Part shown: piece after piece, positions 1 through 52,812 of the stretch | Layout of the letters: every line of letters begins with the position of its first letter | Position numbering within the stretch: the stretch's first letter is position 1 | Assembly: GCA_021776195.1 (NCBI GenBank) | Contig: JAJFGK010000084.1 | Span: 1-52,812, forward strand | Direction: 5' to 3' | Source: Kiloniellaceae bacterium | GTDB lineage: Bacteria; Pseudomonadota; Alphaproteobacteria; Kiloniellales; Kiloniellaceae | Length of the DNA: 52,812 nt | The notes under the pieces: model-generated | The model's input: only the letters and a program-made list of their open reading frames with translations | The model's database searches: none | What the model was told of the DNA's origin: nothing | Program-made: the position numbers and the translations under genes

Positions 1-1
1 C

Positions 2-244
2 CAAAGCCGGGCCGCGGTCATGACCGCCCTGGCCGAACGCGATATCGGCAGCCAGGTCCACTACATCCCGCTGCCGCTCCATCCGCTCTACCGCGACCGG
101 GTCGGCTGCCCGGTGCCGCCGGGCTGCCAGGCCTATTACGACAGGGTGTTGAGCCTGCCGCTCTACCCGGACCTGCGCGACGAGGATGTCGATTTCGTGG
201 TGGCCAGCCTGGTCGAGATCTTGGCGCTGAAACCGGCAGACTAG
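2..244 (+). CDS. pseC: PseC-type sugar-nucleotide aminotransferase, C-terminal end (partial)
   Basis: Only the last 80 or so codons are present; the frame is open from base 2, so the gene starts left of the window. The residues around QVHYIPLPLHPLY and the ending LPLYPDLRDEDVDFV are typical of the C-terminus of DegT/DnrJ/EryC1 PLP-dependent sugar aminotransferases. With pseI and pseG nearby, the best fit is PseC, which aminates the 4-keto UDP-sugar on the way to pseudaminic acid. It runs convergently towards the rest of the pathway, with only 7 bases before the opposing stop. A related DegT-family aminotransferase of the same locus type remains possible because the catalytic part is not visible. 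Confidence 0.75.
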   Translation, partial: QSRAAVMTALAERDIGSQVHYIPLPLHPLYRDRVGCPVPPGCQAYYDRVLSLPLYPDLRDEDVDFVVASLVEILALKPAD

Positions 245-251
245 ACGGCTA

Positions 252-878
252 TCAAACGCCCTGTTCGTTGGGCGGCTGGTAGATCAGGTTGAAGGAGATC
301 GAAATCCGCTCGCTCCGGCCCGCGTAGGGGTGGACATAGTGCTTCAGCCAGCCGGGGAAGACCATCATCCGGCCGGCCTCGGGCTTGATCCGGACCGGCG
401 TGTCGAAGGGCTTGCCCGGAAGGTGATGGCTGGAGGCGCCATTCCGCGGGTCGAGGAATTCGATCTGTCCGGCCAGCGGGTTGTCGGGATCGTCCTCGCC
501 AGGTTCGACATAGTAGACGCCGGACCAGCCGGCCCTGGCGTGGTCGTGGACCATATTGTAGCCGCCGGACCGCAACAGATTGGCCCAGGCCCAGAGGGTA
601 AAGTCGCCCTCGAAACGCCCCGGCGCGCCGGTCGCCATGGTCACCTCCTTGGTCGCGGCGCTGATCCAGCCCACCAGCTGCTGCACCGCTGGGCCGCCCC
701 AGCTATGCAGATCGGCCGGCGAATGCCAGCCCCCGACATTGCTCCAGGCCCGGTCCGAGCGCGGTGGCGCGCGCTCGAGGATCAAGCGTTTCAGTTCGCC
801 ATTGACCGCCGCGGCGTCGGGCCAGATGCGGGAGAAAAGCGGCACCGCGAAGATGCCGGATATGTCGTTCTGTGTCAT
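252..878 (-). CDS. TIGR02466-type putative 2-oxoglutarate/Fe(II) oxygenase
   Basis: A 208-residue protein resembling the TIGR02466 family of putative 2OG-Fe(II) oxygenases. The central stretch with NMVHDHARAGWSGVYYV and the later KHYVHPYAGRSERISISFN supply the His/Asp and Arg residues expected of a double-stranded beta-helix iron site. This is family resemblance; the substrate is unknown. It is the last gene of the minus-strand nonulosonic acid operon, 60 bases after pseI, so it may hydroxylate a glycan or protein substrate of that pathway, or be a passenger. No signal peptide is seen, so it is probably cytoplasmic. Confidence 0.75.
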   Translation of the reverse strand: MTQNDISGIFAVPLFSRIWPDAAAVNGELKRLILERAPPRSDRAWSNVGGWHSPADLHSWGGPAVQQLVGWISAATKEVTMATGAPGRFEGDFTLWAWANLLRSGGYNMVHDHARAGWSGVYYVEPGEDDPDNPLAGQIEFLDPRNGASSHHLPGKPFDTPVRIKPEAGRMMVFPGWLKHYVHPYAGRSERISISFNLIYQPPNEQGV

Positions 879-938
879 GCGGCACTCATAGCCAATGGTC
901 TCGAGGCCGTCAAAGCCGGAACGGGGTCGCCAACCATT

Positions 939-2018
939 TCAGTCCGCCGTCAGGAGATCCCAACTGATCGGCGTGCCCTTGGCGATGGGCTGACGCGCCC
1001 GCCGGCCCAGCACCTGGGGCAGATGCTTGGGGGCCAGGCCGCCGGCCGGGCGGATCGACCTCACCTTGGTCTCGTCGATGGCCTCGCCCGCGGCGATGTC
1101 CCCTACGGCATAGAGCGAGCGGCGGTGACGCAGCGACTGGGCCTCCACGTCCTTGGGGCCGTAGCGCACCGCGCCAAGTGCCTGCCAGGCCGCGCGGCTG
1201 GTCTCGACCAGCGCCTTCAACTCGTCGGGCTCGAGGGAGAAGGCCGCATCGTGTCCGCCTTCGGCCCGCGAAAGGGTCACGTGCTTTTCGATCACGCAGG
1301 CGCCCAGGGCGACCGCCGCCACCGCCGCGGTGATCCCCATGGTGTGGTCGGACAGTCCCACCAGGCAGCCATGGTGCGCCGCCAGATCGGTGATTGTCCT
1401 GAGGTTCGACTCGCCGATCGGCGTCGGATAGCCGCTGATGCAGTGCAGCAGCACCAGGTCCCGGCAGCCGGCCACCCGCGCCGCCTCGACGGCCTCGGCG
1501 ATTTCCGCCGCGCTGGCCATGCCGGTCGAGATGATCGTGGGACGTCCCTCGCGGGCGACCCGTTGGATCAGGGGCAGGTCGACGATCTCGAAGGAGGCGA
1601 TCTTGTAGGCCGGCGCGGCGAGCCCGGCGAGCAGGTCGACGGCGGTCGGATCGAAGGGCGAGGAGAAGACCGTGATACCCAGGCGTCGGCCTTCGTCGAA
1701 CAGTCTTTCGTGCCATTCCCAGGGCGTAAAAGCCTCCTGGTAGAGGTCATAGAGCCGGCGTCCCGCCCAGAGTCCCTCGTCGATGCGAAAGGCCGGGCCG
1801 TCGTGATCGATGGTGATGGTGTCGGCGCGGTAGGTCTGCAGCTTGACCGCATCGGCGCCGGCCTCCTGGGCCATGGCGATGATTCGCAGCGCCCGATCCA
1901 GCTCGCCCTTGTGGTTGGCCGACATCTCGGCGATGACATAGGGTGGCTGGCCCGGCCCGATGGCCCGGCCGGCAATCGCGATCTCGGTTGGCGCATCCCC
2001 TGGCTGCCGCTCAGGCAT
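939..2018 (-). CDS. pseI: Pseudaminic acid synthase (NeuB family)
   Basis: A 359-residue NeuB-family synthase that condenses phosphoenolpyruvate with a 6-carbon diacetamido sugar to form a nonulosonic acid. Seen in the sequence: the N-terminal YVIAEMSANHKG motif at about residue 27, KLQTYRADTITID, the GLSDHTMG loop, and a C-terminal SAF (antifreeze-like) domain with RRSLYAVGDIAAGE and KGTPISWD. The Ser-Ala-Asn-His-Lys-Gly form with KLQTYRADTITID favours PseI over NeuB or LegI. Its ATG overlaps the end of the upstream HAD gene by 8 bases, which indicates translational coupling. The product probably feeds flagellin or surface glycosylation. Confidence 0.9.
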   Translation of the reverse strand: MPERQPGDAPTEIAIAGRAIGPGQPPYVIAEMSANHKGELDRALRIIAMAQEAGADAVKLQTYRADTITIDHDGPAFRIDEGLWAGRRLYDLYQEAFTPWEWHERLFDEGRRLGITVFSSPFDPTAVDLLAGLAAPAYKIASFEIVDLPLIQRVAREGRPTIISTGMASAAEIAEAVEAARVAGCRDLVLLHCISGYPTPIGESNLRTITDLAAHHGCLVGLSDHTMGITAAVAAVALGACVIEKHVTLSRAEGGHDAAFSLEPDELKALVETSRAAWQALGAVRYGPKDVEAQSLRHRRSLYAVGDIAAGEAIDETKVRSIRPAGGLAPKHLPQVLGRRARQPIAKGTPISWDLLTAD

Positions 2019-2718
2019 CGGCCTTCTCCCCTCGCCGCGCCCGGTCCCGGCTCATCCGGTCCAACGCGCCTTCCAGATCCAACAGACTGTCGATGGTCAT
2101 GAGCGGCTGCGCCGCCGGGCCGGATTCCTGCGCCGCAAAGCGCGCTGTGCGGACCCGGACCGCCGCGATCCCCAGAGCCGCGGCGGCGGCCAGGTCGTGA
2201 TCCGGGCGATCGCCCACGACAAGTGCCTGGGAGGCCTCGCAACCGAGCGCCGTCAGGGCCGCGCGATAGCCGCCCGGATCGGGCTTGGGCGCGTCCAGCT
2301 CCCAGCAATAGACGACCCGGTCGACCAGCGCAGCGAGCCCCAGGGCCGCCACCTTGCGCCGCTGCATGATCCCCAGGCCGTCGGTCACCAGTCCAAGCCG
2401 ATAGGTCTGCCGCAGGCGCCACAGCAAGTCGGCGACCGCCGGATCGAGCCGCAGCGTCGGTTCGTGCCGGCGATAGGCTTCGACCAGCTCGGCGATCCGC
2501 CCGGCATCGGCGGACAGGCCTGCCCGCTCGAGCAGTTCGTCGAACAGGCCCTCGCGGCCTTTCTCATCGAAGCGCGCGATCATCCATTGCCGGATCTCGT
2601 CCCTGGGCCGTCCCGCCTCTGCCGCGACCTTCTCGGCCACAACGCCATAGCCGCTCAACACGTAGTCCCGCTCGGGATAGAGGGTGTCGTCGAGGTCGAA
2701 AAGGATGGCCCTTATCAT
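2011..2718 (-). CDS. HAD-superfamily hydrolase
   Basis: About 235 residues with the HAD motifs: FDLDDTLYP at the N-terminus (nucleophile Asp), TDGL in the middle, a Lys in APKPDPGG, and GDRPDHDL near the end. I chose the ATG at 2718, which has GGAG just upstream and puts the catalytic motif at residue 7; longer open frame upstream lacks family similarity. It sits between an ATP-grasp gene and pseI in one operon. A small-molecule or sugar phosphatase role in the glycan pathway is likely, but the substrate cannot be read from sequence. Confidence 0.82.
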   Translation of the reverse strand: MIRAILFDLDDTLYPERDYVLSGYGVVAEKVAAEAGRPRDEIRQWMIARFDEKGREGLFDELLERAGLSADAGRIAELVEAYRRHEPTLRLDPAVADLLWRLRQTYRLGLVTDGLGIMQRRKVAALGLAALVDRVVYCWELDAPKPDPGGYRAALTALGCEASQALVVGDRPDHDLAAAAALGIAAVRVRTARFAAQESGPAAQPLMTIDSLLDLEGALDRMSRDRARRGEKADA

Positions 2719-2731
2719 GGGATCTCCGGGA

Positions 2732-3673
2732 TCATGGGGGCGCCGGCCCGATGCGGATCTCCGCTCCATAGCGCATCAAGGTTAAGCCATCGCGAAGCGG
2801 CCGGGGCAAGCGCGCGGCCTCCTCGCCGGCGATCAGCGCCAGCAGCCGCGCCGGCGATTGCAGGCCAGCCTCGATCGAGAGAATCGAGGCGCCGCCGAAG
2901 CGCGGGTTGGCCTCGATCCAGAGCACGCCGCGTTGGGGATGCAGGAAAGCCTGAAGAACCGCGTGCCCGACCAGACCCAAGGCGCCGGCCAAGCGCAGGG
3001 CCTGCGCCGTCATGGCCTCCTGCTGCTCGATCCGCGTGTGGTGCGCCTCGCCGTCAACGACGCGGACGCGCCGGCGCGCCGCGGCCTGGAGCGGCCGGCC
3101 GGCAAAATCGCCCAGCAGGTCGATCGAGTACTCCGGCGCGCCGATGGCTTCCTGGAACAGCGTGACGTCGCGGTCCAGCGCCAGCCCCGCCGCCTGGTCC
3201 GCGATCAGCCCGGCGCCTTGTCCCGCCGCACCACGGCGCGGCCGCGCGAACAGCGGATAGGACGCCGCGTCTTCAGGGTCCGCGCGCCGTGGGACGGCCA
3301 GGCCCTGGGCCTCGCAGAAATCGGCAAAGCGCGCCTTGTCGCCGCAGATCTCCAGCGCGCTCGGATCGGAAACCAGGGCCTGGGTCCCCACCGCCCGAAG
3401 CCCCTCGGCGGCCCCGGCCAGGGCGGCGAGCTCGCCGTCGCGGGTCGGCACCACCAGGGCGACAGCCTCGCGGCGACAGGCTTCGATCAGGGCCGCGGCG
3501 AAGTCCGGCGCGTCGCTGGCCGGCAGATCGACGATCCCATCGCAGCCCCGCAAGGCCGGGCTCGCCGGATTCAGGTCGCACCCCAGGACCCGGCCGCCGC
3601 GCGCGCCGGCGGCAACCTTGAAGGCCTCGACCAGGGGCGTCTTGGCGGCGGCACTGAGGATCAGGACGTTCAT
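2732..3673 (-). CDS. ATP-grasp domain protein (carboxylate-amine ligase type)
   Basis: A 313-residue protein. The N-terminus NVLILSAAAKTPLVEAF is a Rossmann-like pre-ATP-grasp domain; LFQEAIGAPEYSIDLL and the C-terminal VLWIEANPRFGGAS are the ATP-grasp core and metal-binding region. The family joins a carboxylate to an amine through an acyl phosphate. The start at 3673 overlaps the pseG stop as ATGA and begins at the first recognisable domain residue. In this operon it could add an amino acid or acyl amide to the nonulosonic acid or its carrier; that is inference. Similar proteins occur in many polysaccharide loci. Confidence 0.82.
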   Translation of the reverse strand: MNVLILSAAAKTPLVEAFKVAAGARGGRVLGCDLNPASPALRGCDGIVDLPASDAPDFAAALIEACRREAVALVVPTRDGELAALAGAAEGLRAVGTQALVSDPSALEICGDKARFADFCEAQGLAVPRRADPEDAASYPLFARPRRGAAGQGAGLIADQAAGLALDRDVTLFQEAIGAPEYSIDLLGDFAGRPLQAAARRRVRVVDGEAHHTRIEQQEAMTAQALRLAGALGLVGHAVLQAFLHPQRGVLWIEANPRFGGASILSIEAGLQSPARLLALIAGEEAARLPRPLRDGLTLMRYGAEIRIGPAPP

Positions 3674-4707
3674 GGCGTCTCTGCCCAAGGCATCGACAAC
3701 ATGGCCTCGACCACCCGCGCCGCCCCGGCTCCGTCGACCAGGCGCCGCCCGGCCGCCGCCATGGCCGCGCGCCGGTCCGGATCGTCGAGCAGGGCGCTCA
3801 ATCCGGCCGCCAGAGCGGTGTCGTCCAAGTCGGTGACCGGGGCGAGATAGCGGCCGCAACCGGCGGCCTCGGCCTGGCTTGCCGCGGCCTCTTCGCCCTC
3901 GTTGTTGCTGACCCAAAGGGCGGGCACGCCAAGCGCTGCCAGCTCCAACAGCGTGGTGCCGGCGGCCGAGACGGCCAGATCGCTGGCGGCAAGAGGGGCC
4001 GGCCAGTCCGGCGGCTGTCGCAGGACCGTCAAGCGCGAGCGCTCCGCCGCGCCGAGGCTCGAAAGATCGGGCTCCCGGCCCCCCGGCCCGATGACCGCCG
4101 TGGTCTCGGCCCGGTCGCCGCTGGCCCGCAGGATTGCCCGGGCCAAGGGAATGGTCAGGTGATGAGGGTCGCTGCCGCCCAGGGTCAAGAGTATCCGCAA
4201 GGGCCCATCGGGTCTCGGCGCGTGGTCCGCGACCGCATGGCGCAGTTCGCGCCGCAGCAGGGCGTAGCGCGCACCGCAGAGCCGCTGGGTCATGGCCGGG
4301 CAGCGGCCGTCATAGAGCCTCGGCTCGGCAAAGAGATTGGGGTTCACGATCAAATCGACGCCGTAATGGTCGAGTGCGCCATGATCGTCGATCATCAGAC
4401 AGCGGGAGGCGACGATAGCCAACCCCATGACCTCGTCGGCGCTAAAGTGGCGGCCGTCGATCGCCAGCCAGGCCTCCGGGCTCTCCGCGATCCGGGCCAG
4501 CAGCGCGTCCTCGTCGGCTACCAGGTCGCAACCGAAGCCCTCCGCGGCCAACCGGTCCAGCGCCGCCGGCGGCAGGGTCGCGGCGAGAAACCGGACCGGA
4601 CCGCCGGTCGCCTCGCGCCAGGCCTGGGCCAGCGCCAGGCCGCGCATGAAATGGCCCATGCCGAGTTCCTCGGAGGCGTCGACGCGCAAAAGCAAGCTAT
4701 CGGTCAT
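3670..4707 (-). CDS. pseG: UDP-2,4-diacetamido-2,4,6-trideoxy-beta-L-altropyranose hydrolase
   Basis: A 345-residue PseG homologue. The N-terminal RVDASEELGMGHFMRGLALAQAW is the family signature containing the catalytic His, and GGSDPHHLT plus the C-terminal LGVPALWVSNNEGE are the nucleotide-binding parts of this GT-B-like UDP-sugar hydrolase. It removes UDP before PseI acts. First recognisable gene of the minus-strand pathway operon; the MocR gene ends 45 bases upstream on the same strand, so read-through is possible. Length matches the family. Confidence 0.9.
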   Translation of the reverse strand: MTDSLLLRVDASEELGMGHFMRGLALAQAWREATGGPVRFLAATLPPAALDRLAAEGFGCDLVADEDALLARIAESPEAWLAIDGRHFSADEVMGLAIVASRCLMIDDHGALDHYGVDLIVNPNLFAEPRLYDGRCPAMTQRLCGARYALLRRELRHAVADHAPRPDGPLRILLTLGGSDPHHLTIPLARAILRASGDRAETTAVIGPGGREPDLSSLGAAERSRLTVLRQPPDWPAPLAASDLAVSAAGTTLLELAALGVPALWVSNNEGEEAAASQAEAAGCGRYLAPVTDLDDTALAAGLSALLDDPDRRAAMAAAGRRLVDGAGAARVVEAMLSMPWAETP

Positions 4708-4752
4708 GGCATCACTGTCGCGGCTGTCCCGGAGTCCGGCAAAGCCGCTGGC

Positions 4753-6171
4753 CTACATCTGGAAGGGCACCGGGCCGGGGCCTTCCCGGGCCAGGTCGGC
4801 GATCAGGGTCAGGGCGCGCTCCAGGGCGGCGCGATGGTCGGCGCGCAGGCAGATCCGCACCGCCGGCGGCACCGGGCCAGTCTCGATGGCGAAGCGCTCG
4901 CCGGGCATCACCAGAACGCCCCGGGTGGCGAGGCGCTGGGCGAACTCCTCGCCGCGCCAGACCGGCGCCAGCGGCAGCCAGACCTGGGGCGTGTGCCGGG
5001 CCTCCTTGAAGGCGGTGCCGGCCAGACAGCGCGCCGCCAGGTCGTGCAGATCCTGGGTCAGGGCATCGCGTTCCAGGGCGAGCTGCGCGGCGGTGCCGTC
5101 CTCGATCCAGCGGCAAGCGAGCTCGGCCATCAGCGGCGGCGCCATCCAGTTGGTGGTCTGGGTCGCGGCCAGCAGGTCCGGCATCAGGGCCGGCGGCGAG
5201 GCGATGATGCCGACCCTGAGGCCCGGCGCCACGGTTTTCGACAGGCTGGAGATATAGACCGAACGCTCGGGATAGAGCGCGGCGAAGGCCGGCAGGCCGG
5301 CCCCGTCCTCGCGCGGGTTCACGTCGTCCTCGATCACGATGATGCCGCGCTCGGCGGCGGTCCGCGCGATCGCCTCGCGGCGCGCGCGGTTCAAGGTCGC
5401 CGTGGTCGGGTTGTGCACGCTGGGCATGCAGTAGAGCAGGCGCGCCGCCGGGTCGCGGCTCACCGCCTCGAAGGACTCCGGCAGGATGCCGCCCTCGTCG
5501 ATCGCCAGGGGCGCCAGGGTCAGCCCGAAGATCCGCGCCAGGTTCTTGATGCCGGGATAGGTGAAGCGTTCGACCATCAGGATGTCGCCGGGCTGGGAAA
5601 GCGCGCCCAGGGCCGTGGTCAGGGCCTGCTGGGCGCCGCTGGTGACGATGACCTGCTCCGGCGCGGCGCGGTGGCCGCGGCGGCCAATCCAGGAGGCCAG
5701 CAGCTCGCGGTGGCGCGGCTGGCCCTGACTGTTGCCGTAGGACAGCATGTCGGTCAGATCGCACTCCCGGCCCATCTCGATCAGGGTGCGGCCCAGCACC
5801 TCGCCGACCCGCAGGTTGGCCGGCTCGTTGCGGGTCAGATCGATGACCCCGGAGGCGACATCGCTTCTCGTCGATGTTGTGGCCGCGCCCGGTCCCGGCG
5901 TCGCGCCCTCGGCCCCTGCCCGGTCGGCGCGCACGAAACAGCCGCGCCCGACCTGACGCGAAATCAGACCGCGCTTTTCCGCCAGGGCATAGGCGCGATG
6001 CACCGTGCCGACCGTGACCGACAGGCCCTCGGCCAGGGCGCGCACGGTCGGCAGCCGGTCGCCGCCGGCCAGGCGGCCGGCGCGCAGATCCTCGCCCAGG
6101 GCATCGGCGATGGCCTGATAGAGCGGAGCGTTTCGGTCCTGGAGCGCGGGCGACCACATTGTTACCATCAC
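4753..6171 (-). CDS. MocR-type regulator: GntR winged helix fused to aminotransferase domain
   Basis: About 470 residues. Residues 1-80 are a GntR winged helix-turn-helix (GGDRLPTVRALAEGLSVTVGTVHRAYALAE). The remainder is a fold-type I aminotransferase domain with the PLP lysine in SSLSKTVAPGLRVG. MocR proteins sense PLP or amino compounds; PdxR members control vitamin B6 genes. It is divergent from pdxJ, with overlapping promoters and a perfect palindrome between them, which supports a PdxR-like role. GTG 6171, ATG 6168 and ATG 6159 are all possible starts, and no strong ribosome-binding site decides between them. Confidence 0.88.
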   Translation of the reverse strand: MMVTMWSPALQDRNAPLYQAIADALGEDLRAGRLAGGDRLPTVRALAEGLSVTVGTVHRAYALAEKRGLISRQVGRGCFVRADRAGAEGATPGPGAATTSTRSDVASGVIDLTRNEPANLRVGEVLGRTLIEMGRECDLTDMLSYGNSQGQPRHRELLASWIGRRGHRAAPEQVIVTSGAQQALTTALGALSQPGDILMVERFTYPGIKNLARIFGLTLAPLAIDEGGILPESFEAVSRDPAARLLYCMPSVHNPTTATLNRARREAIARTAAERGIIVIEDDVNPREDGAGLPAFAALYPERSVYISSLSKTVAPGLRVGIIASPPALMPDLLAATQTTNWMAPPLMAELACRWIEDGTAAQLALERDALTQDLHDLAARCLAGTAFKEARHTPQVWLPLAPVWRGEEFAQRLATRGVLVMPGERFAIETGPVPPAVRICLRADHRAALERALTLIADLAREGPGPVPFQM

Positions 6172-6181
6172 AATAAAACAA

Positions 6182-6209
6182 TTGACTCGCGAAGGGGGTT
6201 CAAGATACT
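6182..6209 (+). promoter_or_regulatory. Putative sigma-70 promoter of pdxJ
   Basis: TTGACT at 6182-6187, a 16-base spacer and GATACT at 6204-6209, in an AT-rich gap between divergent genes. The predicted transcript would start near 6216, so the palindrome at 6231-6253 would lie just inside it, a classic repressor position. Confidence 0.5.
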
Positions 6210-6230
6210 AGAATTCATAGGATATATCAA
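6202..6230 (-). promoter_or_regulatory. Putative promoter of the MocR gene, overlapping the pdxJ promoter
   Basis: Read on the minus strand: TTGATA (6225-6230), a 17-base spacer, and TATCTT (6202-6207). Its -35 box abuts the palindrome at 6231-6253, so a bound regulator could activate or block this promoter while acting on pdxJ. Confidence 0.45.
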
Positions 6231-6253
6231 GAAATTGTTATGATAACAATTTC
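6231..6253. promoter_or_regulatory. Perfect 23-bp palindrome, probable operator between mocR-type gene and pdxJ
   Basis: The arms GAAATTGTTAT and ATAACAATTTC are exact reverse complements separated by one G. A second ATTGTTAC half-site lies at 6158-6165, over the MocR start. It is AT-rich in a GC-rich setting and placed at both predicted promoters. The natural ligand is the divergent MocR protein, by inference. Confidence 0.65.
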
Positions 6254-6306
6254 AACGACGTGAGGATCCAAGAGACCGAGAGCCCAAGAGACCGAGGACT
6301 GTTGCC

Positions 6307-7071
6307 ATGGTGAAGCTGTCGATCAATCTGAACAAGGTGGCGCTGCTGCGCAATCAGCGCGACATCGGCTATCCCAGCGTGGTGGGCGCGGCCCGGGCGG
6401 TGATCGAGGCCGGCGCCGACGGCATCACGGTCCATCCGCGTCCCGACGAGCGCCATATCCGCCACAGCGACGTGACCGAGCTGGCCGCTTTCCTGGCGGA
6501 ACACTATGGCCACCGCATCGAGTACAACATCGAGGGCTATCCGAGCCCCGATTGGATCGCCTTGGTCAAGGCGGTGCGACCGACCCAGGCGACCCTGGTC
6601 CCCGATGCGCCGGACCAGGCGACCTCGGACCACGGTTGGGACCTGCCGGCCCAGGCCGATTTCCTGCGCCCGATCATCGCCCAATTGAAGGCAGTGGGCT
6701 GCCGCGTCGCGCTCTTCATGGATGCCGAGCCACAGGCCATGGCCCTGGCGCGGGCGGTCGGCGCCGACCGGGTCGAACTCTACACCGGGCCCTATGGCGA
6801 GAGCTATGGCACCGACCAGGGCGAAGGCGAACTCGCCAAGCTGATCGGTTCCGCCGAGGCAGCGCATGTCGCCGGCCTGGGAGTCAATGCCGGTCACGAC
6901 CTGAACTTGGAAAATCTGCCGGCCCTGCGCCGCGGCGCCCCGGCCCTGCTCGAGGTCTCGATCGGCCACGCGATCACCGCCGATGCGCTCCACATGGGCT
7001 TCAAGGCGGCGGTGAAGGCCTACCTCTCGGCGCTCAACGCCGAAAAGGCCAGCCGGCAGGAAGTCGCCTAG
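6307..7071 (+). CDS. pdxJ: Pyridoxine 5'-phosphate synthase
   Basis: A 254-residue TIM-barrel enzyme that condenses 1-deoxy-D-xylulose 5-phosphate with 3-amino-2-oxopropyl phosphate to pyridoxine 5'-phosphate. Clear family marks are LSINLNKVALLRNQR at the N-terminus, DGITVHPRPDERHIR, EYNIEGYPS, and the late GLGVNAGHDLNLEN followed by EVSIGHAI. Length is typical. GAGGA lies about 9 bases before the ATG. This is the cytoplasmic DXP-dependent route to vitamin B6. Divergent from a MocR-type regulator and followed by a PLP-dependent class V enzyme. Confidence 0.96.
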   Translation: MVKLSINLNKVALLRNQRDIGYPSVVGAARAVIEAGADGITVHPRPDERHIRHSDVTELAAFLAEHYGHRIEYNIEGYPSPDWIALVKAVRPTQATLVPDAPDQATSDHGWDLPAQADFLRPIIAQLKAVGCRVALFMDAEPQAMALARAVGADRVELYTGPYGESYGTDQGEGELAKLIGSAEAAHVAGLGVNAGHDLNLENLPALRRGAPALLEVSIGHAITADALHMGFKAAVKAYLSALNAEKASRQEVA

Positions 7072-7152
7072 GCGGCCAGAACAGACCCTGGACCGACGGG
7101 TCCGGATTTGTCACCTTCTGCCAGAACCGACGCGCTGGCCGAAGGAAACCTG

Positions 7153-8280
7153 GTGACCGATCCCTTTTCTGACATGGCGGCCGTGCGGCGGGATTTCCCG
7201 ATTACCGAGGCCTGTGTTTTCCTCGATCACGCCGCCGCCGGGCCGATTTCCCGGCCGGTCCGGGACGCCATGGTCAAGGTCGCCGACGACCACCTGCACC
7301 GGGCGATGTTGGCTCTGCCGGCCCAGAACGAGAGGATCGCCCAGGTGCGCGCGCTGGCCGGCCGGCTGGCCGGCGTGCCGCCCGAGAGAATCGCCTTCAT
7401 CGACAACACCTCCCACGGCCTGTCCCTGGCGGCCAACGGCTATCCCTGGGCCCCGGGTGACAATCTGGTGCTGCCGGCCAACGACTTTCCCTCCAACGTC
7501 TATCCCTGGCTGAACCTGGAGGCCCGGGGCGTCGAGGTCCGCCGGATCGAACCGCGCGCTGCGCCCATCGGCCCGGCGGAGCTGGCGGCGGCCATGGACG
7601 GGCGGACCCGGATCCTGGCCATCAGCTCCGTGCAGTTCTCGACCGGCGCGCGCAACGATATCGCCGGCCTTGCCGCGCTCTGCCGGGCCCGAGACTGCCT
7701 GCTCGTGGTCGACGGGACCCAAAGCGTCGGCGCGCTGGCGCTCGATGCCGGATCGCTCGGGGTCGACCTGCTGGCGGTCAGTGCCCACAAGTGGATGATG
7801 GGGCCCTTCGGCATCGGTTTCGCCGCCCTGTCCGAACGCGCCTTCGCGCGGTTGCGCCCGCCGGTGCTGGGCTGGCTGAGTGTCGAGGACCCCTTCGGGT
7901 TCCACTACCGTCTGGACCTCCTGCCCGATGCCCGCCGCTTCGAGCCGGGCACGGAGAACAGCGCGGGGATCCTGGGTCTCGGCGGCACCCTGGGCCTGAT
8001 CCACCGCTACGGCATCGACGCCATCGAGCGCCGGGTCCTGGCTCTCACCGATCACCTCTGCGCGGCCCTGCGGAACATCGGCGGCAGAGTAGCAAGTCCC
8101 CGTGGCGCGGGACTGTCGTCCGGCATCGTCATCTGCCACCCACCGGGCGATGTCGACGTCATCATGGAGCGGCTGAAGGGGCAGAGGGTGCTGGTCTCGA
8201 AACGCGCCGGCGGCGTGCGTTTTTCGCCGCAGTACTACAACACCGCCGACGAGCTCGACCGGGCGGTGGCGCTCTTGTGA
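7153..8280 (+). CDS. Aminotransferase class V-fold PLP-dependent enzyme
   Basis: About 375 residues, fold-type I, class V (cysteine desulfurase-like). SAHKWMMGPFGIGF carries the PLP lysine; VVDGTQSVGALALD holds the Asp that contacts the pyridine nitrogen; SSVQFSTGARND matches the family. I prefer GTG 7153 because GAAGGA ends 6 bases before it; an upstream in-frame TTG at 7108 has no comparable site. A catalytic Cys loop typical of true cysteine desulfurases is not obvious, so the substrate is undetermined. It follows pdxJ by 80 bases and may be co-transcribed. Confidence 0.85.
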   Translation: MTDPFSDMAAVRRDFPITEACVFLDHAAAGPISRPVRDAMVKVADDHLHRAMLALPAQNERIAQVRALAGRLAGVPPERIAFIDNTSHGLSLAANGYPWAPGDNLVLPANDFPSNVYPWLNLEARGVEVRRIEPRAAPIGPAELAAAMDGRTRILAISSVQFSTGARNDIAGLAALCRARDCLLVVDGTQSVGALALDAGSLGVDLLAVSAHKWMMGPFGIGFAALSERAFARLRPPVLGWLSVEDPFGFHYRLDLLPDARRFEPGTENSAGILGLGGTLGLIHRYGIDAIERRVLALTDHLCAALRNIGGRVASPRGAGLSSGIVICHPPGDVDVIMERLKGQRVLVSKRAGGVRFSPQYYNTADELDRAVALL

Positions 8281-8325
8281 TTATGAGCGGCCCGCGCCAT
8301 CGATCCCGACCGCGGTTATCGCCCG

Positions 8326-9030
8326 TCACACCGAGCGGGTGACGCCGCCATCGATCCGCAGGTTCTGCCCGGTGATATAGCCCGCGGCGGGCGAAGCCAG
8401 AAAGCCGATCACATCTGAAATCTCGTCGACCTTTCCGTAGCGCCCCATGGGAATGCGGTCGCGGAAGGCCTGCTTTTCCGGCCGGTTGTCGATAAAACCT
8501 GGCAGCACGTTGTTCATGCGGATGTTGTCTGGCCCGTACTTGTCGGCGAACAGCTTGGTGTAGGCCGCCAGGCCGGCGCGTATCACGCTGGAGACCGGAA
8601 AGGCGGGCTCGGGCTCGACGGCGCCATAGGTGGAGATGTTGACGATCGCCCCGGACATTTGCCGCTGCATGATCGGCGTCACCAGCCGGGTCGGGCGGAC
8701 GACGTTCAACAGGTAGACCTCCATGCCCTGGTGCCAGTCCTCGTCGGATAGATCGAGGATCGGCGCCCTGGACCCTTGACCGCCGGAGTTCACCAGCACA
8801 TCGACGCGGCCCCATTCCTTCATCGTCAGCTCGACCAGCTTTTCGAGGTCGTCATTGGATTGATTGGACCCGGTCACGCCGACCCCGCCGAGCTCCTTGG
8901 CGAGTGCCTCGCCCCTGCCGGAGGGGGACAGGATGGCGACACGGTGCCCGTCGGCCGCGAGCTTGCGCGCGGCGCTTGCCCCCAAGCCGCTGCCGCCCGC
9001 GGTGATGATCGCGACTTTCTCGTCCGCCAT
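8326..9030 (-). CDS. SDR-family protein lacking the usual YxxxK motif
   Basis: A 234-residue short-chain dehydrogenase/reductase by fold: the nucleotide motif is TAGGSGLGASAAR near residue 10, NSGGQ stands in the NAG position, and the C-terminus IGFLASPAAGYITGQNLRIDGG is typical. The active-site region reads FPVSSVIRAGLAAYTK, where most SDRs have YxxxK, so the classical Tyr/Lys pair appears absent. It may be an atypical SDR clade or a non-redox binder. The ATG at 9030 has AGGA upstream. It ends 45 bases from the stop of the class V enzyme on the other strand. Confidence 0.8.
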   Translation of the reverse strand: MADEKVAIITAGGSGLGASAARKLAADGHRVAILSPSGRGEALAKELGGVGVTGSNQSNDDLEKLVELTMKEWGRVDVLVNSGGQGSRAPILDLSDEDWHQGMEVYLLNVVRPTRLVTPIMQRQMSGAIVNISTYGAVEPEPAFPVSSVIRAGLAAYTKLFADKYGPDNIRMNNVLPGFIDNRPEKQAFRDRIPMGRYGKVDEISDVIGFLASPAAGYITGQNLRIDGGVTRSV

Positions 9031-9211
9031 GGGTCCTCCTGGGCTTGCCGTCCTTACTGGGCAGCTTGCACGCATTCCGCCGAAAGACAACGGCTCCGCC
9101 CCGCGGCTCCCGCGCGGCCAAAGTTTCCGGGAAGATTGGGGTCGCCATTGCCGGGCCGCGGCCGTTATAGTGCGCCTGCAAAAAAACAAGACGACCGACA
9201 GGGTGGGGACT

Positions 9212-11326
9212 ATGGCGATGGAGCTGCGCGGCAAGCGCGTTCTGGTGTGCAACTGCGAAGAGACCATGGCGCTCGACGCCAAGGCGCTGGGCAAGGCTTG
9301 CCTGGCCGTCGGGGCCGAGGGGGAGTTGGAGCTCAACAGCCAGCTTTGCCGGCGCCAACTAGGCAACTATCAAAGCGCGCTGGCCGCCGGCCAGCCTCTG
9401 CTCGTCGCCTGCACCCAGGAGGCCCCGCTGTTTCGCGAGCTGGCCAGCGAGGAGCAGCCCGACGCCGACCTGTCCTTCGTCAACATCCGCGAGCGCGCCG
9501 GCTGGTCCGACGAGGGCGCGGGCGCCCCGGCCAAGATGGCGGCGCTCATCGCCGAGGCCACCGAAGCCCTGCAGCCGAACCGCGCCGTGGCCATGGAGTC
9601 CACCGGGATCTGCCTGATCTACGGCCCGGGGACCCTGGCCCTGGAGGCGGCCAAACAGCTCGCCGGGCGTCTCGAGGTCACGCTGCTGCTGACCGAGACC
9701 AAAGACCTGCTGCCCCTCAGCACCATGGAAAGCCCGATCTTCAGCGGCCGGGTGCGCCGCGCCGAGGGCCACCTGGGAGCCTTCATGCTGGATATCCAGG
9801 ATTTCGCCGCGGCAAAGCCTTCGGCCCGCGGCGCCCTGGTCTTCGATGCGCCGCAAGCCAGCGCCAAGAGCGAATGCGACCTGATCCTCGATCTGACCGG
9901 CGGCACGCCGCTCTTTTCAGCGCACCAGCGGCGCGACGGCTACCTGCGGCCCGACCCCGGCGATCCCATCGCGGTGCAGAAGGCTCTTTTCGAGCTGACC
10001 AACATGATCGGGCAGTTCGAAAAGCCGCGCTATGTCACCTACGACGCCGGGCTCTGCGCCCACGCGCGGAACCGCCTGACTGGCTGCACCCGCTGCCTGG
10101 ACATCTGCCCGACCTCGGCGATCACCTCGAACGTGACCGAGGGCGGCGACGGCGTGACGATCGACCCTTACGTCTGCGGCGGCTGCGGCTCCTGCGCCTC
10201 GGTTTGTCCGACCGGGGCGGCGACCTACGACTTTCCCCAGGGCGATGGGCTGTTCCGCCGCCTGCGCAGCCTGCTCGCCGCCTATCGCCAGGCCGGCGGC
10301 GAGGCCCCGCTCCTGCTGCTGCACGACGAGCGCCACGGCGACGAGTTGATCACCTTGATGGCGCGGCTCGGCCGCGGCCTGCCGGCCCGGGTCCTGCCCG
10401 TCGCGGTCAACGAGGTGACCCAGGTCGGGCTCGATTTCCTGGCCGCCGCCCTGGCCTATGGCGCCACCGGGATCGCCATTCTGGCCGGCCCGGAAAAGCA
10501 GGGCGAACTGAGCGGCCTGGCGCAACAGATCGGTCTCGCGGAAACCCTGATGGAAGGCCTCGGCTACGGCGGCGGGCGCATTCAGGTGGTCGAGGAGCGC
10601 GATCCCGATGCCGTGGCGGCGCTGCTCTATGGCTGGGAACGCCGCGACGGCGTGCCCGCCGGATCCTTCCTGCCCATGGGCGGCAAGCGGGCCCGCACGA
10701 CCCTGGCGCTGGCCCATCTCCATGACAAGGCGCCGACGCCGCTCGACATCCTGCCGCTGCCGGCCGGCGCGCCCTTCGGCGCCCTGGCGGTCGATACCGC
10801 CGGCTGCACCCTCTGCCTGGCCTGCGTCGGCGCCTGCCCGACCGGCGCCCTGCTGGACAGCCCGGAAAAGCCCCACCTGGGCTTTCGCGAAGAGGCCTGC
10901 GTGCAGTGCGGCCTCTGCCGCAACACCTGCCCGGAAAACGTCATCACCCTATTGCCGCGTTTCAATTTCACCGACGCCGGCAAGAGCGAGGTCACCCTGA
11001 ACGAGGCCGAGCCGGCCGAGTGCATCCGCTGCGGCAAGCAGTTCGGGGTCAAACAGTCGATCGAGCGGATCGCGGCCAAGCTCGAGGGCCATTCCATGTT
11101 CGCCGACCAGACCCAGATCGACCGTATCCGCATGTGCGAGGACTGCCGCGTCGTGGTGCAGTTCGAGGACAAGGACATGCCGATGGCCATGGGAACGCGC
11201 CCGGTGCTGCGCACCACCGACGACGACCTGCGCGAGCGCGAGATCGAGGAGGCCCGCGCCAAGCTGCTGGCCGAGCGCGCCGCCGAAGGTGGTGGGGACG
11301 AGAACGGCGGCGAAAACAAGGGATAA
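9212..11326 (+). CDS. Large 4Fe-4S multi-cluster ferredoxin-like protein
   Basis: A 704-residue soluble protein with two pairs of ferredoxin motifs: CTRCLDICPTSAI at about residue 292 and CGGCGSCASVCPTGA at about 321, then CTLCLACVGACPTGA at about 532 and CVQCGLCRNTCPENV at about 563. That predicts four 4Fe-4S clusters. A late CIRCGKQF and MCEDCR pair could bind zinc or iron. The N-terminal domain has LVCNCEETM and LVACTQEAPLF. Similar proteins occur beside formate dehydrogenase genes in other alphaproteobacteria (from memory of the family). Here the only link to such systems is moaA 1.4 kb downstream. Electron transfer is the likely role; the partner is not in the window. Confidence 0.85.
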   Translation: MAMELRGKRVLVCNCEETMALDAKALGKACLAVGAEGELELNSQLCRRQLGNYQSALAAGQPLLVACTQEAPLFRELASEEQPDADLSFVNIRERAGWSDEGAGAPAKMAALIAEATEALQPNRAVAMESTGICLIYGPGTLALEAAKQLAGRLEVTLLLTETKDLLPLSTMESPIFSGRVRRAEGHLGAFMLDIQDFAAAKPSARGALVFDAPQASAKSECDLILDLTGGTPLFSAHQRRDGYLRPDPGDPIAVQKALFELTNMIGQFEKPRYVTYDAGLCAHARNRLTGCTRCLDICPTSAITSNVTEGGDGVTIDPYVCGGCGSCASVCPTGAATYDFPQGDGLFRRLRSLLAAYRQAGGEAPLLLLHDERHGDELITLMARLGRGLPARVLPVAVNEVTQVGLDFLAAALAYGATGIAILAGPEKQGELSGLAQQIGLAETLMEGLGYGGGRIQVVEERDPDAVAALLYGWERRDGVPAGSFLPMGGKRARTTLALAHLHDKAPTPLDILPLPAGAPFGALAVDTAGCTLCLACVGACPTGALLDSPEKPHLGFREEACVQCGLCRNTCPENVITLLPRFNFTDAGKSEVTLNEAEPAECIRCGKQFGVKQSIERIAAKLEGHSMFADQTQIDRIRMCEDCRVVVQFEDKDMPMAMGTRPVLRTTDDDLREREIEEARAKLLAERAAEGGGDENGGENKG

Positions 11327-11416
11327 GGGGCGGCGCGCAGGCGGCCTCCCGCTTCACCGCCTCTTAAGCTATAACCGTTTCAATGACGCTCCACCGCCCG
11401 CCATGACCGGAGCCCG

Positions 11417-12277
11417 ATGCCCGATCTCGACCCGCGCCAGCACGCCTATCGCCCCGATCTCGCCGATACCCGGCTTGAAGGCCAGGTCGAGGCCGCGCGT
11501 TTCACCGCCGGCCGCCCGGCACGGGTCGGCCGCGGGACGATCCCGCTGCGGCTGCGTCCCGAGGGACCTGCCGGGCTCGCCAGCGAACTTCTCTATGGCG
11601 AGCGGGTCCGGGTCTTCGACGAGAAGGGCGGCTGGGCCTGGGTCCAGAACGAGACCGACGGCTATGTCGGCTACTGTCCGGCCGCCGGCCTGCGCGACGG
11701 AGAAAAGGACGAGGAACCGACCCACCGGGTGACTGCCCTGCGCAGTTTTCTCTATCCCAAGCCGGACCTGAAACTTCCGGTGATCGATGTGCTGACCCTG
11801 TCGTCGAGCCTGCGCGTGATCGACCGCGACAAGGGCTTTGCCCGTTTGGCCGACGGCAACTGGATCTTTGCCCGGCACCTGGCCGCGGCCAAGGAGACCG
11901 AGCCGGACTTCGTCGCGACCGCGCTGCGCTTCCTCGATGTGCCCTACCTCTGGGGCGGCCGCTCCAGCCTCGGCCTCGACTGCTCGACCCTGCTGCAGCT
12001 CAGCCTGGCCATGGCCGGACTCCGCGTGCCGCGCGACAGCGATCAACAGGAAAGCGCGATCGGCGAGCCCCTGCCCTGGCCGGCAGGCGGCAAGACCTTG
12101 AAGCGGGGCGATCTGATCTTCTGCCGCGGCCATATCGCCATCGCCCTCGACGAGGAAGAGATCCTCCACGCCAACGCCCATCACATGGCCGTCGCCATCG
12201 AGCCCTGGCGCCACCAGGAGGCCCGCCTGCTGGCCGCCAACGGGGTCGGCTTTCGCAGCCGGCGGCGGGTTGTCTGA
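11417..12277 (+). CDS. NlpC/P60 (C40) peptidase with SH3-like domains
   Basis: A 286-residue protein: two bacterial SH3-like segments (roughly residues 25-155, with GERVRVFDEKGGWAWVQ) followed by an NlpC/P60 domain. The catalytic Cys is in LGLDCSTLLQ (about residue 189), the His in RGHIAIAL (about 238), and a third polar residue near HANAHH. The family cleaves gamma-D-glutamyl-diamino acid bonds in peptidoglycan fragments. No signal peptide is visible, which suggests cytoplasmic recycling of muropeptides rather than action on the wall. The start has GGAG just upstream. Confidence 0.88.
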   Translation: MPDLDPRQHAYRPDLADTRLEGQVEAARFTAGRPARVGRGTIPLRLRPEGPAGLASELLYGERVRVFDEKGGWAWVQNETDGYVGYCPAAGLRDGEKDEEPTHRVTALRSFLYPKPDLKLPVIDVLTLSSSLRVIDRDKGFARLADGNWIFARHLAAAKETEPDFVATALRFLDVPYLWGGRSSLGLDCSTLLQLSLAMAGLRVPRDSDQQESAIGEPLPWPAGGKTLKRGDLIFCRGHIAIALDEEEILHANAHHMAVAIEPWRHQEARLLAANGVGFRSRRRVV

Positions 12278-12329
12278 CTTTTCTGACGCGGATGTCTCGA
12301 CGAGGCGGTTTTTTCACCCCCTTTTGATC

Positions 12330-12632
12330 TCACTGAGGCGGCGGCGGGGCACCGATGCCGCCGACCTGGGCCTCGCAAAGCGCCTCGGCCCGGTCCTTGA
12401 AAAGGCTCGCCCTGGCCTCGTCGATCAGCCCGTCGCCGACCATGCGGTCGATCGCCGGGCTGCGCTCGGCCAGGCAGAGCGCCACCGGATCGTCGGCGGC
12501 GCGCCGGTCTTCCGGCGGCGCCGGCAGGAGGTCGTCGCGGTGCAGCCAGGCGAGCAGGCCCACGCAGCCCAGGAAGATCAGCAGCGCCAGGCCGCGCGCC
12601 GCACGGCTTTCTAAAAACCCTTTACGTTTCAT
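12330..12632 (-). CDS. Small single-pass membrane protein, unknown function
   Basis: A 100-residue protein not recognised. After a basic start (MKRKGFLESRAAR), residues 14-31 form one hydrophobic helix (GLALLIFLGCVGLLAWL). The rest is charged and periplasmic by the positive-inside rule, with two Cys (in ALCLAER and ALCEAQ) and a Pro-rich tail. I chose the ATG at 12632 because GGAAG lies about 5 bases upstream. It is divergent from moaA and convergent with the NlpC/P60 gene. Confidence 0.6.
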   Translation of the reverse strand: MKRKGFLESRAARGLALLIFLGCVGLLAWLHRDDLLPAPPEDRRAADDPVALCLAERSPAIDRMVGDGLIDEARASLFKDRAEALCEAQVGGIGAPPPPQ

Positions 12633-12678
12633 GGTCTTCCGATCCTCCGGTCCGACCCCGTTCTCCCCCGGGGCCGGC

Positions 12679-12706
12679 TTGCTTAACCCGCCTCGAACGC
12701 TATAGT
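12679..12706 (+). promoter_or_regulatory. Putative moaA promoter
   Basis: TTGCTT (12679-12684), a 16-base spacer and TATAGT (12701-12706), ending 45 bases before the moaA start. No Moco riboswitch-like structure was recognised in this short leader. Confidence 0.45.
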
Positions 12707-12751
12707 AAGTCCTCAAAGCGGGTAAAGGCGGTACGGCAGGGACTTTAGCAT

Positions 12752-13753
12752 ATGGTTGCGATGATCGACCCCTTCGGGCGAGAGGTCTCCTATCTCCGGG
12801 TTTCGGTGACGGACCGCTGCGATTTCCGCTGTGTCTACTGCATGTCCGAAGACATGACCTTCCTGCCCAAGGCCGAGGTTCTGACCCTCGAAGAGCTCGA
12901 CCGGGTCTGCAGCGCCTTCGTGCGCAAGGGCGTGAAAAAGCTGCGCATGACCGGCGGCGAGCCCCTTGTCCGGCGCAACATCATGAGCCTCTTCCGCTCG
13001 CTGTCGCGCCATCTCGAGACCGGCGACCTGGAAGAGCTGACCCTGACGACGAACGGCAGTCAGTTGACCCGCTTCGCCCAGGAACTGGCCGACTGCGGGG
13101 TCAAGCGCATCAATGTCTCGATCGACACCCTGGACGCGGCGAAGTTCAAGGCCATCACCCGCTGGGGCAAGTTCGACAAGGTCATGGCCGGCCTCGAGGC
13201 GGCCAAGGCGGCCGGGCTGCAGATCAAGCTGAACGCGGTGGCGCTGAAGGGCGTCAACGACGACGAGTTCGACCGCATGGTGGCCTGGTGCGGCGAGGAG
13301 GGCTTCGACCTGACCTTCATCGAGGTCATGCCGATGGGCGACATCGGCGGCGAAACCCGGCTCGACCAGTACCTGCCGCTCTCCCTGCTGCGCGCCAAGC
13401 TGAAGGAGAGCTGGACGCTGGAAGACATCGACTACAAGACCGGCGGGCCGGCGCGCTACGTGCGGGTCAAGGAGACCGGCGGACGTATCGGCTTCATAAC
13501 GCCGCTGACCCATAACTTCTGCGAAAGCTGCAACCGGGTTCGCTTGACCTGCACCGGGACGCTCTACATGTGCCTCGGCCAGGACGACGCCGCCGACCTG
13601 CGCAAGCCCCTGCGCCAGAGCGAAGGCGACCAGCTGCTCGACGGCGCCATCGACGAGGCCATCGGCCGCAAACCCAAGGGCCACGACTTCATCATCGACC
13701 GCCGCCACAGCGCCAAGTCGGTGGGCCGCCACATGTCGGTGACCGGCGGCTGA
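12752..13753 (+). CDS. moaA: GTP 3',8-cyclase (molybdenum cofactor biosynthesis protein A)
   Basis: A 333-residue radical SAM enzyme that turns GTP into 3',8-cyclo-7,8-dihydro-GTP, the first step of molybdenum cofactor synthesis. The N-terminal cluster motif is CDFRCVYC (CxxxCxxC), followed by [11 protein letters not shown] and NVSIDTL. The C-terminal cluster motif is [13 protein letters not shown] with a following LYMCLG. The protein ends in the Gly-Gly needed by the family. All key residues are intact and length is normal. It has its own plausible promoter. Confidence 0.97.
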
Positions 13754-13764
13754 CAACAGTCGGG

Positions 13765-14262
13765 CTAACGCAGTTCCACCTGATGGGTGAAGTCCCGGCC
13801 GTTGGTAATGGTCAGGACCTCGAAGCCCAGCATCTTGCATAGATCGAAAAAGGTGAAGTAGTCGGCCACGCCGAGCTCCTTGAAGATCGGCAGCACCCGG
13901 GCCTGGGCGGTCATATCGGCGAAAAGGGCGCGAGCCCGGTAGATCGTATCGATGCGCCCGTCCTGCAGGGCCACGATGATCAGCTTTTGTGCCTCCTGGC
14001 CCTTGGCGAACATCGTCGCCGGCGGCGGATAGGGCAGCTTGCGGTTCTGGTTGGCGATCCCGGTCACGAAGGCGATTCGGGTCGTCCGCCCGGCATCCAG
14101 CATGGTCTGCGCGCGCGCGTCATAGACCTCCACCGGACCGCTCAAGGGCGGATAGTAGTAGCCGGCGTGGCGGTCCGCCGCGCGCGCCGCCTCTTGTGGC
14201 ACCGCAAGAGCGAGAAGCAGAAGACAAAGAGCCGCGGCGGGCGCGAGGCGGTCAAGGGGCAT
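13765..14262 (-). CDS. Conserved exported protein, unknown function
   Basis: A 165-residue protein with a Sec signal peptide: a hydrophobic stretch AAALCLLLLALAV and a probable cleavage after AARAADR. The mature part contains HAGYYYPPLSG, LPYPPPATMFAKG and FTFFDLCKMLGFEVLTIT. I recall similar alphaproteobacterial proteins labelled 'molybdopterin-guanine dinucleotide biosynthesis protein A', but an exported protein cannot be a cytoplasmic MobA, so that label looks wrong. It is convergent with moaA (11-base gap). Function undetermined. Confidence 0.65.
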   Translation of the reverse strand: MPLDRLAPAAALCLLLLALAVPQEAARAADRHAGYYYPPLSGPVEVYDARAQTMLDAGRTTRIAFVTGIANQNRKLPYPPPATMFAKGQEAQKLIIVALQDGRIDTIYRARALFADMTAQARVLPIFKELGVADYFTFFDLCKMLGFEVLTITNGRDFTHQVELR

Positions 14263-14414
14263 GGTGGAGATCCTAGGTCATGAGAAGGACGAGGGGTCCG
14301 GGGCGATGTCGCGCGTCTTGGCGCTAGCCTGAGGCGGATTTGGTCCGCGATCAACCGTCTTGGCGCTCTGGCGGTCCGGCACGGCAGCGTTATACTGGCT
14401 TGCCGGGCGCTAGA

Positions 14415-14478
14415 GGCCCGTCTTGCGAATGGCCCGTCTTGCGAATGGCCCGACTTGAGAATGGCCCGACTTGCGATT
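14415..14478 (+). repeat. Four tandem 16-bp repeats just upstream of NAD kinase
   Basis: Four consecutive units follow the pattern GGCCCG(T/A)CTTGCGAAT: 14415-14430 and 14431-14446 are identical, 14447-14462 differs at two positions, and 14463-14478 at two. The array ends 8 bases before the nadK ATG and so would form its leader and ribosome-binding region. Related GTCTTGGCGCT words occur twice at 14310-14370. Confidence 0.8.
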
Positions 14479-14486
14479 GGAACGCC

Positions 14487-15299
14487 ATGACCGACCTCGC
14501 CGAGCCCTTGAAGGCCAAGCCAGCGCCCGCGACGCGGCCCCTTTCCATGGCGATCGTCGCCAGCGATACCCCGGAGGCCGAGGCAGCCAAGGCCGCCCTG
14601 GAGGCACGCTACGAGACCGTGCCGCCGGACCAAGCCGCGGTCGTGATGGCACTGGGCGGCGACGGTTTCATGCTGGAGAGCCTGCACCGCTTCCTCGACC
14701 GGGATATCCCGATCTACGGCATGAACTGCGGCACCGTGGGATTCCTCATGAACGAGTACAGCGAAGATGACCTGCCGGCCCGCCTCGCCGCGGCCGAGAT
14801 GCAGGTCCTCTCTCCCTTGCGCATGACCGCCACCGACGCTCGCGGCAACGTGACCGAGGCCCTGGCCATCAACGAGGTGGCGCTGTTTCGCGAGACCCGC
14901 CAGGCGGCCAAACTGGAGATCACGATCGACGGGGTCACCATGATCGAAGAGCTGATCTGCGACGGCACCCTGGTGGCAACCCCGGCCGGCAGCACGGCCT
15001 ACAATCTTTCCGCCCACGGCCCCATCCTACCGCTCGGCAGTTCGGTTTTGGCGCTGACTCCGATCAGCGCCTTCCGCCCGCGGCGCTGGCGCGGCGCGCT
15101 GCTGCGCAACAGCGTCGAGATCGGCTTGAAGGTGCATGACGCCGGCAAGCGGCCGGTCGGGGCCACGGCCGACTTCACCGAGGTTCGCGACGTGGTCCAG
15201 GTCCTGGTCCGCGACGACCCCTCGACGAGCCTGAAATTGCTGTTCGATCCCGACCACGGCCTCGAGGACCGTATCCTCAAGGAACAGTTCGTCGGCTGA
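14487..15299 (+). CDS. nadK: NAD kinase
   Basis: A 270-residue NAD kinase that phosphorylates NAD to NADP with [11 protein letters not shown] (about residue 55) is the catalytic GGDG motif; [25 protein letters not shown] and the following segment are the conserved NAD-binding region. Length is typical of alphaproteobacterial enzymes. The ATG at 14487 follows four tandem 16-bp repeats and lacks a clear purine-rich ribosome-binding site, which is odd. A 12-bp perfect stem-loop lies just after the stop. Confidence 0.93.
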
Positions 15300-15307
15300 A
15301 TCTTGAT

Positions 15308-15336
15308 CCTATCGGTCATGAAGAATGACCGATAGG
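15308..15336. other. Perfect 12-bp stem-loop downstream of nadK
   Basis: The arms CCTATCGGTCAT and ATGACCGATAGG flank a 5-base loop, 8 bases after the nadK stop. There is no T-tract on either side, so it may protect the transcript's 3' end or attenuate rather than terminate by itself. Confidence 0.6.
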
Positions 15337-15413
15337 CGCTCATGCGCCGCTGGGGCTATCCTCGCTGACGCTGCGGACGCGCGGTCGCGCTTGCCAATGG
15401 TCGAGAGCCTGGC

Positions 15414-16007
15414 TCACGGACCATTGGACTCAAGACCGAGGTCGGCCTCGACCCGGGCAATCCAGCCACGCAGCGCCGCATAGGGTGTCAGATCGAAGCC
15501 GCCTTCGGGGGCCACGCGGGTGTAGGCAATCAGCGCGATATCGGCGATCGTCAGACGGACTCCGACAAGGTAGGGGCGATCCGCCAAATAGCGGTCCATC
15601 AGATTTAGGGCCTGTTCGCCGCGCGTTACCCTTTCCGGATCGCGGTCGCTGGCCTGGCGGCCAAGGTAAACCATCTGAAAGCGGCAGACCGCGACGGTGG
15701 GTTCGTGGCTGTACTGTTCCCAGAAGAGCCACTCCCAGACCTTGGCCCGGTCATAGGGTTCCCTCGGCACCAGATCCGACCCCTCGGCCAGATGGGCGAT
15801 TATGGCATTCGACTGGGCCAGGGCGCGGCCATCGTCCAGCACCAGGGTCGGCACCTGTCCGGCCGGATTGATCGCGAGGAAGGCCGGCGTGCGGCTCTCG
15901 CCCTTCAGAATGTCCGTAGGAATCCACTCATAGGCCAGCCCCAGCAGGTCGGCGGTGTACTTGACCTTCAGGCAGTTGCCGCTCTTCAGATCGCCATAGA
16001 CCCGCAT
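15414..16007 (-). CDS. Glutathione S-transferase family protein
   Basis: A 197-residue GST. The thioredoxin-like N-terminal domain runs from MRVYGDLKSGNCLKVKY through NPAGQVPTLVLDDGRALAQSNAIIAHLA, giving the cis-Pro (QVPTL) and the glutathione-binding Gln-Ser. The all-helical C-terminal domain has LADRPYLVGVRLTIADIALIAY, the conserved N-capping Asp region. The catalytic residue is probably the Ser or Cys in SGNC. Substrate unknown; cytoplasmic. Its stop lies inside an inverted repeat (CCAATGGTC/GACCATTGG at 15394-15427). Confidence 0.88.
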   Translation of the reverse strand: MRVYGDLKSGNCLKVKYTADLLGLAYEWIPTDILKGESRTPAFLAINPAGQVPTLVLDDGRALAQSNAIIAHLAEGSDLVPREPYDRAKVWEWLFWEQYSHEPTVAVCRFQMVYLGRQASDRDPERVTRGEQALNLMDRYLADRPYLVGVRLTIADIALIAYTRVAPEGGFDLTPYAALRGWIARVEADLGLESNGP

Positions 16008-16081
16008 GGTCCGCTCCTTTGCCTTGATGGAGTCCCCCTGATGGCGGCCCCGTATTGGCGGCCCCGTGATGGCGGCCGTTC

Positions 16082-16118
16082 AAAAGAAAAGCCCCGAGAC
16101 CGGCGGGGCCTCGGGGCT
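16082..16118 (-). terminator. Rho-independent terminator of the DUF1127 gene
   Basis: Read on the minus strand: a 9-bp perfect stem AGCCCCGAG/CTCGGGGCT with an 11-base loop, then TTTTCTTTT. It begins 31 bases after the stop of the upstream gene. Confidence 0.8.
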
Positions 16119-16148
16119 GTGTATCACGATCGGCCGGCCCTGTCGGGC

Positions 16149-16388
16149 TCAGGCGCGCCAGAAAGGTTTGTTGGCTTCCATCCTGGCGTCGACCCGGCTG
16201 ACTCCGACATCTTTCAGCATGTGCTCGTCCATGCCGGCAAGCTGCTCGCGCTGGCGAATGCGGGCACCCCAGACCAGGAGAGTATCGAAGAAGGAGAGAA
16301 ACAGCGCGAGGCCACGCCGGGTCTCTTCCCGCTTGTGGGACGACGGCAATGAGGGGCGAAAAGTCTCCGTGGCATGCAAGAAAGTCAT
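16149..16388 (-). CDS. DUF1127 domain protein
   Basis: A 79-residue protein ending in a DUF1127 motif: LAGMDEHMLKDVGVSRVDARMEANKPFWRA. The family consists of small, Arg-rich proteins; some bind RNA and affect phosphate, carbon or sRNA pathways in alphaproteobacteria. It is divergent from the GcvA-type regulator across an AT-rich gap (16389-16567) that contains a 10-bp palindrome GTTGTACAAC at 16450-16459. It carries its own strong terminator, so it is monocistronic. Confidence 0.85.
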   Translation of the reverse strand: MTFLHATETFRPSLPSSHKREETRRGLALFLSFFDTLLVWGARIRQREQLAGMDEHMLKDVGVSRVDARMEANKPFWRA

Positions 16389-16567
16389 AGCAGGTCTCCT
16401 AATTCGACATGGCTCCTGGGATCTGGAGCAGATTTTTCCATAGCAAGTTGTTGTACAACGAAAATAATGATGTTTCCTTAATTCGCAAACGATGATAATT
16501 CATCTATCGGATAAGATTTGCTCATGACTGGGCAGATCACGAGTTGGATCGGAAGTGAGAGGCAAAC

Positions 16568-17527
16568 ATGGTCCGCCGCCTACCCCCGCTGAACGCCTTG
16601 CGCGCCTTCGAATCGGCCGCCCGGCAGCTCTCCTTCACCAAGGCGGCCGAAGAGCTTTTCGTCACCCAGGCGGCGATCAGCCATCAGGTCAAGGCGCTGG
16701 AACAGCACCTGGGCACCAAACTTTTTCGACGCTTCAACCGTCGCCTGGAGTTGACCGAGGCCGGCCAAGCCTACCTGCCCAGCCTGCGCGATGCCTTCGA
16801 TCAGATCGACCTGGCGACGCGGCGCCTGACGCCCAGTGGCGAGGACCGCAATCTCAAGATATCGGTGCTCCATTCCTTCGCCATCAAATGGCTGATGCCG
16901 CGGCTCGCCGGTTTCGCCCAGCGCCATCCCGAGATCAACGTGCTGATTTCGGGCTCGGACGACACCATCGACTTCGCCCGCGACGACTTCGACCTGGCGC
17001 TGCGCTATGGGGCCGGCAACTATCCGCAGCTCACCACCGACCTGATTCTCCCCGACAAGGTCTTCCCGGTCTGCTCGCCGCGCCTGCTCGAGGGCGACAA
17101 GCCGCTACGCGAGCCGGCGGACCTGAAGCATCACACCCTGCTGCACGACAATATGGGGCGCGAGAACGAAACCATGCAGGAATGGGGTCATTGGCTGAAG
17201 CTAGCCGGGATCAAGGGCATCGACCATTCCAAGGGGCCCGCCTTCAGCCACCTCAGCATGGTTCTTTCGGCGGCAATCGACGGCCAGGGGATCGCCTTGG
17301 GGCGGCTTTCCCTGGCCGCCGACGATATCGTCGCCGGCCACTTGATCTGCCCCTTCGGTCCCGTGCTGGACGCTCACTTCGCCTATTACATGGTGGCCCC
17401 GGCCCGCAGCACCGATCTGCCCAAGGTGCGCCATTTCCGCGACTGGCTGCTTGAAGAGGCGGCGAAAACCGGCGAAAAACAGCTGATCCTGCCGACCGGC
17501 CGCCAAAGCCGGGCAAAAGCAGGATGA
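16568..17527 (+). CDS. GcvA-type LysR transcriptional regulator
   Basis: A 319-residue LysR regulator. Residues 1-65 hold the winged helix (LSFTKAAEELFVTQAAISHQVKALEQ, then LFRRFNRRLELTEAG); the rest is the periplasmic-binding-protein-like effector domain. The opening RRLPPLNALRAFESAARQLSF is typical of the GcvA group. Its last codon overlaps a possible ATG of the next gene (ATGA), so it is probably in an operon with the argE-type deacetylase and may control it. Target and effector are unknown; the AT-rich gap upstream would hold its binding site. Confidence 0.9.
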   Translation: MVRRLPPLNALRAFESAARQLSFTKAAEELFVTQAAISHQVKALEQHLGTKLFRRFNRRLELTEAGQAYLPSLRDAFDQIDLATRRLTPSGEDRNLKISVLHSFAIKWLMPRLAGFAQRHPEINVLISGSDDTIDFARDDFDLALRYGAGNYPQLTTDLILPDKVFPVCSPRLLEGDKPLREPADLKHHTLLHDNMGRENETMQEWGHWLKLAGIKGIDHSKGPAFSHLSMVLSAAIDGQGIALGRLSLAADDIVAGHLICPFGPVLDAHFAYYMVAPARSTDLPKVRHFRDWLLEEAAKTGEKQLILPTGRQSRAKAG

Positions 17528-17574
17528 CGCCAACAAGCCGAAGTGGCCAACAAGCCGTAGGGGGAGACAAAGCC

Positions 17575-18762
17575 GTGTCGGACAGCAGCGAAGATCACAC
17601 CAACAGCCTGGGGGCGGAAAGCCGCGCCTGGATCGAACGCCTGATCGGCTTCGACACCACCTCGCGCAACTCGAACCTGGAGATCATCGCGGCGATTCGC
17701 GACTACCTGGGCGAGCTTGGGGTCGAGGCCTCTCTGACCTTCAACGAGGAGCGCACCAAGGCCAATCTCTATGCCACCCTGGGCCCGACCGACCGGCCCG
17801 GCATCGCGCTCTCCGGCCACACCGACGTGGTGCCGGTCGACGGCCAGGACTGGTCGAGCGACCCCTTCGCGGTGATCGAGAAGGACCAGCGCCTCTACGG
17901 CCGCGGCACCTGCGATATGAAGGGCTTCATCGGCGCCGCCCTCGCCTTCGCGCCGAAGTTCCTGGAGAGCGGTCTGAAAACGCCGATCCACTACTGCTTT
18001 TCCTTCGACGAGGAGGTCGGCTGCCTCGGCGTGCCGCACATGCTGGCCGACCTCGCCCAGCGGCCGGTCAAGCCGGCGCTCTGTATCGTCGGCGAGCCTA
18101 CCTCCATGAGGGTGATCACCGCCCACAAGGGCAAGATCGACAAGATCTGCCACCTGCGCGGCCACGAGGCCCACTCCTCCCTGGCGCCCCAGGGGGTCAA
18201 CGCGATCAACTATGCCGCCCGGCTGATCGGCTTCATCGAGGATCTCGCCGCGCGCAAGGCCGCGGAGGGACCCTTCGACCACGCCTTCGACGTGCCCCAC
18301 ACCACCCTGCACACCGGCCTGATCAGCGGCGGCACCCAGCTCAACATCGTGCCCGGCCACTGTTCCTTCGAGTACGAGGTCCGCAACCTGGCCCAGGACG
18401 ACCCGCGCGCCCTGGTGGCCGAGGTCGAGGCCTATGCCCGCGACGAGCTGGAGCCCAAAATGCAGGCCATTGCGCCGGAGACCGGCATCACCTGGGAAGA
18501 AGTCGGCGCCTACCCCGGCCTCGACATCGACAGCGATGCCGAGGTGGTCAGCCTCGCCAAGAGTCTGGCGGGCAGCAACGACACCGGAAAAGTCGCCTTC
18601 GGCACCGAGGCCGGCCTGTTCCAGCAGAACGGCATTCCCACGGTGGTCTGCGGGCCCGGCTCGATCGAGCAGGCCCACAAGCCCGACGAGTTCTGCAGCC
18701 TGGAACAGCTCGCCCTCTGCGAGCGCTTCATGACGCGGCTGGTGGAGCGGGTGTCTCAGTAG
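17575..18762 (+). CDS. argE: Acetylornithine deacetylase (M20 family)
   Basis: About 395 residues, M20 metallopeptidase fold. LSGHTDVVPVDGQDW holds the first metal His and Asp, RGTCDMKGF the bridging Asp, FDEEVGCLG the catalytic Glu pair, and FGTEAGLFQ the late metal ligand region. It hydrolyses N-acetyl-L-ornithine to ornithine. I prefer GTG 17575, preceded at a good distance by GGGGAG; an in-frame ATG at 17524 overlaps the LysR stop. A CCAACAAGCCG word is repeated twice between the two candidate starts. Other N-acyl amino acid substrates are possible. Confidence 0.87.
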   Translation: MSDSSEDHTNSLGAESRAWIERLIGFDTTSRNSNLEIIAAIRDYLGELGVEASLTFNEERTKANLYATLGPTDRPGIALSGHTDVVPVDGQDWSSDPFAVIEKDQRLYGRGTCDMKGFIGAALAFAPKFLESGLKTPIHYCFSFDEEVGCLGVPHMLADLAQRPVKPALCIVGEPTSMRVITAHKGKIDKICHLRGHEAHSSLAPQGVNAINYAARLIGFIEDLAARKAAEGPFDHAFDVPHTTLHTGLISGGTQLNIVPGHCSFEYEVRNLAQDDPRALVAEVEAYARDELEPKMQAIAPETGITWEEVGAYPGLDIDSDAEVVSLAKSLAGSNDTGKVAFGTEAGLFQQNGIPTVVCGPGSIEQAHKPDEFCSLEQLALCERFMTRLVERVSQ

Positions 18763-18906
18763 GGCGCCCCGACCCATGGCCATCGGCTTCCAGAGCCACG
18801 AGATCAGGCGGGTCGTTTCCGTCGAGGGGTGAGGCCGGGACGGCCTCCTGCTCCCCCAAGGTGGCGAAGGGCCAGGTGGCGAAGGTCGGCCACCTCCCAC
18901 CGCGCC

Positions 18907-19722
18907 TCAGGTCGCACGTGCCGTCAAGCCGCCGTCGACCACCAGTTCGGTCGCGGTGATGTAGCGGGCCTCGTCGGACAGCAGGAAAAGCGCGGCGCGG
19001 GCGACATCCCAGGCATCGCCCATGAAGCCCATGGGGCAGCTCTTGTTGCGCGCCGCCAGCATGTTGTCGACGCCGCCCTTTCCGTAGGCGTCCTGCAGGG
19101 GCGCGCGGATCATCGGTGTGTCCATCAGACCCGGCGCAACGCAGTTGGCGCGAATGCCCTGGTTCGCGTACTGCAGGGCGATGGCGCGGGTGAAGGGCAT
19201 GATTGCCCCCTTGGTCGCCGCATAGGCAATGTAGGGGACACCCAAGTAGCGCAGCCCGGCGATCGAGGAGATGTTGACGATGGCGCCGCCGCCGCGTGCC
19301 AGCATTACCGGAATGACCGCGCCGCAGGTCAGGTACATGGACTTCAGGTTGACCGCGATCTGCCGGTCCCAGGAGGCCTCCGAGAGCTCGACCGGGCCGC
19401 CGACGTCGAGGATGCCGACGTTGTTGTCGAGCAGGTCGATGCCGCCATAGGTCCCATAGCAGGCCGCCACCGCCGCCTCGACTTCGGCCTTGAGCGACAC
19501 GTCGGCGCGGTGCGCCACCGCCTCCCCGCCTTCGTTCAGGATGATCGACGCGGTCTCCTCCGCCGCCTCCATCCGCAGGTCGATGCAAAAGACCCGGGCG
19601 CCCTCGCGCGCGAAAAGTACCGCGGCCGCCTTGCCGTTGCCCCAGCCCGGTCCGCTCGACCCGGCACCCACCACCATCGCGACCTTGCCTTGCAATCGGC
19701 CGCCTGTCGTCTTGTCTTCCAT
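18907..19722 (-). CDS. SDR-family oxidoreductase
   Basis: A 271-residue classical-type SDR. The nucleotide site is VVGAGSSGPGWGNGKA, an extended glycine-rich loop seen in one SDR clade; LLDNNVGI replaces the usual NNAG. The catalytic residues are intact: Ser in NISSIAG and YAATK (YxxxK). C-terminal LSDEARYITATELVVDGG is typical. It oxidises or reduces an alcohol/ketone; the substrate is not predictable. Divergent from the ParA gene. Confidence 0.87.
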   Translation of the reverse strand: MEDKTTGGRLQGKVAMVVGAGSSGPGWGNGKAAAVLFAREGARVFCIDLRMEAAEETASIILNEGGEAVAHRADVSLKAEVEAAVAACYGTYGGIDLLDNNVGILDVGGPVELSEASWDRQIAVNLKSMYLTCGAVIPVMLARGGGAIVNISSIAGLRYLGVPYIAYAATKGAIMPFTRAIALQYANQGIRANCVAPGLMDTPMIRAPLQDAYGKGGVDNMLAARNKSCPMGFMGDAWDVARAALFLLSDEARYITATELVVDGGLTARAT

Positions 19723-19877
19723 GACGTCCCCTCGCTCGCTGCCGCACCGGACGACACCGAAAAATCGACGCCGTCAAGGTCCTTCTTCGGGCCAAAGCCC
19801 TTTCTTTCTATTCCCTTATTTTGTATGTTTCATTCAAAGACAACCCAAATGTAGAGTTAGGCACTAGGGGATCGGCG

Positions 19878-20585
19878 GTGCAAACACTCGTTGTTGCCTC
19901 CCGCAAAGGGGGCTCCGGAAAGACCACGCTGACAGCCCACCTGGCGGTCGCGGCGGGCTTGAACCGCAAGGGTCCGGCGGCATTGATGGATCTCGACCCC
20001 CAGGGCAGCCTCGCCCACTGGTGGAACGAGCGGGGACAGGAAGAACCCTTCTACCTGCGCAGCACGATCGACCGCCTGCCCGAGGACCACGCGCGTCTGG
20101 CCGATGCCGGATTGAATCTGCTCTTCATCGACACGCCGCCGGTCTACAGCAAGACCCTCGACAAGGTGATCGCCCTGGCCGACCTGGTGCTGATTCCCTG
20201 TCGCCCGAGCCCGCACGATCTGCGCGCGGTCGGCGCGACCGTGAGCCAGGTCGAATCGCTCGGGAAGCCCTACGTCTTCGTGCTGAACGGCGCGCCCTGG
20301 CGGGCCCGCATGACCGCCGAGAGCGCGGCGATCCTCAAGGAGTTCGGTCCACTGTCTCCGGCCTTTATCTATAACCGCGTCGACCTGGCCTCGGGCATGG
20401 TCGGCGGCCTGACGGTCCTGGAAACCAAGTCGCGCTGCAAGGCCAGCCAGGAGGTCAGGACCCTCTGGCAGGATATCGCGGTGCGCCTGGAGAGCCTTCG
20501 GCTGGCCAAGGCCGCGGCAATCGATGCCCCGATCCAGGCCCCCTTGGTCAACCCCCTCTACCCCTCCGAACAAGTGGCGGTCTGA
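19878..20585 (+). CDS. Orphan ParA-family ATPase
   Basis: A 235-residue ParA/MinD-type ATPase. The deviant Walker A motif is SRKGGSGKTTL near residue 8, with the signature lysine; MDLDPQGSLAHW is the A' motif and LLFIDTPP the Walker B. I chose GTG 19878, with AGGGG 7 bases upstream, which places Walker A at the extreme N-terminus as usual. No parB follows; instead a SPOR-domain membrane protein starts 5 bases later. That makes chromosome partition unlikely and suggests positioning of some cell-pole or division component. Sequence does not say which. Confidence 0.88.
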   Translation: MQTLVVASRKGGSGKTTLTAHLAVAAGLNRKGPAALMDLDPQGSLAHWWNERGQEEPFYLRSTIDRLPEDHARLADAGLNLLFIDTPPVYSKTLDKVIALADLVLIPCRPSPHDLRAVGATVSQVESLGKPYVFVLNGAPWRARMTAESAAILKEFGPLSPAFIYNRVDLASGMVGGLTVLETKSRCKASQEVRTLWQDIAVRLESLRLAKAAAIDAPIQAPLVNPLYPSEQVAV

Positions 20586-20590
20586 CCGCT

Positions 20591-21658
20591 ATGTCGAGAA
20601 AGGATCTCGCCGCCACGGCGCTTTTCGCCGAAAAGGGAGCCGCGCGCCCAACCGCGCTCGCGACGTCGGAACGCAGGGTTCGCATGGATAGCGAAGGTGC
20701 GTCGGCAGGCGCCCCGGGGCGCGTCATTCGACTGACCCGCCGCCCAAAGGAAGCGCCCGCGGCGCTACTGCCCTTCGAAGAAGGCCTGCCGCTCGAGGAG
20801 GATCCGAGCGGCACCGGAAGCCTGGTCGAGTTTGCGCTGCAGCGGGTCGAGCCGGTCGGGGCCGAGCCGGTCGGGGCCAAGGCGGTTCAAGAACTGCTCG
20901 TCACGGCGTCCGAATCGGCTGTCACGGAACCCGCTGCCGTGCCGCCCTCCTGGATACGATCGGGCTCGGGTCTGGCCGCCGCGATCGCGGCGGCGATCGT
21001 TCTGGCGATCGGCGTTTGGCTGGCGGCGGGCCGCGACGGGCCATCGGTCGGCCGCACACCGTCGGAGATCGAGACGCGGGCCCCAGCCATCGCAAACCTG
21101 CCGGCCCCAACCCAGGCGGCTCCAGTTCAGGAGGCACAGGCGCTGCTCCCGCCGACGGCCTCGGATCGAGAGGCCGGGCGCGCCGGCAAGGTTCACGTGC
21201 CCGCTGTCGTATCGCTGCCCAGCGGCCGGCGAGATCCCGCCGTGCCCCGGCAAGTGGCGGTCACCGAGGAGCTCGCGGCCTTCGACCCCACCGGCCTGGC
21301 CAAGCCGGCCAAGCCGGCCGCGCTCGGTCAGGTTTCCGCGACCGCGATCGCGGCCCCGCCGCCGACCCCGGCCCGCAAGCCCGATCAGACGATCTTGAGC
21401 GGGTCCGGTTACTGGCTTCAGCTCTTCGCCGGGCGCAATCCGCGCCGAACCGACACAGAGCGCCTGCGCCTGGCGCAGGATCACGCCGACCTTCTGGGAA
21501 CCCATTCCCTGCAGGTGGTCGCTGCCGAAATCGAGGGCTACGGGACCTTTTACCGCATCCGCACGGACATCATCCGCGACCGCAGGGAGGCCAACGCCCT
21601 CTGTGAACGCCTGATGGCGCGCGACCAGGAATGCCTCCCGCTCAAGGTCGCGCCCTGA
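20591..21658 (+). CDS. SPOR-domain membrane protein
   Basis: A 355-residue bitopic protein: a cytoplasmic N-terminus of about 120 residues, one transmembrane helix (GLAAAIAAAIVLAIGVWLAAG), a Pro/Ala-rich linker, and a C-terminal SPOR domain (GYWLQLFAGRNPRR through DQECLPLKVAP). SPOR domains bind denuded peptidoglycan at septa. Expected location is the division site. It is the second gene of an operon with an orphan ParA (5-base gap), so the ATPase may position or regulate it; that is inference. It ends 21 bases from the opposing TPR gene. Confidence 0.82.
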   Translation: MSRKDLAATALFAEKGAARPTALATSERRVRMDSEGASAGAPGRVIRLTRRPKEAPAALLPFEEGLPLEEDPSGTGSLVEFALQRVEPVGAEPVGAKAVQELLVTASESAVTEPAAVPPSWIRSGSGLAAAIAAAIVLAIGVWLAAGRDGPSVGRTPSEIETRAPAIANLPAPTQAAPVQEAQALLPPTASDREAGRAGKVHVPAVVSLPSGRRDPAVPRQVAVTEELAAFDPTGLAKPAKPAALGQVSATAIAAPPPTPARKPDQTILSGSGYWLQLFAGRNPRRTDTERLRLAQDHADLLGTHSLQVVAAEIEGYGTFYRIRTDIIRDRREANALCERLMARDQECLPLKVAP

Positions 21659-21679
21659 ATCGAGCCTCTGAATCGTGCC

Positions 21680-23413
21680 TCACTCCAGGCGCACGGCGGC
21701 CTGCTTGGAGAAGGGATTGAAAGCCAGGTAGCGATAGCGCCAGCCGAAGCGCTCGACGGCCTCCAGAAAGGCCCGGTGCTCATCGAGCTTCCAGCGGCCA
21801 TTGAAGATGTATTCGTCGAAGACCAGAACCGACCCCGGCTGGACGCGCCCCGCCAACCCCTCGAGAACCGTTCTGGTCGAGCTGTAGAGATCGCAATCGA
21901 TATTGGCAAAGCGCAGAGCCCCGGCCTGTTCGGCGAGGAACGGCCTGATCGTGTCCTCGAACCAGCCGACGTGGAGGCGCACGTTGTCCGCCACTGCCGG
22001 CAAGCGGCCCGCCATGGAGTAACTGCCGGCCGGGTTCAGGCCCCAATCTTCGGGAATGCCCTGGAAGGAATCGAAGCCGTGCACCAGGGCATCGCTGCGG
22101 GCCGCGATGAAGTTCAAGGTATTGCCGGCGTAGACGCCAAACTCCAGGGTCAGCCCCAGCGCCGGGGCCCGAGCAAGGGCGTGCTCCAAGGTCTTGAACT
22201 GGCACGCCTCCAGGCGGGTCTCCGGGTCCCGCGCGGTCTGGACGTAGGACCAGCCCTCGACCAGAAAGGCGAGGTCCGGCGCCGCCTCGAGCAGAGTCCT
22301 GAAGTGCCGGCCCGCCTCGGCCTTGTCGCCCATCATCTCGCAGAGCATGCCGAGATAAAAGCGCGCCGCGCCGCTGTCGGGGTGGGACGCGACCAGGCGT
22401 TCGAACTCGACGGCGGAGGCCTGCGGGGCGCTGTCGTCGAACAGCGCGACCGCCAGATCGAAGCGGGCATTGAAACGCGTGTCATCGATCGCCAGCGCCC
22501 GGCGCGACGCCTCTTGCGCCTCGACCGGCCGGCCCAGTGCCCAGAGGCTGCGCCCCAGGCCTTCCCAGGCCGGCGCATTGTCGGGATCGTCCGCCACCAG
22601 GCGCTCAAGCCGGGCTCTGGCCTCCCCAAAGCGGCCGTCGGCATTATCGATTTCGGCGCGCAACGTCGCCAGGCGGAAGTCGTCGGGCCGCCGTGCCAGC
22701 GCCGCCTCCAGCAGCCGGGCGGCCTCGCCCCTGGCGCGCTGCTCCAGTAGAACCCGGACCAAGCGAACCAGCGCATCGACCTGTTCCGGGTTCAAATTCA
22801 GCGCCGCGCGATAAGCCTGGCGCGCCTCGTCGAGCTGTCCGCCGGCCTCCAGGGCAAGCCCCAGGGTATAGTGGGCGTTGGGATCCCGGGGCGATAGTAC
22901 GACGGCTGCCCTGTGGGCCTCGATGGCCTGGGCGAACAGTCCCTGGCGCCGCCAAGCCTCGCCGAGGCCGATTCGCGCGCGCAGGTTGTTCGGGTTGACC
23001 GCGGCTGCTTGGCGAAAGGCCGCCTCGGCCTCCGTTTCGCGGCCAAGAACCGCCAGCACGGCGCCCAGATTGGTCAGCGCAGGGCCATGATCGGGCTTGC
23101 GCGCCAGGGCCTGGCGGTAGGCCGACACCGCTGCCTCCGGCTGTCCCTCGGCATTCAGCAGGTTGGCGAAATTGCAGTGGAAATCGGCCCGGCTGTCATC
23201 GCCGTCCAATGCCCGTTGCAACAGCGCCCGGGCCCGCGGCAGGTCGCCTTTCTGATAGGCTAGAACACCCGCGTAGTGCAGAGCGACCGGCCAATCGGGC
23301 GCGTCCTGGAGGACCCTGTGATAGAGCGCCTCGGCCGCGGCGAAATCGCCGGCGCGCTGACAGCGCAGCGCTTCGTCCAGCGCTTGGCGGATATCCCCCT
23401 GGCCTTGCGCCAT
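21680..23413 (-). CDS. TPR protein fused to a TylF-like class I methyltransferase
   Basis: A 577-residue fusion. Residues 1 to about 370 are consecutive tetratricopeptide repeats (for example ALHYAGVLAYQKGDLPRARALLQRAL and NAHYTLGLALEAGGQLDEARQAYRAAL). The last 200 residues resemble TylF/MycF-type SAM-dependent O-methyltransferases: TLEFGVYAGNTLNFIAA is the SAM loop, HGFDSFQGIPEDW, FANIDCDLYSSTRTVLEGL, and VLVFDEYIFNG contains probable metal-binding acidic residues. TPR-methyltransferase fusions are often tied to glycan or cell-surface modification. Soluble; substrate unknown. The AT-rich region upstream holds its promoter. Confidence 0.85.
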   Translation of the reverse strand: MAQGQGDIRQALDEALRCQRAGDFAAAEALYHRVLQDAPDWPVALHYAGVLAYQKGDLPRARALLQRALDGDDSRADFHCNFANLLNAEGQPEAAVSAYRQALARKPDHGPALTNLGAVLAVLGRETEAEAAFRQAAAVNPNNLRARIGLGEAWRRQGLFAQAIEAHRAAVVLSPRDPNAHYTLGLALEAGGQLDEARQAYRAALNLNPEQVDALVRLVRVLLEQRARGEAARLLEAALARRPDDFRLATLRAEIDNADGRFGEARARLERLVADDPDNAPAWEGLGRSLWALGRPVEAQEASRRALAIDDTRFNARFDLAVALFDDSAPQASAVEFERLVASHPDSGAARFYLGMLCEMMGDKAEAGRHFRTLLEAAPDLAFLVEGWSYVQTARDPETRLEACQFKTLEHALARAPALGLTLEFGVYAGNTLNFIAARSDALVHGFDSFQGIPEDWGLNPAGSYSMAGRLPAVADNVRLHVGWFEDTIRPFLAEQAGALRFANIDCDLYSSTRTVLEGLAGRVQPGSVLVFDEYIFNGRWKLDEHRAFLEAVERFGWRYRYLAFNPFSKQAAVRLE

Positions 23414-23606
23414 CTCTCGTCCATTCCCGTTTTTCTATGTGCCAAGCCTGCGCAGTCCATAGCAAACCCGCGGCCAACAATCCACCGAAGGGCGCGCCCG
23501 CCGCGGCCGGGGCCGTGCGCCATCGATCGCGGCCAAGCGATTGCTCGTAGGTAAAGTGATCTGGAAATCTATTATTTCAGTTGTATTTCTTTTTCGGTAA
23601 TTTGTG

Positions 23607-23622
23607 TTAATGTTTCATTAAC
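23607..23622 (+). promoter_or_regulatory. CtrA-type binding site
   Basis: TTAA-TGTTTCA-TTAAC, an exact match to the alphaproteobacterial CtrA full site TTAA-N7-TTAAC. It sits in AT-rich intergenic DNA 25-40 bases upstream of the expected start of the sRNA candidate, the position from which CtrA activates. It could also act on the divergent TPR-methyltransferase gene. Confidence 0.65.
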
Positions 23623-23644
23623 TATTTAAGCCTATCAAGATACA

Positions 23645-23743
23645 GTGGTTTCGCGTAAGCTGGGAACTACGGATAGCGTACGTAGCTTACTTTCTCCCTG
23701 TCAACTTGCCCCGCGTTTCAATCCCGACGCGGGGCAATTTTTT
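23645..23743 (+). ncRNA. Candidate CtrA-controlled small RNA of about 100 nt
   Basis: No gene starts between the CtrA box and a strong terminator at 23743, and the segment is structured. A first stem-loop pairs GTAAGCT (23655-23661) with AGCTTAC (23684-23690), with inner ACG/CGT pairs. A single-stranded pyrimidine-rich stretch follows (ACTTTCTCCCTGTCAAC, 23689-23705), then the terminator hairpin. This is the usual layout of a trans-acting sRNA, and the CUCCCU stretch could pair with ribosome-binding sites. The 5' end is estimated from the CtrA box and a weak -10 (TATCAA). Family not recognised. Confidence 0.55.
23706..23743 (+). terminator. Strong rho-independent terminator
   Basis: An 11-bp perfect stem TTGCCCCGCGT/ACGCGGGGCAA (23706-23716 and 23727-23737) with a 10-base loop, followed directly by six T. 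It lies upstream of bactofilin on its own strand, so it ends a separate transcript. Confidence 0.88.
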
Positions 23744-23988
23744 ATGGCCGGGTCGCCTTGCCGCGCCGGCGCCACCGCACGATCTCCGATTTGGCGCCGA
23801 GAAGCCGCCCACAAACTAGAAATTCGGCTGGACTTGCGGGGCGGAAAAGATACCCTCTGCCTCGGTCATAGGTCGTGGTGGGTACGGCGAAACCGCTGAA
23901 AGTATTCCTGGATAAAAAAAGGGAAGCCGGAATCGGTCGAACCCGGGTTGGAGCCCGCGGTTGAGAATTTGTCGAGAGGGAGAATACG

Positions 23989-24399
23989 ATGTTCGCGAAA
24001 GGCGATAAGGCAAGCGGCGACAGCACCCCGACAGCGGTGGTCGCGCCGGCGACGGCGTCCGGGTCCGATAAGGCCTCGGTTATTTCGGCCGACCTTCTGG
24101 TCGAAGGCGATTTGAAGAGCGCCGGAGACATTCAGATCGATGGCCGGGTCAAGGGCGATATTCGCAGCCGGGGAGTTACCGTGTCACCCGGGGCGGAAAT
24201 CGAGGGATCGATCTTCGCCCAGGCCGTTGTGATCAGCGGCACGATCAAGGGTCAGGTCGAATCCCCCAAAGTCTCCGTACGCAAGACCGCCAATGTGATT
24301 GGCGATATTCTGCATGAGACCCTGGAGATCGAAAGCGGCGCTCAATTCCAGGGCGCCTGCCGCCGACTTGAGGCTGCGCGCGCCGTCAAGAGCGCTTGA
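23989..24399 (+). CDS. Bactofilin
   Basis: A 136-residue bactofilin, a cytoskeletal protein that polymerises without nucleotides. A disordered N-terminal tail of about 30 residues precedes the right-handed beta-helix core, visible as repeated short turns (SADLLVEGDLKSAGDIQIDGRVKGDI, then GAEIEGSIFAQAVVISGTIKG, then TANVIGDILHETLEIESGAQFQG). Usual length for the family. Bactofilins recruit peptidoglycan enzymes and polar or stalk proteins. GAGAGGGAG precedes the ATG and a strong terminator follows. It is convergent with the PilZ/coiled-coil operon. Confidence 0.92.
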   Translation: MFAKGDKASGDSTPTAVVAPATASGSDKASVISADLLVEGDLKSAGDIQIDGRVKGDIRSRGVTVSPGAEIEGSIFAQAVVISGTIKGQVESPKVSVRKTANVIGDILHETLEIESGAQFQGACRRLEAARAVKSA

Positions 24400-24429
24400 T
24401 GCGCTGAGCGCCGCTGGGCCAAGAACCAA

Positions 24430-24459
24430 CGCGCCCCCTCGGCGAGGGGGCGCGTTTTT
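24430..24459 (+). terminator. Rho-independent terminator of the bactofilin gene
   Basis: An 11-bp stem CGCGCCCCCTC/GAGGGGGCGCG with a 3-base loop (24430-24454), followed by TTTTT. It starts 30 bases after the bactofilin stop. Confidence 0.85.
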
Positions 24460-24498
24460 CTGTTTGACGGCACAGACCCCGCGCCAGGAGGGAACCCG

Positions 24499-25047
24499 TC
24501 AGGTCAGCACCCGTCCTAGTGCGAGCGCGATCTCCGCCGGATCGTCGAAGAAACTCAATCCGATCTGGGTTTCCGTTTTCCACACCACCTTGCCGGCAAA
24601 GGCGCCGATGCGCTCGTTCTTGATGATCGCCGAGTCGCCAACTTCGAGGCTCTCGGAGGCCTGAACCATCGCCCCCTCGGCCGATATGTTGATGATCACG
24701 CAGTCGACGGCCTTGTCGTCGAACAGAATTCGGCTCGTCCAGAGCACAGTGGCCCGCTCATAGCGTCGGCGTTCCGGTATCGCGGCGGCGGTCCCTTCAT
24801 CCGCCACGACAGGCTCTCCTTCGATGGCCTGGCCCTCGATGACCGTGGCAGCCCCTGCCTCGATCCCCTGGCCACTTTCCGCTCCAGCCGTGAGACCTAT
24901 GTCTTCCGGAGGGAGTCCGAACTGAGAATCGCCGCTCTTTATCTCATTCATAGCGAGCATCCTGTCTCCGAGGGAATCCAGGCTCAACCCGTTCCCGGGT
25001 GCGGGCCCAGAAGCAATCTCTTGCTTTTTCACGTTGCCGAAACTCAT
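24499..25047 (-). CDS. PilZ-domain protein (probable c-di-GMP receptor)
   Basis: A 182-residue protein. Residues 1-90 are low-complexity and unrecognised; residues 91-180 form a PilZ domain. The c-di-GMP contacts are intact: R94xxxR98 in ERRRYERA and N120xS122xxG125 in NISAEGAMV. The protein ends GLSFFDDPAEIALALGRVLT. It starts 20 bases after the giant coiled-coil gene on the same strand, so the two are co-transcribed. No membrane segment. It probably transmits c-di-GMP levels to a partner; the coiled-coil protein is the obvious candidate, by inference. Confidence 0.87.
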   Translation of the reverse strand: MSFGNVKKQEIASGPAPGNGLSLDSLGDRMLAMNEIKSGDSQFGLPPEDIGLTAGAESGQGIEAGAATVIEGQAIEGEPVVADEGTAAAIPERRRYERATVLWTSRILFDDKAVDCVIINISAEGAMVQASESLEVGDSAIIKNERIGAFAGKVVWKTETQIGLSFFDDPAEIALALGRVLT

Positions 25048-25067
25048 CGCCCTTGATCCTTCTCATT

Positions 25068-28000
25068 TTAGCGGCCCTCCAGGCTCTGGACCTGCAGTGG
25101 CTGCGCATGAACAGCCTGCTCCGCATTCGAGTCATGAGAGATTGGTGCGCCCTGGAGCGTGAGATGGCCGGCGAGCAGAATCACGACGGAGGCGCGCAGC
25201 ACGCGTTTCGCACCGTCGCTCTGCAGGTTTTCACGCAGGGACCGCACGGATTGCCGGCTGAGTTTCTGGCGTTCTTCGGCCTTCTCGCGCGCTTCGTTTT
25301 CACGCGCGCGGCGTTCTTCGGCCGCGCGGGCCAGTTCCAAGGCCTCTTTTTCAGCCTGTTCGGCCCGCCAGGTGGCGATCTCCACAGCCCGCCGCTGCGC
25401 CGCATCGGCGCGCTCCGCGGGGCTTGCGTTCTCTTCTTCGACCTCGGTGTCGGCTTCGCGCTCCGCCTCGGCGTCGCGCAAACGCTGATGAAAGGCGTCC
25501 GCGTTCCGCTTCGTGATCTCCTCGACCGAGCTCGGCGCCGCCTGGGCAGCCGTTTCGCCGTCGCCTTGTGCCGAGGCCAGGAAGTTGCGCAGCAAGGCCA
25601 GTTCCTGGTCCTCCAGGGCACCCGTCGCCTGGCCGTCCTTGCCGGTCACCATCTTGATGTCTTTCAACTGGTCGGCCAGGGCGGATAACTGCTCTTGCAG
25701 GCGATGGTTCTGCTGCTGCGACTCGCGCAAAGCGGCCTCGGCCATCTCCCGGCGCGCACTCTCGCCCTTGGAGGCGGATTCGGCCTGGAGGAGACGCTCT
25801 TCCATGGACTTGCGGCGGTCGACACTGTCGTCACGAATCTCGTCCAGCCGCTCGCGCCACATCTCGTCATTGGCGGTCAGGCGCTGATTGAGCTCGGTCA
25901 CGAACTTCGACTGCAGTTCCGCCGTCGTGGCCTGGCGCTTGGCTTGCCAGCTGTTCTCGACCTCGATCAGCCGCTTTTCGGTGTCGCTACGCCAGCGCTC
26001 TTCGACGGCATTCACTTCCCTGATCGTTTGGCTCTTCAGACTGCCTTCGGCCTCTGCCAGGCGCCGGGAGGTTTCGGTCTCCCAGGCGACCTTTGCCTCC
26101 TGCAGCCTCTCGCGCTCCCCGGCGCGTTGCTCGTCGAGTCGGCGCTGCCACTCTTGATCCTTGTCCGCGGCCTGCTTCGAGACTTGGTTCTGCCAGCGGG
26201 ATTCGGCTTTTGAAAGTTCCTGCTCCGAGTCGCGGCGCCAGGTGTCGCGGAGCTGCGAAAGGCGCGCCTCGGATTCCAGAGACGCGTGCTGGGCGGCCAG
26301 CTCGACCTCTCGGACGAGTCTCTCCTGCCAGGTCTTTTCGATCTCCGCTAGCGTCTTGCGATGATCGGAATCCAAGGACCGGAAGGCCTCGGCATGGCGG
26401 CCCTCCGCTTCCGTCAGGGCCAACTGCTGACGCTCCCGCCAGTCCGCTTCGGTTTTGGCGATCTGCGCGCTGGTTTCCTCTTCCCAGGTCTCCCGGGCCG
26501 TGGCGAGACTGCCCTCCGCCTCTTCGGTCAGGCGCTGTTCGAGCGCCTCGAGTTCCAGCGCATGCTCGGCTGCCCATTCGGCGCGGGCCGCTTCCAGACG
26601 GTGCTGAACTCGAGCTTCCGTGACCGCCGCGAGACCGGCGGCATCGGCCGGCAGATCAGCGGCTTCGGCCTGCTGGGCAAACTCCTCTAGCCAGCCCTTG
26701 CGGGCTTCTTCCAGGCGCCGGGCAAGTTCGGCTTCCTGGTCGCGGCGCAGGGCGGCGACCCGGCGTTCGGTTTGCCGCGCCCACGTGCCCTTGGCCTGTT
26801 CGATCGCCTCTTCGCGGCGGCACTCGGCCTCGGCCTCGAGGGCCTGGATACGATCCTCGGTTTCCTGAAGCCATGTGGAGCGCGCCTCGGCAAGGCGGTC
26901 CTCCGCCGCGCGCTTGACCGCGTCGATGGCGCTCGCGGTCCGCTTGTCGGCCTCTTCGTCCCAACGGCCCCGTTCCAGCTCCAGGCGGCGGTTGGCTTCC
27001 ACTTCGAACTGCTTGCGGCTCTCGGCCAGTTTCAGCTCGGTCTTTGCCTTCCAGCTTTCCTCGCTTTCCCGCAGCCGATCTTCAGCCTCGGTCTGCCAAA
27101 CGGCCTCCTGGTCGAGCAGCCGCTCGGCTTCCGCTTCGGACCAGGTCGCCTCGGCGCGCAGCAGCTTGGCTTCGAGTTCGTCCTCCCAAAGCGCGCGCGA
27201 CTTCTCCAGCTTCTGCTCGCTCTCGCGCTTGACCGCGGTCACGGACTCGGCGATGCGACGCTCGCCCTCCCGGCGCCACTCCTGCTTTGCCTCTTCGAGT
27301 TTACGCTTGCTGTCTTCGGACCAGGCGGCATCGGCCTCGGCCATGCGTTGGTCGGCGGCGGCCTGCTCGGCAGCCTTGACCTCGGCCAGTCCGCGCTCGG
27401 ACGCTCTCTCCCACTCGCGCCTGGCATTCGCCAATTGGTCGTCGGCTTGACGCTTCCAGTCCTGACGCGCCTCGGACAACTGGCGATCGGCTTCGGCACG
27501 CCAGGCCGATTCCGTCTGCGCCAGAGTGGCGCGGGATTCTTCCTGCCATTCGCGCCGCGCGCTGTTGAGCCGCCGGTCGGCCTCCAGGGACCACTGGGAC
27601 TCCCGCGCCGCCAGCCGCTCTTCTTCCTCGATCAGCCAGCGCTCGCGCGCTTCTTCGATGCGTTGCTCGATGACCGCCGCACGGGATTCCTCGGTCGCCT
27701 CGGCGCGGGTTCGCTCGGCGTCCTGCCAGGCCGTTTCGACCCGCGAAAGGTCGTCGGCGATTTCGGCGCGCAGGCTGGCTTCACGCCGCGCCAGCCGTTC
27801 TTCGACCTCGGCCTCCCAAACCGAGCGGGCGGCCGCCAGCCGGTTGTGCATTTCGCTCTTGTGGACTTCCTCCAGCTGGGCCAGCCGCTGGGTTTCCTTG
27901 GTCTGCCAGGCGGTCACCTCTTTGGAAAGGCGCTCTTCCGCTTCGGCGCGAAGCGACACCTCGAGTTCCGCGCGCTGGCTCTTGCTCTCGGCCCGCCAGC

Positions 28001-28553
28001 GCGCCTCGATCTTGGCGAGACGCTCGGCCTCCTGCTCATGCCATTGGGTCTCGGCGCCGGCCAGAGAAGCCTGCAGCTTTTCTTCGAGTTCGGCTTCCCA
28101 GGCTTTGCGCGCGACCAGCAAGGCCTCCTTGACCCGCTCGCCAAGAACCGACTCCTGCAGCGCCTCCGGAGTCACCAGGGTCACGGCGATATCGAACAGT
28201 GCCACCGTCGTGGCGATGTTATGGGCTTCCTCATCGACCTTGAGCACGCGGATGGTCAGGTCATAGGAATCTTCCGGCGAGCTGTCGGCCGGAAACATCA
28301 GCTGGAGTTCGTCGGTTTGATAGGGCGTCAGGGACCAGCTGCAATCGCCCTTGTTACGGCCGTTGGACAGGCGGGCGCCCGGCGGCATGTCTTCGACGGT
28401 GATCGAATAGTCCTCGCTGCCGTCACGCAACATCAGACCACGTTCGGCCAGGGCCTCGTCGAGCGGAAAGGAAAAGGCTTTGACGTCCGCGCCTTGCGCT
28501 TCCGCCTTGGCTTTTTTGCTTCGGGCCGATTTTGACCGCATGTCGATCAGCAC
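25068..28553 (-). CDS. Giant coiled-coil protein built of Trp-marked 15-residue repeats
   Basis: 1161 residues. Residues 1-20 are basic. Residues 26-126 resemble an Ig/cadherin-like beta domain found in large repeat proteins (SITVEDMPPGARLS, then WSLTPYQTDELQLMFP). Residues 152-899 are almost continuous 15-residue units, pattern W-x-x-E-A-E-x-R-L-A-E-A-x-x-x, with 33 Trp in one register. Residues 900-1110 are ordinary charged coiled coil. Residues 1118-1138 (VLRASVVILLAGHLTLQGAPI) are a weak hydrophobic segment that might anchor the C-terminus. There is no signal peptide. The 4-4-3-4 core spacing predicts a right-handed coil. No homologue recognised. A scaffold or filament role is inferred; operon mate is PilZ. 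Similar repeats could be misread as SMC or myosin. Confidence 0.85.
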   Translation of the reverse strand: MLIDMRSKSARSKKAKAEAQGADVKAFSFPLDEALAERGLMLRDGSEDYSITVEDMPPGARLSNGRNKGDCSWSLTPYQTDELQLMFPADSSPEDSYDLTIRVLKVDEEAHNIATTVALFDIAVTLVTPEALQESVLGERVKEALLVARKAWEAELEEKLQASLAGAETQWHEQEAERLAKIEARWRAESKSQRAELEVSLRAEAEERLSKEVTAWQTKETQRLAQLEEVHKSEMHNRLAAARSVWEAEVEERLARREASLRAEIADDLSRVETAWQDAERTRAEATEESRAAVIEQRIEEARERWLIEEEERLAARESQWSLEADRRLNSARREWQEESRATLAQTESAWRAEADRQLSEARQDWKRQADDQLANARREWERASERGLAEVKAAEQAAADQRMAEADAAWSEDSKRKLEEAKQEWRREGERRIAESVTAVKRESEQKLEKSRALWEDELEAKLLRAEATWSEAEAERLLDQEAVWQTEAEDRLRESEESWKAKTELKLAESRKQFEVEANRRLELERGRWDEEADKRTASAIDAVKRAAEDRLAEARSTWLQETEDRIQALEAEAECRREEAIEQAKGTWARQTERRVAALRRDQEAELARRLEEARKGWLEEFAQQAEAADLPADAAGLAAVTEARVQHRLEAARAEWAAEHALELEALEQRLTEEAEGSLATARETWEEETSAQIAKTEADWRERQQLALTEAEGRHAEAFRSLDSDHRKTLAEIEKTWQERLVREVELAAQHASLESEARLSQLRDTWRRDSEQELSKAESRWQNQVSKQAADKDQEWQRRLDEQRAGERERLQEAKVAWETETSRRLAEAEGSLKSQTIREVNAVEERWRSDTEKRLIEVENSWQAKRQATTAELQSKFVTELNQRLTANDEMWRERLDEIRDDSVDRRKSMEERLLQAESASKGESARREMAEAALRESQQQNHRLQEQLSALADQLKDIKMVTGKDGQATGALEDQELALLRNFLASAQGDGETAAQAAPSSVEEITKRNADAFHQRLRDAEAEREADTEVEEENASPAERADAAQRRAVEIATWRAEQAEKEALELARAAEERRARENEAREKAEERQKLSRQSVRSLRENLQSDGAKRVLRASVVILLAGHLTLQGAPISHDSNAEQAVHAQPLQVQSLEGR
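25857..28100 (-). repeat. DNA encoding about 50 pentadecad units of the coiled-coil protein
   Basis: Trp codons fall at residues 152, 171, 186, 216, 246, 276, 306, 321, 336, 351, 366, 381, 411, 426, 456, 471, 486, 501, 531, 561, 591, 621, 660, 690, 705, 742, 772, 787, 802, 824, 854, 869 and 899. All spacings are 15 or 30 except 19, 39, 37 and 22. The 39-residue break (621-660) holds a Pro and Ala-rich segment that looks like a hinge. The DNA repeats are strongly diverged, so this is old and maintained by selection on the protein. Confidence 0.9.
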
Positions 28554-29080
28554 GCCAACTCGTCCTTCCTGGCCATCGATCCGCCGTCTGGATCCTCAGT
28601 CGTTTCCGTCCCGGCACCCGGCCACCTGTCGGCTCGGCCGCAGGGCGTTAACGACATTCCGTTCGAAGGCGGGCCGGGCACGCTGTCCCATTGGCCACCC
28701 GAAATATGGCACAACATGTCTGAAAGCTTGGTTTCGCGTTCTGGTTAAGCAATTCTTGACCACGCAAAGGCGCCACGACTTTTGCACAAATCTTTCAAGG
28801 ATTTGCGCGACCGCATCCGGCCAGCGATCGACGCGGTATCTTTAACGAAAAGTTTCTTAGCAGATTGAAATTGGACAGTTTATTGATCTGATCGGATCAA
28901 TCTCCATGAGGCGGGAGAGATTTTCACCCAAGTCCTAAGATCCAATTCCTTTCGGGGCTGTCATCCGGTCTATCGAGAGAACATATCATAACTCGATATT
29001 CATTATTATTATTGACGAAAGGCGGGGCCGGAGCGCTGCACCGACCGCTGGCGACTTCGCGCCCCCGTTTCGGCCAGATG
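28554..29080. other. 527-bp intergenic region upstream of the coiled-coil gene
   Basis: Lies between the ends of two minus-strand genes, so it should hold the promoter of the coiled-coil/PilZ operon. The half nearer glpK (28780-29020) is AT-rich and contains a 20-bp near-palindrome at 28882-28901. A one-mismatch CtrA-like site, TTAA-N7-TTGA, is at 28745-28759. No convincing -10/-35 pair or coding frame was found. Confidence 0.6.
28882..28901. promoter_or_regulatory. 20-bp near-palindrome with three GATC words
   Basis: ATTGATC and GATCAAT flank a central TGATCG, giving 7-bp exact arms and near symmetry throughout. AT-rich, intergenic, about 330 bases upstream of the coiled-coil gene. It could be an operator; no regulator is suggested by context. 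Confidence 0.35.
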
Positions 29081-30592
29081 TCACGATTCGCCGGATTGCC
29101 GGACCCGCGCCACCGCGTTCTTCCAACCGGCATAACCGACGGCCGAGGCCTCGGGACCGATTTTCGGCTCGAATCGGGCTTCGCATTGCCAGGACTGGCC
29201 TAGGGCGGCCAATCGGTCTTCGCCACCGCCATAGACACCGCACATCAGCCCGGCCAGATAGGCCGCGCCAAGCGCCGTGGTCTCGGGCACCGACGGGCGC
29301 TCGACGGCGACCCCTAGGATGTCGGCCAGACGCTGTAGAACCCAGTTGTTGGCCACCATCCCGCCATCCACCCGGATCGTATCGAGACCGGCCGCGCCGT
29401 CCGCCTGAATGGCTTCCAGGAGATCGCGGGTCTGGTAGCACACGGCCTCCAGGGCGGCCCGGGCGATCTCCTTGGGTCCGGTGGCCCGGGTCAGGCCGAA
29501 CAGGCCGCCGCGTGCCTCGCTGTCCCAGTAAGGCGCGCCCAGTCCGGTGAAGGCCGGCACCAGGTAGACGGCCTGATCCACATCCGCGTCCCCTGCCATC
29601 GCCTCGGTCTCCGCGGCCGATGCGATGATCCCCAAACCGTCGCGCAGCCACTGAACGGCCGCCCCGGCTACAAAAATGCTGCCCTCCAAGGCATAGGCGA
29701 CTTCCCCCGCCAATCTATAGGCCACGGTGGTCAGCAACCGGTTGTTCGAGGCGACGGCCTCGGTCCCCGTATTGAACAATGCGAAACACCCCGTCCCGTA
29801 GGTCGATTTCATCATCCCGGGGACAAAACAGCACTGACCGAAAGCGGCCGCCTGCTGATCGCCAGCCATGCCAAGAATCGGCAAAGGGCGGCCAAAGAGC
29901 GCGCTCGGCGTGGAGCCGAACTCGGCCGAGCAGTCCATGACCCGCGGCAGCAGTTGCCGCGGCACGCGGAACAACTCCAGCAACTCGTCGTCCCAGTCCT
30001 GGTCGTGAATATTGAACAGCAGTGTCCGCGACGCGTTGGTCGCATCGGTGGCGTGGACCGCGCCGCCGGTCAGGCGCCACAAAAGGAAGCTGTCGATCGT
30101 GCCAAAGGCCAGATCGCCGCGCTCGGCCCGGGCCCGGGCATCCGGCACCTGGTCGAGAATCCAGGCAATCTTCGTCGCCGAGAAATAGGGGTCCAGCAGC
30201 AGTCCCGTTTTGGCGCTGACGGCGGCTTCCTGGCCTTCGCGCCGAAGCCTGGCGCAGTGGTCGGCGGTTCGCCGGTCCTGCCATACGATAGCAGGATGAA
30301 CGGCCTCGCCGCTGGCGCGATCCCAGACCACCGTGGTTTCACGCTGATTGGCGATCCCGATGGCGGCCACCGCCGTGGGACCGTTGGCGCCCTTGGCCAG
30401 GACGCCCTGGGCCACTGCCAGGCTATCGCGCCAGATGTCCTCGGGGTCGTGCTCGACCCAGCCGTCCGCCGGGAAGTGCTGGGCAAACTCCCGCTGAGCC
30501 ACGGCCATCGAGCGCCCGGCCGCATCGAACACCATCGCCCGGCTCGAGGTCGTCCCCTGGTCGATCGCCAATACTCTGTCGGCTACCGTCAT
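29081..30592 (-). CDS. glpK: Glycerol kinase
   Basis: A 503-residue FGGY-family kinase that phosphorylates glycerol to sn-glycerol 3-phosphate. [18 protein letters not shown] at the N-terminus is the phosphate-1 loop; [26 protein letters not shown] and [13 protein letters not shown] are GlpK-specific segments. I chose ATG 30592, with GGGAG about 11 bases upstream; GTG 30604 is in frame but sits on that site. There are no glpF or glpD neighbours. Cytoplasmic; usual length. Confidence 0.94.
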
Positions 30593-30710
30593 CTTGCTCG
30601 TCACTCCCGCTGTTTGCGCCTGCCGCGACCGGAGCCGTCGCAGGGACCTCGTGATTGCCCTTACAGGACCGGACGATCATCACAACACTAGTCGGACAAG
30701 ATCCGGCAGA

Positions 30711-30726
30711 AAAAGGAAATCCTTTT
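30711..30726. promoter_or_regulatory. 16-bp inverted repeat between divergent glpK and MFS genes
   Basis: AAAAGGA-AA-TCCTTTT, perfect 7-bp arms, in the 205-bp gap between divergent starts. It could be an operator shared by both genes. No regulator gene is adjacent. Confidence 0.35.
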
Positions 30727-30797
30727 CCCGATAGGGCTCGCGGGCTAAGGATTGCTGCCGATCAGGCCGCGCCGCCTTCAACCCGAGGACCGATCTC

Positions 30798-32051
30798 TTG
30801 GCTGCCGATACCGCCCTGCCGCAGTCTGCCCTCAAGCGCGACGCCAAGGTCCTGTCCCTGGTCAGTCTCGGTCATTTCTTCTCGCACTTCTTCATTATCG
30901 TACTGCCACCGCTGTTCCCGCTTCTGGTCGAGGATCTGGGCGTAACCTATGCGGCTCTCGGCGCGATCCTGATGGCGGAGAACCTGGCGACCACCTGTGT
31001 CCAGGTTCCGGTCGGGTTTCTGGTCGATCGCCTGGGCGCGCGCCGGGTCTTGATTTTCGGTCTCGCCACCATGAGCCTGGCGGTCTTGCTGGCCGGCCTG
31101 GTCGCGAGCTATTGGGCCCTCTTGGCCCTCATGGTGCTGGCCGGCGTGGGCAACGCCGTCTTTCACCCAGCCGACTACGCCATCATGTCGCGCTGCATCG
31201 CGACGCGGCGGCTGGGCCGGGCCTTCTCGGTTCACACCTTTGCCGGCCATCTCGGCTGGGCCGTGGCACCTGGCATTATCATCGCCATCACCGCTGTCTC
31301 GTCCTGGCACTGGGCCTTGATCTGCGCCGGAGCCGCCGGCCTTGCGGCGACAGCGGTCATGGCCGGCTTCGGCAGCCTGCTCGACACCGAGTCGCCCCCC
31401 CACCCCAGCCCTCGGCCAAGCGGGCGTTCGCCGCAGGCCCGAACCCCGCCGCCGCGGACGGGCATCGGGCTGCTGTTGTCCAGGCCGATGCTTCTTTTCT
31501 TTCTCTATATGGTGATGGCCGCCATCGCCACCGGTGGCCTCAATGGCTTCACCGTGGCGGCCCTGGTCGCGCTTTACGACGCCCCCCTGACCACCGCCAA
31601 CCTGGCGCTGACCGCCTTTCTCACCTGCAGCGCGGTGGGCGTGCTACTGGGCGGCCAACTGGCCGACTGGACCAAGCGTCACGAACTGGTCCTGGTGGTC
31701 GGTTTTGTCAGCGGCGCTTTGGTTCTGGTCGCGGTTGGCTCGCTGTGGCTCAGCCTGACGGCTGTGATCGCCGCGGTGGCGCTCAATGGGCTGGCCAATG
31801 GCGCCATTCGTCCCTCGCGCGATATGATGGTTCGCAAGGTCGTGCCGGCAGGGTCGGAGGGCAAGGTCTTCGGGTTCGTCACCGTGGGCATGAACGTCGG
31901 CGCCGCCATGGCCCCTGTCTTTTTCGGCTGGATGATCGACAACGAACTGCCGAGCTGGGTCTTTTTTGTTTCGGCGCTGGCCATGGTCGCGGCTCTCTTC
32001 GCCGCCCTGGCCGCCAATCGCGCGGCCGACCGCGCGGCAGCCCCCCATTAG
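30798..32051 (+). CDS. MFS transporter
   Basis: A 417-residue major facilitator with about 12 predicted membrane helices and a Pro-rich central loop near residues 200-220. Seen: GHFFSHFFIIVLPPLFPLL in helix 1, GFLVDRLGARRVLIFGL as the loop 2-3 motif, and GNAVFHPADYAIMS, which recalls fosmidomycin-resistance-type carriers. The start is a TTG at 30798 with GAGG 10 bases upstream; the first helix follows at residue 20. The substrate is unknown; the neighbour glpK might hint at a phosphorylated or polyol substrate, but the divergent order makes this weak. Confidence 0.85.
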   Translation: MAADTALPQSALKRDAKVLSLVSLGHFFSHFFIIVLPPLFPLLVEDLGVTYAALGAILMAENLATTCVQVPVGFLVDRLGARRVLIFGLATMSLAVLLAGLVASYWALLALMVLAGVGNAVFHPADYAIMSRCIATRRLGRAFSVHTFAGHLGWAVAPGIIIAITAVSSWHWALICAGAAGLAATAVMAGFGSLLDTESPPHPSPRPSGRSPQARTPPPRTGIGLLLSRPMLLFFLYMVMAAIATGGLNGFTVAALVALYDAPLTTANLALTAFLTCSAVGVLLGGQLADWTKRHELVLVVGFVSGALVLVAVGSLWLSLTAVIAAVALNGLANGAIRPSRDMMVRKVVPAGSEGKVFGFVTVGMNVGAAMAPVFFGWMIDNELPSWVFFVSALAMVAALFAALAANRAADRAAAPH

Positions 32052-32382
32052 GCGGCCTGAGACCGGCCTTGAAGCCGAACTCATGGAAAATGCAATAATA
32101 AAGACGAAGGTCAGTCCTGTTTAATATGACTGTACTGTTCCAAACACTCTTTCAATCTCAAAATCGCCAACAAATTTACTTCATATCTGAAATTCCAAGT
32201 ACTTCTCTCCAAGAACCGTGCTTTCTTAACCATATACCCGCGACAGCTGCCCGCCAGTATTTTAACCATGACATAGATCGGATTTTATGTTAATCGTTTG
32301 TTAATTGTTTGAGCTTGTGCCGGGCCGGTCCATTAAGGAATAGACGGATCGATGCCACACCAAAGATCAGGAGGATAGGACT
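32052..32382. other. 331-bp AT-rich intergenic region with CtrA box
   Basis: Leader of the 125-residue exported protein. It holds a tandem 11-bp direct repeat, GTTAATCGTTT/GTTAATTGTTT at 32289-32310, that contains a perfect CtrA site, then TTGAGC at 32308 as a possible -35. No gene and no terminator for the preceding MFS gene was seen. Confidence 0.6.
32290..32304 (+). promoter_or_regulatory. CtrA-type binding site upstream of the small exported protein
   Basis: TTAA-TCGTTTG-TTAA, exact for the core TTAA-N7-TTAA, 78 bases before the next ATG and just upstream of a possible -35 (TTGAGC). It lacks the trailing C of the fullest consensus. Confidence 0.55.
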
Positions 32383-32760
32383 ATGACACCTTGGCAGCAG
32401 GAATGCGCACAGCGGAAACGGGAATCCTGGAAAATCTTCTGGGCTGGAGTGACCGCCATGGTGTTCGTTCTCCTGCTCGGCTACGCGGCGACCACGCCAG
32501 CCAGTGCCAGCGTCGCGGCGGCAAGCCAGGCAGACGTGGAGGCCGCTGCCTGTCAGTTGGAGGTCTACGACGGTCGCCGTGGCATGGCCGACCTGAAGTC
32601 CTGTAGCAGCATGCTCTTCTTGCCGACCTCGGCGGCCTTCAAGTGTTCGCTCTACAAGGATTCCGGATATCCGTCGCGGCTGATGAAGAAAGCCTGTCTG
32701 CTGTTCGATCTCGGCTACATTCAGTCCTTCACGGAAGGCGCCGACAACGCGCTCAATTGA
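32383..32760 (+). CDS. Small membrane-anchored or exported Cys-containing protein, unknown
   Basis: A 125-residue protein not recognised. Residues 17-36 (KIFWAGVTAMVFVLLLGYAA) are one hydrophobic segment followed by TTPASASVAAAS, which could be a signal cleavage site. The mature part has four Cys (AACQLE, KSCSS, FKCSL, KKACLL), suggesting two periplasmic disulfides, and ends in GYIQSFTEG. AGGAGGA precedes the ATG. A perfect CtrA site lies 78 bases upstream, which points to cell-cycle or motility-linked expression by inference. Confidence 0.65.
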   Translation: MTPWQQECAQRKRESWKIFWAGVTAMVFVLLLGYAATTPASASVAAASQADVEAAACQLEVYDGRRGMADLKSCSSMLFLPTSAAFKCSLYKDSGYPSRLMKKACLLFDLGYIQSFTEGADNALN

Positions 32761-32834
32761 TTGTCGCTAGCGCCCCGGCGCCCCAGGGCACCCCCCCCGG
32801 CGCCAACGACCGGGCGCCAACGACCGCGCGCCGG

Positions 32835-33224
32835 TCACAAGACCTGAGCCAGGAACATCACAAGTCCGACAACGACCATCGCCAGGCTCGCCGTGTTGGC
32901 GAAACTGTGAGCCTCGCGCCGGTGATCGGCGGCGGCCAGACGCGCGGCGCGGTGTTCGCGGGTCTCGCGGGCGCGGGCTTCGCGGGCCCGCCAATAGAGC
33001 CCCAGCGACGCGACCCCGTGGCCGCCATATCCGCCCTCCTCGCCGGCGGTCAGGCGCGATGAGACCATCAGACCGATCATGCCCGCCATGGCCAGGCCGA
33101 ACCATTCCAAGCGGGACACCAGCGCCCCGGTCATGACGGCAAAGATCACGGTTCCACCAATTGGCCCGAGGCAAAAGGCCAAGCTTATTGCGAACCATCT
33201 GGATAGGGTCGACAAAATTAACAC
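32835..33224 (-). CDS. Small integral membrane protein, unknown
   Basis: A 129-residue protein not recognised. Two hydrophobic helices lie at the N-terminus (AISLAFCLGPIGGTVIFAVM and WFGLAMAGMIGLMV), then a highly charged cytoplasmic stretch (YWRAREARARETREHRAARL), and a third helix at the C-terminus (SLAMVVVGLVMFLAQVL). The GTG start at 33224 has GGAG 7 bases upstream. It ends 74 bases from the gene on the other strand. Confidence 0.55.
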   Translation of the reverse strand: MLILSTLSRWFAISLAFCLGPIGGTVIFAVMTGALVSRLEWFGLAMAGMIGLMVSSRLTAGEEGGYGGHGVASLGLYWRAREARARETREHRAARLAAADHRREAHSFANTASLAMVVVGLVMFLAQVL

Positions 33225-33302
33225 GGGCGCGCTCCGCGGATCGGCGCCAAAAATAGCACGGTCTCGGGTTCTTTTGGAAGTCCCGCCAGATCGGACAGGG
33301 GA

Positions 33303-33905
33303 TCAGGCGAGCGGAATCCCGGTCCCGCCCTTGGTCGCCTGATAGCGGTCGGAAAGATCCGCAAAGTCGTTTTCAATCTTGGCTTGGCGTGCCGCGAGCC
33401 GGGAGCGGTCCGGCGCCGGGAGCGCCCGCGCCAGCGCTTGCAGATCATGACTTCGCCAATAGTGGTTGTCCCGGCGGTAGGCACCCTTCTCGACGCCGAA
33501 CACCTCTTGCAAGATTTTCAGGTCATGGGGAATGTTGAAGCTGTCTGCCGTCTCGGCGTAGCTGAAGTAGTAGTAAAAATTGTCGAAACCGGCCCAGGTG
33601 ATGGCCGAGAGGCATAGCGAGCAGGGCTCGTGGGTCGAGAGAAACAGGCAATCCTTCGTCGCCGGACGATCATCGCCCGGCAGCTCATAGAAGGCCTGCA
33701 GCGTATGAATCTCGCCGTGCCAAAGCGGATTGCCGGTCTCGTGGTTCGCACCGGCGGTGACCAGCGACCAGTCCGACTTGCGAAGCACCGCCGCACCGAA
33801 GACCTTGTCTCCCTGGCCCACGCCCCGCGCGATACGCGGCACGATGTCGGCCTCGATCACCTCCAGGAGGCGGCCAACGAAGTCAACGCCGCTGGCCTCC
33901 ATCAT
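33303..33905 (-). CDS. Nucleoside/cytidine deaminase-family zinc enzyme
   Basis: A 200-residue cytidine deaminase-like protein. The zinc site is complete: HGE in NPLWHGEIHTLQAF (about residue 64) and PCSLC in LSTHEPCSLCLSAITWAGF (about 94). It is larger than TadA and has a distinctive aromatic run DNFYYYFSYAETADSF. Substrate (guanine, cytosine, adenosine or a derivative) cannot be assigned. Cytoplasmic. The next gene upstream, a histidine kinase, is 118 bases away on the same strand. Confidence 0.82.
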   Translation of the reverse strand: MMEASGVDFVGRLLEVIEADIVPRIARGVGQGDKVFGAAVLRKSDWSLVTAGANHETGNPLWHGEIHTLQAFYELPGDDRPATKDCLFLSTHEPCSLCLSAITWAGFDNFYYYFSYAETADSFNIPHDLKILQEVFGVEKGAYRRDNHYWRSHDLQALARALPAPDRSRLAARQAKIENDFADLSDRYQATKGGTGIPLA

Positions 33906-34023
33906 GCCGGTCCCTTGGCCATGGTCGGTTCTCCCGCGGCCGCGATTGGGCGCCGCACCTCTCGCGAGGGCATAGACCAGGCCAAAGGCGACAGCAAGAT
34001 CGCTCTTCCATGGCGCGGAGGTA

Positions 34024-35745
<1,722 letters not shown>

Positions 35746-35908
35746 TCCAGCTGTGATCCCTCGCGGGCCCCATCATTTGTCCCGAGTGGTTAACACCCGA
35801 TGAAAGATTGAAAATCCGCCTGCAATTTCGCACTTGCCCTGCGCGGGGTTCTTCGTGGCACGGGATCCGGCCGGCGCTCGCTCATCTGGACCGCGGGGCG
35901 GCCGGTGC

Positions 35909-36200
35909 TAGAGCCTTTCTTTGTCATAGGGAATCATTTGATGGGTCATAGGCGATCATTCGGGAAGGCGCGCTGTGCGGCGCGATGCCCCCGGTCTTGG
36001 AGATTGGGCATCTGGCAAGCAGCGGAACGCACCCCCATTGGGAGAGGGGGTTCGTCTATGGCCCACCGAAGGCCGGGTTCTTTTGCCTTCTGGCCGCGTT
36101 CCGCTCCTCGACCGATACACGTATCGCTCTTCGAAGCGCGCCTTGCCAGAAGACAAAACAATCCCGGTCAAATGCTTCCGTATGACAAAGAAAGGCTCTA
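35909..36200. mobile_element. MITE-like element with long terminal inverted repeats
   Basis: A 288-bp element (35911-36198) flanked by TA on both sides. The outer TIRs GAGCCTTTCTTTGTCATA are perfect inverted copies; similarity continues inwards (GGAA.CATTTGA), and AAGGCGCGCT recurs inverted at exactly 54 bases from each end, so TIRs extend about 64 bp with mismatches. A further inner pair, GCGGAACGC/GCGTTCCGC, makes most of the element foldable into one hairpin. No transposase. The TA duplication suggests mobilisation by an IS630/Tc1-mariner-type transposase elsewhere in the genome. It occupies most of the 519-bp gap between the kinase and PCuAC genes. Confidence 0.75.
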
Positions 36201-36264
36201 GCGCAAAGCAGCCGCGGCGAAAGCCGCGACCGCGGAGCCCCTGCCCTCCAGCCGAGGGCTCGGC

Positions 36265-36735
36265 TCAACCGTCGATGCCCTGCACCCGGGCTTGGACGCG
36301 CACGCGACCGCGGGCGAAGACCAGAACGAGGGGGATCGTCTCGCCGGGCTTGACCGCCAGGTTCAAGGGCCCGAGCTCGATCCAGAGATGGTCGGAGGTG
36401 AGGTCCAGGACGCTGTCGGCACGAACCCCGATCGACTCCAGCGTCGTCGTCTGATGATCGTCGATCCGCCCAACGATCCGCGCATCCGGCGCAAGCTTGG
36501 TCTCGACGCCGAGGAGATGCGCGGGATCACGGCTTTCGTTGGTGATCCGAAGCCGGAGCGTGCTCCAGCCTCCTTCGGTCGCGGTCATCAGCCGGACCTT
36601 CTCGATAATGAGCTCGCCCTGGTGATCCGCGAACTGATCCGCGAGGGGATCCGCATTGGCGGGCCCCGCGAGGCCCAAGGCGACGACCGCGGCAAAGGCG
36701 GTCCAGGTGGCGATACGGCGGGCTTGCTCGAACAT
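36265..36735 (-). CDS. PCuAC-like exported protein with degenerate copper site
   Basis: A 156-residue exported protein. The start at 36735 (AGAGGAAG about 10 bases upstream) gives a clean signal peptide: IATWTAFAAVVALGLAGPANA. The mature part follows the PCuAC/DUF461 copper chaperone fold: TLRLRITNESRDPAHLLGVETKLAPDARIVG, then DHQTTTLESIGVRADSVLDL, then LAVKPGETIPLVLVFARG. Functional copper chaperones use His and Met ligands (H-x-M forms); here the expected Met positions read Leu or Trp (DHLWIEL). It may bind metal differently or have lost copper binding. It lies right beside a MITE. Confidence 0.72.
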   Translation of the reverse strand: MFEQARRIATWTAFAAVVALGLAGPANADPLADQFADHQGELIIEKVRLMTATEGGWSTLRLRITNESRDPAHLLGVETKLAPDARIVGRIDDHQTTTLESIGVRADSVLDLTSDHLWIELGPLNLAVKPGETIPLVLVFARGRVRVQARVQGIDG

Positions 36736-37301
36736 TTCGATCGACTTCCTCTTGGGCAAAACGGTGATGGCGGAATCAGGGGTGGCCCGCTCCGGCCTCG
36801 CAACCAACTCCGGAGCCCCAGGCAGGGACAACCACAGACCCTAAGGTCGCCGGCGTGTCCGAGGCGGAGAGTTCTGCGGGGCGTTCAACAGCATATTGGT
36901 TCGCTGAGGCGCCTTTACCAGTGCCTTCCTGGCAACTGCCGTCAGGTGCATCGACATGAGAGGCCCGGGCGCTGCCAGGCTTTCGGTCAAGGGGCCGGAA
37001 CCACGGCGGCGCGGCCCCTCCGCGCCTTCCGAGTTCTGGCGATTTCTGGGGACTCGGCAGGTTCTCGGGACACGAATGACAAGGGACATGGCCGTAATCG
37101 CGTCGCAGAGTTCTGGGAGTTCTCGCAGAGTTCTGGGGACACAATACTTATCTCATGGACCAACTCTGCCCGTTTGTCATTTCAAGCAGGCTAAGATACG
37201 TCAGTTGAGTATTATGTCCTCAGACATCGTTCTGTTTCCAGAACTCTACCCTAGTACACCGGGGGAGAGGGTCGAGAAGGCCTCCCGGGGCTGCCGTCCC
37301 C
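36736..37301. other. 566-bp gene-free region between PCuAC-like and nitrile hydratase genes
   Basis: No credible coding frame on either strand. The first half (36736-37000) shows nothing I can name. The second half holds short direct and inverted repeats (37104-37247) that look like a decayed repeat element, and ends in GGGGGAGAGGG before the opposing stop of the nitrile hydratase accessory gene. Confidence 0.6.
37104..37247. mobile_element. Decayed REP-like or IS200/IS605-type repeat remnant
   Basis: CGCAGAGTTCTGGG is repeated directly at 37104-37117 and 37124-37137. From 37127, AGAGTTCTGG followed by GGACACAATACT returns inverted at 37208-37219 (AGTATTATGTCC) and 37238-37247 (CCAGAACTCT), with 18 extra bases between the two parts on the right. 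The string TTCTGGGGACACAATACTTA resembles, from memory, DNA that precedes REP-associated Y1 transposase genes. No transposase remains. Confidence 0.4.
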
Positions 37302-37688
37302 CTACTCCGCCAGGCGCGCCAGCAGGCCTTCGGGCAGGCGGATCGGCTGGCCGTGGGGGGTGGCCTCGCTGGCCGCGGTCCAGGCCTCACGGCAGGACTC
37401 CAGGGCGGGGCCGGCCACCAGGCCCTTGTCGACCACCAGGCGCTCCAGGGCGGCCAGCCAGTGGTGGTAGTAGGTGTCGCCCAGGTCCGGGTCGCCCGCC
37501 GCCTGGGCCGCCTTGATCTCGCCCGCCAGGCAGGCCGCCCATTCGGACCAGGTAAAACAGCCGCCGGCATGCAGCCGCAGGGTCATGGCGAAAGCCTGGG
37601 CCTGCCAGGGCTCGGCGAAGACCGGCCCCTCGGCGTCGCGCGGCAGCTCGGGCAGCGCGGCCAACTTGCTATCCGTACCCTCTGTCAT
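37302..37688 (-). CDS. Nitrile hydratase accessory protein
   Basis: A 128-residue protein related to the N-terminal half of nitrile hydratase beta, the family of activator proteins that help deliver cobalt to the alpha subunit. LPRDAEGPVFAEPWQAQAFAMTLRLHAGGCFTWSEWAACL and DTYYHHWLAALERLVVDKGLV are the family pattern. It is the last gene of the minus-strand nitrile hydratase cluster, 131 bases after the beta C-half gene. That gap holds a 7-bp inverted repeat (ATCGAAC/GTTCGAT, 37721-37744). Confidence 0.85.
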   Translation of the reverse strand: MTEGTDSKLAALPELPRDAEGPVFAEPWQAQAFAMTLRLHAGGCFTWSEWAACLAGEIKAAQAAGDPDLGDTYYHHWLAALERLVVDKGLVAGPALESCREAWTAASEATPHGQPIRLPEGLLARLAE

Positions 37689-37819
37689 TTGCTATCCATC
37701 AGCCGACTTCTGGTCCGACGATCGAACGAACACTTCTGTTCGATTGCGAGGAGGCAAGCGCAAGTGCGCGCCCGCAGCGCAAGCGAGGACAGCTTGCCCG
37801 GCGCGTGAGGGCACATAAA

Positions 37820-38194
37820 TCATCCCGCCGCCCCCAGCGGATCCAGGTAGGGCTCGAAGAGGTCGATGTAGACCGCCTCCCGGGCCGCGCCCTCGGGCCC
37901 CCAGAGCGCGCGCGCCTCGAAGCGCACGGCATAAAGCCGCTGCGGCTCGGCCGGGCCCTTGCCCGGCCCCGCGGCGCCGCTGGCGTCGGGGTAGACGAAG
38001 ACCCCGTGGTCGCGCACCACCGTGCCGGTGCGGCCGCGGGCATAGCGCGGCAGGCGGGTGTGGCCGCGCGGGTGGATCACCTTGGCGACGACCTTGTCGC
38101 CGGGCTTGAAGCGGGCCGCCAGGTCGACATCCAGGCGGGCCGAGCCGCCCCGGGCCAGCACCTCGGCGACCTTCTCCGCGGTCAGGGTGCCCAT
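37820..38194 (-). CDS. Nitrile hydratase beta subunit, C-terminal half as a separate gene
   Basis: A 124-residue SH3-like protein matching the C-terminal half of nitrile hydratase beta: RFKPGDKVVAKVIHPRGHTRLPRYARGRTGTVVRDHGVFVYPD and the ending REAVYIDLFEPYLDPL. Its ATG overlaps the N-half stop as TGATG, and a strong ribosome-binding site (GGGGAGG) lies inside the end of the N-half gene. This separate-subunit layout is known from toyocamycin nitrile hydratase and thiocyanate hydrolase. Together with the N-half and alpha it should form the active enzyme, which hydrates nitriles to amides. Confidence 0.85.
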   Translation of the reverse strand: MGTLTAEKVAEVLARGGSARLDVDLAARFKPGDKVVAKVIHPRGHTRLPRYARGRTGTVVRDHGVFVYPDASGAAGPGKGPAEPQRLYAVRFEARALWGPEGAAREAVYIDLFEPYLDPLGAAG

Positions 38195-38514
38195 CAGCCG
38201 GCCTCCCCTTTTGCGGCTTCCAGTTCGGCGACGCGAGCGGCCAACTCGGCTGGGCTCACATGGCCGCGCTCTTCCAGCAGGACCAGCAGGGCTTTGAGCC
38301 AGATCTCGTAATAGCTGCTCTCCAGATAGGCGGCCGGGTGCTGGTTCTCGCGGGCGAAGCGGCCCTGGTCGATGGTCCACTCGCCGTGCGCGCCCATGGC
38401 CAGGGTCAGGGCGAAGACGCGCCTTTCCCAGTCGCCGTGAAACACCGGCTCGTTTTGCTCCGGGTCGATCGGCCCCAGGCCGTGCATGCCGCCAAGATCG
38501 TGGCCGCCGTTCAT
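38194..38514 (-). CDS. Nitrile hydratase beta subunit, N-terminal half as a separate gene
   Basis: A 106-residue protein matching only the N-terminal half of nitrile hydratase beta: MNGGHDLGGMHGLGPI, EPVFHGDWERRVFALTLAMGA and YLESSYYEIWLKALLVLLEERG. Ordinary beta subunits are about 220 residues in one chain. It stops exactly in the linker region that joins the halves in single-chain forms. GGAGGA is upstream of the ATG. The coupling to the C-half is TGATG, one base off from a continuous frame; a sequencing indel is therefore a formal alternative, but the well-placed ribosome-binding site argues for a true split. Confidence 0.85.
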   Translation of the reverse strand: MNGGHDLGGMHGLGPIDPEQNEPVFHGDWERRVFALTLAMGAHGEWTIDQGRFARENQHPAAYLESSYYEIWLKALLVLLEERGHVSPAELAARVAELEAAKGEAG

Positions 38515-38566
38515 GATCGTTCCTCCTTCGCGGGCTTCGCGGGCATCGCGGGTTCCGTGAGCCGGG

Positions 38567-39235
38567 TCATGCGCCGGCCGGGCTCAGGGCCAGGCCGACT
38601 CCGATCATCGAATCCCGGGTCACCAGGTCGGCCAGGGCGGCCTCGCTCATGTCCTCGGTGCCGGCCGGGCGCTGGGGCAGGACCAGGTAGCGCATCTCGG
38701 CGGTCGAGTCCCAGACCCGGATCTCCACGTCTTCGGGCAGGGTGACGCCGAACCCGGCCAGCACGGCGCGCGGTTCGCTGACCGCCCGGGCCCGGTAGGG
38801 CGCCGACTTGTACCAGACCGGCGGCAGGCCCAGGACCGGCCAGGGGTAACAAGAACAGAGCGTGCAGACCACCATGTTGTGGACCTGGGGGGTGTTCTCC
38901 AGGATCACCATGTCCTCGCCCTGGCGCCCGGTGTAGCCGAGCGAGGCAATGGCCTCCGAGGCGTCTTCCAGAAGCCGGGCCTTGTAGTCGGGGTCGCACC
39001 AGGCCCGCGCCACCACGCCGGCCCCGTTGCGCGGGCCGACCTTGCTCTCGTAGGTCTCGATCAGGACGTCGAGGGCGGCTGGGTCGACCAGCCCCTTTTC
39101 CACCAGTAGCGATTCCAATGCCCGCACCCGAAGCTGAAGGGTGGAGAGGTGTTCGTGGTTGTGGCCGTGGCCCTGCCCGTGGCCCTGCCCGTGGTCCTGG
39201 TCGTGACCGTGGCCCTGCCCGTGATCCGCTGTCAT
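38567..39235 (-). CDS. Cobalt-type nitrile hydratase alpha subunit with His-rich N-terminus
   Basis: A 222-residue catalytic subunit. The metal claw is [23 protein letters not shown] (C124, C127, C129); Thr between the first Cys pair marks the cobalt type rather than the iron type. Two of these Cys are normally oxidised to sulfinate and sulfenate. The first 29 residues hold nine His in HGHG/HGQG repeats, probably a cobalt-binding tail. I chose ATG 39235, with GGAGG upstream. First gene of the cluster: alpha, beta-N, beta-C, accessory protein. Cytoplasmic. Confidence 0.92.
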
Positions 39236-39351
39236 GCCGTTTCGCCCTCCTTCCTGCCGTCTGAATGGTGCCTGTATGTCGCCTCTACGGTGTCGTTTTA
39301 ATGGTCCGGTGTTCGGGCTCTCTGGGGACCGCCGCGGGCCTCTCCGCCGCG

Positions 39352-39768
39352 TCAGTGCGCCTCCTGCTCCAGGCGCTCCATGTCGTCGTCGGAGAAGCCG
39401 AAGTGGTGGCCGATTTCGTGGATCAGGACGTGGCGCACGATGTCGGCCAGATCCTCGCCGGTCTCGCACCAGTAGTCGAGGATCGGCCGGCGGTAGAGGA
39501 AGACCAAATCGGCGCCCTCGGGCAGATCCTGGGAGGTCTTGTGCGGCAACCCGATGCCGCGGTAGAGCCCGAGCAGGTCGAAGGGCGTCTCGCAGTCGAG
39601 CTCCTCCAGGGTATCGTCGTCGGGAAACTCCTCGACCTGGATCACCAGATTGCCCAGCACCCGGCGCAGTGCCTGCGGGATCGTCGCCAGGCCCTCGCGC
39701 GAGAGCGCCTCGAGGTCTTCGATGTCAGGCGGGGTGGCAAAACGGCCGATATCGTGCCTGCGGGCCAT
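39352..39768 (-). CDS. Zincin-like metallopeptidase family protein
   Basis: A 138-residue protein of the small metallopeptidase family with the HExxH motif HEIGHHFGF near the C-terminus, preceded by IVRHVLIHE. Segments [18 protein letters not shown] and [14 protein letters not shown] are typical. Substrate and physiological role are not established for the family. No signal peptide, so cytoplasmic. It lies 116 bases upstream of the nitrile hydratase alpha gene on the same strand but is probably unrelated, since the family is widespread. Confidence 0.87.
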
Positions 39769-39909
39769 AGGGTTCTCCGGGTTTCCTGGCCAACGACCCT
39801 AGCCTGCCTTGACCCCGCCGCCAAGCCCGGCCACCCTTGGCGTCGGCTCCTTGCGGGCTGCTTGGGGGCGGCTCGCGGAGACCCGGAAATCTTGCCGAGA
39901 GAGGATGCC

Positions 39910-40206
39910 ATGGTCGAAAAACTGAGCGCCGAGGGCCGCGCCGAAGCCCTGGCCGCCCTGCCCGACTGGAGCCCGGTCGAGGGCCGCGACGCGATCTGCC
40001 GCCGGCTCGTCTTCAAGACCTTCAACCAGGCCTGGGGCTTCATGAACCGGGTCGCCCTGGCGGCGGAAAAGCAGGATCACCACCCCGAGTGGTTCAACGT
40101 CTACAACCGGGTCGAGATCACCCTGACGACCCACGACTGCGACGGCCTGTCCGAACGCGACGTGAAGCTCGCCCGCTTTATCGACAAGGCCGCCGGCCAG
40201 GCCTGA
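39910..40206 (+). CDS. phhB: 4a-hydroxytetrahydrobiopterin dehydratase (PCD/DCoH)
   Basis: A 98-residue pterin-4a-carbinolamine dehydratase, which recycles the cofactor of aromatic amino acid hydroxylases and is also found without them. The motif is [40 protein letters not shown] with the two catalytic His. I chose the ATG at 39910 because GAGAGGA precedes it and the length then matches the family. No phenylalanine hydroxylase is nearby. It is divergent from the metallopeptidase gene. Confidence 0.93.
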
Positions 40207-40224
40207 ATCCGGCCCCGTATCACA

Positions 40225-40992
40225 TCACTGCATACGCATGGCGCCGTCGAGCCGGACGCAGTCGGCGTTCAGCATGACGTTCTCGACCATATGCATGACC
40301 AGGCGGGAGAACTCCTCGGGCTGGCCGAAACGGTGCGGGAAGGGCACCTGGCCGGCGAGGTTGTCCTGGACCTCCTGGGGCATGTTGAGCAGCAGCGGCG
40401 TGCCGATCAGACCCGGGGCGATGGTCAGGACGCGTACACCCTTTTTGGCGAATTCCCGGGCTGCCGGCAGCATCATCCCGGTGATACCGGCCTTGGAGGC
40501 GGCGTAGGCGACCTGGCCCAGTTGACCCTCGACCCCGGCGATCGAGGAGGTCGAGACGATCACCCCGCGTTCGCCATCGCCATTGGAGTCCTCCAGCGGA
40601 TCGGCGTTGACCATGTCGGCGGCGGCAAGGCGCAGCATGTTGAAGGAGCCGATCAGATTGACCTTGATGACCTGCTCGAAGGCCTCCAGGGGCATCGGCC
40701 CGTCGCGCCCGACGATGCGCTTGGCCGGGGCGATCCCGGCGCAGTTGACCAGGACCCGGCAGGGGCCGTGCGCCTCGCGCGCCGCCGCCGTGGCGGCCTC
40801 GCCCTCGGCGGCGCTGGCCACGTCGCAGGCCAGTCCGAGCCCGCCGATCTCGCCGGCGACCGCCTGGGCCGCCGCTTCGTTGAGATCGAGCACGGCGACC
40901 TTGGCGCCTGCCGCCGCCAGCGCCCGGGCCGTGGCCTCGCCCAGCCCCGATCCGCCACCGGTCACGATTGCAGCCTGTCCCTTGACGTCCAT
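40225..40992 (-). CDS. 3-hydroxyacyl-CoA dehydrogenase-type SDR (HSD10-like)
   Basis: A 255-residue classical SDR. TGGGSGLGEATARAL is the NAD site, VLDLNEAAAQ indicates NAD rather than NADP preference (Asp after the second strand), NCAGI follows, Ser is in STSSIAG, and YAASKAG is the YxxxK motif. Segments such as MVNADPLEDSNGDGERGVIVSTSSIAGVEGQ and PFPHRFGQPEEF match type II 3-hydroxyacyl-CoA / 2-methyl-3-hydroxybutyryl-CoA dehydrogenases, which act in fatty acid or isoleucine breakdown. Convergent with the pterin dehydratase gene (18-base gap). Confidence 0.9.
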   Translation of the reverse strand: MDVKGQAAIVTGGGSGLGEATARALAAAGAKVAVLDLNEAAAQAVAGEIGGLGLACDVASAAEGEAATAAAREAHGPCRVLVNCAGIAPAKRIVGRDGPMPLEAFEQVIKVNLIGSFNMLRLAAADMVNADPLEDSNGDGERGVIVSTSSIAGVEGQLGQVAYAASKAGITGMMLPAAREFAKKGVRVLTIAPGLIGTPLLLNMPQEVQDNLAGQVPFPHRFGQPEEFSRLVMHMVENVMLNADCVRLDGAMRMQ

Positions 40993-41187
40993 GCTTTGCC
41001 CCTTTTTTCCCGTCGCTTGTTCGAACCGCCGCCGCCCGCCGGGCAGCGCGACGCGCTCCTATAGCAAACCGGGCGGGTCCTGGCGAGGGGGCCCTGACGA
41101 GAGGCCAAGGCGAGAGTCAAAGGCGGGCGGCCTCGGGGCACGGCACCCTCTCTTGAGCCGGCGCGGGGGCTCGCCTATATAAGTGTC

Positions 41188-41568
41188 ATGACCGAGAAAT
41201 CTCTCGTGCCGCTGGTGCCGGTCGGCGACCCGCGCAACGAAAGCCGGGTGGCCCGCGATTTCTGGCCCAAGCTGACCCGGGTCGCGGCGCGCATTCCCTT
41301 CGCCGGCGATGCGGTTGCCGCCTTCTACTGCGCCCGGGATCCGGGCACGCCGCGCGTCGCCAAGGCGACCTTGCTGGCCGCCCTGACCTACTTCGTGGTG
41401 CCAACCGACCTGATCCCCGACTTCATCGCCGGTCTTGGCTTTTCCGACGACGCCGCGGTTCTGCTGATGGTGCTCAACATCTTCGCCGGCAACATCAAAC
41501 CGCACCACCGGGAAAAGGCCCGGCTGGTCCTGGCCGAGATCCTGGGCAAGGATCCGGCGGACATCTGA
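41188..41568 (+). CDS. YkvA/DUF1232 family membrane protein
   Basis: A 126-residue DUF1232 protein. The family core is TLLAALTYFVVPTDLIPDFIAGLGFSDDAAVLLMVLNIF, with the conserved Pro-x-Asp-x-Ile-Pro-Asp segment next to one or two hydrophobic helices. Function is unknown for the family. It starts 195 bases from the divergent SDR gene and ends 30 bases from the DMT carrier on the other strand. Confidence 0.87.
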   Translation: MTEKSLVPLVPVGDPRNESRVARDFWPKLTRVAARIPFAGDAVAAFYCARDPGTPRVAKATLLAALTYFVVPTDLIPDFIAGLGFSDDAAVLLMVLNIFAGNIKPHHREKARLVLAEILGKDPADI

Positions 41569-41598
41569 TCCCCGAGAACAGCGACTATCGCAGCAGGC

Positions 41599-42537
41599 CT
41601 AGCGCCCCTTGACCTGATGGCTGGCGACCGGGGTTACCTTGCGCTCGCGCGCCACCTTGGCTTCGCGCCGGGCGATATAGATCGCCGAGCCGGCGATGAT
41701 CGCGGCGCCGAGCCAGGTCCAGATGTCGGGCAACTCGCCGTAGGCCGCGAAGGCGATCGCGGCCACGAAGGGCAGGCGCATATAGTCGAAGGGCATGATC
41801 GCCGAGGCATCGGCGCGCTGAAAGGAGCGGTTGATCGCCAAGTGGGCGACCATGGCGACAAGCCCCAACAGAAACATCAAAAAGAGCTCCCACCAGCTCG
41901 GCCAGGTCCAGACGAAGAGGGCCGGCACCAGGGACAGCGGGGTCATCAGAAGGCTCATGTAGAACACGATGGCGTTGGGGTTCTCGCTGCGCGACAGGGT
42001 CTTCACGACCAGCACGGAAACCGCCATGAAGACGGCGGCGATGATCGGCAGCAGAGTGGCGCCCGTGACCTCGGCGAAGCCCGGGCGCAAGATCACCAGC
42101 ATGCCGAGAAAGCCGACCGCCGTGGCGCTCCAGCGCCTGATCCCGACCTGCTCGCGCAGGAAGAAGGCGGCACCCGCGGTGGCGAAGAGCGGCAGGGTGA
42201 AATTCAGTGCCACGGCCTCGCCCAGGGGCACCAGGGTGACCGCGGTGAACCACAGCGCCATGGCGATGATGCCGATCACCGCGCGCCAAAGGTGCAGCGC
42301 GAGGCGTTCCGTCTTCAGACCCCCGACCCCCACCTTCATCAGCCAGGGCAGGATGCAGAGCAGCGCGAAGAAGTTGCGAAAGAATGCCGCTTCCAGGGGG
42401 TGGATGCCGGCCGACACCTCGCGCACCAGAAAGTTCATCACGGCGAAGCAGGCCGCCGCGAAGGTCATGAAAAGCGCCCCCTGAACCGGGGCGGAGATCG
42501 AATCGAAGCGTGCGGCGAGAGACTCGGGAAAGGCCAT
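41599..42537 (-). CDS. DMT-superfamily (EamA) transporter
   Basis: A 312-residue carrier with about ten hydrophobic helices in two EamA repeats: ALFMTFAAACFAVMNFLVREV starts the first, LLPIIAAVFMAVSVLVVKTLSRSENP the second. HPLEAAFFRNFFALLCILPWL is typical of the S-adenosylmethionine/metabolite exporter branch. Substrate unknown; inner membrane. Divergent from acetoacetyl-CoA synthetase across a 154-base gap. Confidence 0.88.
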   Translation of the reverse strand: MAFPESLAARFDSISAPVQGALFMTFAAACFAVMNFLVREVSAGIHPLEAAFFRNFFALLCILPWLMKVGVGGLKTERLALHLWRAVIGIIAMALWFTAVTLVPLGEAVALNFTLPLFATAGAAFFLREQVGIRRWSATAVGFLGMLVILRPGFAEVTGATLLPIIAAVFMAVSVLVVKTLSRSENPNAIVFYMSLLMTPLSLVPALFVWTWPSWWELFLMFLLGLVAMVAHLAINRSFQRADASAIMPFDYMRLPFVAAIAFAAYGELPDIWTWLGAAIIAGSAIYIARREAKVARERKVTPVASHQVKGR

Positions 42538-42691
42538 GCTGACGCGACACTAGAAGGCCTGGCGGCAAAGAGCCAGGGCTCCGCGCGGGACCCTGCCCTG
42601 CGTTCCGGGGCAAGGACCTGTTGGCAGCGCGCGCCGCGGATCGTAAGTTGCCCACGCTTTCGACAGCCGCGCCGCAGAGGGGGAGAAATAA

Positions 42692-44658
<1,967 letters not shown>

Positions 44659-44662
<4 letters not shown>

Positions 44663-45855
44663 GCGGCGCGGCGGTCCCGTTCCCCGCCACCCTGCCGCCG
44701 CCGCGCGACACCCTGGCCGGGGTCGAGACCTCGCAGATCGTGGCCCTGTGGCAGGCCGGTCTGGGACGGGCGGACCTGATCCCGCTCTACATCGGCGAGG
44801 GCGACACGCCGACGCCGCGGCTGATCTGCGACGCGGCGCACCAGGCGATGCTGGAGGGCCACACCTTCTATTCGCCCAAGCGCGGCCTGCCCGAGCTGCG
44901 CGCGGCCCTGGCCGCCTACATGAACCGCCATTTCGAGATCGCCCTGGACGACGCGCGCATCACCGTGACCACCGCGGGGATGAACGCCATCATGCTGGCG
45001 CTGCAGGCCACCCTCTCCCAGGGCGACCGGCTGGCGGTGGTGACGCCCTGCTGGCCCAACATATTCGGCGCCGCGCGGATCCTCGGCGCCGAGCCGGTGC
45101 CGGTCGCCATGGACCCGCTGGGCGACGGGCGCTTCACCCTGGATCTGGAGGCGCTCTTCGCGCGCTGCCGCGAGATGGCCGCCAAGGCGATCTTCCTGGT
45201 CTCGCCGAGCAACCCGACCGGCTGGATCGTCTCCCCCGAGGAGCAGGCGGCGATCCTCGACTTCTGCCGCCGCGAGGGGATCTGGCTGATCGCCGACGAA
45301 GTCTACCACCGCTTCGTCTTCGACGGCCGGGCGGTGGCGCCCTCCTGCCTCCAGGCGGCCCGGCAGGACGACCCGCTTTTCGTCGTCAACTCCTTCTCCA
45401 AGGCCTGGGCCATGACCGGCTGGCGGCTCGGCTGGTTGACCCACCCGGCGGCGCTCGGCCCGGTGCTGAACGACCTGATCGAGTTCAACACCTCGGGCTC
45501 GCAGGCCTTCATCCACAAGGCCGCCCTGGCCGGGCTCAGCGAGGCCGGCGAGGCCTGGGTGACTGGCTATATCGACCGGAACCGGCAGAGCGCCGAGATG
45601 GTCTTTCAGCGCCTGGCGGCCATGCCGAGAATCCGCATCGCGCGCCCGGCCGGGTCGTTCTACGCCTTCTTCGCCGTCGAGGGGTTGGCGAACTCCTTCG
45701 GTCTCTGCAAGACCCTGCTGGAGGAGACCGGCGTCGGCCTGGCACCGGGCTCGGCATTCGGGCCCGGCGGCGAGGGTCATCTGCGCCTTTGCTTCGCCAC
45801 CGACCCGGCCCGCCTGGCCGAAGCCCTGGCGCGCATCGAACCCTATTTCGCCTGA
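44659..45855 (+). CDS. Class I/II PLP-dependent aminotransferase
   Basis: A 398-residue fold-type I aminotransferase. [16 protein letters not shown] carries the PLP lysine; [11 protein letters not shown] and [12 protein letters not shown] are the conserved Asn and Asp/Tyr contacts; the C-terminal [15 protein letters not shown] has the substrate Arg. The start is a GTG that overlaps the acetoacetate-CoA ligase stop (GTGA), so the two are translationally coupled. An aspartate/aromatic-type substrate is plausible; exact specificity cannot be read. The link with acetoacetate activation suggests a ketogenic amino acid route, by inference. Confidence 0.9.
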
Positions 45856-46075
45856 GGCGGAAGGAACGGAAATCCGGCTCTGTGGGCGCGACAGAAGGGC
45901 ATCTATAAGCCCCCATGAGTCGTTATCTAATCATGAACAAAGCTATGCGATTTTTGCAGAGGACTCCTGCTGAATCGACATTAGTGGTTACGCGCGCAGA
46001 AGCATAAGTCACACGCTCGTTATCACTTGCCGTGGCGGCAGGTACGCTGCTTGCGAAGAACAAAGGATTGGGGCC

Positions 46076-46297
46076 ATGGCCCATATTGCACTGCCCGAGG
46101 GCCTGAATGGCTCCTATCACCACACCCCCCGTCTCCACCATCGCATCGCCCAGGCCTGGCGGGCCTTTCGCCTGAGTTGGCGCGAGGCCCTGCGCGAGGT
46201 CGCCGAGGAACGCCAGGCGATCCGCCGCGAGCAGGCCCTGCGCCACCTCGACTTTGCCCAGCTGCGCGACATCGGCGTCGACCGCGGCCACTGCTGA
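46076..46297 (+). CDS. Small DUF1127-like protein
   Basis: A 73-residue basic protein. The C-terminal part, RREQALRHLDFAQLRDIGVDRGHC, fits the DUF1127 pattern (L..L...LRDIG..R) and the helical middle AFRLSWREALREVAEERQ is Arg/Glu-rich. It is a second, diverged member beside the one at 16149-16388. AAGGA lies about 10 bases before the ATG. Stand-alone gene in a gene-poor stretch (45856-46487). Function unknown; RNA binding is suggested for the family. Confidence 0.65.
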   Translation: MAHIALPEGLNGSYHHTPRLHHRIAQAWRAFRLSWREALREVAEERQAIRREQALRHLDFAQLRDIGVDRGHC

Positions 46298-46487
46298 GGC
46301 CGTTTCCGTCGGTCTTTGCGGGATCGAGCCCGATTCCCATCGTCGTCCCCTGCGCAGGGTACCACCTGCCGCCGGTCAGGGAACCACGCAGCTATGGGAG
46401 GCTCACCCGACGGTTGGCGCCCGCGCTTGCGCGGCCCGGCGAATCGCCGCAGGCTGATTTCCGGATCGTCGACCGGGGAGCCAGGCC

Positions 46488-46982
46488 ATGCAGGAACATT
46501 TTCAGATCCTCGCCCGCTACAACGCCTGGGCCAATCATCGGCTCTACACGGTCTGCGAACGGCTGCCGGGGGTCGAGCTGATCCTTGAGCGGCCGGCGGC
46601 CTATTTCGGCTCGATTCTCGGGACCTTGAACCACATTCTGGTGGGCGACCGTATCTGGCTCGATCGTATCGAGCACCGCCAGGCGGCGGCACCCCGGCTC
46701 GACGAGCTGGTCTACCCCCATTTCCCGGACTTGAAGGAGGCGCGGACCGACGAGGACCGCCGCATCATGGGCCTGGTCGACCGCCTGCGCCCGGCCGACT
46801 ACGACCGCACACTGGCCTACCGCAACACCCAGGGCGAGGCCAACAAGACACCCATGACCCTGGTGCTGACGCACCTCTTCAATCACCAGACTCACCATCG
46901 CGGTCAGATCCACGCGCTGCTGAAAGAGGCCGGCGCGGAACCGCCGCCGCTCGACCTGGTCTATTTCCTCAAGGTTGCCTGA
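46488..46982 (+). CDS. DinB-family protein
   Basis: A 164-residue four-helix-bundle protein of the DinB/YfiT-like superfamily. The three metal His are in GTLNHILVGDRIWL and in the HLFNHQTHHRGQIHALL segment near the C-terminus. RYNAWANHRLYTVCERL is the common N-terminus. Members include thiol-dependent transferases; this one is not assignable. GGGAG precedes the ATG. Its last 14 bases overlap the 3' end of the methyltransferase gene on the opposite strand. Confidence 0.9.
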   Translation: MQEHFQILARYNAWANHRLYTVCERLPGVELILERPAAYFGSILGTLNHILVGDRIWLDRIEHRQAAAPRLDELVYPHFPDLKEARTDEDRRIMGLVDRLRPADYDRTLAYRNTQGEANKTPMTLVLTHLFNHQTHHRGQIHALLKEAGAEPPPLDLVYFLKVA

Positions 46983-48264
46983 GCAGCAGGATGTTGAGCG
47001 GCCCGAGGCGGCCGTAAAGCTGGCGAAAGGCGGTGAAGAAGTCGTCCCAGGCAAGCCCGGGCTCCTGCGCCTGCAACGCCGTGTGAATGGCCGCCAGGTC
47101 ACGCCGCCCGTCAACCCGCGCGAGGATCCGGCCGGCCAAGGGCGGCAGCGCGACCGAGGTCGACAGGCCGCCCAGGGTGATGGCCAGAGACCCGCCCTGC
47201 GCCCCCTCCGCGCCCTTTTGCACGGTTTCGGCCAGGCGGCTGCCCTGGACCAGCGGCAGAACCGGGATCGTCGCGGCGCCCTCGAGCCGGGCCATGGTGG
47301 CGCGCTCGCCGGGCAGGCCGTCCGGCCCTTGCGAGGTTACGTAGCAGACGTGGGTCTTCAGACTGCCCAGCAGTTTTTCCGCGAAGGCCGCGCGCTCCAG
47401 GAGCGACAGGCCCTCGATCCGGGCCAGCAGGGTCTGGTCGCGCAAAAACGTGGCCGGCTCGTAGAGCGCCGGCTCGACAAAGGTGACCAGCCGCAGGCCG
47501 GCGCCGGCGATCAGGGCGCCGATCTCCTCGACCGCGAAGGCCCGGTCCCGGCTGTGCAGCAAGAGGTCGACCAGCTCGGCATCGGCGCGCTCGTGGTCGC
47601 CGATCATGGGGTTGCGTTTCAGCCAGTGCGAGGGCGGCAGGGAGGCCAGCAGGCGGCGCGCCGTGGCGATCGCCGCCTCGAGCGGTTCGCCCGCGGTCAG
47701 ACCGCGCAGCAGGGCCTGGGTCTCGTAGACACCGCGGCGGCCGAGCTCACCGTAGAGCATCAGCCCCATGCCGCCGCCCGGTGCCAGGACACCGCGAAGT
47801 GCCGCCAGGCCCGCCGCCGGATCGGCCAGGTGATGCAGCACGCCGCAGCAGTCGATGTAGTCGAACAGCCCGAGGTCGAGCGCCGCCAGATCGAGCAGCG
47901 AGGCCTGGCGAAAGTCGATGTTGGCCAGACCGCGCAGCGCGGCCCGCGCGCGGGCCGTCTCCAGCGAAGCCTCCGACAGGTCGAGATGGACGACCTCGGC
48001 CGGGCAGCCCTCCTCCGCCAGTTGCTGAGCCAGCATGATGGTGGCGTCGCCGGTGCCACCGCCGGCCACCAGGGCGCGGAAGGGCCGGGTGAAGTCGCGC
48101 CGTCCGGCAAAGAGGTAGTGATTGACCTCGGCGAGGTTGCTGGGCGACCCCAGCACCAGACGGCGGCTCTCCTCGGCCGGGTCGCGGGCCGGATAGGGAT
48201 AGGCCTCGTACTGCGCCCGCAGCGCCGGGTCGCCCGGTGGCCGGCCGTCCTGCTGGCGGCTCAC
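46969..48264 (-). CDS. Class I SAM-dependent methyltransferase with C-terminal extension
   Basis: A 431-residue protein. After YEAYPYPARDPAEES, residues 50-250 form a SAM-binding domain (ALVAGGGTGDATIMLAQQL as the Gly-rich loop, EVVHLDLSEASLETARARA, DYIDCCGVLHHLADPAAGLAALRGVLAPGG). The last 150 residues are a separate domain ending WDDFFTAFRQLYGRLGPLNILLLRQP, not recognised. The GTG start at 48264 overlaps the quinone reductase stop as GTGA, so they are coupled. Substrate unknown; the YPYP motif recalls protein or small-molecule methyltransferases. Confidence 0.82.
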   Translation of the reverse strand: MSRQQDGRPPGDPALRAQYEAYPYPARDPAEESRRLVLGSPSNLAEVNHYLFAGRRDFTRPFRALVAGGGTGDATIMLAQQLAEEGCPAEVVHLDLSEASLETARARAALRGLANIDFRQASLLDLAALDLGLFDYIDCCGVLHHLADPAAGLAALRGVLAPGGGMGLMLYGELGRRGVYETQALLRGLTAGEPLEAAIATARRLLASLPPSHWLKRNPMIGDHERADAELVDLLLHSRDRAFAVEEIGALIAGAGLRLVTFVEPALYEPATFLRDQTLLARIEGLSLLERAAFAEKLLGSLKTHVCYVTSQGPDGLPGERATMARLEGAATIPVLPLVQGSRLAETVQKGAEGAQGGSLAITLGGLSTSVALPPLAGRILARVDGRRDLAAIHTALQAQEPGLAWDDFFTAFRQLYGRLGPLNILLLRQP

Positions 48265-49250
48265 GGCCCGACAGCGTCCATGGTCAGCACCACCTTGCCG
48301 GTGGCCGTGCGCTCGGTGAGCGACCGCAGGGCCAGCGCCGCCTCGGCCAGATCGTGGGTCTGGGAGACCAGGGGCTTCAGCTTGCCGGCCGCGTGCCACT
48401 GGAACAGCTCGGCGAACTGGGCCTGGACCCGGGCCGGCGCCATCTTGCGGTTCGAGCCCCAGTAGACCCCCATGACCGACACGTTCTTGACCAGCACCAG
48501 GTTGGCCGGGATCTGCTGGACCTGGCCGCCGGCGAATCCGATCACCAGCAGGCGCCCGCCCCAGGCGGTGCAGCGCAGCGAAGCATCGAACACCTTGCCG
48601 CCGACCGGGTCGAAGACCACGTCCACGCCGCGCTGGTCGGTCAACTCCTTGACCCGCTGGCGGATGTCCTCGGCACGGTAGTCGATCAGCTCGTCGGCGC
48701 CGTGGGCCCGGGCCACGGCGAGCTTGTCCGGCCCGCCCGCCGTGGCGATGACCCGGGCGCCCAGGGCCTTGCCGACCTCGATCGCCGCCAGGCCGACGCC
48801 GCCCGCCGCGCCGTGGACCAGCAGGGTCTCGCCGGGTTGCAGGTCGGCGTGCCAGGTGAGCGCGCCGTGGGCCGTGCCGTAGGTGATGGGAAAGCCCGCC
48901 GCGGTGACGAAGTCGAGACCGTCGGGGATCTTGTAAAGGTCGCCGGCGCGGGCCAGGGCGACCTGGGCGAAGGCGCCGTGGCTGGTCAGGGCCATGACCC
49001 GGTCGCCAAGGGCCAGGCCCTCGATGCCCTCGCCGAGGGCGCAGACCGTCCCGGCGGCCTCGAGACCCGGGGCGAAGGGAAAGGCTGGCTTTTCCTGGTA
49101 CTTGCCGGCGATCATCAGGGTGTCGGCGAAGTTGAGGCCGGCCGCCGCCACCTCGACGGCGACCTGGCCCGGTCCCGGCCGGGGCGGCTCGATATCCTCG
49201 AGCCGCAGATCCTCGGGACCGCCGAACGCGTGACAGAGCATGGCGCGCAT
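48261..49250 (-). CDS. NADPH:quinone oxidoreductase family protein (zinc-free MDR)
   Basis: A 329-residue medium-chain dehydrogenase of the quinone-reductase group. MRAMLCHAFGGPEDLRLEDIEPPRPGPGQV and NFADTLMIAGKYQEKPAFPFAPGLEAAGTV are the catalytic domain; LVHGAAGGVGLAAIEVGKALGARVIATAG is the NADPH site. Structural-zinc cysteines are absent, as expected for this group. I chose the ATG at 49250 because the family N-terminus begins exactly there. Middle gene of an operon: asparaginase, this gene, methyltransferase. Confidence 0.9.
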   Translation of the reverse strand: MRAMLCHAFGGPEDLRLEDIEPPRPGPGQVAVEVAAAGLNFADTLMIAGKYQEKPAFPFAPGLEAAGTVCALGEGIEGLALGDRVMALTSHGAFAQVALARAGDLYKIPDGLDFVTAAGFPITYGTAHGALTWHADLQPGETLLVHGAAGGVGLAAIEVGKALGARVIATAGGPDKLAVARAHGADELIDYRAEDIRQRVKELTDQRGVDVVFDPVGGKVFDASLRCTAWGGRLLVIGFAGGQVQQIPANLVLVKNVSVMGVYWGSNRKMAPARVQAQFAELFQWHAAGKLKPLVSQTHDLAEAALALRSLTERTATGKVVLTMDAVGP

Positions 49251-49273
49251 CGCTGGCCTCCTTCGCTGGGCGG

Positions 49274-50287
49274 TCAGAAGGGGCTGTCCGCCGGCCGGCC
49301 CAGCGCGCCGGTCACGGTGCCGGCGCGGTTGCGCAGAACCGGCGCCACCAGGTCGGACAGCAGGGCCTCTTCGGTGCCCTCCAGCGCGCCCAGGCGCAGC
49401 AGCAGCCGCGCCATGGCCTGTTCGGCCGCGCGGCCGCCGCCGTCCTCGGCCTTCAGCGCGATGCCGAGACCCAGGTCCGGCAGGGCGCCGCAGTAGACAC
49501 CCTCGGCACCGACCTTGATCACCGCCTTGGTCCCGGTCAGGCGCATGACCTTGGTGCAGAAGCGGTTGCTGCCGGCCACCATGAAGGGCTCGGCGGCCAT
49601 GGCATGGCAGATCCGCCGCGCCGCCGCCTGGCGCGCTTCGGGCTGGTCCGAGGGGTCGGCGAGCCGGGCCATGGCCAGGGCCAGATTGCCGAGCGGCGTG
49701 CCGATCACCGGAATGCCGCAGCCGTCGATGCCGCGCGGCGCCGCGCCCAGATCGAGCCCCGTCATGCCCTCCAGCGCGCCCAGCACGCGCTGCTGCACCG
49801 GATGGCCGTACTCGATGTAGCCCTCGGTCGGCACCCCGAGGTGGCGGGCCAGGGTCAGGAAGCCGGCGTGCTTGCCCGAACAGTTGTTGTGCAGTTGGCT
49901 CGGCCGCGCCCCGCTCTCCACCAGGGCCACCATGGACGGCTCGTGGTAGGGCAGATGCGCGCCGCACTCCAAATCGGCCTCGGACAGGCCGATGCGCGCC
50001 AGCCAGGCCGCCACGCCTTCGACGTGGCCGGGTTCGCCGTCATGGCTGGCGCAGGCCAGGGCGACCTCGGCGTCGCTCAACCCGAAGGCCTCGGCGGCGC
50101 CGCTCTCGACCAGCGCCAGGGCCTGCAGCGGCTTGATCGCCGAGCGGCCGTAGATCGGCGCCTCGACCGGCCCGCCGGACAGCAGAACCTTGCCCTCGAC
50201 ATCGCAGACCGCGAAGCTCACCCGGTGGCGGCTCTCCACCATGGCGCCGCGGGTCACCTCGACCAGAAGCGGTTGATTCTCGCTCAC
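49274..50287 (-). CDS. L-asparaginase, Rhizobium etli type (PF06089-like)
   Basis: A 337-residue enzyme of the serine-lactamase-like asparaginase family, distinct from the E. coli type. LVEVTRGAMVESRHR, YGRSAIKPLQALALVESGAAEAFGLSD, CASHDGEPGH, HNNCSGKHAGFL and the later GIDGCGIP are family hallmarks, including the SxxK-like Ser-Ala-Ile-Lys. It hydrolyses asparagine to aspartate and ammonia. The GTG start at 50287 has GAGGG just upstream. First gene of a three-gene operon with an oxidoreductase (23-base gap). Confidence 0.9.
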   Translation of the reverse strand: MSENQPLLVEVTRGAMVESRHRVSFAVCDVEGKVLLSGGPVEAPIYGRSAIKPLQALALVESGAAEAFGLSDAEVALACASHDGEPGHVEGVAAWLARIGLSEADLECGAHLPYHEPSMVALVESGARPSQLHNNCSGKHAGFLTLARHLGVPTEGYIEYGHPVQQRVLGALEGMTGLDLGAAPRGIDGCGIPVIGTPLGNLALAMARLADPSDQPEARQAAARRICHAMAAEPFMVAGSNRFCTKVMRLTGTKAVIKVGAEGVYCGALPDLGLGIALKAEDGGGRAAEQAMARLLLRLGALEGTEEALLSDLVAPVLRNRAGTVTGALGRPADSPF

Positions 50288-50419
50288 CGAACCCTCTTTT
50301 TCAGCTCTTGACGACGAGGCGGGAACTTGCTCCCTCGTGCCCCGACGTGCAAGCCTTGCCTCATTGCGGGCGACGGGCGGCAGGCGACGGGCGGCCAGGA
50401 ACGGGAAACGGGAACAGCG

Positions 50420-50962
50420 ATGCGCGGCTACTTCGCCATGGGCGCCGAGGGGATCAGCAAACCCATGAACCTGGGCAGCCTGCTGCGCTCGGCCCACGCC
50501 TTCGGCGCCAGTTTCTTCTTCACCATCAACCCGACCTTCGAGGCCAGGGAAGTCGCCCTGTCGGACACCTCCGACGCGGCCCGGCACCTGCCGCTCTACC
50601 ATCACGACGCGCTGTCCGACCTGCAGTTGCCACGCGGCTGTCAGCTTGTCGGCATCGAGCTGACCGACGAGGCGGTCGAGCTGCCGAGCTTTCGCCATCC
50701 CCTGGCCGCGGCCTACCTGCTGGGGCCGGAACGCGGCAGCCTCTCGGCCGAAACCCAGGCGCGCTGCGATCTGGTCGTCAAGATTCCCACCAAGTTTTGC
50801 GTCAACGTTGGCGTCGCCGGCGCCATCGTGATGTACGACCGGCTGATCTCGCTCGGCCGCTTCGCGCGCCGTCCGGTCAACAGCCGCGCGCCGGCCGAAG
50901 ACCCGCCCGGCCACGTTCAAGGGCCCCAGAAGATCCGTCGCAAGCCGGCCGACCGGGACTGA
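50420..50962 (+). CDS. SpoU/TrmH-family RNA methyltransferase
   Basis: A 180-residue SPOUT-class (trefoil-knot) RNA methyltransferase. MNLGSLLRSAHAFGASFFFTI has the conserved Asn/Arg of motif 1 (N..LLR.A..FG), AAYLLGPERGSLS is motif 2, and VKIPTKFCVNVGVAGAIVMYDRL is motif 3. It has no extra RNA-binding N-terminal domain and a basic C-terminal tail. The likely product is a 2'-O-methylated tRNA or rRNA; the site is unknown. The ATG at 50420 gives the family start. Divergent from the asparaginase gene. Confidence 0.87.
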   Translation: MRGYFAMGAEGISKPMNLGSLLRSAHAFGASFFFTINPTFEAREVALSDTSDAARHLPLYHHDALSDLQLPRGCQLVGIELTDEAVELPSFRHPLAAAYLLGPERGSLSAETQARCDLVVKIPTKFCVNVGVAGAIVMYDRLISLGRFARRPVNSRAPAEDPPGHVQGPQKIRRKPADRD

Positions 50963-51089
50963 TCCCGCGACAATGGATAAAGTGCGAGGCGCGCGGCCTC
51001 GGCCCGGCCGGCAAGTTTTTTTGCATTGCCTTGAAATTTCCTCAATTCCGGGGCTGGCCGGCCCGCAACCGCTGGATATAATGCGCGCC

Positions 51090-51626
51090 ATGAAAGCGAT
51101 TCGTTTTTTCCGATCCCTGCTGCCGGTCCTGTTTCTCGGGCTCGCGGTCAGCCTGCTCAACCCCGCCGCCGCGCGGGCCCAGGGCACCGAGCGCCTGGGC
51201 GATTTCGGCGACTGGAGCGCCTTTAAATTCTTCGAAGACGGCAAGCCGGCCTGCTACATGGCGAGCCAGCCCAAGAAGTCGGAAGGCGACTACAAGAAGC
51301 GCGGCGACGTCTTTGCCCTGGTGACCCACCGGCCCGCCGAGGGGCGCCGCGACGAGGTCAGTTTCGTCGCCGGCTACACCCACAAGACCGACAGCACGGT
51401 CCAGGTCAAGATCGGCTCCAAGACCACCAAACTCTTCACCCAGGGCGACACCGCCTGGGCCGCCGACAAGGAGACCGACCAGTCCGTGGTCAAGCAGATG
51501 GTCAAGGGCTCGAAGATGACGGTCCAGGGCTCCTCGGCGCGCGGCACCCTGACCACCGACCGGTACTCCCTGAAGGGCTTCACCAAGGCCCATCAAGCGA
51601 TCGACAAGGCCTGCCCGGCGAACTAG
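51090..51626 (+). CDS. IalB-family (invasion-associated locus B) exported protein
   Basis: A 178-residue protein with a Sec signal peptide (FFRSLLPVLFLGLAVSLLNPAAARAQ) and a mature IalB-like domain: FGDWSAFKFFEDGKPACYMASQPKKSEG, then TQGDTAWAADKETDQSVVKQMVKGSKMTVQG. Two Cys (CYMAS and the near-terminal KACPAN) could form a disulfide. Periplasmic or surface; function outside Bartonella is unclear. TATAAT at 51077-51082 lies only 7 bases before the ATG, and no ribosome-binding site is visible, so a leaderless transcript is possible. ATG 51081 is a weaker alternative start. Confidence 0.85.
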   Translation: MKAIRFFRSLLPVLFLGLAVSLLNPAAARAQGTERLGDFGDWSAFKFFEDGKPACYMASQPKKSEGDYKKRGDVFALVTHRPAEGRRDEVSFVAGYTHKTDSTVQVKIGSKTTKLFTQGDTAWAADKETDQSVVKQMVKGSKMTVQGSSARGTLTTDRYSLKGFTKAHQAIDKACPAN

Positions 51627-51680
51627 GGCCAGGCCGGCCACGGGCAATTCGAAGGTCTGCCCGAAGGTTTGCAGAAAACC

Positions 51681-51731
51681 TTTCGATTCTCTCGACCTCT
51701 CGATTCTCCCGGCCTTTCGAATCTCCCGGCC
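51681..51731 (+). repeat. Three tandem 17-bp repeats upstream of the MoxR gene
   Basis: Three adjoining units of the form (T)TTCGATTCTCCCGGCC at 51681-51697, 51698-51714 and 51715-51731, differing at a few positions each. They lie 70-120 bases before the MoxR start in an otherwise featureless gap and may be regulatory or slippage-derived. Confidence 0.7.
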
Positions 51732-51801
51732 GCGCTCTTGCGCTTGACCTCCCGCGCGTCTTGACGATGATCGCCGGACCCCACCACGGAGTTGGCCAGC
51801 C

Positions 51802-52647
51802 ATGCGCTTCGAAGGCACCGAACGCTATATCGCGACCGAGGATCTGCGGATCGGCGTCAACGCCGCGATCACCCTGGAGCGGCCCCTGCTGGTCAAGGGC
51901 GAGCCCGGCACCGGCAAGACCGTGCTGGCCGCCGAGATCGCCCAGGCGCTGGGTGCGCCGTTGATCGAGTGGTCGATCAAGTCGACCACCAAGGCCCAGC
52001 ACGGTCTATACGAATACGACGCGGTGGCGCGGCTGCGCGACGGCCAGCTCGGCGAAGAGCGGGTCCAGGAGATCGCCAACTACATCGTCCCCGGCAAGCT
52101 CTGGCAGGCCTTCACCGCCGAGACCCGGCCGGTGCTGCTGATCGACGAGATCGACAAGGCCGACATCGAGTTCCCCAACGACCTGCTGCAGGAACTCGAC
52201 CGCATGACCTTCGACGTCTACGAGACGCGCCAGACCGTCACCGCCAGGCAACGGCCGGTGGTGATCATCACCTCGAACAACGAAAAGGAACTGCCCGACG
52301 CCTTCCTGCGCCGCTGTTTCTTCCACTACATCGCCTTTCCCGATCCCCAGACCATGGCCGAGATCGTCGCCGTCCACTATCCCGATATCGAAGACCGCCT
52401 GGTCCGCGAGGCGCTCACCCTGTTCTACGAAATTCGCGAGGTGCCGGGCCTGAAGAAGAAGCCCACGACCTCGGAGCTGCTCGACTGGCTGAAACTTTTA
52501 TTGGCCGAGAAGCTGCCGCCCGAGGCGCTCAGGAGCGACGACAAGGGCTCGCTCATTCCGCCGCTCTACGGCGCGCTTCTGAAGAGCGAGCAGGACATTC
52601 ACCTGTTCGAGCGCCTCGCCTTCATGCACCGCCGCGAGCGCGGCTGA
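51802..52647 (+). CDS. MoxR-family AAA+ ATPase
   Basis: A 281-residue AAA+ ATPase. Walker A is GEPGTGKT at about residue 32, Walker B is VLLIDEIDKADIEFPNDLLQEL, sensor 1 is VVIITSNNEKELPDAFLRRC with the arginine finger, and the C-terminal lid ends LFERLAFMHRRERG. It belongs to the MoxR group whose members act as chaperones with a VWA-domain partner for metal-cofactor or complex assembly. The usual VWA gene is not next to it; a tRNA gene follows 89 bases later, at the window edge. GGAG lies 11 bases upstream of the ATG. Confidence 0.92.
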   Translation: MRFEGTERYIATEDLRIGVNAAITLERPLLVKGEPGTGKTVLAAEIAQALGAPLIEWSIKSTTKAQHGLYEYDAVARLRDGQLGEERVQEIANYIVPGKLWQAFTAETRPVLLIDEIDKADIEFPNDLLQELDRMTFDVYETRQTVTARQRPVVIITSNNEKELPDAFLRRCFFHYIAFPDPQTMAEIVAVHYPDIEDRLVREALTLFYEIREVPGLKKKPTTSELLDWLKLLLAEKLPPEALRSDDKGSLIPPLYGALLKSEQDIHLFERLAFMHRRERG

Positions 52648-52678
52648 GGCGATTGCGCGCCTTTCTTGGCGCGAGCCC

Positions 52679-52707
52679 TCGACAAAGCCCCGGGGATTTG
52701 CTATCCC
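52679..52707 (+). promoter_or_regulatory. Possible tRNA-Lys promoter
   Basis: TCGACA (52679-52684), a 17-base spacer and TATCCC (52702-52707), 29 bases before the tRNA. The -10 is weak. Confidence 0.35.
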
Positions 52708-52736
52708 CCGCGCTTCGCCGGAAAGGTGGACCCGGT

Positions 52737-52812
<76 letters not shown>

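Follow-up and report, generated by a model that had tools for sequence, protein, structure and literature searches.

We found that P0001, a protein encoded in the window (the whole stretch of 52,812 nucleotides that we analyzed), is built around a long array of 15-residue units, or pentadecads, and that it belongs to an alphaproteobacterial family that has no curated name. Given the period of the array, it probably forms a right-handed coiled coil. The next gene encodes a PilZ protein, a likely receptor for the signal molecule c-di-GMP, and PilZ genes also adjoin the genes of a few relatives. The features of this region are:

25068..28553, minus strand: the whole gene P0001 (1161 amino acids), encoding a head, a pentadecad coil, and a C-terminal hydrophobic segment
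28170..28478, minus strand: N-terminal beta-sandwich head, residues ~26-128, with the motif GRNxGDxSWSL (from conservation in alignments and AlphaFold2)
26661..28100, minus strand: pentadecad arm 1, residues 152-631, with a Trp every 15 or 30 residues after a first spacing of 19
26634..26660, minus strand: hinge, residues 632-640; P635 and G640 both fall within the off-register spacing W621-W660
25815..26633, minus strand: pentadecad arm 2, residues 641-913
25656..25814, minus strand: heptad-like coil, residues 914-966, with a weak period of 3.51 as measured on residues 901-990
25224..25421, minus strand: charged (basic) helix that precedes the hydrophobic segment, residues 1045-1110 (from the AlphaFold2 model, block pLDDT 73-88)
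25146..25202, minus strand: C-terminal hydrophobic segment, residues 1118-1136, mean hydropathy 1.47, followed by a 25-residue tail
24499..25047, minus strand: PilZ protein gene P0009 (182 amino acids), with a PilZ domain at residues 92-171 that contains RxxxR and NxSxxG
24428..24456, no strand assigned: hairpin of 13 pairs, after the PilZ gene

The reading frame and its coordinates are as they were first described. The gene is on the minus strand and starts with GTG, and AGGAAGGA lies about 8 nt 5' of the start codon. The protein is rich in Glu (20%), Ala (17%), and Arg (13%), and it matches no family in Pfam at E values up to 0.1.

P0001 has 35 tryptophans, and 33 of them lie between residues 152 and 899. 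The preliminary description had put these 33 in one register, with spacings of 15 or 30 residues except for 19, 39, 37, and 22, and our recount gave exactly the same result. In other words, 28 of the 32 spacings are multiples of 15, while 10,000 shuffles of residues 152-899 gave 1.55 such spacings on average and never more than 7. The claimed core period of 3.75 residues also holds: the Fourier spectrum of hydrophobic residues (VILMFWY) peaks at 3.755, with a power of 48.7, and the peak is still present if Trp is left out (27.9). We looked for a dominant 3.5-residue period as well, but in the same spectrum, with Trp, the power was just 0.9 at 3.5 (and 1.1 at 3.667). The period is sustained along the array, as each of five segments of 127-168 residues within residues 141-900 peaks at 3.725-3.75. 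Past residue ~900, the period becomes heptad-like, with a weak peak at 3.51 for residues 901-990.

To describe the repeating unit, we combined 125 units from P0001, P0002, L011, L014, and L008. The consensus is W1 (73%), A3, E4, E/A5, E6, R8 (61%), L9 (64%), A10, E/A11, A12, E/R13, and A14. The core had been proposed to be W1, A5, L9, and A12. Two of these positions are strong, with hydrophobic residues at W1 in 86% and at L9 in 88% of 42 units, but the other two are weak: position 12 is Ala in 38% of units (67% if any hydrophobic residue is allowed), and position 5 is Ala in 24%. E4, R8, E11, and R15 form a stripe beside the hydrophobic seam, and in the same frame, Ala at positions 3, 10, and 14 forms a stripe on the opposite side.

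To count the units, we used a profile of 171 units from eight relatives, with P0001 left out. This profile tiles P0001 with 41 units, of which 38 start within residues 152-869; shuffled versions of residues 141-900 (n = 500) gave an average of 4.8 units and at most 11. The array does have room for the "about 50" repeats that were originally reported, but only about 38 are recognizable by the profile. The 42 units of P0001 are just 22% identical to each other on average (at most 60%), and Tandem Repeats Finder did not identify a 45-bp array at the gene, so the units are old and are not a recent duplication of the DNA.

Pentadecads have been defined by a 3-4-4-4 spacing of the core positions a-d-h-l, which corresponds to a period of 15/4, and they are expected to form a right-handed supercoil that is as strong as the left-handed supercoil of heptads (PMC9858780, PMC4786415). 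For comparison, a straight helix has 3.63 residues per turn (PMC9858780). In P0001, the order L9-A12-W16-x20 gives the published a-d-h-l spacing of 3-4-4-4 and the period is 15/4; of the four positions, 5 and 12 are weakly hydrophobic. Because of this core spacing and the period of 3.75, the expected supercoil is right-handed, and we consider a right-handed coiled coil to be likely.

The tetramerization domain of VASP is a right-handed coiled coil of 15-residue repeats, and it was the only precedent that had been named. The stalk of YadA is another, and is described as having ten right-handed 15-residue repeats (PMC3539135). P0001 shares with both of them the core a, d, h, l, the 3-4-4-4 spacing, and 3.75 residues per turn. 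However, P0001 has about 38 recognizable units instead of YadA's ten, most of its units carry a Trp at one of the core positions, and its head and its other end are different. In particular, we did not find a YadA-type C-terminal beta anchor in P0001 (Pfam, E up to 0.1).

The array is interrupted by a proline hinge and is not a single uniform helix. P635 is the sole proline between residues 138 and 1006, and it lies inside the 39-residue Trp spacing. Among the 13 strong-ladder members of the family that we examined, 10 have a proline in an off-register interruption in the middle of the ladder (the window protein, P0002, L131, L132, L134, L135, L136, L137, L138, and L140), and in five of these the off-register spacing is 29 residues. 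We also modeled the whole P0001 monomer with AlphaFold2. The model has low confidence (mean pLDDT 61.8, pTM 0.28) and is mostly helical outside of the head, with helices that include residues 139-278, 292-425, 434-631, 639-725, 729-753, 783-836, and 841-924. The helix is broken at the hinge, which is one of several breaks in this low-confidence model (the others include 279-291, 426-433, and 754-782).

A hinge raises the possibility that the two arms fold back on each other as an antiparallel bundle, which would give a shorter rod and would not require the coil to form between chains. The proline-bearing interruptions in 10 of 13 members and the break in the modeled helix would suit this arrangement. 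On the other hand, the arms of the window protein are unequal (480 vs. ~270 residues), and the model shows no confident packing of one arm on the other. Also, the other three strong-ladder members do not fit: L147 has no proline in its ladder, L011 has one in mid-ladder with the register unbroken, and L014 has proline only near the ladder's end. We think it improbable that the arms fold back.

The preliminary description had recognized no family like this protein, but homologs do exist. A phmmer search identified seven, each with the head, the coil, and a match to a bacterial SH3 domain; in all seven, the SH3 match lies past a hydrophobic helix, and in six it is above a Pfam cutoff. When we scanned named genomes, we obtained 19 loci, comprising 16 of the family (which count both L009 and its near copy L010) and three giant repeat proteins, and whole genomes contained more. 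In general, the relatives have the head and the coil, usually a transmembrane helix, and often a bacterial SH3 domain, and they are found in several alphaproteobacterial orders. For example, L013 and L016 are from Kiloniellales, and P0005 is from Rhizomicrobium, according to its source. The head motif GRNxGDxSWSL is conserved in alignments of 8 and of 18 sequences and is present in P0001; the C-terminal SH3 domain, which many but not all members have, is absent from it. In an AlphaFold2 model of 130 residues, the head is predicted to be a beta-sandwich (mean pLDDT 82.6). Neither Pfam nor NCBIfam had a model that was above its cutoff for the head or the coil in the members scanned (seven members for NCBIfam).

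We then used a profile search (E = 1e-18) of whole genomes, whose weaker hits include some repeats that lie in longer frames. This found matches in 36 of 96 genomes from G006's order, in 21 of 61 from G012's order, and in 1 of 9, 1 of 2, and 1 of 1 from the orders of G013, G010, and G014. The two larger orders account for 57 of the positive genomes; from these, we fetched 33 loci and recovered the family's reading frame in 30 (all but L145, L148, and L149). We also sampled 385 genomes evenly across the class; a head-like match (1e-10) was present in 34 of them, mostly within long multi-repeat frames. As a side observation, sequences related to the head also occur as repeats in giant proteins (L017-L019); these relatives outside of the family are repeats of large, extracellular-looking proteins, which counts against a cytoplasmic scaffold.

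When we looked for the same Trp register in these homologs, we found dense ladders in some of them. At least 13 Trp spacings are multiples of 15 in 9 of the 30 members, all from G012's order. Among distant relatives, such spacings account for 27/32 in L140, 21/29 in L135, 18/26 in L132, 18/22 in L147, and 23/31 in L011. The ladder is not family-wide: the period peaks within 3.73-3.78 in 10 of 23 members, and L013, L016, and L130 have just two tryptophans each. The pentadecad array is real and diverged, and it has been kept over long evolution.

The PilZ gene P0009 starts 20 nt downstream of the stop codon of P0001, on the same strand. We searched 52 other loci of the family for PilZ neighbors, using the PilZ proteins of the window and of L015 as queries. 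A PilZ gene adjoins the family gene in L015 (54 nt away), L135 (91 nt), and L140 (9 nt), in each case upstream and on the same strand; the window's PilZ gene is on the other side of the family gene. PilZ neighbors are thus present in 4 of 53 loci, including the window, in a count that may have overlooked divergent PilZ proteins and for which some flanks are short and the family's reading frame was not recovered in L051, L145, L148, and L149. Among the neighbors that we scanned, there were no polar or division genes.

PilZ domains are few in these genomes, with 27 in eight genomes, and the sole one in G014 is the neighbor. We fetched all 27 as 23 regions and compared them. The best matches to the window's PilZ protein are the neighbors of the three relatives, at 89, 67, and 62 bits, with a modest margin between the third of these and the next match, a non-neighbor at 57 bits. 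For the L015 PilZ, the neighbor in L140 comes first after itself, and the neighbor in L135 ties with a non-neighbor, L185, at 66.2 bits. R94, R98, N120, S122, and G125 are invariant across the four neighboring proteins. The PilZ motifs that bind c-di-GMP are given as RxxxR and DxSxxG (PMC7288161), and the neighbors have Asn in place of the Asp. In part of the family, the PilZ partner looks orthologous, and we lean towards the PilZ protein being a functional partner of P0001.

In most of the relatives, basic residues precede a C-terminal hydrophobic helix, and the charged helix and hydrophobic segment of P0001 have a similar layout. The segment in P0001 could be a membrane anchor; its mean hydropathy is 1.47, and it lies mostly in a stretch with pLDDT below 50; the model has no confident helix there. 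P0001 has no SH3 domain (Pfam) and just 25 residues beyond the segment, and L132, L134, L137, L138, and L140 likewise have no SH3 and a tail of 19-25 amino acids. Basic residues that flank a membrane helix usually face the cytoplasm (the positive-inside rule). Because basic residues precede the hydrophobic segment, and because a hydropathy scan found no hydrophobic stretch among residues 1-100, the head and coil would be cytoplasmic.

The reading that best explains these results is that P0001 forms a rod-like scaffold on the inside of the cell envelope. The C-terminal segment would anchor one end in the inner membrane, and in many relatives, the SH3 domain past the membrane could touch the cell wall. 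The cytoplasmic head would bind a partner, and the PilZ protein would couple assembly or partner binding to c-di-GMP. We judge the chance that P0001 is a cytoplasmic, membrane-tethered scaffold to be about even. The whole reading, with a coiled-coil rod that is linked to c-di-GMP, is more tentative; the points that count against it are the weak hydrophobic segment, the lack of SH3, the low-confidence model with its further breaks, the patchy ladder, PilZ neighbors in just 4 of 53 loci and on the other side of the gene in the window, the modest PilZ margin and the tie with L185, the lack of polar or division genes among the scanned neighbors, and the extracellular look of the head's other relatives.

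Such a scaffold might work like PodJ, although with another kind of coil. PodJ from Caulobacter is described as having cytoplasmic coiled coils, a transmembrane anchor, and a peptidoglycan-binding domain (PMC8980812), and many relatives of P0001 similarly have a wall-binding type of domain beyond the membrane. The likeness is in the way of working and not in membership: PodJ's description includes six coiled coils, a disordered region, and TPR and peptidoglycan-binding domains (PMC8980812), while proteins of the P0001 family combine a beta-sandwich head with a pentadecad coil and may or may not have an SH3 domain. TPR and peptidoglycan-binding domains of the PodJ type are absent from P0001 (Pfam), and the phmmer homologs have SH3 instead. 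The growth pole ring protein (GPR) of Agrobacterium, another alphaproteobacterium, also has very long helices that are held at the membrane, but it is reported to have two N-terminal transmembrane domains and apolipoprotein-like PF01442 regions (PMC8262873), and we found neither in P0001 (by hydropathy and Pfam). FilP and Scy are coiled-coil proteins of bacterial cell division, discussed in a paper that also defines pentadecads, but they are from Gram-positive bacteria, and the FilP/Scy/DivIVA group is described as sharing a conserved motif (PMC9858780).

Alternatively, P0001 could be an exported surface stalk, with an adhesin head on a right-handed stalk like YadA's; it would leave by type I secretion or another route that needs no N-terminal signal. 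We doubt this, as the first 100 residues have no hydrophobic stretch, Pfam finds no anchor or secretion domain, the basic residues before the C-terminal helix in most relatives would place the head and coil in the cytoplasm, and the PilZ neighbor P0009 has no membrane or secretion domain in Pfam.

The least probable alternative is an unpaired helix, either a single charged helix, which would fit the high content of Glu, Ala, and Arg and the E4-R8 and E11-R15 spacings (suitable for salt bridges within a helix), or an amphipathic helix resting on the membrane, its Trp residues at the lipid surface, which would fit because a hydrophobic stripe flanked by Trp and Arg is suited to membrane surfaces; but a lone charged helix does not need a hydrophobic seam, and a stripe with a period of 3.75 winds around a helix of 3.63 residues per turn about once per 114 residues (by arithmetic), which prevents it from facing a flat membrane over 700 residues.

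In the boldest reading, these proteins would be giant coiled coils, right-handed and hinged, with a core lined by Trp, a tether in the inner membrane, and a dedicated, co-inherited switch that is a c-di-GMP receptor. That would be a new class of filament or rod, several times longer than the ten-repeat stalk of YadA, and we think it is unlikely that every part of this is correct. A family with long arrays of diverged, Trp-anchored units would be a natural test set for how a right-handed supercoil is specified and how far it can extend. Coils that are not based on heptads are difficult for predictors and for AlphaFold, as has been stated for hendecads (PMC11676326). The pairing with PilZ makes the function testable, as an envelope scaffold linked to c-di-GMP in alphaproteobacteria.

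Finally, the 13-pair hairpin past the PilZ gene was called on the plus strand only, in a region with 7 terminator-like sites (the mean for shuffled sequences was 7.0), and it might weakly suggest the end of the transcription unit.

Three members of the family (from loci L013, L016, and L130) contain just 2 Trp in the whole protein, and the strongest period in these proteins is still 3.75-3.78, though it is weak. In the family members from L139, L142, and L144, we found no strongly hydrophobic helix. These proteins end with short stretches of Trp, Phe, and Lys, which might be amphipathic and bind the membrane.

At five loci (L132, L134, L136, L137, and L138), a conserved gene that encodes a protein of 461-479 amino acids lies 3' of the family gene. 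When one of the five copies was scanned, the sole match for its product was to TPR, and this match was weak.

A relative of the head is also present in a second protein, which is encoded at 7780-10503 of L056, a locus from genome G010. This protein has a long low-complexity part, a hydrophobic segment followed by the head-like domain, and an end that, as judged by eye, is Sel1/TPR-like.

Three other features of the window are:

14415-14480: 16-bp tandem repeat, 4.1 copies, 92% matches
19821-21658, plus strand: gene for a MipZ/ParA-like ATPase, then gene for a SPOR-domain protein
51679-51731: 17-bp tandem repeat, 3.1 copies

The ATPase and SPOR-domain gene pair is about 3-5 kb away from the PilZ gene. 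The 16-bp repeat lies within the open reading frame of a NAD-kinase-like protein, and the 17-bp repeat is followed, after about 1 kb, by a tRNA-Lys at the end of the window.
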